Source: Lysobacter antibioticus
GTDB taxonomy: Bacteria; Pseudomonadota; Gammaproteobacteria; Xanthomonadales; Xanthomonadaceae
Direction of reading: 5' to 3'
Length of the DNA: 32,870 nt
NCBI RefSeq assembly: GCF_001442535.1
Contig: NZ_CP013141.1
Span: forward strand, 5,248,253-5,281,122
Part shown: positions 1-32,870 of the stretch, in pieces
Layout of the letters: every line of letters begins with the position of its first letter
Position numbering within the stretch: position 1 is the stretch's first letter
Notes under the pieces: generated by a model
What the model was told of the DNA's origin: nothing
Seen by the model: only the letters and a program-made list of their open reading frames with translations
Databases searched by the model: none
Program-made: the position numbers and the translations under genes

Positions 1-365
1 GTCGCGCGGGATCGGCGGCGGCACGTTGGGGCCCGGCGGCGGCGTGGGCGGCGGCGCCGAAACCGGCGGAACGGTTCCGGGGGGAGTAACGGTAGGCGGA
101 GCAGCCGGGGCGCAGCGGTGGTGGGAGCCACCGGCCGCGGCGGACGCACCGTCTGCGGCGGCGCTTCGCGCGCGATCCGCTCGGCCAGAGTTTCATTGTC
201 GCGGTGGTCGAATCTCGCCTCGCTCAAGGACTCGGCCTGCTCGGCCACGCGCTGCTCGAGCCGGGACAGCCGCGCCCTGAGCCCGGCGATTTGCGCCAGC
301 GCCACGATGAGCAGGATCGGCACCAACACCACCGCCAGAATCAATAAACCGATCAGTGCTTCCAT
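1..365 (-). CDS. DUF2339-type membrane protein, N-terminal part, apparent frameshift
   Basis: The gene runs off the left edge. The ATG at 365 is preceded by an AGGGA ribosome binding site. The protein opens with one hydrophobic helix (about residues 4-27), then a short coiled-coil-like stretch (LRARLSRLEQRVAEQAESLS) and a proline-rich linker. This is the usual N-terminal layout of the large multi-spanning DUF2339 membrane proteins, whose function is unknown. In the ATG frame the linker turns into an arginine-rich string after about position 110. The frame one base away gives a normal Pro/Ala linker ending in PPPIPRD, as I expect for this family. Adding one C to the CCCC run at 107-110 would join the two. 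The family call rests only on the N-terminal pattern; the diagnostic membrane domain lies outside the window. Confidence 0.55.
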   Translation of the reverse strand, partial: MEALIGLLILAVVLVPILLIVALAQIAGLRARLSRLEQRVAEQAESLSEARFDHRDNETLAERIAREAPPQTVRPPRPVAPTTAAPRLLRLPLLPPEPFRRFRRRRPRRRRAPTCRRRSRA

Positions 366-480
366 CACCCGTCCCTGTTCCATGTGTCGTGCGCTTGGTC
401 ACGAACGTTACACCAAGCCGCAAGCCTTGAAGGACAAGGCTTCACGCATTCTATACACAGCTTGTTCACCACATATCGCG

Positions 481-509
481 TTGACGGAATCGATAAACCA
501 CACTATGTT
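481..509 (+). promoter_or_regulatory. Putative sigma-70 promoter for nrdAB
   Basis: A TTGACG -35 (481-486) and TATGTT -10 (504-509) are separated by 17 bases. Transcription would start about 515, one base before the first paired base of the riboswitch. The -10 lies in a CACA/TGTG dyad (about 501-514) that faintly recalls an NrdR box but has the wrong half-site spacing. The fit to the aptamer start supports the promoter; no experimental start is known. Confidence 0.55.
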
Positions 510-515
510 GTGCCC

Positions 516-709
516 GTCGGTGCCGATCGCGAGATTGGCTCAATAGGGAAGCCGGTAAGGACGCAGCCAGCGCGACGTCCAAAGCCGGCGCTGCCCCGCA
601 GCGGTATGGGAAACGAACGCTACCAAGCACTGGACGCGCCTCGCGTCTGGGAAGCGGTAGCCAGTAGGAGACGCGAGTCGTCGTGTCCCGAGCCCGAAGA
701 CCTGCCGAC
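516..709 (+). promoter_or_regulatory. Cobalamin (adenosylcobalamin) riboswitch upstream of nrdA
   Basis: The conserved core is visible in order: closing stem GTCGG (516-520) paired with CCGAC (705-709); the AATAGGGAAGCCGGT segment (about 541-555); the GCTGCCCCGCAGCGGTA core (about 590-606) followed by GGGAAACGAACGC; a variable arm; CAGTAGGAG; and the B12 box AGCCCGAAGACCTGCC (691-706). This is the standard cobalamin aptamer. It precedes the B12-independent class Ia ribonucleotide reductase, so cobalamin binding is expected to lower nrdAB expression. A matching aptamer precedes metE at about 11201. Confidence 0.93.
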
Positions 710-1022
710 AGCCGCGCGTTGCACACCGCGCGGTACCGGCCCAGGAGTCTTCGGGGGAAGACGGCCGGTGTCGCAGCACGATGGCTCCGCCGTCGTGCTC
801 GTTCCGTTGCGGCGCCGCCACGCGCGCCGACTCGGGATGCGCCCGTCTCGGGCCGCGCGACACCTCGCCTGCAAGCTCCCGAGTTCCGCGCCCGCGGGGG
901 CACGGCCGTGCCATCGACGACGCCGCTGCGCGGCCGGTCGTCGCTGGCGCGTCCGCGTTCTCCGCGCGTCGCCCTTCGCGGGAAGGTCGGCGACCCGTGC
1001 ACCCACGCCCCGGAGTTACGCC
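710..1022 (+). promoter_or_regulatory. nrdA leader between aptamer and start codon (expression platform)
   Basis: No gene is seen in these 313 bases. Several hairpins can be read: CCGCGCG/CGCGCGG (about 712-733), GTCTTC-GGGG-GAAGAC (about 750-765), AGCACGA/TCGTGCT (about 776-800), GCCC-GCGG-GGGC (890-901), and a strong one at 968-994 (GTCGCC CTTC, loop GCGG, GAAG, GGCGAC). The last ends 16 bases before the CGGAG ribosome binding site (1011-1015), so control at translation initiation is plausible. No U-run terminator is present. The metE leader also has a GCGG-loop hairpin followed by GGTCG. Confidence 0.5.
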
Positions 1023-3509
1023 ATGACCACGCTCGCACCCGAATCGTCCGCCGCCTCCCCCGCCGCCGACACCGCCGCCAAACCCGCCCGCGACCCGCAA
1101 GCCGACACCGGCTTCGCGCTGACCCCGCCCGCGGCCAACCTGACCATGAGCGTGACCAAGCGCAACGGCCGCCGCGAGCCGGTCGACCTGAACAAGATCG
1201 TGCGCGCGGTGACCCGCAGCGGCGAGAACCTGTACGCGGTCGACCCGATGCGCGTGGCCACCCGCACCATCTCCGGCCTGTACGACGGCGCGACCACCCG
1301 CGAACTCGACGAGTTGTCGATCCGCACCGCCGCCCTGCTGACCGCCGAAGAACCCGAGTACGGCCGTCTCGCCGCGCGCCTGCTCGCCGGCGTGATCGAA
1401 AAGGAAGTCGCCGGCATCGAGATCCATGCGTTCTCGCAGTCGGTCCAGCGCGGCTTCGACCTGGGCCTGATCAACCAGCGCCTGCTCGACTTCGTCCAGG
1501 CCAATGCGCGCAAGCTCAACGACGCGATCGACCGCAACCTCGACGCCAAGTTCGATTACTTCGGCCTGCGCACCCTGTACGACCGCTACCTGCTGCGCCA
1601 TCCGACCGCGCGCACCGTCATCGAGACCCCGCAGCAGTTCTTCCTGCGCATCGCCTGCGCACTCAGCGAAGACGTCGGCGACGCGCTCGCCCTGTACCGG
1701 CGCATGGCCCAGCTCGACTACATCCCGAGCTCGCCGACCCTGTTCAACGCCGGCACCACCCACGAGCAGCTGTCGAGCTGCTTCCTGCTCGACTCGCCCG
1801 ACGACTCGCTGGAAGCGATCTACAAGCGTTACATGGACGTGGCCAAGCTCAGCAAGTTCAGCGGCGGCATCGGCCTGAGCTACACCCGCATCCGTTCGCG
1901 CGGTTCGCTGATCCGTTCCACCAACGGCCTCAGCAACGGCATCGTGCCGTGGCTGAAGACCCTCGACGCCTCGGTCGCCGCGGTCAACCAGGGCGGCAAG
2001 CGCAAGGGCGCGGCCTGCGTCTACCTGGAGCCGTGGCACGCCGACGTCGAGGAGTTCCTCGAACTGCGCGACAACACCGGCGACGAAGCGCGCCGCACCC
2101 ACAACCTCAACCTGGCCAACTGGATTCCCGACGAATTCATGCGCCGGGTCGAGGCCGACGCCGACTGGTCGCTGTTCGACCCGTCCAAGGTGCCGCAGCT
2201 GACCGACCTGTGGGGCGAGGCCTTCGATCGCGCCTACCACGCCGCCGAAGCGGCCGGCCTGGCGACCAAGAAGGTCAAGGCGCGCGACATCTACGGCCGG
2301 ATGATGCGCACCCTGGCGCAGACCGGCAACGGCTGGATGAACTTCAAGGACAAGTCCAACCGCGCCTCCAACCAGACCCTGCGCGACGGCAACGTCATCC
2401 ACCTGTCGAACCTGTGCACCGAGATCCTCGAGGTCACCTCGCAGGACGAGACCGCGGTCTGCAACCTGGGCTCGATCAACCTCTCGCACCACGTCGAGAT
2501 GTACGAGGATGGCAAGGGCGCATTCGATTTCGACAAGCTCGCCGAGACCGTGCGCCTGGCCGTGCGCCAGCTCGACCGCGTGATCGACCTGAACTTCTAC
2601 CCGATCGAGACCGCGCGCCGCGCCAACCTCAAGTGGCGCCCGGTCGGCCTGGGCTCGATGGGCCTGCAGGACGTGTTCTTCAAGCTGCGCCTGCCATTCG
2701 ACTCCGAGCCGGCGCGCAAGCTGGCCCAGGAGATCGCCGAGGCGATCTACTTCCACGCCCTGTCGGCGTCGAACGAGCTGGCGATGGAACACGGCAAGCA
2801 CCCGTCCTTCGCCGATACCCGCGCTTCGGTCGGCGAGCTGCAGTTCGAGGCCTGGGGCGTGACCCCGTCGCAGCCCGAGCGCTGGGACGCGCTGCGCAAG
2901 CGCATCGCCGAGCACGGCCTGCGCAACTCGCTGCTGATCGCGATCGCGCCGACCGCGACCATCGCCTCGATCGCCGGCTGCTACGAGTGCATCGAGCCGC
3001 AGGTGTCGAACCTGTTCAAGCGCGAGACCCTCTCGGGCGACTTCCTGGTCGTCAACAAGTACCTGGTCGAAGAGCTCAAGAAGCTCGGCCTGTGGACCGC
3101 GGAGATGCGCGACCGGATCAAGATGGCCGAAGGTTCGATCCAGTCGGTGACCGAAGTGCCGGACGCTTTGCGCCAGGTCTATCGCACCGCCTGGGAACTG
3201 CCGATGCGCTCGCTGATCGACATGGCCGCCGAGCGCGGCGCGTATATCGACCAGAGCCAGTCGCTCAATTTGTTCATCGAAAGCCCGAACATCGGCCAGC
3301 TCAGCTCGATGTACATGTACGCATGGAAGAAGGGCCTGAAGACCACCTATTACCTGCGCTCGCGCCCGGCCACCAAGATCGCCAAGACCACGGTCAGCGC
3401 GCCGGCGACGCCGAAGCCGAAGCCGGAGCTCGTGCCGGTGGAGTTCAGCGCCAGCGAGGCGATCGCCTGTTCGCTGGAAAACCCCGAATCTTGCGAAGCC
3501 TGCCAGTAA
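1023..3509 (+). CDS. nrdA: Class Ia ribonucleoside-diphosphate reductase, alpha subunit
   Basis: The large subunit of aerobic ribonucleotide reductase reduces NDPs to dNDPs in the cytoplasm together with NrdB. The product has 828 residues. An ATP-cone allosteric domain (about 43-130) comes first, then the ten-stranded catalytic barrel. The active-site triad is visible as N463-C465-E467 in SNLCTEI, with the redox cysteine pair C253 (SSCFLLD) and C480 (AVCNLGSINL). Adjacent tyrosines in TTYYLRSRP near the C-terminus match the radical-transfer pair. The tail ends in C824-E-A-C827-Q, the shuttle cysteines re-reduced by thioredoxin or glutaredoxin. The ATG at 1023 is chosen because CGGAG lies 8 bases upstream and the protein then starts like its relatives; the frame is open further upstream, but that part overlaps the riboswitch. 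The gene is under B12 riboswitch control. The nrdB partner follows only after an inserted element. Confidence 0.97.
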   Translation: MTTLAPESSAASPAADTAAKPARDPQADTGFALTPPAANLTMSVTKRNGRREPVDLNKIVRAVTRSGENLYAVDPMRVATRTISGLYDGATTRELDELSIRTAALLTAEEPEYGRLAARLLAGVIEKEVAGIEIHAFSQSVQRGFDLGLINQRLLDFVQANARKLNDAIDRNLDAKFDYFGLRTLYDRYLLRHPTARTVIETPQQFFLRIACALSEDVGDALALYRRMAQLDYIPSSPTLFNAGTTHEQLSSCFLLDSPDDSLEAIYKRYMDVAKLSKFSGGIGLSYTRIRSRGSLIRSTNGLSNGIVPWLKTLDASVAAVNQGGKRKGAACVYLEPWHADVEEFLELRDNTGDEARRTHNLNLANWIPDEFMRRVEADADWSLFDPSKVPQLTDLWGEAFDRAYHAAEAAGLATKKVKARDIYGRMMRTLAQTGNGWMNFKDKSNRASNQTLRDGNVIHLSNLCTEILEVTSQDETAVCNLGSINLSHHVEMYEDGKGAFDFDKLAETVRLAVRQLDRVIDLNFYPIETARRANLKWRPVGLGSMGLQDVFFKLRLPFDSEPARKLAQEIAEAIYFHALSASNELAMEHGKHPSFADTRASVGELQFEAWGVTPSQPERWDALRKRIAEHGLRNSLLIAIAPTATIASIAGCYECIEPQVSNLFKRETLSGDFLVVNKYLVEELKKLGLWTAEMRDRIKMAEGSIQSVTEVPDALRQVYRTAWELPMRSLIDMAAERGAYIDQSQSLNLFIESPNIGQLSSMYMYAWKKGLKTTYYLRSRPATKIAKTTVSAPATPKPKPELVPVEFSASEAIACSLENPESCEACQ

Positions 3510-4010
3510 GGCAGGAGTGAGTCGAGAGGAGTGAGGAGCGAGTCAAGGCGGCTCCAGTGACCTTGAGGTTCTTCGCAGGACGGTAAGCATTCGGCTGGTC
3601 TCGTCGATAAGTCTTTTTATTTCGACGAGATCAGCCGGGAACAGCCAACCCACTCGCTCGCAGATCAGCAGTTGGGTGTGAAGCTCCGATAGCGAACCGT
3701 GTGCGATGGCCAAGAATTGCGCCTTCTCCTTCTTCGACTCCCGCGTCCAGCCTTCGGCGATATTGCTAGGCACCGACACGGCAGACCGGGTCAATTGCAA
3801 CCGAATTCCATATCGCTCCATCGCCGGGAGTTGCGTCGAAACGATGCAAACCTGTTCCGCCAGCCTCATGGACTTGCCCCAAATCGTAGTTACTTGGTAG
3901 TGCATCGGCTCCTCCCTCATGACAGAGGTTGATTCATCCGCCGCATACCTAAAATCGGAAAACCCCTTATGTCCATGTCAGCGACTTCCCCACTCACTCC
4001 TCGCTCCTCC
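3510..4010. mobile_element. Repeat-bounded element carrying a four-helix-bundle gene, inserted between nrdA and nrdB
   Basis: The segment starts directly after the nrdA stop codon and ends inside the first codons of nrdB. Its ends form an imperfect inverted repeat: GAGGAGTGAGGAGCGAGT at 3526-3543, and at 3992-4010 the complement of GGAGGAGCGAGGAGTGAGT. It encloses one minus-strand gene (3543-3905) and about 60 bases of AT-richer spacer (3921-3970). A related but gene-less segment follows nrdB (5022-5143). There is no transposase. Boundaries and mobility are inferred from the repeats and from the interruption of an operon that is normally compact. Confidence 0.55.
3543..3905 (-). CDS. Four-helix-bundle protein of the 23S rRNA intervening-sequence (S23/bAvd-like) family
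   Basis: The 120-residue product has the family pattern: an N-terminal W.K....A region, then ERYGIRLQLTRSAVSVPSNIAEG (about residues 30-52), then FLAIAHGSLSELHTQLLICERVGW (about 64-87) and a last helix. Proteins of this family are encoded in intervening sequences of 23S rRNA genes or as stand-alone genes, and one relative is the accessory protein of diversity-generating retroelements. Their biochemical role is not settled. An ATG at 3920 is also in frame, but the ATG at 3905 has an ideal GGGAGGAG site 4 bases upstream and matches family starts. The gene is antisense to the nrdAB transcript and lies inside the inverted-repeat element. No reverse transcriptase or rRNA gene is nearby. Confidence 0.85.
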   Translation of the reverse strand: MHYQVTTIWGKSMRLAEQVCIVSTQLPAMERYGIRLQLTRSAVSVPSNIAEGWTRESKKEKAQFLAIAHGSLSELHTQLLICERVGWLFPADLVEIKRLIDETSRMLTVLRRTSRSLEPP

Positions 4011-5021
4011 GCACTCGAAACCAAGCTTTTGGACCCCGGTTTCGATCTCACCCTGCGGCCGATGCGCTACCCGCACTTCTACGAGATGTACCGCGATGCG
4101 ATCCGCAACACCTGGACCGTCGAGGAAGTCGATTTCTCCCAGGACGTCAACGATCTCAAGCACAAGTTCGGTCCGGCCGAACGCCACCTGATCGAACGCC
4201 TGGTCGCATTCTTCGCCACCGGCGACAGCATCGTCTCCAACAACCTGGTGCTGAACCTGTACCAGCACATCAACGCGCCGGAAGCGCGCATGTATCTGTC
4301 GCGGCAGCTGTACGAGGAAGCGCTGCACGTGCAGTTCTACCTCACCCTGCTCGATACCTACCTGCCCGACCCTAACGAGCGCGCCAAGGCCTTCGACGCG
4401 GTCGAGAACATCCCCTCGATCCGCGCCAAGGCCGAGTTCTGCTTCCGTTGGATCGATTCGATCCAGGGTCTGCAGCGCATCGAAACCCGCGAGCAACGCC
4501 GCCAGTTCCTGCTCAACCTGATCTGCTTCGCCGGCTGCATCGAAGGCCTGTTCTTCTTCGCCGCCTTCGCCTACGTCTATTACCTGCGTTCGCGCGGCCT
4601 GCTCAACGGCCTGGCCTCGGGCACCAACTGGGTGTTCCGCGACGAGAGCTGCCACATGGCGTTCGCGTTCGAGGTCATCCGCACCGCGCGCGAGGAAGAG
4701 CCCGACCTGTTCGACGCCGATCTGCGCTCGCAGGTGGTGAAGATGTTCGAGGAAGCGGTCGAATGCGAGTACCAGTTCGCCCGCGATGTGCTGTCCGGCG
4801 GCGTGGTCGGCCTGTCGCTGAAGGACATGCGCCAGTACCTGGAGTATTGCGCCGACCAGCGCATGGCCCAGCTCGGCATGCCCAAGCATTTCGGCTCGAC
4901 CAACCCCTTCGCCTTCATGGACCTGCAGGACGTGCAGGAAGTGACCAACTTCTTCGAGCGCCGCGTCTCGGCCTATCAGGTCGGTGTGCAGGGCGAAGTC
5001 GCGTTCGACGAAGCGTTTTAA
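3969..5021 (+). CDS. nrdB: Class Ia ribonucleoside-diphosphate reductase, beta subunit
   Basis: The small subunit holds the diferric-tyrosyl radical cofactor and passes the radical to NrdA. The 350-residue protein shows all ligands: D86 (ATGDSIVSN), E117 and H120 (YEEALHVQFY), the radical tyrosine Y124 four residues after H120, E192 (CIEGLFFF), E226 and H229 (RDESCHMAF). Length fits class Ia. The ATG at 3969 has only a poor upstream site (AAAACCCCTT). Residues 8-14 (PLTPRSS) are encoded by the right-hand repeat of the inserted element, and conserved sequence begins only around residue 18, so the true start may vary. Translation of nrdB must rely on read-through from nrdA across about 460 bases of element, or on a promoter within it. 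Confidence 0.96.
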   Translation: MSMSATSPLTPRSSALETKLLDPGFDLTLRPMRYPHFYEMYRDAIRNTWTVEEVDFSQDVNDLKHKFGPAERHLIERLVAFFATGDSIVSNNLVLNLYQHINAPEARMYLSRQLYEEALHVQFYLTLLDTYLPDPNERAKAFDAVENIPSIRAKAEFCFRWIDSIQGLQRIETREQRRQFLLNLICFAGCIEGLFFFAAFAYVYYLRSRGLLNGLASGTNWVFRDESCHMAFAFEVIRTAREEEPDLFDADLRSQVVKMFEEAVECEYQFARDVLSGGVVGLSLKDMRQYLEYCADQRMAQLGMPKHFGSTNPFAFMDLQDVQEVTNFFERRVSAYQVGVQGEVAFDEAF

Positions 5022-5143
5022 AGCAGAAGCGAGAAATGAGGAGTGAAAAGTGAGCAGGGCGGCTCTTGCTCCTAACTCACTCCTCACTCCTCTGAGCTCA
5101 CTCCTCCAAGCTCACCCCTCATTCCTCCAAGCTCACTCCTCAA
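5022..5143. repeat. Gene-less relative of the nrdA/nrdB inserted element
   Basis: Directly after the nrdB stop codon, about 44 bases align with the left end of the element after nrdA. Shared blocks are GCAG, GAGGAGTGA, GAG and GGCGGCTC, the last also in the final codons of the four-helix-bundle gene. The middle is missing and the right-hand side follows at once: ACTCACTCCTCACTCCTC (5074-5091), then three tandem copies of a GCTCACTCCTCCAA-like unit (5095-5141) running up to the next start codon. This looks like an internally deleted or empty version of the element. Confidence 0.6.
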
Positions 5144-5515
5144 ATGATCGAAGCGCGCATGACCGAGATCGTCTTCCCCGACCACACCAACCACCTGGGC
5201 ACGCTGTTCGGCGGCCAGGCGCTGGCGTGGATGGACAAGGCCGCCTTCATCGCCGCCTCGCGCTATGCCCGCCGCACGGTGGTCACCGCGCGTTCGGAGC
5301 AGATCGATTTCCACACCGCCGTGCCCAAGGGCGCGCTGGTCGAACTGATCGCGCGCGTGGTCGAGACCGGCCGCACTTCGATGCAGGTCGAGGTCGAGAT
5401 GCACAAGGAAGACCTGCTTTCGGGCGAATCCCAGTTGGCCACCCGCGGCCGCTTCACCATGATCGCGCTCGACAGCGACGGCAAGCCCACGCCGGTGCCG
5501 CCGCTCGCGCCCTGA
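5144..5515 (+). CDS. Acyl-CoA thioesterase, YciA-like hotdog fold
   Basis: Hydrolyses acyl-CoA thioesters to free acid and CoA in the cytoplasm. The 123-residue protein is a single hotdog domain with the family signature NHLGTLFGGQALAWMDKAA (about residues 16-34), including the N, G-G and D31 typical of YciA/YBGC-type thioesterases, followed by an ARSEQIDFHTAVPKGALVEL strand-turn segment. The start is uncertain. The ATG at 5144 begins right at the end of the tandem repeats, which leave no ribosome binding site. An ATG at 5159 (MTEIVFPDH) also fits relatives, with only GAAGCGC upstream. Substrate preference cannot be read from the sequence. Confidence 0.9.
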   Translation: MIEARMTEIVFPDHTNHLGTLFGGQALAWMDKAAFIAASRYARRTVVTARSEQIDFHTAVPKGALVELIARVVETGRTSMQVEVEMHKEDLLSGESQLATRGRFTMIALDSDGKPTPVPPLAP

Positions 5516-5533
5516 GACGCGCGGCCAGTACGT

Positions 5534-6244
5534 TCAGGGCGTCATGCCGGGCGTCTTCGGCTCGGGCACGACCGTGCCCGTGCACGCGCCGCTCGGCTGC
5601 TCGCACAACACCAGCGCGCGATACGACAAGCCGGCCCAACTGCGGCGCAGGCGCATCCCCAAGCGCGGTTTCTGCCGCAATGACTCGTATAACGGCTGCG
5701 AGGTCTCGATGTAGCGCGAGCGATCCACGCCGTCGGCGGCCGCGCCCTCCGGCTCGAAGCGGAAGCTCACCGTGACGCTCGGGCCGCCGTTCTTGCTCCA
5801 ATGCTGTTGCCAATGCAGGTTGGCGGTCTTGCCGACCACCCACTCCTCGCGTCCCCAACGCGCGTTGTAGCGGTCCACCGACCAACCCAGCGCCATCCAC
5901 ATCGCTACCAGCACCATCAGCAACGGCCCGGCCGCGAGCACGCGCCAAGGCCGCAGACTCGGCCAACGCCCCAGGCGATAAGCGCCATAGATCAGGCCGG
6001 CGATAAGCAACAGGTTCCACGCCCGCCACAAGCCGCTGGGTTCCACCGCGACCGGCCCGCTCCCATCGACCAGGCTCACCATCGTCATGATCAGGGCGAC
6101 CGTAATCGCGACGCCGATCGCGATCACGGTCATGACCTTCCATTCGGCCATCGTCACCGGGAAATCCTCGCTGACCGGATCCTTCGTGCCGGCGGCGGCT
6201 TCTTGCTTCGGTTTCTGTTTCGGTTTCGCTTCCTGCTTCGACAT
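5534..6244 (-). CDS. Membrane protein of unknown function
   Basis: I do not recognise a family with confidence. The 236-residue protein has a charged Lys/Gln-rich start (MSKQEAKPKQKPKQE), then three hydrophobic helices at about 37-60, 73-92 and 103-121, and a soluble C-terminal domain with a beta-rich pattern (VTVSFRFEP, Y.ETSQPLYESLR, SYRALVLCEQ) of the kind seen in DUF3592-like proteins. The in-frame ATG at 6244 is preferred to one further upstream because GGAG lies 6 bases before it and the signal-like region starts there. It is convergent with the thioesterase gene and divergent from the aldo/keto reductase. Confidence 0.7.
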   Translation of the reverse strand: MSKQEAKPKQKPKQEAAAGTKDPVSEDFPVTMAEWKVMTVIAIGVAITVALIMTMVSLVDGSGPVAVEPSGLWRAWNLLLIAGLIYGAYRLGRWPSLRPWRVLAAGPLLMVLVAMWMALGWSVDRYNARWGREEWVVGKTANLHWQQHWSKNGGPSVTVSFRFEPEGAAADGVDRSRYIETSQPLYESLRQKPRLGMRLRRSWAGLSYRALVLCEQPSGACTGTVVPEPKTPGMTP

Positions 6245-6372
6245 CTGCGCTCCATCGCCGCAAGCGGCGGCCCACATCAGCCTCACCCGGCGCGCGCCCG
6301 GAAGCAAGTTGCGGATATTTCGCCGGCACGGCGCTGCCTAGACTCGTGGCTCCCCCTCGATGGAATCACGAC

Positions 6373-7419
6373 ATGCGCTTGGACGATTACCGCACCCTGG
6401 GCCGCTCCGGCCTGCGCGTCAGCCCGCTCTGCCTCGGCACGATGACCTTCGGCAACGACTGGGGCTGGGGCAGCGATGCCGAGGAAGCGCGCAGCGTGTT
6501 CGACGCCTACCTCGAACGCGGCGGCAACTTCATCGACACCGCCAACCTCTACACCGGCGGTAGTTCGGAAACCCTCATCGGCGAGTTCGCCCGCGGCCGC
6601 CGCGACGCGCTGGTGATCGCGACCAAGTTCTCGCTGTGCATGAACCCCGGCGACCCGAATGCCGGCGGCAACCACCGCAAGAACCTGCGCCAGTCGGTCG
6701 AAGCCAGCCTGCGCCGGCTCGGCAGCGACTACATCGACCTGCTGTATCTGCACGCCTGGGACGCGACCACGCCGGTCGAGGAAGTGATGCGCGGGTTCGA
6801 CGACCTGGTACGTGCCGGCAAGGTCTTGTATGCGGGCGTGTCGGATCTTCCGGCCTGGCAGGCCGCGCGCATGCAGACCCTGGCCGAGTTGCGCGGCTGG
6901 TCGCCGTTGATCGCCCTGCAGACCGAATACAGCCTGGCCCAGCGCGACAGCGAGCGCGAACTGCTGCCGATGGCGGCCGAACTCGGCCTCGGCGTCACCG
7001 CCTGGTCGCCGTTGGCCTCGGGCGTATTGAGCGGTAAGTACACGCGCGCCGACCTCGATGCGAGCAACGCCGAAGGCCGCCGGGCCGTGGCGATCGGCAA
7101 CGGCGCCCTGACCGAACGCGCGCTCGACATCGCCGACACGGTCAAGGCGGTCGCGGCCGAACTCGAACGGCCGGCGGCGCAGGTCGCCCTGGCCTGGTTG
7201 CTGCGCCGGCCCGGCGCGGTGGCGCCGGTGATCGGCGCGCGCACCCTGGCGCAGTTGCAGGAAAATCTCGGTGCATTCGACATCGAATTCACCGAGACGC
7301 AACAGCGCCGGCTCGACGACGCCAGCGCGGTCCAGCTCGGTTTCCCGCACGACTTCCTGGCCCTGCCCGGCATCCGGCAGGTGATGTTCGGCGGCGCGCG
7401 GGTCGAACGGTGTTGGTGA
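6373..7419 (+). CDS. Aldo/keto reductase
   Basis: NADPH-dependent reduction of aldehydes or ketones; the substrate is unknown. The 348-residue TIM-barrel protein has the catalytic tetrad D55 (FIDTANLY), Y60, K85 (ATKFS) and H127 (LYLHAWD), and the cofactor region GVTAWSPLASGVLSGKY followed by PVIGARTLAQLQENL near the C-terminus. It resembles the Tas/YajO-like group. An in-frame GTG at 6346 exists, but the ATG at 6373 gives the usual start MRLDDYRTLGRSGLRVS; the ribosome binding site is weak (TGGA). It is a single gene, convergent with the TonB receptor gene 46 bases further on. Confidence 0.93.
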   Translation: MRLDDYRTLGRSGLRVSPLCLGTMTFGNDWGWGSDAEEARSVFDAYLERGGNFIDTANLYTGGSSETLIGEFARGRRDALVIATKFSLCMNPGDPNAGGNHRKNLRQSVEASLRRLGSDYIDLLYLHAWDATTPVEEVMRGFDDLVRAGKVLYAGVSDLPAWQAARMQTLAELRGWSPLIALQTEYSLAQRDSERELLPMAAELGLGVTAWSPLASGVLSGKYTRADLDASNAEGRRAVAIGNGALTERALDIADTVKAVAAELERPAAQVALAWLLRRPGAVAPVIGARTLAQLQENLGAFDIEFTETQQRRLDDASAVQLGFPHDFLALPGIRQVMFGGARVERCW

Positions 7420-7465
7420 GTCGCTCACGCCGTGGCCGCCTTCGGCCGCGGCGCGTGCTTTGCAC

Positions 7466-9598
7466 TCAGAAGCGGTAATCGGCGGTCAGGCTGAGGGTGC
7501 GCGGCGCCCCCGGCGTGTTGAACCCGTCGACCGAACCGTGCGCGGAACTGAAGTAACGCTTGTCGAACGCGTTCTCCAGGCGCAGGCGCCAATCCCAGGG
7601 GCCGCTGCGGTAGCGCAAGTTGACGTCGAAACTGGTGAACGCGGGCAGCACGCTGAGGTTGGTCGGCGCGGCGTACTGCATCGATACGTGCTGGACCAGG
7701 CCGCCGACGCTGAAGCCGCGCCCGAGCAGGTACTCGGCATAGACCGAAGCGCTATGGCGCGGCGTCAGCGCCGAGGTGCGGCCCTGCAGAGCCACGCCGT
7801 TGGCGATGTTGTTGGATTTGCGGATCTCGCCATCGAGATAGGCATAGCCCGCGTACAAATCCAGGCGCCGCTCCAGCAGCGAGGCGGCGAAGCCGAGTTC
7901 GGCGCCACGGGTACGCTGCGTGCCCACGCTGATCTGCTTGCGCGGATCGACCGGATCGGTGGTCTTGATGTGCTCGCGCTCGGTCTCGAACACGGCCGCG
8001 TCGAAGCTCACCAGACCGTCGGCGCTGGCGAACTTGTAGCCGAGCTCGCGATTGGCGGTGGTCTCCGGCTGCAGGTCGACGTTGACCGTGCTCAGCGGCA
8101 GGCTCTCGGCCGAGGGCTGGAACGACTCGCCCCAGTTCGCATACAGCGATTGCTGCGGGGTCGGCATCCAGATCAGGCCCAGACGCGGGCTCCATTCGCG
8201 GTCGCTGCGCTCCAGTACCGGCGCGGCAGCGTTGAGGCGGTCGCGGGTCTGCTGGCGGTAGTCGTCGTAACGCGCGCCGATCACCGCCTTCCACTGCGCG
8301 TTCAAGGCGATCTGGTCCTGCACGTACAAGGCGGCGTTGCGCAGCCGGCTGCGTGCGGCCGCTTCGGCCTTGGGATTGAAGATCGAAGGGCTCAACACCG
8401 GCGCGAGCAGGTCCACCGGCGTGGCGATACCGCCATAGCTGGCCTGGTCCTTGCGCTCGTAGCTGAACTCGCTGCCGAGCAACAGGCGATGGCGTTCGCC
8501 TTCGTGGACCAGATCGGCCTGCGCGAACCAGGCCTGCTGGTCGCGTTCGTTGCCGGCGTGGCGCCGGTTCGACAGCCAGCGGCCGTTGCGCTGGAAGGGG
8601 TTGCCGGTGATCAGGGTATTACGACGGTCCAGGCGGTAGTCGCTGCCGCGCACGGTCACACGCAGGTCGAGATCCTCGCTCAGCGCCTTGGCATAGGTCG
8701 CGTTGAGCACCTGCACGCGGGCGCGGCTGTAGTCCTGGTCGCGCGCCTCGGAGGAGCCGTAGTAGGTGTCGATCGGCACCTCGAGCGGGCGCCCGAACAG
8801 ACTCGGGATGCCGAAGTCGGTCACCCGTTCGTCGCGCTGCGCGCTGGCCTGCAACAGCAATTGCCCGTCGCCGAGTTCGAAACGGTACGACGGCGCGATC
8901 AGCCAACGTTCGATGAAGCCCTGTTCGCGGAAGGTGTCGGAATCCTCGTAGGCACCGACCAGGCGGCCCGCGCCGACGCCGAGCGGGCCGGTCAGGTCGA
9001 ACTCGCCGCGGCGTCCGCCTTCGCTGTCGGCATAGACCCGCAGCTTGCCCTGCGCCGCGTCGAGCGGCTGCTTGCTGACCCGGTTGATCAGGCCGCCCGA
9101 GGAGCCGCGGCCGAACAACATCGCCGACGGCCCCTTCAGCACTTCGATGCGCTCGGTGTTGGCGAGGTCGCGGTAATACATGGCGTCGTCGCGGACGCCG
9201 TCGAGGTATTGGTCCGACAGCGCGCTGAAACCGCGGATCGCGACCTGGTCGCGCTGACCGTCGCCGTTGTTGAGGCCCACGCCCGGCACCAAGGCCAGCA
9301 TTTCGTTGAGCGAACGCCCGCCCTGCGCGTCGATCAGGGCGCGCGGCAACACGGTGATCGCCTGCGGAATCTCGACCAGCGCGGTGTCGGTCTTGGTCGC
9401 GCTGCGGCTGCGCTCGGCGCCGAACGTCGGGCCGACCTTGCCGAGGACCTGAATCTGGTCGAGCAGGTGGACGTCGGTATCGGCTGCGGCGCCGGCCATG
9501 GTATCGACCGCAGCATCGGTCGCGGCCGCCTGCAACGGGGCCAGGCAAAGCGGCAGCAAGGCCAGCGCGAGGCGCGCGGGTCGGAGAAACGAAGGCAT
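7466..9598 (-). CDS. TonB-dependent siderophore receptor, catecholate (Fiu-like) type
   Basis: Outer-membrane gated barrel for ferric-siderophore uptake driven by TonB-ExbBD. It has 710 residues. A signal peptide (about 1-26, ending PLQAAA) is followed by a possible TonB box (LDQIQVLG, about 46-53) and a plug domain with IPQAITVLPRALI, QVAIRGFSALSDQYLDGVRDD and IEVLKGPSAMLFGRGSSGG. The barrel has the C-terminal aromatic ending (LTADYRF). Motifs match the Fiu/BfrD siderophore group rather than BtuB. An AGGAG site lies 9 bases before the ATG. I looked for a Fur box in the 144-base upstream region and found nothing convincing. No siderophore biosynthesis genes are in the window, so uptake of foreign siderophores is possible. 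Confidence 0.93.
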   Translation of the reverse strand: MPSFLRPARLALALLPLCLAPLQAAATDAAVDTMAGAAADTDVHLLDQIQVLGKVGPTFGAERSRSATKTDTALVEIPQAITVLPRALIDAQGGRSLNEMLALVPGVGLNNGDGQRDQVAIRGFSALSDQYLDGVRDDAMYYRDLANTERIEVLKGPSAMLFGRGSSGGLINRVSKQPLDAAQGKLRVYADSEGGRRGEFDLTGPLGVGAGRLVGAYEDSDTFREQGFIERWLIAPSYRFELGDGQLLLQASAQRDERVTDFGIPSLFGRPLEVPIDTYYGSSEARDQDYSRARVQVLNATYAKALSEDLDLRVTVRGSDYRLDRRNTLITGNPFQRNGRWLSNRRHAGNERDQQAWFAQADLVHEGERHRLLLGSEFSYERKDQASYGGIATPVDLLAPVLSPSIFNPKAEAAARSRLRNAALYVQDQIALNAQWKAVIGARYDDYRQQTRDRLNAAAPVLERSDREWSPRLGLIWMPTPQQSLYANWGESFQPSAESLPLSTVNVDLQPETTANRELGYKFASADGLVSFDAAVFETEREHIKTTDPVDPRKQISVGTQRTRGAELGFAASLLERRLDLYAGYAYLDGEIRKSNNIANGVALQGRTSALTPRHSASVYAEYLLGRGFSVGGLVQHVSMQYAAPTNLSVLPAFTSFDVNLRYRSGPWDWRLRLENAFDKRYFSSAHGSVDGFNTPGAPRTLSLTADYRF

Positions 9599-9742
9599 GC
9601 GCGACAGCTCCTGCGTGACGGGGTCTGGCTTGAGACCCGCAGGGGCTCTGGCTGTGACAGGGCGCAGATTCTCGCCGCCGCTCGCGATTGCCGCAAGCCG
9701 TCGTGCGACGCCGCTGCGACAACCGCTTCGAACGAACGGCGG

Positions 9743-10867
9743 TTATTCCGCGCTCTTGTTGGAACGTTTCTTCGACGCGCCCGCCGTGGCCGGCGCGTCG
9801 GCATCGGCGCCCTCGTCGTCCAGCAGCGGCAGACGCCGCAGGTCGCGGGCGTACAGATCGGCCGGACTGTCGGAGGGGCAGGTCTCGTCCGGGAAGCCGA
9901 ACTGCTCCTGCAAGGCCTTCGCGCATTCCGGCATGGAGGCGAAGTTCTTGCCGGTGGCCATGCACTGCGCGTCGAAATCGCGGCGGAAGGCTTCGCGGCG
10001 GCGGACGAAGTCCTCGCCGCACTTGCGGGTCAGGCGGATGCGGTCGAGATCGTCCTGGGCGGCGTTGGTGCCGTCGAGGCCGAACTGCTTGAGCTCGTCC
10101 ACGGTCAACACCCGCAGGTCGCGGTTGGCGATGGTCATCATCAGGTCGGCGACGCCGGTGGCGACGCCGTTGCGTTCCAGATAATCGCGGACCTGCTGGT
10201 TGATCGCCTTCAGCTCGCGGCTGAGTTCGGCGCGCGAGGTCGCGGTCGAGCGGTCGCGCATCAGCCGGTGGATGCCGACCTTGCCCTCGATCGAGCGGGT
10301 GTCGCCGGCGGCCAGCACCAACACGCAGGCGCTGTGGCAGACCGAGTCCTCGCGCACCCAGATCGCCCAGCCCGACTCGGCGATCGAGTCGCCGGCGCGG
10401 ATCGCTTCCTCGACGTGACCGCCGCTGGAGTCGATGTCGAGGATGCGGGTCTGGATCTCCATGCGCGTGGCCATGGCGGCAACGCGCTGCACCAGCGCGG
10501 TGAAACCAGCGCCGATCTTGCCCTGGTAATGCAGGCGCACCACGCCGCTGGCCTGGCACGGCGACAAGGCGTCGACCAGGCTGAAGAAGTCCAGCGCGGT
10601 CAGCGGTTTTCCGTCGCCGAAACGCGGGTAGTCGTATTCGCAGCTGATCTTGGCCACGCCGCCGTCGAGCTTGGCCGGCGGCCAGTAGGTGCCCTGCAGG
10701 ATGTCGGTCTCGCTCGACGCGTCCGCGGCGGCGACCTTGGGCGACTCGTTCTGGCTGCCCATGGTGACCGGCTCGAGCCGGGCCGGCGGCGGCGCGGCGG
10801 AATCCCTCCCGCAAGCCGCCAGTCCGAGCAGGCACAAGGTCAGCGCAAACGTCCTTCTGAAAAGCAT
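9743..10867 (-). CDS. Lipoprotein with ClpP/crotonase-like serine-protease fold (COG3904-like)
   Basis: The 374-residue product starts with a lipoprotein signal, lipobox L16-A-A-C19, so it is probably anchored in the outer or inner membrane facing the periplasm. Residues about 100-205 carry the pattern of ClpP-like periplasmic proteins: LDIDSSGGHVEEAIRAGDSI (oxyanion-loop glycines at about 149-150), then CHSAC with a candidate nucleophile S179, then GKVGIHRL with H200. The C-terminal third is Cys- and charge-rich and ends in a Lys/Ser-rich tail. The ATG at 10867 is chosen because it directly precedes the signal peptide; an upstream in-frame ATG at 10936 would bury it. Protease activity is inferred from the fold only. 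It lies upstream of the TonB receptor gene, with 144 bases between them. Confidence 0.8.
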   Translation of the reverse strand: MLFRRTFALTLCLLGLAACGRDSAAPPPARLEPVTMGSQNESPKVAAADASSETDILQGTYWPPAKLDGGVAKISCEYDYPRFGDGKPLTALDFFSLVDALSPCQASGVVRLHYQGKIGAGFTALVQRVAAMATRMEIQTRILDIDSSGGHVEEAIRAGDSIAESGWAIWVREDSVCHSACVLVLAAGDTRSIEGKVGIHRLMRDRSTATSRAELSRELKAINQQVRDYLERNGVATGVADLMMTIANRDLRVLTVDELKQFGLDGTNAAQDDLDRIRLTRKCGEDFVRRREAFRRDFDAQCMATGKNFASMPECAKALQEQFGFPDETCPSDSPADLYARDLRRLPLLDDEGADADAPATAGASKKRSNKSAE

Positions 10868-11117
10868 GTTCCACCCATCGGAGTCGGGATCGCGCGGGCC
10901 GTCCTGGACCCGCGCCGCGCATCGTCGCCACAGCACGAACGTTAGCCCCAGGGCCCACCAAGCTCAACGGCAGGAGGTCATGGCGTTCGCGCTCGTCAGC
11001 GTGCCGACATCATCGTCGGCGGCGCATGAACGGCAGCCGGGGAAGCCCCGGCCGCGGCGCCGTCGCCGGCTGCGGCCACAAATCGCAAACCGGGTCCACG
11101 CATCGCGATCGCGGCGA
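10868..11117. other. Intergenic region with no recognised gene
   Basis: Divergent spacer between the lipoprotein gene and the metE promoter. It must hold the lipoprotein promoter on the minus strand, but I see no clear -35/-10 pair. Short open frames here have no ribosome binding site and arginine-rich translations typical of antisense noise. Confidence 0.5.
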
Positions 11118-11146
11118 TTGACTTCGCCGGTCGCGCTGCGTAGCTT
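11118..11146 (+). promoter_or_regulatory. Putative sigma-70 promoter for metE
   Basis: TTGACT (11118-11123) and TAGCTT (11141-11146) are spaced by 17 bases. The predicted start is about 11153, upstream of the dyad and the riboswitch. Confidence 0.5.
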
Positions 11147-11162
11147 GGCGGCGTGATGGTGA

Positions 11163-11190
11163 ACATCGCTTCATGCAGATGAAGCGATGT
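11163..11190 (+). promoter_or_regulatory. Perfect 12-bp dyad ahead of the metE riboswitch
   Basis: ACATCGCTTCAT, a GCAG spacer, and its exact complement form a 28-base perfect inverted repeat, about 10 bases after the predicted transcription start. It is not part of the cobalamin aptamer. It could be an operator for a methionine regulator or a 5' mRNA hairpin. It does not read as a standard TGAA-N5-TTCA MetR site. Confidence 0.6.
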
Positions 11191-11200
11191 GACAAATCGC

Positions 11201-11384
11201 CACCGGTTCGCACCGGCAGCGGTTAGAGGGAATCCGGTGCGGACGCCACGTCCAATTCCGGAGCTGCCCCGCAGCGGTATAGGGAACGAACTTCGTCAGG
11301 CACTGGGAGCGATCCCGGGAAGCGACGGACAGTAGGAGGCGCCTCGTGCTCCATGCCCCAAGCCCGAAGACCTGCCATGACCGG
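11201..11384 (+). promoter_or_regulatory. Cobalamin riboswitch upstream of metE
   Basis: Conserved blocks are present in order: AGAGGGAATCCGGTGCGGACGCC (from about 11225), GAGCTGCCCCGCAGCGGTATAGGGAACGAAC (from about 11262), CACTGGGA, CAGTAGGAG (about 11331-11339), and the B12 box AGCCCGAAGACCTGCC (11361-11376). The outermost stem is less clear than in the nrdA copy; CCGGT (from 11203) with ACCGG (to 11384) is one option, so the ends are approximate. MetE is the cobalamin-independent methionine synthase, a classic target of this riboswitch. Confidence 0.93.
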
Positions 11385-11598
11385 AAGGCTCGCCTTCCGT
11401 CCGACTCCGGCCCGCAAGGTGTCGGCGCTGCGTCCGGGCCCGTCCCGGCGCGGGCCGCGTCGTGCGCGCCGGTTCGCCCGCGGGGGCGAAGGTCGACACC
11501 AAGGGTTGCGGCGAAGCCGGGCGCGCGAGCGTCGGGCCGGCGCAGCCGTGGTCTCCTTCGTTGCCCTGCGCCATGCCCACGCATCGCAGGTAATCATC
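11385..11598 (+). promoter_or_regulatory. metE leader after the aptamer
   Basis: No gene is seen. There is a hairpin TTCGCCC, loop GCGG, GGGCGAA (11473-11490), followed by GGTCGAC, closely parallel to the GCGG-loop hairpins in the nrdA leader. A second possible stem pairs ACCAAGGGTTGC (from about 11499) with GCAGCCGTGGT further on. The start codon at 11599 has a modest AGG ribosome binding site. Confidence 0.4.
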
Positions 11599-13881
11599 AT
11601 GATCAGCGTCACCCATCTCGGCTTCCCGCGCATAGGCGCGCGGCGCGAGCTCAAGCTGGCCCTGGAATCGTTCTGGAAAGGCGACACGCCGGCCCAGGCG
11701 CTGCACGACACCGCCCACGGCCTGCGCGAACGCCATTGGCAACTGGCGCGCCAAGCCGGCGCCGACGTCGTGCCGTGCAACGATTTCTCCCTCTACGACC
11801 ACGTCCTCGATACCGCCGTGTTGTTCGACGCGATCCCCGCGCCGTACCGCGAGGTCTACGACGAAAACCCGCTGACCGGGTACTTCGCCCTCGCCCGCGG
11901 CCTGCAGGACGGCCGTCGCGATCTGCACGCGCTCGAGATGACCAAGTGGTTCGACACCAACTACCACTATCTGGTGCCGCAGTTCGAGCGCGACCAGCGT
12001 TTCGTTCTGCGCGGCGACAAGCCGCTGGCCGAACTGGCCCAGGCGCGCGCGCTCGGCATCCAGGCGCGGCCGGTGCTGCTTGGCCCGGTGTCCTTCCTCA
12101 AGCTCGGCAAGCGCAGCGACGGCGGCGATCCGCGCGAGCTGCTCGATGCCCTGCTGCCGGCCTATGCCGAGTTGCTCGGCAAGCTCAAGGCCGCGGGCGC
12201 CGACTGGGTCCAGCTCGATGAGCCGGCCCTGGTGCTCGACCTCGACGACGACGATCGCGACGCCTATCGCCGCGCTTATGCGGCCCTGGCCGAAGCCGAC
12301 GCGCCACAGCGCCTGCTGACCACGTATTTCGGTGGCCTCGGCGACAACGCCGCCCTCGCCGCGCGCCTGCCGGTGCAAGGTCTGCACGTCGACCTGGTGC
12401 GCGCGCCGCAGCAGTTGGAAAGCGTGCTGCCACTGTTGCCGGACGACCGCGTCCTCAGCCTCGGCGTGGTCGACGGCCGCAACATCTGGCGCGCCGATCT
12501 CGACGCCGCGCTGAGCCTGGCGCGTCGCGCCGGCGATCGCGCGCACTGGCTGGCGCCGTCGTGCTCGCTGTTGCACGTGCCAACCGACCTGGAGCTGGAG
12601 CGCAAGCTGCCCGCGCCGCTGCGTCACTGGATGGCCTACGCGCGGCAGAAGATCGAGGAACTGCGCCTGCTCGCCGACGCTCTCACCGGCAGCGCCGACG
12701 CCAACCGCGACCTCGCCACCGCCGCCAGCGCGCGCGCCGCGCGCCTGGCCTCGCCGTTGTTGCGCAATGCCGAGGTGCGCAAGCGCCTGGCCGCGGTCGA
12801 ACCGGCGATGACCCGGCGCGCCTCGCCCTATCCGCAACGCGCGAAGGTGCAGGCGCAGCGCCTCGGCCTGCCGCTGTTCCCGACCACCACCATCGGCTCG
12901 TTCCCGCAGACCGCCGAAGTGCGGCGCGCGCGCGCCGAGCACAAGGCCGGCAAGATCGACGACGCCGCCTACCGGACCTTCCTGGAGAACGAGACCAAGC
13001 TGTGCCTGCGCGAGCAGGAAGCGCTGGGCATCGACGTGCTGGTGCACGGCGAGTTCGAGCGCAACGACATGGTCGAGTACTTCGGCGAGCAGCTCGACGG
13101 TTTCGCCTTCACCGCCCACGGCTGGGTGCAGAGCTACGGCTCGCGCTGTGTCAAGCCGCCGGTGCTGTTCGGCGACGTGGTCCGCCCGCAGGCGATGACC
13201 GTCGACTGGACCCGTTACGCGCAGGCGCAGACGCAACGGCCGGTCAAAGGCATGCTGACCGGACCGGTGACTATCCTGCAGTGGTCGTTCGTGCGCGACG
13301 ATCAGCCGCGCGCCGACAGCTGCCGCCAGATCGCCCTGGCCTTGCGCCAGGAAGTGCTCGACCTGGAAGCGGCCGGTATCGCCATCGTCCAGATCGACGA
13401 ACCGGCCCTGCGCGAAGGCCTGCCGCTGCGTCGCGCCGACTGGCCGGCCTACCTGAGCTGGGCCGGCGAAAGCTTCCGCCTCGCCGCCAGCGGCGTCGGC
13501 GATGCGACCCAGATCCACACCCACATGTGCTACGCCGAGTTCAACGACATCATCGAGGCGGTGGCCGCGCTCGACGCCGACGTGATCTCGATCGAGACCT
13601 CGCGCTCGCGCATGGAGTTGCTGGATGCGTTCGTGCGCTATCGCTATCCGAACGGCATCGGCCCGGGCGTCTACGACATCCATTCGCCGCGCGTGCCCAG
13701 CGAGACCGAAATGCGCGACTTGCTCGACAAGGCTCTGGATGTGTTGGAGCCGGCGCAGTTGTGGGTCAACCCGGACTGCGGCCTGAAGACCCGCGGTTGG
13801 CCGGAAGTGCGCTCGGCCCTGCGGGCGATGGTGCAGTCGGCGCGCGGCCTGCGCGAGCAGGTCGCCGCCGAAGTCGACTGA
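11599..13881 (+). CDS. metE: Cobalamin-independent methionine synthase (5-methyltetrahydropteroyltriglutamate-homocysteine methyltransferase)
   Basis: Transfers the methyl group of methyl-tetrahydrofolate to homocysteine to make methionine, using zinc and no B12. The 760-residue protein has the two-barrel layout: an N-terminal barrel starting MISVTHLGFPRIGARRELK and a C-terminal barrel starting PLFPTTTIGSFPQTAEVRRAR. Zinc ligands are visible as H642 and C644 (HTHMCY), E666 (ISIETSRS) and C727 (NPDCGLKTR), one residue off E. coli numbering. The open frame extends upstream into the riboswitch, but family length and N-terminal conservation fix the start at 11599. Expression is expected to fall when cobalamin is present. 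The gene stands alone. Confidence 0.97.
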   Translation: MISVTHLGFPRIGARRELKLALESFWKGDTPAQALHDTAHGLRERHWQLARQAGADVVPCNDFSLYDHVLDTAVLFDAIPAPYREVYDENPLTGYFALARGLQDGRRDLHALEMTKWFDTNYHYLVPQFERDQRFVLRGDKPLAELAQARALGIQARPVLLGPVSFLKLGKRSDGGDPRELLDALLPAYAELLGKLKAAGADWVQLDEPALVLDLDDDDRDAYRRAYAALAEADAPQRLLTTYFGGLGDNAALAARLPVQGLHVDLVRAPQQLESVLPLLPDDRVLSLGVVDGRNIWRADLDAALSLARRAGDRAHWLAPSCSLLHVPTDLELERKLPAPLRHWMAYARQKIEELRLLADALTGSADANRDLATAASARAARLASPLLRNAEVRKRLAAVEPAMTRRASPYPQRAKVQAQRLGLPLFPTTTIGSFPQTAEVRRARAEHKAGKIDDAAYRTFLENETKLCLREQEALGIDVLVHGEFERNDMVEYFGEQLDGFAFTAHGWVQSYGSRCVKPPVLFGDVVRPQAMTVDWTRYAQAQTQRPVKGMLTGPVTILQWSFVRDDQPRADSCRQIALALRQEVLDLEAAGIAIVQIDEPALREGLPLRRADWPAYLSWAGESFRLAASGVGDATQIHTHMCYAEFNDIIEAVAALDADVISIETSRSRMELLDAFVRYRYPNGIGPGVYDIHSPRVPSETEMRDLLDKALDVLEPAQLWVNPDCGLKTRGWPEVRSALRAMVQSARGLREQVAAEVD

Positions 13882-13911
13882 GCGCAGCAGTCGATTGAGC
13901 TGAGCACGAAC

Positions 13912-13964
13912 CGTCGGCGGCGCGCGCGCCGCCGACGATGCCCCTTCCGGACTACGGAAGGGGC
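13912..13964. terminator. Double hairpin between metE and the peptide operon
   Basis: A perfect 26-base palindrome with a GCGCGCGC centre (13912-13937) is followed by the stem GCCCCTTCCG / CGGAAGGGGC with loop GACTA (13940-13964). Neither has a long U-run, so intrinsic termination would be weak. Its place between two convergent transcripts makes a bidirectional terminator the best guess. Confidence 0.55.
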
Positions 13965-13971
13965 GCTTGCC

Positions 13972-14118
13972 TTACATCACGTCGTAGGCCAGCACGTTCC
14001 ACTGCTCCGGCTGGCCGGAGCTTTCCACCGAGCGCACGATCGCGCCGACGTCGGCGCCGGACACGCTGAACGGTGCGACTTCGTAATCCAGATCCTGGAT
14101 TTGCAGACTGCCTTCCAT
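13972..14118 (-). CDS. 48-residue peptide, candidate substrate or precursor of the adjacent cupin-like enzyme pair
   Basis: A complete small gene: ATG at 14118, stop at 13972-13974. It is preceded by AGGAG at 7 bases' spacing, one of the best ribosome binding sites in the window. The peptide begins MEGSLQIQDLDYEVAPFSVS and ends SSGQPEQWNVLAYDVM. It is acidic, has no cysteine, no signal peptide and no transmembrane helix. A polar first part followed by an aromatic Trp/Asn/Tyr/Asp-containing tail resembles a leader-core layout. It is the last gene of a three-gene minus-strand set, 63 bases after the enzyme gene. I recognise no family. It could be a modified (RiPP-like) precursor or a small structural partner. 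Confidence 0.7.
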   Translation of the reverse strand: MEGSLQIQDLDYEVAPFSVSGADVGAIVRSVESSGQPEQWNVLAYDVM

Positions 14119-14152
14119 AGAGTTGCTCCTGATTCGCCGGCCCGATGACATC

Positions 14153-14179
14153 CCGCGGCGCGCCGGCGACGCCGCGCGG
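14153..14179 (-). promoter_or_regulatory. GC-rich hairpin between enzyme and peptide genes
   Basis: GCGGCG (14155-14160) pairs with CGCCGC (14170-14175) and can extend a few bases each side. It lies directly after the stop codon of the upstream gene and before the peptide ribosome binding site. Such a hairpin could separate expression levels within an operon; this is inference. Confidence 0.35.
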
Positions 14180-14181
14180 AT

Positions 14182-15093
14182 TCATTGCAGCGTCTGCAGC
14201 ACCTTGCTCGCATGATCGCGGACCATCGCGCAATCGTCGGCGTACAAGCGCTCGAGCGCGCCGCGATAAGCGTCCTGGTCGTCGCGCAGGCCGTCCAGGC
14301 ACATCAGGCGCATGCGCGGCGGCAGCAGCGTCGAGTCGACTACATCGGCGAACAGCGGCGTGAGTTCGTCGCCGCCGACCAACACCGCCATTTCCGCCAG
14401 CATCGACAAGCGGCTGTGGATGCTCGCCGAGGTGTAACTGAGGATGCGCGCGCGCTCTTCCCCGAATTCCTGCTCGAACACGAAGTTGTACTGGCACTTG
14501 GCGATCTGGCTTTGGTTGTTGAACAGCACGTTCAACGAGATCGACAGCTCGTCCGGCGGCGCCTGCCGGTGCACGTCGCGGTGGGCGCGGTAGAGCATGA
14601 TCTTGCCCTTGGGCAGGGTCGTGACCTCCGAATCCAGGATGCGCGCGCTGTCGCCGATGGCGCCGGTCAACTCGGCCGGGTCGATCTCGGCGATGTGGGT
14701 GCGGTAGCCCGAGCCGAAATAGCCGACGGTGAGGAAATGGAAGTTGTGGTCGTGGGCGGTGTCGTACGAGTACGCGCGCTCCTCGTTCTTGCGCAAGGCG
14801 CCGGTCTGCTTCAGCGGCGACCACACGTTGGCGCGGATCATCACGTGCTTGCGCCGCGCGATCACGTAGCACTGCGGGGCGACGAACGGCGGCGGCTCGC
14901 CGTCGAGGATCGAGCGCAGCGACCGCGCCATGGTGCGCGCGACCAGGGCCGGGTCGTTGGCGTAGGCGGCGAGCACCGGCGCGGCTTCGGCGATGCTGTC
15001 CGGGTCGAGCGTATCGACCCGGCTGAAGATGAAATCGAACAGCTCTTCTTCGCTGGCCACCGTGGTCGCGGCGGCATTCAAGGTGTAGGCCAT
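14182..15093 (-). CDS. Cupin-like protein with histidine-rich site and HEAT-like C-terminal helices
   Basis: I do not recognise a named family. The 303-residue protein has an alpha-helical N-terminal part (about 1-70) and a beta-rich middle (about 75-210). The middle holds H114, H116 and H119 (HDHNFHF) followed by GYFGSGYRTHIAEID, then LPKGKIMLYRAHRDVHR with H171 and H175 and SISLNVLFNNQ. That order is the pattern of a double-stranded beta-helix (cupin) metal site. The last 90 residues are helical with HEAT-like spacing (LPPRMRLMCLDGLRDD, AMVRDHASKVLQTL). The ATG at 15093 has an AGGA site and lies 17 bases after its paralogue; the frame is open much further upstream but overlaps that gene. 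A metal-dependent (possibly Fe) oxygenase acting on the adjacent peptide is the working idea; the chemistry is not shown. Confidence 0.75.
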   Translation of the reverse strand: MAYTLNAAATTVASEEELFDFIFSRVDTLDPDSIAEAAPVLAAYANDPALVARTMARSLRSILDGEPPPFVAPQCYVIARRKHVMIRANVWSPLKQTGALRKNEERAYSYDTAHDHNFHFLTVGYFGSGYRTHIAEIDPAELTGAIGDSARILDSEVTTLPKGKIMLYRAHRDVHRQAPPDELSISLNVLFNNQSQIAKCQYNFVFEQEFGEERARILSYTSASIHSRLSMLAEMAVLVGGDELTPLFADVVDSTLLPPRMRLMCLDGLRDDQDAYRGALERLYADDCAMVRDHASKVLQTLQ

Positions 15094-15110
15094 GGCGTTG
15101 TCCTTAGCGG

Positions 15111-15974
15111 TCAGGCGGTCGGGGCCAGGGCGGCGAGCGAACGCGTCGCGGCCCTGCGGATGTCGTCGTGCTCGTCGTCGACGGCATCGCGTAGACGCTC
15201 CAGCGCGGCCTGCGGGTCGACCTTGCCGAGCAGTTGAATGGCCGACCAGCGCACGAAATGGCGCGGGTGCCGGCTCAGTTCGAGCAAGGCCTGCGGTGCC
15301 TGCTCCGCGTCGATGGTGGCCAGGGTCTGGCCGATGCAGACCAGTTCGGAATCGCTCAGGCGCGCCGAAATGCAGCTGTCGGCGCGCAGCGTCTCGGGGT
15401 CGAAGCGCCATTGCAGATCGACCGCGCTTTGCGAGAGCAACAACACCACGATGGTCGGTTGCCGCACGTCGACCTTGAACGCGGCGTCGTCCACGCCCAG
15501 CGCCGCGGCCTCGCCGTCGGCCAGCTCGATGCGGCGGTTGAGCTGCACGCTCTGCTCGCGCTCGAAGTAAGCGTTGCGGAAGCTCTCGCCGGTGGCGTAG
15601 GTGCTCAGCTCGATGGCGCCGGCGGCGACGCCGATGCAGGCGTACTGCGAGAGGGTGAAGATGCCGCTGGACGAGCTGAAATAGCGCGACAGGTGCAGCG
15701 ACCAGCCTTCGCCCGACATCAGGAACACGCCGTGCCGGCTCCACAGGCCGCCGCGGTTCCAGTTTTCCCACAGCAGCGCCTGTTCGCCGTCGCCGAGCAG
15801 GTCCGACAGCTCCTGACGCAAGCGCGCGGCGATCGCGCCCGATTGCAGCAGGGTCTGCAAGTCCGCCTGCATATCGACGATGCCGGCGATGCCGCGCTCG
15901 CCGACGCGCCGGTCGACGGCGTCCTTGAAGCGCGCGAATCTGGAATCGGCTAAAGAGCGCGATTGTGCATCCAT
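15111..15974 (-). CDS. Paralogue of the cupin-like protein lacking the histidines, with clear HEAT repeat
   Basis: The 287-residue protein has the same layout as the next gene: helical N-terminus (about 1-65), beta-rich middle (about 78-210), helical end. The C-terminus is clearly HEAT-like (HFVRWSAIQLLGKVDPQAAL, then DDIRRAATRSLAAL). Aligned by eye, the HDHNFHFLT of the partner corresponds to SSSSGIFTL here (about 101-109), and the later H..VH site corresponds to VDDAAFKVD (about 161-169). The metal ligands are therefore absent, suggesting a non-catalytic binding partner. The ATG at 15974 is supported by AAGGAAGGA upstream. It is the first gene of the three-gene set, whose promoter should lie in 15975-16280. 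No known family is recognised beyond HEAT. Confidence 0.75.
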   Translation of the reverse strand: MDAQSRSLADSRFARFKDAVDRRVGERGIAGIVDMQADLQTLLQSGAIAARLRQELSDLLGDGEQALLWENWNRGGLWSRHGVFLMSGEGWSLHLSRYFSSSSGIFTLSQYACIGVAAGAIELSTYATGESFRNAYFEREQSVQLNRRIELADGEAAALGVDDAAFKVDVRQPTIVVLLLSQSAVDLQWRFDPETLRADSCISARLSDSELVCIGQTLATIDAEQAPQALLELSRHPRHFVRWSAIQLLGKVDPQAALERLRDAVDDEHDDIRRAATRSLAALAPTA

Positions 15975-16419
15975 GCATCCTTCCTTGAGTTTTGGGTTCG
16001 AACCAGCGAAACCTTCCGCGTCCTGCGGCCGCCGTCGCCCATCCATTCGGACTGGCCACGGCCTGACGACGGTTGCGCGTCGCGGAGGATCGTGGTCCAA
16101 CCGCTCTCCGGACCACGTGTTTCGATCCTAACGACAAGCCGTCGCAAACGCAGCGATGCGGGGGCGACGCCGGTCACAACTCGACCGATGCATGGATCGT
16201 CGCGAACCGATGCGGCATCGCTACGTAATTACCCCTTCATTCAGGCCACCTCGTTCAGGGCCGGCAAGCTACGAATCGTTCCCCTTTGCAAAAAGGGGAT
16301 GGGGGATTTACTCCCCCGGCAAGACGAGGCCATACACGCCAAACCCGCGAGATCAGAATGGCCCCAGCTCTCGCCGCTACGACCTGCCTCCGCCATCGCC
16401 GCTACAAACCCCGCCCAAC
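15975..16419. other. Intergenic region with hairpin repeat
   Basis: About 445 bases without a convincing gene. It must contain the promoter of the peptide operon (minus strand). Two adjacent hairpins lie at 16281-16298 (CCCCTTT/AAAGGGG) and 16301-16317 (GGGGGA/TCCCCC), in an AT-richer patch. They resemble dispersed intergenic repeats of Lysobacter-type genomes. Open frames crossing this region lack ribosome binding sites. Confidence 0.5.
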
Positions 16420-16447
16420 AAAAAAGCCCCGCATTCGCGGGGCTTTT
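16420..16447 (-). terminator. Rho-independent terminator of gap
   Basis: The stem AAAAGCCCCGC / GCGGGGCTTTT with loop ATTC is followed on the minus strand by a run of six T. It ends 21 bases after the gap stop codon. Textbook shape. Confidence 0.92.
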
Positions 16448-16468
16448 CGTCGACCAGGAGACCGCCGC

Positions 16469-17503
<1,035 letters not shown>

Positions 17504-17521
17504 TCAAGTGGGGAAACCCCC

Positions 17522-17550
17522 ATTCTAGCAAGGCAGGGGCTGGGTCGCAG
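17522..17550 (-). promoter_or_regulatory. Putative gap promoter
   Basis: On the minus strand a TAGAAT -10 (17522-17527) lies 17 bases from a weak CTGCGA -35 (17545-17550). The -10 is good, the -35 poor. The remaining 17551-17762 carries the ompW upstream region, with no gene and no clear promoter pair. Confidence 0.45.
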
Positions 17551-17762
17551 TCCGGCCCCCATGGATGGCTCGTCACGGTCCGTCGCGGCCCGTGACCGCG
17601 TCCGCAGCGGCTTTAGGGCCTTTTTGCGGCACGTAGCAACAAGAATGGAACGCAGGTCTAGGTTTGCCGTTCTCCGGCGTACTTAGAGTGCGGTGCGGAC
17701 AGACTCCTGTTCAGCAAACCTGCAAAATCGGTCTCTTCACGACCTCACAGGGGACTCAAGGA

Positions 17763-18386
17763 ATGAATCAGCGACTGATCGGCGGCGTCCTCGCCGCCAC
17801 CCTGGCCTGCGCGGCCCAGCCCGCCCTCGCCCAGCAGACCGGCAACTTCACCCTGGGTATCGGCGCTCACCAGGTCAATCCGAAGTCCGACAACGGCAGC
17901 GTGCTGGGCGGAGCGGCCGAGCTGGAAATCGGCGACGACGCCCAGCCCACCATCACCTTCGAGTACTTCATCCGCGACAACCTCGGCATCGAGGTGCTGG
18001 CGGCCGCGCCGTTCAAGCACGACATCGATATCAAGGGCGTCGGCAAGGTGGGCACGACCAAGCACCTGCCGCCGACGTTCTCGCTGCAGTACCACTGGAA
18101 CAGCCGCGGCGTGGTCTCGCCCTTCGTCGGCCTGGGCGTCAACTACACGACCTTCTTCAGCGAGAAGACCACCGGCGCGCTGCGCGGCACCCGCCTCAAG
18201 CTCGACGACTCGGTCGGCGTGGCGGCCCATGTCGGCGTCGACTTCATCCTGACCGAACGCAGCTCGATCCGCGTGGATGCGCGCTGGATGGACATCCAGA
18301 CCGACGTCGAGCTGAACGACCAGAAGATCGGCAAGGCCACCATCGACCCGACCGTGTTCGGTCTGGCCTACGTGATGAAGTTCTGA
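17763..18386 (+). CDS. ompW: OmpW-family outer-membrane protein
   Basis: A small eight-stranded outer-membrane beta-barrel; relatives pass small hydrophobic molecules. The 207-residue precursor has a signal peptide (about 1-23, cleavage near ALAQQ), then alternating strands with FTLGIGAHQVNPKSDNG, TFEYFIRDNLGIEVLAAAPFKHDI, SLQYHW and VSPFVGLGVNYTTFF. The C-terminal strand ends in a phenylalanine (GLAYVMKF), the assembly signal for the BAM complex. The start at 17763 is chosen for the signal peptide and the AAGGA context; the frame is open further upstream. Single gene, followed by a long hairpin. Confidence 0.92.
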   Translation: MNQRLIGGVLAATLACAAQPALAQQTGNFTLGIGAHQVNPKSDNGSVLGGAAELEIGDDAQPTITFEYFIRDNLGIEVLAAAPFKHDIDIKGVGKVGTTKHLPPTFSLQYHWNSRGVVSPFVGLGVNYTTFFSEKTTGALRGTRLKLDDSVGVAAHVGVDFILTERSSIRVDARWMDIQTDVELNDQKIGKATIDPTVFGLAYVMKF

Positions 18387-18405
18387 ACGAGCAGGCCATG
18401 AGTTC

Positions 18406-18438
18406 GCGATCGCGGCAGGCCGGGCCTGCCGCGATCGC
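18406..18438 (+). terminator. Perfect 15-bp hairpin after ompW
   Basis: GCGATCGCGGCAGGC, loop CGG, and its exact complement lie 20 bases after the ompW stop. There is no U-run, so it may stabilise the mRNA end or act as a factor-assisted terminator. The rest of the spacer to 18614 shows no gene. Confidence 0.6.
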
Positions 18439-18614
18439 TATCGGCGTCGCCCGACCCGTCACGGAAAACCCTGCGGACCGCCCCGGCTTTCGCGACCCTA
18501 CTCGGCGCCTGCAGCCGACCGTCCGCATGACCAAAGCCATGGCCATCGACGAGACCCGCACCTCGCCACAGTCGGACAGCGGCCGCGCTCGGCCGCTCCA
18601 GTAAAGTGGACGCC

Positions 18615-19460
18615 ATGACTTCCACCCGCCCGCGCTCTTTCTCTAAATCCTTGCGCCGCTACTCGGCGCTGTTGCTTCTGCTGCCGCTCAACAGCCTGGC
18701 CTGGGGCCCGCAAGGGCACCGCCTGGTCGCGGCCTTGGCCTGGGACGATCTGCGCCCCGATGTGCGCGCCGAAATCGCCAGGATGCTGAAAGACGAAGCC
18801 GACCCGAGCCTGCCCGGCATCGCCAACTGGGCCGACGACCTGCGCAGCAACGACCCCGAACTCGGCAAGCGCAGCGCCAAGTGGCACTACGTCAATCTCG
18901 CCGAGGACGACTGCCGTTACGACGCCGCGCGCGATTGTCCTAAAGGCAATTGCGCGGTCGAGGCGATCCGCGCCCAGACCGCGATCCTCGCCGACCGCGG
19001 CCGGTCGCGCGACGAACGCCTGAAGGCCTTGAAGTTCGTGGTCCATTTCGTCGGCGACGTGCACCAGCCGCTGCATGCCGGCTTCGGCCACGACAAGGGC
19101 GGCAACGACTACCAGTTGCAGATTCCCGGCGAGCCCGAGCCCGTCGACGGCTACGGCACCAATCTGCATTCGCTGTGGGACAGCAAGATGTTGTCGATGC
19201 GCAGGCTCGACGACGCGGCCTATCTCAAGCGACTGCGGCAGACGCCGGCGCCGGCCGTAGGCGCGCTCGGCCTGCCGCCGGCCTCGCCGGCCTGGGCCGA
19301 AGCCTCGTGCCGGATCGTGCTGCAACCGGGCTTCTATCCCGATGGCCACAGGCTCCAACCGGCCTATGTGGAAACCTGGCGTCCGGTGGCGGAAACTCAG
19401 TTGCGGCTCGGCGGCGCGCACCTGGCCGGCGTGCTCAACGCCGCGCTCGCGCACCGCTGA
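18615..19460 (+). CDS. S1/P1-type nuclease
   Basis: A secreted or periplasmic zinc-dependent nuclease cutting single-stranded nucleic acids at 3'-phosphoester bonds. The 281-residue precursor has a signal peptide ending ...LNSLA before W30; the free N-terminal tryptophan is itself a zinc ligand. All other ligands are present: H35 (GPQGHR), D74 (NWADD), H91 (WHYVNL), H144 and D148 (HFVGDVH), H154 (QPLHAGF), H185 and D189 (LHSLWD). Spacing matches nuclease P1 closely. The ATG at 18615 lacks a good ribosome binding site; an in-frame GTG nine bases upstream is possible. The next gene follows after 26 bases. Confidence 0.95.
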   Translation: MTSTRPRSFSKSLRRYSALLLLLPLNSLAWGPQGHRLVAALAWDDLRPDVRAEIARMLKDEADPSLPGIANWADDLRSNDPELGKRSAKWHYVNLAEDDCRYDAARDCPKGNCAVEAIRAQTAILADRGRSRDERLKALKFVVHFVGDVHQPLHAGFGHDKGGNDYQLQIPGEPEPVDGYGTNLHSLWDSKMLSMRRLDDAAYLKRLRQTPAPAVGALGLPPASPAWAEASCRIVLQPGFYPDGHRLQPAYVETWRPVAETQLRLGGAHLAGVLNAALAHR

Positions 19461-19486
19461 GCGGGTCGCCGCCAGGAGCTTTCCGT

Positions 19487-20359
19487 ATGTCGCCGCAGGT
19501 CTTGCCGTTCCATCATCGCGAAACCGGGACCTGGTCGTATCTGGTCGCCGACCCGGCGACCCGTGCGGCGGCCATCGTCGACCCGGTGCTCGACTATGAG
19601 GCGCGCTCGGGCCGCACCGGCCTGGACAGCGCGCAAGCCCTGCTCGATGAAGCCGCACGCCTGAGTCTGCGCATCGATTGGCTGCTCGAAACCCATGCCC
19701 ATGCCGATCACCTCAGCGCGGCCCACGCCCTGCGCGAGACCATCGCCGCCGCCGGCGCAACGCCGCCGCGGATCGCGATCGGCCGCGGCATCGGCGAGGT
19801 CCGGCGCGCGTTCGCGCCGCTGTTCGGCCTGGCCGACACCGAGGCCGTCTCCGCCTTCGACCATCTGTTCGACGACGACGAAGGCTTCGCCATCGGCGAT
19901 CTGCAGGCGCGCGCCATCCCGGTGCCCGGCCACACCCGCGACAGCCTCGCGTATCTGATCGGCGACGCCTTGTTCAGCGGCGACTCGCTGTTCCTGCCCG
20001 ACAGCGGCACCGCGCGCTGCGACTTCCCGGGCGGCAGCGCGGCGATGCTGTACCGGTCGATACAAACGCTTTACCGACTGCCCGACGCTACCCGCGTCTT
20101 CGTCTGCCACGACTACGGCAAGCCCGAGCGCGAGCCGGCCTGCGAAACCACGCTCGGCGAGCAGAAGCGCAGCAACATCCACGTGCGCGCCGACACCGGC
20201 GAGGCCGAGTTCGTCGCCTTGCGTGAGCAGCGCGACGCCGGCCTGCAGATGCCGGCGCTGATCCTGCCGGCACTGCAGGTCAATCTGCGGGCCGGTGCCC
20301 TGCCCGAGCCCGAGGCCAACGGCGTGCGTTACCTGAAACTTCCGCTCGATCAGTTGTGA
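19487..20359 (+). CDS. MBL-fold metallo-hydrolase, persulfide-dioxygenase/glyoxalase II-like
   Basis: The 290-residue protein has the metallo-beta-lactamase metal site H70-A-H72-A-D74-H75 (ETHAHADHLSAAH), then VPGHTRDSLAYLIGDALFSGDSLF with the bridging aspartate, and FVCHDYGK near the end of the core. The order and the ETHAHADH motif resemble the ETHE1/Blh group that oxidises glutathione persulfide or hydrolyses related thiols. No rhodanese or BigR-type regulator is adjacent, so the substrate remains open. AGGAG lies 10 bases upstream. It could be co-transcribed with the nuclease gene before it (26 bases) and the small gene after it (9 bases). Confidence 0.9.
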   Translation: MSPQVLPFHHRETGTWSYLVADPATRAAAIVDPVLDYEARSGRTGLDSAQALLDEAARLSLRIDWLLETHAHADHLSAAHALRETIAAAGATPPRIAIGRGIGEVRRAFAPLFGLADTEAVSAFDHLFDDDEGFAIGDLQARAIPVPGHTRDSLAYLIGDALFSGDSLFLPDSGTARCDFPGGSAAMLYRSIQTLYRLPDATRVFVCHDYGKPEREPACETTLGEQKRSNIHVRADTGEAEFVALREQRDAGLQMPALILPALQVNLRAGALPEPEANGVRYLKLPLDQL

Positions 20360-20368
20360 GGCTAGCCT

Positions 20369-20887
20369 GTGACCGATCCGCACATCCTGCGTCGCTTCGT
20401 CCCGATCGCCGCATTCGCCGCCGCATTCGCCGCTGCAAACGCGAGCGCAGCCGACCCGCATCGCCATAACGCCGAAATGCCGCCCGCGCCGACGGGCCCC
20501 ATCGAGGTCGCCCTCGACGAGGCGACGATCGCGCGCTTGCCGCAGATCGTCGCGGCCGGCGAGGCCCACGGCCGCAAGCTCAGCTGCGAAGGCGTTGCCC
20601 TGCATGAGCTGCTGCGCGCCAGCGGCGCGATGCCGTCCGCCCCACTGCGCGGCGCCGACCTCGCCCGCCTGGTGGTGGTGCGCGCCCGCGACGGCTACCG
20701 CGCCGCGTTCTCGCTGGCCGAGCTCGATCCCAGCCTCGGCAACCGCCAGGTCGTGCTGAGCCGACGCTGCGACGGCACCGCGCTCTCTGCCGCCGACGGC
20801 CCCTGGCGGCTGATCGCGCCGGGCGAGTCGCGGCCGGCACGCTGGGTACGCCAGGTCGAATCGATCCGGGTGGTAGACGCGCCCTGA
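20369..20887 (+). CDS. Secreted small protein, molybdopterin-binding-oxidoreductase-like domain
   Basis: The 172-residue product starts with GTG at 20369. It has a signal peptide of about 28 residues ending ANASA. The mature part (KLSCEGVALHELLRASG..., LVVVRARDGYRAAFSLAELDP, PWRLIAPGESRPARWVRQVESIRVV) follows the short form of the sulfite-oxidase-type molybdopterin domain. That form lacks the usual cofactor cysteine context, so cofactor binding is uncertain. Its position 114 bases before modABC supports a molybdenum link. No ATG gives the full signal peptide. Confidence 0.7.
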   Translation: MTDPHILRRFVPIAAFAAAFAAANASAADPHRHNAEMPPAPTGPIEVALDEATIARLPQIVAAGEAHGRKLSCEGVALHELLRASGAMPSAPLRGADLARLVVVRARDGYRAAFSLAELDPSLGNRQVVLSRRCDGTALSAADGPWRLIAPGESRPARWVRQVESIRVVDAP

Positions 20888-21001
20888 GCACTGGGCTGCA
20901 CCCCATCGTTGCGGCAGCAACCCCCAGTGTTGCGTCGCCTGCGGACGCGCCGCCTCGACTTCGCGTTACTCTCGCCCTGACTCACACTCGACAGGTTTGC
21001 A

Positions 21002-21808
21002 ATGAACCCGATCCGCCGTCGCTGGCTGGGCGCCCTGTGCACGCTCGGCTTCGTTTTCGCTGCCAGCGCCGCGTCGGCGCAAACCGCGCCCGCAGCTGCC
21101 GACGACGCCGCACCGATCACCGTGTTCGCCGCCGCCAGCCTGAAAGAATCGCTCGACGAAGCGGCGGCCGCGTACACCCGGGCCAGCGGGCAAGCGGTGC
21201 GCGTGTCCTACGCCGCCAGCTCCGCCCTCGCCCGCCAGATCGAACAGGGCGCGCCGGCCGATGTATTCGTCTCGGCCGACCTGGACTGGATGGACTATCT
21301 GCAGCAACGCAAACTCATCGACGCCGGCAGCCGCCGCAACCTGCTCGGCAACCGCCTGGTGCTGATCGCCGCCCAGGCCAGTACCGCCAAGCCGGTCGCG
21401 CTCAAGCCCGGCGTCGACCTGCGGCCGCTGCTCGGCGAGGGCCGCATCGCCCTGGCCCTGACCAACAGCGTGCCGGCCGGCAAGTACGCGCGCGCGGCTT
21501 TCGCCTCACTCGGTGTCTGGACCACGTTGCAACCCAAGGTCGCCGAGGCCGAGAACGTACGCGCCGCGCTGATGCTGGTCGCGCGCGGCGAAGCCCCGCT
21601 CGGCGTGGTCTATGCCAGCGACGCCCGCGCCGAGCCGAAAGTGCGCGTGCTCGCGACCTTCCCGGCCGACAGCCATCCGCCGATCGTATACCCGGTCGCC
21701 CGCGTCAGCGGCAACCGGCACCCGCGCGCGGCGGCGTTCGCGCAGTGGCTGAAGAGCCCTGCCGCGGCGGCGATCTTCCGCCGCCACGGTTTCGCGACCC
21801 TGGACTGA
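21002..21808 (+). CDS. modA: Molybdate ABC transporter substrate-binding protein
   Basis: Periplasmic binding protein for molybdate (and tungstate). The 268-residue precursor has a signal peptide (about 1-26, ending ASAQ). The family motifs follow: [20 protein letters not shown] with the first oxyanion-binding serine, [26 protein letters not shown] with the second, and [17 protein letters not shown] and GVVYASDA. The start is chosen for the signal peptide. First gene of modABC; modB begins 10 bases after it. I found no ModE-type palindrome in 20888-21001. Confidence 0.96.
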
Positions 21809-21818
21809 TCGCGCGACG

Positions 21819-22511
21819 ATGTTCGACTTCAGCCCGGCCGAACTGACCGCGATCGCGCTCAGCCTCAAGGTTGCCGCGGTCGCGACCTTGGGCAGCCTGC
21901 CGCTCGGCATCGCCATGGGCTGGCTGCTGGCGCGCACCCGCTTCCCCGGCAAACTGCTGTTCGACACCCTGCTGTACCTGCCGCTGGTGTTGCCGCCGGT
22001 GGTCACCGGCTACGCCTTGTTGATCCTGCTCGGCAGCCAGGGCACGGTCGGGCGCTTCCTCTCCGATTACTTCCACTTCAGCTTCGCCTTTCGCTGGACC
22101 GGCGCCGCGCTGGCCAGCGCGATCATGGGGTTTCCGCTGATGGTGCGGGCGATCCGCCTGTCGATCGAAGCGGTCGACCGCCGCCTCGAACAGGCCGCCT
22201 CGACCCTCGGCGCGAACCGCTGGCGGGTGTTCTTCGGTGTGACCCTGCCGCTGGCCTGGCCCGGGCTGGTCGCCGGCGCGGTGCTGTCGTTCGCCAAGGC
22301 GCTCGGCGAGTTCGGCGCCACCATCACCTTCGTGTCCAACATTCCCGGCGAAACCCAGACCCTGTCGTCGGCGATCTACGGGCTGATGCAGGTGCCCGAC
22401 GGCGAATCCGGCGTGCTGCGCCTGGCCTTGGTCGCGGTGGCGATTTCGTTCGCCGCGGTATTCGCCTCGGAGTGGCTGGTGCAGCGCCAACGACGCGAGA
22501 CCCACCGATGA
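21819..22511 (+). CDS. modB: Molybdate ABC transporter permease
   Basis: Inner-membrane channel subunit. The 230-residue protein has about five hydrophobic segments, starting MFDFSPAELTAIALSLKVAA. The EAA loop that contacts the ATPase is EQAASTLGANRWRVFFGVTLP, followed by GAVLSFAKALGEFGATITF, a strong ModB signature. Its stop codon overlaps the modC start as ATGA, indicating translational coupling. Confidence 0.96.
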   Translation: MFDFSPAELTAIALSLKVAAVATLGSLPLGIAMGWLLARTRFPGKLLFDTLLYLPLVLPPVVTGYALLILLGSQGTVGRFLSDYFHFSFAFRWTGAALASAIMGFPLMVRAIRLSIEAVDRRLEQAASTLGANRWRVFFGVTLPLAWPGLVAGAVLSFAKALGEFGATITFVSNIPGETQTLSSAIYGLMQVPDGESGVLRLALVAVAISFAAVFASEWLVQRQRRETHR

Positions 22512-23188
22512 GCGATGCCATGCCCGATCGCGACCATGGCGCGGGCGGTCCGTCGATGGACGACATCCATGTCCTCGATTTCAGCCTGCGCCGCGGCAGC
22601 TTCGAACGCAGCGTGCGCATTCGCAGCCGCCGTCGGGTGATCGCACTGGTCGGCGAATCCGGCGCCGGCAAGACCTCGCTGCTGTATGCGGTGGCCGGGC
22701 TGCTGCGGCCGCAACGCGGCCGCATCGAGATCGCCGGCCGCTGTTTGTTCGACAGCGAACGCGGCATCGACGTGCCGGCGCATCGCCGCCGCATCGGCTA
22801 CGTGTTCCAGGATGCGCGCCTGTTTCCGCACCTCAACGTGCGCCGCAACCTGCTGTACGGCCTGCACGGCGAAGCGCGGCACGCGCCGCGCTTCGCTTTC
22901 GAGGCCGTCGTCGACTTGCTCGGCATCGCGCCCTTGCTCGAGCGCGATATCGCCGGCTTGTCCGGCGGCGAGAGCCAACGCGTCGCCCTGGGGCGCGCGC
23001 TGCTGTCCCAGCCGCAGATCCTGCTGCTGGACGAGCCGCTTTCGATGCTGGACATGAACCGCCGCGACGAGCTGTTGCCTTATCTGCAGCGGGTACGCGA
23101 CGAGATCGCGTTGCCGATGATCTACGTCAGTCACTATCCCGAGGAAGTGCGACGCATCGCCGACGAGGTGCACACCATCGGCGCCTGA
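22508..23188 (+). CDS. modC: Molybdate ABC transporter ATP-binding protein, short form
   Basis: The 226-residue ATPase has Walker A GESGAGKTS (about 49-57), Q-loop GYVFQDARLFPHLNV, signature LSGGESQRVALGRAL, Walker B ILLLDEPLSMLD and the H-switch YVSHYPEEV. It ends soon after the H-switch, so the C-terminal Mop/TOBE molybdate-sensing domain of full-length ModC (about 350 residues) is absent. The ATG at 22508 overlaps the modB stop. An in-frame start further upstream inside modB is less likely. Confidence 0.92.
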   Translation: MSDAMPDRDHGAGGPSMDDIHVLDFSLRRGSFERSVRIRSRRRVIALVGESGAGKTSLLYAVAGLLRPQRGRIEIAGRCLFDSERGIDVPAHRRRIGYVFQDARLFPHLNVRRNLLYGLHGEARHAPRFAFEAVVDLLGIAPLLERDIAGLSGGESQRVALGRALLSQPQILLLDEPLSMLDMNRRDELLPYLQRVRDEIALPMIYVSHYPEEVRRIADEVHTIGA

Positions 23189-23227
23189 GCCCGATGGAAG
23201 CCTGCCGGCCTTGCGGGGCCGATGGCC

Positions 23228-24388
23228 TCAGCGCTTGACGTCGACCGGCACGAAGGTGACCGAGGCGCCCTGGAACACCGGCTTCATGCCGGAACTGCCG
23301 GCGACGAGTTCCAGAGCGCTGCGCGCCGGTATCCGATCGAACTGCAGGCTCACGCCCTTGCCGCTGTCGGCGAGCGCCTCCGGATTGGCCAGGACCAGGC
23401 CGGCCTGGGAAGCGATGCGACGGGCGACCTCGCGCGGCCTCTCGTCCGTCGCCGCCAGGGAAATCATCGGCTCGCCCGGCACCGAGTGCAGGTAGACCGA
23501 TTCGGTCTTCGGTGCGTCGGCGGGTTGGCCGGCCCAGACGCCGAAACCGCTGGCCATGGCGAGCACGGCGAGCACGGCGGCGCCGGTTGCGACCCGCTTG
23601 GCCGCGGGCAAAGGTTGCTTGAGCATGAGGATCCTCTCCTTCAAGGGATGGGCTTGCGCCCAGTGGCATGCCAACGGCGAAGGGTTCGCCGCCAACAGGG
23701 TTTTCAACATCGCTTCGCCGTAGCTGCGCCGCGACCGGGGGTGGCGAGCGAGCACACGCAGATCGCAGGCCAGCTCCTGGTCGTGGCGAAAACGGCGTGC
23801 GGCGTAATGCAGCAAGGGGTTGAACCAATAAACGCAACGCAGCCAGGCGACGAAGGCATTGACATGCAGGTCGCCGCGGCGGATGTGGCTGCGTTCGTGA
23901 GTGCGGATCAAGGCCTGTTGATCGGCCGAGTAGCGCGTATCGAAATCGCGCTGCACCACGATGCGCGGCCGCAGCAGGCCGAACGCCGCCGGCAGGCCCA
24001 GGATCGCCTCGGCTTGATAGAGCCCGTCCTCGCGGCGCTCGATGCGGCCGAGTGCGCGCTGGAAACGTCGCTGCTGACGCCACACGGTTGCAGCCATGAC
24101 CATCGCACCCACCGCCCACAGCACGAGCAGCCAGGGCATCGGATCGAAGCCCGCCGGCGCGGCTGCCTGCATCGGCGGCGGCATCGGCGACATGCCCGCA
24201 CCGGCGGCCGCCAACGGCAGCGTTCGCGCTGCGCTGGGCAACAGCACCGCGATCATCGCCAGCGGCACCAGAGCCCAGGCGGCGTAACCGATCGCCGCAC
24301 CGAAGGCACGCCGCAACCGCAGGCGCAGGCCCAACACCAGCAGCAAACCCAGACTCATCGCTACAGTGGTTTCGATCAGCACGATCAT
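23228..24388 (-). CDS. BlaR1/MecR1-like M56 metallopeptidase with STN-like C-terminal domain
   Basis: A membrane zinc peptidase that in related systems cleaves or triggers cleavage of the BlaI repressor. The 386-residue protein has hydrophobic helices at about 1-20, 31-52 and 85-103, the M56 zinc motif H164-E-R-S-H168 with RRGDLHVN after it and E205 (DQELACDL), and another helix at about 266-286. The extracellular tail (about 298-386) is not a penicillin-binding sensor. It reads as a short STN/secretin-N-like domain (REVARRIASQAGLVL..., VSLQFDRIPARSALELVAGSSG). GAGAGGA lies just upstream of the ATG. It is second in the operon after the BlaI-type repressor. The signal sensed is unknown. Confidence 0.9.
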   Translation of the reverse strand: MIVLIETTVAMSLGLLLVLGLRLRLRRAFGAAIGYAAWALVPLAMIAVLLPSAARTLPLAAAGAGMSPMPPPMQAAAPAGFDPMPWLLVLWAVGAMVMAATVWRQQRRFQRALGRIERREDGLYQAEAILGLPAAFGLLRPRIVVQRDFDTRYSADQQALIRTHERSHIRRGDLHVNAFVAWLRCVYWFNPLLHYAARRFRHDQELACDLRVLARHPRSRRSYGEAMLKTLLAANPSPLACHWAQAHPLKERILMLKQPLPAAKRVATGAAVLAVLAMASGFGVWAGQPADAPKTESVYLHSVPGEPMISLAATDERPREVARRIASQAGLVLANPEALADSGKGVSLQFDRIPARSALELVAGSSGMKPVFQGASVTFVPVDVKR

Positions 24389-24466
24389 GAGTTCCTCTCC
24401 AGACCGAAGGACGCGGCCGTTGCGCGCGGGGCCGCGCGCCTGGACGCTGCGGCCGCGCCGATAACC

Positions 24467-24838
24467 TCAGCGCGCGTCATCGTCGAGCTCGTCGAGCAAC
24501 TGACGCAGATCGGCGATGTCCTTGCGGCTGAGTTTGCGCTGCTCGCTGAAGTGCGCGACCAGGGGCGCGACGCGGCCGTCGAACAAACGGTCCAGCAGAC
24601 TGCGGCTCTCGCCCATCACCCAGTCCTCGCGTTTGAGCACCGGCGCGTACAGATAACGACGGCCGTCCTTGTCGGCGCGCACGGCTCCCTTGTTCAACAG
24701 CCGGTTGAGCAGGGTTTTGATCGTCGCTTCCTGCCATTGCTGACTGTCGGCAAGCGCGGCGATGACCTCTTCGGCCGATTGCGGGTGGCGGCGCCACAAC
24801 ACGTCCATGACGAGGGATTCGGCTTCGCTGATCTGCAT
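24467..24838 (-). CDS. BlaI/MecI/CopY-family transcriptional repressor
   Basis: The 123-residue protein has the family winged helix (MQISEAESLVMDVLWRRHPQ, EEVIAAL, QEATIKTLLNRLLNKGAV, DGRRYLYAPVL) and a C-terminal dimer helix (FDGRVAPLVAHFSE, DIADLRQLLDELDDD). Such repressors bind TACA/TGTA-type dyads and are removed by proteolysis through a BlaR1-like partner, here the next gene (78 bases downstream). Its own promoter region carries two matching operators, so it is very likely autoregulated. The leader before the ATG is very short with only a GGAT-like binding site. Confidence 0.95.
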   Translation of the reverse strand: MQISEAESLVMDVLWRRHPQSAEEVIAALADSQQWQEATIKTLLNRLLNKGAVRADKDGRRYLYAPVLKREDWVMGESRSLLDRLFDGRVAPLVAHFSEQRKLSRKDIADLRQLLDELDDDAR

Positions 24839-24841
24839 CGT

Positions 24842-24890
24842 TTACATCCGTAATTTTTAATGAGATTACGCCTGTAAACGGTCTTGTCAA
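24842..24890 (-). promoter_or_regulatory. BlaI-type promoter with two operators
   Basis: On the minus strand a consensus TTGACA -35 (24885-24890) and TAATCT -10 (24863-24868) are 16 bases apart. Two dyads of form TTAC-N4-GTAA lie at 24842-24853 (centre ATCC) and 24866-24877 (centre GCCT), 24 bases apart. One covers the spacer and the edge of the -10; the other lies between the predicted start and the ATG. The two also form a larger inverted repeat (GTTTACA.../...TGTAAAC). This is the expected arrangement for BlaI autorepression. Confidence 0.82.
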
Positions 24891-24922
24891 GCCCGCCGCT
24901 TACGGAATGCGATACTGCTCGC

Positions 24923-27010
24923 ATGACCGATCCCGCCCATTTCGATTCGCTCGACGCCGCCGTCGCTTTCCTCTACGACCGCATCGAAGGTCCGCTGCAT
25001 GTCGGCGCCCCGCTCGGCCTGGGCAAGCCGCATCGGCTGCTCAATGCGCTGTACGCCCGGGCCGAACGCGAAACCGCGCGCCCCCTGCATCTGTACACGG
25101 CGCTGTCGCTGGATCCTCCTGCAGCCGGCAAAGGTCTGGAGGGGCGTTTCGTCGGCCCGTTCGCGCATCGCCATTTCGGCGACGATTTCCCGCGCCTGCG
25201 CTATGTACAGGCGCTCAAGCGCAACACCCTGCCGGCGCATATCGAGATCGAAGAGTTCTATCTGCAATCGGGCGCGCTGCTCAACGCCGTGGCGGCCCAG
25301 CGCCGCTACGCCAGCCTCAACTACACCCATGTCGCGCGCGCCCTGGCCGACCGCGGCGTCAACGCCATCGTGCAGAAGGTCGCGGCCGAACCCGGCGGCA
25401 ACCGCCTGTCCTTGTCGTGCAATACCGACCTGACCTGCGATGCGGTCGACGCGATCGTCGCCCGCGGCCTGCCGCGGCCGGTGCTGATCGCCGAAGTCGA
25501 TCCGCACCTGCCCTGGCTCGGCGGCAGCGCCACGGTCGATCCCCGCTTCTTCGACGCGGTGGTGACGCCGCCGGGCCCGCACCCGAAGCTGTTCGGGCTG
25601 CCGCGGCAACCGGTTGCCGACGCCGACTACGCGATCGGCTTCTATGCCAGCACCCTGGTGCGCGACGGCGGCACCCTGCAGATCGGCATCGGCACCCTGG
25701 CCGATGCGCTCTGCCATGCGCTGGCGTTGCGGCATACCGACAATGCAGCGTACTTGCGGGTGGTGAAGGCGTTGGGGATCGGGGTGGACGAGGCGGTTGC
25801 GCCGCTCGGGACCACAGCTCCGTTGCAGGGTGACCTCGCCGGAGACCGTAACGCGATGCCGCCGGTTGCGCCGCTTGGTCAAACCGCTTCCAGTGCCAAT
25901 GACCTGAGCTCGGGGCGTAACGCGAAGGCGCCAGTTGCGCCGCTTGGACCATTTAGCGTCGGGCTTTTTGGATGTTCCGAGATGATCAACGAAGGGTTTC
26001 GGCGTCTCGTCGAAGTCGGCGTGATCAAGCGCAAGGTCGTCGACGATCTCGACCTCATGCGCCGGCTCGACGACGGCAGCGCGAGCGCCGAGGATCGCGC
26101 GCGGCTCGAGAACGAAGGCGAATTCTTGCAGGGCGGCTTCTATCTGGGCTCGCCGGACTTCTATCAGTGGCTGCGCACCTTGTCGGACGAACAACGGTGC
26201 GGCATCGGCATGCGCCGGATCAGCGAAGTCAACGAACTCTACGGCGGCAACGAGACGCTCGAACGCCTGCAACGCCGCGACGCGCGCTTCTTCAACAGCT
26301 GCATGATGGCCACCGCGCTCGGCGCGGCAGTGTCCGACACGCTCGACGACGGCCGTGTGGTCTCCGGCGTGGGCGGCCAATACAACTTCGTCGCCATGGC
26401 GCATGCGCTGCCGAACGCGCGCTCGGTGCTGATGCTGCGTTCGACCCGCGAAAGCGCCGGCACGACGCGCTCCAACGTGGTCTGGAACTACGCCCAGGCC
26501 ACCATCCCGCGCCATCTGCGCGACGTCTACATCACCGAGTACGGCATCGCCCACCTGCGCGGCAAGACCGACGAGGACTGCATCGAGGCGATGTGCGCGA
26601 TCGCCGACATCCGCTTCGCCGACGCCCTGCGCGAAGCCGCGCGCGCCTCTGGCAAGCTGGCGCCAAGCGCGGCGGAGCCGGCGTCGAACGCGCGCGGCGG
26701 CGCCAACACCCCGGATCGTTTGCGCCAATCGCTCGCCCCGTTCCGCGCCGACGGCACCCTGCCCGACTATCCGCTCGGCAGCGATTTCACCGAAGTCGAG
26801 CAACGCCTGGTCAAGGCGCTCGGCCTGCTCAAGGCCGGCACCACCACGCGCGCGGGCACCGTGCGAACCGTACTGCGGGCCTTGTTCTCCAACAGCGGCC
26901 GCGACCAAGAGGCCTTGCAGCGCATGGACCTGGAAAAGCCGGCGAGCCTAGGCGACAAACTGCAGGCGCGCCTGCTGTCGTGGGCATTGGCGCAAGGCCA
27001 GGACAGCTGA
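24923..27010 (+). CDS. Acetyl-CoA hydrolase/CoA-transferase family protein
   Basis: Family members hydrolyse acetyl-CoA or move CoA between carboxylic acids. The 695-residue protein has the two-domain CoA-transferase layout. Typical stretches are IQKVAAEPGGNRLSLSCNTD, TLQIGIGTLADALCHAL, NEGFRRLVEVGVIKRKV, RFFNSCMMATALGAAVSD, VVSGVGGQYNFVAMAHA and the active-site region VYITEYGIAHLRGKTDEDC with the conserved glutamate. The length exceeds simple acetyl-CoA hydrolases (about 500-550); a long C-terminal part and an internal repeat insert (residues about 292-341) account for some of this. The ATG at 24923 gives the family start; its ribosome binding site is poor. It is divergent from the BlaI gene and shares an 84-base spacer with it. 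Confidence 0.9.
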   Translation: MTDPAHFDSLDAAVAFLYDRIEGPLHVGAPLGLGKPHRLLNALYARAERETARPLHLYTALSLDPPAAGKGLEGRFVGPFAHRHFGDDFPRLRYVQALKRNTLPAHIEIEEFYLQSGALLNAVAAQRRYASLNYTHVARALADRGVNAIVQKVAAEPGGNRLSLSCNTDLTCDAVDAIVARGLPRPVLIAEVDPHLPWLGGSATVDPRFFDAVVTPPGPHPKLFGLPRQPVADADYAIGFYASTLVRDGGTLQIGIGTLADALCHALALRHTDNAAYLRVVKALGIGVDEAVAPLGTTAPLQGDLAGDRNAMPPVAPLGQTASSANDLSSGRNAKAPVAPLGPFSVGLFGCSEMINEGFRRLVEVGVIKRKVVDDLDLMRRLDDGSASAEDRARLENEGEFLQGGFYLGSPDFYQWLRTLSDEQRCGIGMRRISEVNELYGGNETLERLQRRDARFFNSCMMATALGAAVSDTLDDGRVVSGVGGQYNFVAMAHALPNARSVLMLRSTRESAGTTRSNVVWNYAQATIPRHLRDVYITEYGIAHLRGKTDEDCIEAMCAIADIRFADALREAARASGKLAPSAAEPASNARGGANTPDRLRQSLAPFRADGTLPDYPLGSDFTEVEQRLVKALGLLKAGTTTRAGTVRTVLRALFSNSGRDQEALQRMDLEKPASLGDKLQARLLSWALAQGQDS
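25796..25947 (+). repeat. In-frame 69-bp tandem repeat within the CoA-transferase gene
   Basis: Two full units start at 25796 and 25865, and a partial third at 25934. Each begins GTTGCGCCGCT.GG and ends near CGTAACGCGA.G. The period is exactly 69 bases, or 23 codons. It encodes VAPLG-x11-12-RNA-type units (VAPLGTTAPLQGDL..., VAPLGQTASSANDL..., VAPLGPF). It has lower GC and different codon use from its surroundings, as if an intergenic-type repeat had entered the gene in frame. Confidence 0.85.
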
Positions 27011-27181
27011 GCTCTATTCGTTGGCGCAGTGCCCAACGCCAACCCATCGAGGCGCTGCGAACCGTAAGTCCATCCAGGTTCGCCGCCGTTGCCGTTGCCG
27101 TTGCCGTTGCCGTAAAGATTTTGCGGTTGCTGTGACTGTGCGTCGCTTGGCACTAGCGACGGCTAAAGAAGACCCGGAGGG

Positions 27182-27238
27182 CGGCGCGCAGGGATGCGCG
27201 CCGTTTTTCATCGGGACAGGGATGTCCCGTATGAAAAA
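27182..27238 (+). terminator. Terminator-like nested hairpins after the CoA-transferase gene
   Basis: CGGCGCGCA, loop GGGA, TGCGCGCCG (27182-27203) is followed by TTTTT (27204-27208), a good intrinsic terminator. A second hairpin CGGGACA, loop GGGA, TGTCCCG (27212-27229) sits inside TTTTTCAT/ATGAAAAA arms (27204-27238). The shared CAGGGATG loop context suggests a family of related repeats. Confidence 0.65.
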
Positions 27239-27295
27239 TCCCTGCGAATGCATCGAACGTGCGAGCCTGTGATTCAAAAGAAAGCATTTTTCTTT

Positions 27296-27352
27296 GGTTA
27301 CCTTTCTTTTGTTGCTTATGACAAAAGAAAGTAACCTGCCGCTTTAGTGGCG
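27296..27352. repeat. Long-stem intergenic repeat element
   Basis: GGTTACCTTTCTTTTGT (27296-27312) pairs with ACAAAAGAAAGTAACC (27321-27336) with a single bulge, then CCGCTTTAGTGGCGG follows. The AT-rich stem stands out from a GC-rich genome. It matches, from memory, a common xanthomonad intergenic repeat. Confidence 0.65.
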
Positions 27353-27605
27353 GAAGCTTTTAGCGGTTGATCTTGATCTTGATCTTGCTTAACTGATCCG
27401 CCGCGAGACTGAAACGACGCGGTCGCGGCTTGTGACCGAAGGAAATCCAGTAGGACGCCGCTCCTACTCTGACAGGCTGCGGCCGGCATCGGCGCGAGGC
27501 GGCCGGCATCGGCGCGAGATTGATTCGACGCGGTCGCGGCTTACGCCGCTCCTACAGGAGAAGGATTCGCGACGTTCCAATCCTCAAGCAAGAGCAGACC
27601 TTCCG

Positions 27606-28739
27606 TCAGTAGGCGCCCTGCGTCTCGCCCGCAGGCGCCCGCTTGCGCGCCGACAGGCAAGCGAACAGACGATGGCCGAGGCGAATGCCCGGCTTCTCGA
27701 CGAAACGATAGGTCAACCAAGCCGCGGGAATCGCCAGCGCCAGACTGATCGCCGCACACCCGGCATACGCCGCACCCGGCGGCAGATGCTCGTACAACCG
27801 TGCGAACACGCCGTACAGCCGCGACACCACGAACGGATGCACGAGATACAGCGAGTAGCTGATCGTGCCCAGGAAGCAGGTTGCGCGATTCACCAGCAAG
27901 CGATTATTGGCCAGCAACAGACCCAGCAACATCGCACCGTAGAACAGGGCGCACTGGTACCAATCGTTCAGCCCAGGCACGGGCGGCAGCAGACGATAGA
28001 ACAGCAAGGCGTTGCCGACGACACCCATCAGCAACAAGGCGATGCCGAGTGGCCGAAGAATGCGCTGCGGCCTGTCGCGCAGAGACAGCCAGAGCTGAAA
28101 CAGGACACAACCCCAGGCGAATACCGGCCAATGCGTCAAGGCTCCATAAACACCGCCCAGGTGCGCGAACGGCGCCGGCAGCCCGGCCGCCCATAGCGAC
28201 AGCGCGAACGCCAGTGCGAGCAACAGCACCTGTCCGAGCAGCCCGCGCACCCAGATGGCGAACAGCGGGAACAGCAGGTAGAACAGCACCTCGACGCCGA
28301 TGGTCCAACTGCCCATGACGATGCCGGGCTGCCAATCCGGCGACAGGCCGAACAGCATCGATACGTTCCAGACCGTCTCGGCAACGCCGTAGCGGGCCGG
28401 CTCGCGCAGTTGGTCCTTGAGCAACATCACCGCCAGCAACACCAGCAGCAACGGCGCGATGCGGAACCACCGGCTCAGATAAAAACTGCGCAAGGCGGCG
28501 CCCGATGCGGCATGGCGCGGCCAGGTCAGGCACAACGAAAACGCACTCATGACGAAGAACAGGGCGACACCGGTGCCGCCCATGCCGACGAAAGGCAGGA
28601 GCGCCGCTGGCACGGCGAGATCGGGATCGGCCATCGCCATGACGTGATAGATCACGACATACAAGGCGGCCAGGCCGCGCAGCGCATCCAACTGGGGCAG
28701 CCGGAACTGCAGCGGCTCGGTATTGAGGTCTTGTGCCAT
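27606..28739 (-). CDS. Acyltransferase-3 family membrane protein (OafA/YrhL-like)
   Basis: Transfers acyl groups to sugars of surface polysaccharide or secreted compounds. The 377-residue protein starts with the family motif [21 protein letters not shown], including the conserved R and H. About ten hydrophobic segments follow, with [36 protein letters not shown] (the conserved SxxxExxFY), [15 protein letters not shown] and a C-terminal FVEKPG motif. The ATG at 28739 with GAGGCC upstream is preferred over an in-frame GTG 30 bases earlier. No polysaccharide genes are adjacent, so the substrate is unknown. Confidence 0.92.
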
Positions 28740-28912
28740 GCCACGGCCTCGGCAGCTAAGGAAGGACACGGTCGTCGGCGCGATCCGCAGAGGGGCGTCA
28801 TCCGGCTCGGTTCCGCATTGGCCCCGAGCCTCGTCATGCCGCTAGCCGGAGTGTCGTCGCACCTCGCCTTGCAGGCCCACGCCGCCAGCGGCGGCGCGGC
28901 CTGCATAACCGA

Positions 28913-30913
28913 TCACGCCAGGTTCTTGACCGCCGACACCACGCGCTCGACGGTGAAGCCGAAGTGCGGGAACAGGGCCTCGGCCGGAGCCGACGCGCCG
29001 AAACCGTCGATGCCGATCACGTCGCCGTCCAGGCCGACGTACTTGCGCCAGAAGCCGGTGACGCCGGCCTCGATCGCGACGCGCTTGCGCACCGCATTGG
29101 GCAGCACCGATTCGCGGTATTCGAACGGCTGGCGGTCGAACACGTCGCTCGACGGCATCGACACCACGCGCACCTTGAGGCCTTCGGCGCTGAGCGCGTC
29201 GGCGGCCTGAGTGGCCAGGCCGACTTCGGAACCGGTCGCGATCAGGATCGCGTCGGGCGTGCCCTCGCTGTCGCGCAGCACGTAGCCGCCGAGCGCGATC
29301 TGCTTGACCTGCTCGTCGTTGCGCGGCTGATGCATCAGATTCTGACGCGAGAAGATCAGGCAGCTCGGGCCGTCCTTGCGCTCGATCGCCGCGCGCCACG
29401 ACACCGCCGACTCGACCGCGTCGCAGGGACGCCAGACGTCGTTGTCCGGGATGTAGCGCAGCGAAGCCAGGTGCTCGACCGGCTGGTGGGTCGGGCCGTC
29501 TTCGCCGAGACCGATCGAATCGTGGGTGTAGACGTGGATCGCGTGCGCGCCCATCAGCGCGCTCATGCGCACGGCATTGCGGGCGTAGTCGCTGAACACC
29601 AGGAAGGTGGCGTCGTAGGGAATGAAACCGCCGTGCAACTGCAGGCCGTTACTGATCGCGGTCATCGCGAATTCGCGCACGCCGTAATAGATGTAGTTGG
29701 CGTTCGGGTCGTCGGTCGCGACCGACTTGCTGCCCTTCCACAGGGTCAGATTGGAATGGGCCAGGTCGGCGGAACCGCCGATCAGTTCCGGCAGCAGCGG
29801 CGCGAAGGTTTCGATCGCCATCTGCGAGGCCTTGCGCGAGGCGATGGTCGGGCCGTCGGCCTGCAGCTTGGCGATGTAGGCGTTGGCCTGGGCGAGGAAG
29901 TCGTCGGGCAGCTCGCCGTGCGAACGGCGGGTCAGCTCGGCGGCTTCGTCCGGGTAACGCGCGGCATAGGCGTCGAACAGACGGTTCCACTGGTCCTCGC
30001 GGACCAGGCCGGTGCTGCGCGAACGCCAGCCGTCGTAGATGCTTTCGGGAATTTCGAAGTCGCCGTACGGCCATTCCAGCGCGGCGCGGGTCGCGGCGAT
30101 TTCGTCCTTGCCCAGCGGCGCGCCGTGCGAGGATTCCTTGCCGGCCTTGGCCGGCGAGCCGAAGCCGATGGTGGTGCGGCAGCAGATCAAGGTCGGCTTG
30201 TCGTCGTGCTTGAGCGCGGTGTCGATGGCGGTCTTGATCTCGACCGCATCGTGACCGTTGACGTTGCGGATCACCCGCCAGCCGTAGGCCTCGAAGCGCG
30301 CCGGCGTGTCGTCGGTGAACCAGCCGTCGGTGTTGCCGTCGATGGAGATCTTGTTGTCGTCCCAGAATGCGACCAGTTTGCCCAGGCCCCAGGTGCCGGC
30401 GAGCGAAGCGGCTTCGTGCGAGATGCCCTCCATCAGGCAGCCGTCGCCCATGAACACCCAGGTGCGGTGATCGACGATGCTCAACTCGGGACGGTTGAAG
30501 CGCTGTGCGAGCAGCTTCTCGCCGAGCGCCATGCCGACCGCGTTGGCCAGGCCCTGGCCGAGCGGACCGGTGGTGGTCTCCACGCCCGGGGTCATGAAGT
30601 TTTCCGGGTGGCCCGGGGTCTTGGACTCGAGCTGGCGGAAGCGCTTGAGGTCTTCGATCGACAGGTCGTAGCCGGACAGGTGCAGCAATGCGTACTGCAG
30701 CATCGAGCCGTGGCCGTTGGACAAAATGAAGCGGTCGCGGTTGAACCACTTCGGATTGTTCGGGTTGTGGGTCAGGTAGTCGTTCCAGAGCACCTCGGCG
30801 ATGTCGGCCATGCCCATCGGCATGCCCGGATGACCGGAGTTGGCGGCCTGCACCGCGTCGATGGCGAGGAAACGAATGGCGTTGGCAAGGTCGCGGCGGC
30901 TGTGCGTCGTCAT
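28913..30913 (-). CDS. tkt: Transketolase
   Basis: Thiamine-diphosphate enzyme moving two-carbon units between sugar phosphates in the pentose phosphate pathway. The 666-residue protein starts [17 protein letters not shown] followed by [19 protein letters not shown]. The ThDP motif is [13 protein letters not shown] ... [11 protein letters not shown]. Further blocks are [34 protein letters not shown] with the catalytic glutamate, and [19 protein letters not shown]. The ATG at 30913 matches relatives best; one four codons upstream (30925) is possible. Neither has a clear ribosome binding site. The frame is open upstream across the next gene, but that part is antisense noise. Confidence 0.97.
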
Positions 30914-31169
30914 GGGAGTCTGCATGCTTGGGGGCTTGGAAGCCGCTCCCGACGGGACCGGCGAAGAGCCGCCATTGTCCCATCCCGGCGCCGCCGTGTC
31001 GCCCCGAACCACTGGCCGAAAGCCGCACGCCGGGCTTGCAAATGCGCGGAAAACCGCGCCGGGCCTGCTCTGAGGGCAGGATCGGCACGCTCGCCACAAG
31101 CGATCGGTGCACTCGGCCACGAAGCCCGCCGGGCCGAGCGTGCCGACTGTCGCGCCGGCGCGGCGCAAA

Positions 31170-31200
31170 CGAAAAACCCGCCGTTCAGGCGGGTTTTTCG
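31170..31200. terminator. Rho-independent terminator after the symporter gene
   Basis: A perfect 13-bp stem CGAAAAACCCGCC / GGCGGGTTTTTCG with loop GTTCA has T-runs on both strands. It lies 18 bases after the symporter stop codon and upstream of the transketolase promoter region, so it ends the minus-strand symporter transcript. Confidence 0.93.
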
Positions 31201-31218
31201 TGCGCTCGGGCAGCGGCC

Positions 31219-32598
31219 TCAGTCCGACAGGCTTTCGGCCGGCGGATCGGCGACGCCGCGCGACACCATCGCCGCGATGGCGATGTCGCCGGTGACGTTG
31301 AGCGTGGTCCGGCACATGTCGAGGAAGTGATTGACGCCGAGGATCAGGCCGATGCCTTCGGCCGGCACGCCGACCATGGCGCAGATCATCGCCACCACCG
31401 GCAGCGAGCCCGAGGGCACGCCGGCGGTGCCGATGCCGCCGAGGATGCACACCAGCATCACCATCACCTGCTGACCCAGGCTCAGGTCGACGCCGAAGAA
31501 CTGGGCCAGGAAGATCACCGTGACGCCTTCGAACAAGGCGGTGCCGTTCTGGTTGGCGGTGGCGCCGACGGTCAGCACGAAGCGCGAGACGCGCCGCGGC
31601 AGGTGCAGTTCGTCTTCGGCCACGCGCAAGGCGGTCGGCAGGGTGGCGTTGCTCGACGCGGTCGAGAACGCCAGCACCATCGCCTCCTGCACGCCGCGGA
31701 AGAACTCCATCGGCGAGCGGCCGCCGATGAACTTCAGCGCCAGCGAATAGACCACGAACAGGTGGATGGCGAGCGCGGCGACGACCACCGCGACGTACTT
31801 GGCCAGCTTGAACAACAGGTCCCAGCCGAACGCCGAGGCCAGGTTGAACATGAAGCAGAACACCGCGTACGGCGCCAGCTTGATGACCAGGCCGATCAGG
31901 GTCATGGAGATGTCGAACAGGCCCTGGATGCCTTCGCGCAGGGTGTCCACCGCCTTGGAACGGGTCAGCACCATGCCCACGCCGATCATCAGGGCGAAGA
32001 ACATCACCGCGAGGATGGCGTCGTTGGCGGCGGCCTGGATGACGTTGCTGGGCACGATCGAGACCAGCATCTGAATGCCCTTGGGCGCGTTGGCGCTGCC
32101 CTGGACGATGCTCTGCGCGCGCTCGGCGTTCTCGCTCATCAACAACTGGGCCTGGGCCGGGTCGACGCCGGCGCCGGGCTGGAACAGGTTGACCATGACC
32201 AGGCCGAGGATCACGGCCAGCGCCGACATCAGCACGGTCAGGCCGAGCGTGCGCCAGCCGACCCGGCCGAACGAACGGATGTCGCCCATCTCGCTCACGC
32301 CCATGACCAGCGCCGAGAACAGCAGCGGGATCACCAGCATGAAGATCAGGCGCAGGAAGATTTCGCCGGCCGGGCCGGTGACGGTTTCGGTGAGCAGCTT
32401 GAGCAGCGGGCGGCACTGCCAGGCGACGTCGGCGCCGGCCGTGGTAGCCGGACAGACCTGGCCGGCCAGTTGCGCGTAGGTAACGCTGCCGATGCCGGCG
32501 GCGTAGACGATCAGGCCGAGGACGAGGCCCGCGAGGAAGCCGATCGCCATCTTCCAATGCAACGGCAGCGGCTTGCGCGCGTTAAGGTTTTCGCTCAT
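31219..32598 (-). CDS. Dicarboxylate/amino acid:cation symporter (DAACS/GltP-like)
   Basis: Inner-membrane secondary carrier for glutamate, aspartate or C4-dicarboxylates. The 459-residue protein has about eight hydrophobic helices and the two hairpin loops of the family. Signatures are [23 protein letters not shown], the serine-rich loop [38 protein letters not shown] (related to the NMDGT motif), and [16 protein letters not shown] with [22 protein letters not shown]. The ion/substrate stretch reads NQNGT rather than NMDGT. The ATG at 32598 has a weak GGA site; an upstream in-frame ATG at 32634 adds an untypical extension. Confidence 0.94.
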
Positions 32599-32774
32599 GA
32601 ATCCGGCCTGGCCCAAACAGCGGGCAGGATACACCAGGGGCCCGCGACGGCCTTGCTGCGTCGCAGCCGCGCCGGTCGAGGCCGGCGGAGCACGAGTTGG
32701 CGGGCTGAACGGCGATCGCGGCGCCCGCTCAGCGCGCCGGCCGGTTCAGAAGGACTCGCTCAAGCCTGGCTCGC

Positions 32775-32870
32775 TCAGGACGGCGCGCGCGGCGGATACA
32801 GCGGCGGCAACGGCGATGCTGCCGTCTGCTCCACCTCGCGCCACGACGGGCCCTGGGCAAAGGCCTGGCG
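32775..32870 (-). CDS. Possible C-terminal end of a protein cut by the window edge
   Basis: Reading the minus strand from the right edge gives 31 codons before a TGA at 32775-32777: RQAFAQGPSWREVEQTAASP followed by a proline-rich tail. Composition and GC3 look coding, but no family can be named from so little. 32599-32774 between this and the symporter shows no gene. Confidence 0.35.
   Translation of the reverse strand, partial: RQAFAQGPSWREVEQTAASPLPPLYPPRAPS

Follow-up and report, generated by a model that had tools for sequence, protein, structure and literature searches.

Thiol dioxygenases oxidize cysteine, small thiols, and the N-terminal cysteine of proteins, the last being the substrate of PCO and ADO. 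They employ a catalytic Ser-His-Tyr triad, and HxH...H is the histidine pattern of the three-His iron site, as opposed to the HxD/E...H metal motif of 2-oxoglutarate–dependent cupin and JmjC hydroxylases. Iron enzymes and cupins are also described in RiPP clusters. MNIOs are multinuclear iron enzymes that used to be called DUF692. In the biphenomycin-type pbs cluster, the MNIO PbsC has a partner protein, PbsD, which contains a RiPP recognition element (PMC12257519). PbsQ, a JmjC-related cupin-type hydroxylase, is likewise found in a RiPP cluster (PMC12257519), and cupin-4 proteins occur with NHLP-domain clusters (PMC9426513).

The locus analyzed here lies in a 32,870-nucleotide stretch of the Lysobacter antibioticus genome, referred to in full as the window, and contains genes for two proteins, A and B, and a short peptide. 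Like the PbsC/PbsD loci (PMC12257519), it combines a short precursor-like gene with a candidate nonheme iron enzyme (B) and a partner (A), and, as with PbsQ (PMC12257519) and cupin-4 (PMC9426513), a cupin protein appears in what would be a peptide-modifying context. It is unlike PbsC/PbsD in that its partner is probably a degenerate copy of the enzyme and carries HEAT repeats, and unlike the JmjC-related PbsQ in that B has an HxH motif and thiol dioxygenases as its structural neighbors. PbsC–PbsD and PbsQ are functional analogues, not relatives. In predicted fold, B (residues 8–225) and A (residues 9–204) resemble the cysteine, 3-mercaptopropionate, and mercaptosuccinate dioxygenases (PF05995); unlike those enzymes, they have a HEAT-like tail, a probably dead paralogue gene, and an accompanying peptide gene whose product, in most of the peptides collected here, lacks cysteine. 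No description of an A–B–peptide system was found in the open-licence literature searched, and the best reading of the locus type is an undescribed RiPP-like locus.

The three genes are consecutive on one strand, with gaps of 17 nt between A and B and 63 nt between B and the peptide gene. A plausible, purine-rich ribosome-binding site precedes each of the three starts, that of the peptide gene being a strong AGGAG (Table 1), all as the preliminary description of this DNA had stated. Two strong hairpins start directly 3′ of the peptide stop codon and probably mark the end of the operon, facing metE. They lack a T-run and thus do not constitute a consensus intrinsic terminator; promoter and terminator scans of the locus called none. 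The flanking genes, named by eye, are metE, which is convergent with the locus, and gapA, which lies upstream of A and shares its strand. The source genome, a single contig of 5.77 Mb, encodes one copy of B, which shares 98% identity with a protein encoded by a locus of L. antibioticus 13-6. Comparison of the locus with plasmids gave one partial match and comparison with phages gave no match.

Table 1. Features of the A–B–peptide locus, in positions of the window
Feature	Positions	Strand	Basis
Gene A, 287 aa; probable degenerate paralogue with thiol-dioxygenase fold, plus HEAT repeats	15111..15974	-	Model, profile comparison
Gene B, 303 aa; candidate three-His iron oxygenase plus HEAT-like helices	14182..15093	-	Predicted model, conservation
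Precursor-like peptide gene, 48 aa	13972..14118	-	Profile ranking, codon changes
AGGAG ribosome-binding site of the peptide gene	14126..14130	-	Sequence
Leader-like motif IQDLDYEV, peptide residues 7–14	14077..14100	-	Alignments with relatives' peptides
His-Asp-His of B (H114-D115-H116), presumed iron ligands	14746..14754	-	Invariance; nonsignificant profile alignment
H175 of B, presumed third iron ligand	14569..14571	-	Invariance and known HxH...H pattern
Two strong hairpins, stems 13940–13964 and 13910–13939	13910..13964	-	z -5.12

B is matched by 616 proteins at E ≤ 1e-3. The exact pattern HDHNFxFLT was found in 387 stretches of GTDB representative genomes, 383 of which are relatives. For the analyses below we used 100 distinct loci, comprising the best 80 of these 383 relatives and 20 loci from genomes of the window's family; L082, L084, L085, and L093 were left out as second records of loci already counted. 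The best 80 are mostly from sphingomonads, and the sample is therefore skewed.

The predicted models of the two proteins (pLDDT 87 and 93) each contain a thiol-dioxygenase-type cupin followed by a HEAT-like C-terminal tail. The layout proposed earlier for both proteins, with a helical start, a β-rich middle, and a HEAT-like end, agrees with these models, as does the cupin-like fold, whose absence was to have counted against the preliminary description. The 50 VIA matches listed for B are all thiol dioxygenases. By Foldseek alone, other cupins (phosphoglucose isomerase, the putative asparaginyl hydroxylase 1vrb, and NO66) also rank high, no more than about two orders of magnitude behind the top hit. 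At the sequence level, neither P0002 (at E ≤ 1) nor any of 34 relatives (at E ≤ 0.1) matched PF05995 in Pfam, and the cupin parts of A and B had nothing significant in Pfam, NCBIfam, PADLOC, or PHROGs. At E < 0.1, a search of PDB sequences with the B profile returned HEAT-type matches and no others, and a search with B alone gave a single chance match (E 0.44). When B was compared by hhalign with a PF05995 profile of 17 sequences, from the 17 of 30 loci that passed the ORF filter, the result was not significant (E 0.29); this nonsignificant alignment pairs the HDH of B with the HDH of PF05995, along with the preceding Trp and an SL-x-I stretch, and does not pair H175 with the PF05995 third histidine.

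In an alignment of 104 rows, namely 103 B-like ORFs from the 100 distinct loci and the B of the window, one row is gapped at the columns concerned, and in all 103 rows with a residue, H114, H116, H175, Q177, G129, Y130, and W91 are invariant. R87 and N188 are each found in 102 of the 103, and D115 in 98, the other five having Asn. The view that the histidine-bearing protein is the candidate metalloenzyme is thus strengthened, and from its model and its conserved residues we regard B as a candidate three-His iron oxygenase. The PF05995 sequences compared contain an SLHIY-type stretch; opposite it, in a register taken from the nonsignificant alignment, B has Ser/Thr186, Asn188 in place of the His, and, at position 190 in place of the Tyr, Met (68 rows), Leu (17), Ile (10), or Val (8), never Tyr. 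In this register, B apparently has no counterpart of the Tyr that takes part in thiol dioxygenase catalysis.

In the A alignment, His accounts for at most 48% of any column that holds more than 60 residues, and conservation is highest at an Arg-Trp pair within the HEAT part. Because it has no conserved histidine, A is probably a pseudoenzyme. Its C-terminal HEAT repeats match Pfam HEAT_2 (residues 216–281), HEAT-type models being its only significant matches in Pfam, NCBIfam, PADLOC, and PHROGs, and its comparison with the PF05995 profile was not significant (E 0.091). A single-sequence search with A found five relatives. BLASTP gave no match between A and B, and profile comparison related them with E 9.5e-10 over 255 columns, mostly in the HEAT part. 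When the profiles were split, the HEAT parts matched with E 2.3e-8 and the cupin parts with P 0.0017, the latter with a score of 27.0, whereas none of 40 column shuffles scored above 16.7. The models of A and B also share the same best structural matches. The profile kinship, together with the shared fold, indicates that A is probably a catalytically dead paralogue of B and its noncatalytic partner. The paralogy put forward in the preliminary description is upheld, with the kinship being remote, and the partner role is upheld as a probable one.

The peptide genes have a recognizable common element. Alignment of the peptides reveals, near the N terminus, the pattern hydrophobic-x-x-L-[D/E]-x-x-V, with a variable last position among relatives: it reads LDDLEVNV in L089, IEDLENDI in L004, IPTLDFDV in L080, and LPDLDTLT in sphingomonads, compared with the leader-like motif of the window's peptide (Table 1). 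The part that follows the motif differs, being of the VGGPVC type, the DDTIVVIATIVYET type, or, in the window, APFSVSGADVGAIVRSVESSGQPEQWNVLAYDVM. Judged from the alignments, the peptides thus appear to join a conserved leader to a variable C-terminal part, as is expected of RiPP precursors. In a sister Lysobacter lineage the peptide ends ...SSGDPELWVALG, and the aromatic tail is therefore not conserved beyond the Trp. Of the short peptide with an aromatic tail that had been described, the frame is real and the N-terminal motif, not the tail, is the conserved element. The frame is kept in Lysobacter relatives; over the first 40 codons, 12 of the 19 differences from the peptide gene of L003 fall in third positions, and the changed codons comprise 9 synonymous and 8 nonsynonymous ones. 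In addition, among the 264 small ORFs in the window, that of the 48-residue peptide scores best (E 0.0041, runner-up 5.3) with a profile of 28 diverse peptides that were hand-picked for the motif after the window's peptide was known, a profile that excludes this peptide and the closest Lysobacter loci and includes three peptides of L. selenitireducens, which belongs to another GTDB genus. A chance ORF was rejected on the basis of this profile rank and the conservation of the frame in relatives. Searches of Pfam, NCBIfam, PADLOC, and PHROGs with the window's peptide gave nothing significant, and NCBIfam gave no match for six relatives' peptides.

The C-terminal parts are diverse in composition. 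The window encodes an acidic peptide without strong hydrophobicity, many relatives' peptides have hydrophobic C-terminal parts, and by eye no candidate residue is common to all C-terminal parts in the alignments. Of the 55 distinct training peptides, 39 contain no cysteine, and the same is true of 31 of the 32 in the sphingomonad set, of the window's peptide, and of those of its Lysobacter relatives. A cysteine stands in a VGGPxC context in L004, L060, and L089, and the L063 peptide has two near its C terminus. In Dyella, peptides of 71–88 aa adjoin the A–B pairs (L054, 3986–4960, and L077); they contain glycine-valine runs followed by a proline- or glycine-rich tail.

The genes are regularly found together. 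In 96 of the 100 distinct loci, B has an A-like neighbor on its own strand at a distance of no more than 400 nt, the exceptions being L033, L100, L101, and L105; the order is A before B in all but one of the 96. We searched 10,955 ORFs of 25–110 aa, taken from 81 loci and the window, with a profile built from 32 sphingomonad peptides. At E ≤ 3e-4 it matched 22 held-out loci, in 21 of which the match lies 1,112–1,250 nt upstream of the B start, the remaining one being L022, for which there is no B call. With both profiles and training loci included, 73 of the 100 loci have an adjacent peptide match at E < 0.01, and 79 do at E < 1; for the 50 loci outside both training sets, the counts are 24 and 30, respectively. 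Nonadjacent matches at E < 1 numbered only 3 in 11,609 ORFs (L007, L010, and L013). A short precursor-like gene is thus a regular neighbor of the candidate modifying gene, as in RiPP loci. To the question, raised in the preliminary description, of whether a short gene always follows, the answer is that most pairs have a companion peptide, with 21 of 100 loci showing no adjacent match at E < 1. Among those 21, L007, L010, and L013 have the nonadjacent matches just named, L003 and L083 carry a 44-aa homologue of the window's peptide, L054 and L095 have candidate peptides seen by eye, and L024 is cut by a contig end; in 13, no peptide was found (L006, L008, L020, L033, L075, L091, L092, L098–L101, L104, and L105).

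The position of the peptide gene varies. It follows B in Lysobacter, Silanimonas, L089/L090, and L096, and elsewhere usually precedes A; it is upstream in L060, L067, and L081. L035 and L046 each have two tandem A–B pairs, with a peptide between them and with differing peptides, one of the VGGPVC type and two LPxLDxEV, and these tandem pairs constitute a natural test of leader specificity. In Nevskia-type loci, a distance of ∼2.5 kb separates B from the peptide gene on its downstream side (L007, 6862–7062; L010, 7800–7937; L013, 7522–7659), and in L007 a large opposite-strand gene of ∼690 aa lies between the two.

Export or processing genes were present in all three clusters scanned with Pfam. 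L012, from Bacteroidota, encodes a LanC-like protein (PF05147, E 1.3e-30), a C39-peptidase ABC exporter, and a MacB permease; L014 has an ABC exporter and an HlyD protein, and L080 has HlyD and ABC genes. The C39 peptidase and the LanC-like protein were found only in L012. Inspection by eye revealed no exporter or leader protease next to the three genes of the window, nor in L016 and L018, which are Erythrobacter-type loci. In two Bacteroidota loci, related proteins of ∼344 aa with no Pfam match follow B (L012, 6941–7978; L014, 4316–5347) and are possibly a third partner.

Collectively, a peptide gene with a leader-like motif, a protein of oxygenase fold that keeps its histidines throughout the family, and a nearly constant, probably dead twin point to peptide maturation, and we judge it fairly probable that B is an Fe(II)/O2 enzyme acting on the peptide, with A as its partner, in a RiPP-like maturation cassette. 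In the mechanism that we infer, the 48-residue peptide would be the substrate and its N-terminal motif the leader. B would bind iron through H114, H116, and H175 in its thiol-dioxygenase-type cupin and, with O2, would oxidize a residue in the variable C-terminal part of the peptide, while A, having lost the metal site, would form a complex with B and help to bind or position the peptide, perhaps via the HEAT tails. Because cysteine is missing from most of the training peptides, thiol oxidation is not the general chemistry, and with the catalytic Tyr seemingly replaced as well, ordinary thiol dioxygenation is unlikely; the reaction would probably not form a sulfinic acid and would be another three-His-iron oxidation. 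That B is nevertheless a true thiol dioxygenase, acting on a peptide cysteine or a small thiol, would agree with its predicted fold and with the cysteines of L004, L060, L089, and L063, yet the cysteine-free peptides of the sphingomonad set, the window, and its Lysobacter relatives, and a position 190 that is never Tyr in the register of the nonsignificant alignment, make this very improbable. Least probable of all is a 2-oxoglutarate cupin or JmjC-type Asp/Asn hydroxylase, the type envisaged in the preliminary description. Foldseek does match B to 1vrb, a putative asparaginyl hydroxylase (E 8e-5, TM 0.22–0.23), and to NO66 (E 1.8e-4, TM 0.21–0.23), the TM scores being by query length for NO66, and a cupin-type hydroxylase, PbsQ, occurs in a RiPP cluster (PMC12257519). 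However, the HxH of B, kept in every row with a residue where such hydroxylases would have HxD/E, and the 50 listed thiol dioxygenase matches leave this assignment unsupported.

A and B might also form a noncatalytic peptide-binding or sensing complex, in which the peptide would serve as a ligand, an inhibitor, or a signal, and a metal, O2, or a small molecule would be sensed at the histidine site. The lack of a common modifiable residue in the C-terminal parts, the apparent lack of an exporter beside the window's genes and in L016 and L018, and the seemingly missing catalytic Tyr are all consistent with such a complex; we nonetheless consider it unlikely, given that invariance of three histidines and several more residues is typical of catalysis and that L012, L014, and L080 contain processing or export genes. 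Those same ABC, HlyD, or MacB-type genes, along with the hydrophobic C-terminal parts of many relatives, would suit an unmodified hydrophobic bacteriocin or toxin for which A–B and the ABC genes provide immunity or export, but the acidic character of the window's peptide argues otherwise and immunity leaves the invariant histidines of B unexplained, so that we hold this to be distinctly improbable. Returning to peptide maturation by B and A, the chances seem to us evenly balanced that the system is a new peptide-modification class, defined by a heteromeric A/B oxygenase, a Tyr-less three-His site, and a nonthiol target, present in at least five phyla and with a shared place in many sphingomonads. 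If true, such an enzyme–pseudoenzyme pair with a leader-peptide gene would make modified peptides by a new route and put the three-His iron site to a new use.

By the host names in the records, the family spans five phyla. Hosts include Lysobacter, Silanimonas, Dyella, Alteromonas, many Erythrobacter-type sphingomonads, and Niveispirillum, as well as Mucilaginibacter, Dyadobacter, Hymenobacter, Flavobacterium, a Streptomyces, an acidobacterial MAG, and a Blastopirellula MAG. In whole-genome searches, 21 of 395 genomes sampled from the window's family carried B, as did 104 of 298 sampled from that of Erythrobacter sp. NAP1, which provides many test cases. Seven of the 120 listed B relatives, out of the 616, are named "transposase" (P0029, P0057, P0063, P0073, P0087, P0097, and P0106, from sphingomonads and a Lysobacter), and most of the others are unnamed or hypothetical. 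The transposase label is probably a propagated misnomer; an insertion-sequence origin was rejected, with no transposase model among the Pfam matches of 34 relatives. With such labels, annotation-based mining would miss the B family.

Flanking gene families recur among many of the sphingomonad loci, one of them being present in 42 of 81 loci, a pattern suggestive of a constant position on the chromosome. In the window, the cassette lies between gapA and metE (13881–16470). Among the genomes listed for the window's genus, 4 have B and 16 do not. In 7 of the 16 genomes without B, metE is within 1.5 kb of gapA (∼185 nt in L147), and in the other 9, metE was not seen within the stretch examined; A and B follow gapA in 3 of 3 carriers examined. 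The gapA–metE junction of the seven is thus an apparent empty site, and the cassette may be one that is gained or lost. Upstream of gapA in the window is a gene named by eye as outer-membrane-protein-like (17763–18386, plus strand), and a gene of this kind lies beside gapA in 19 of 19 congeneric genomes examined (L139–L157).
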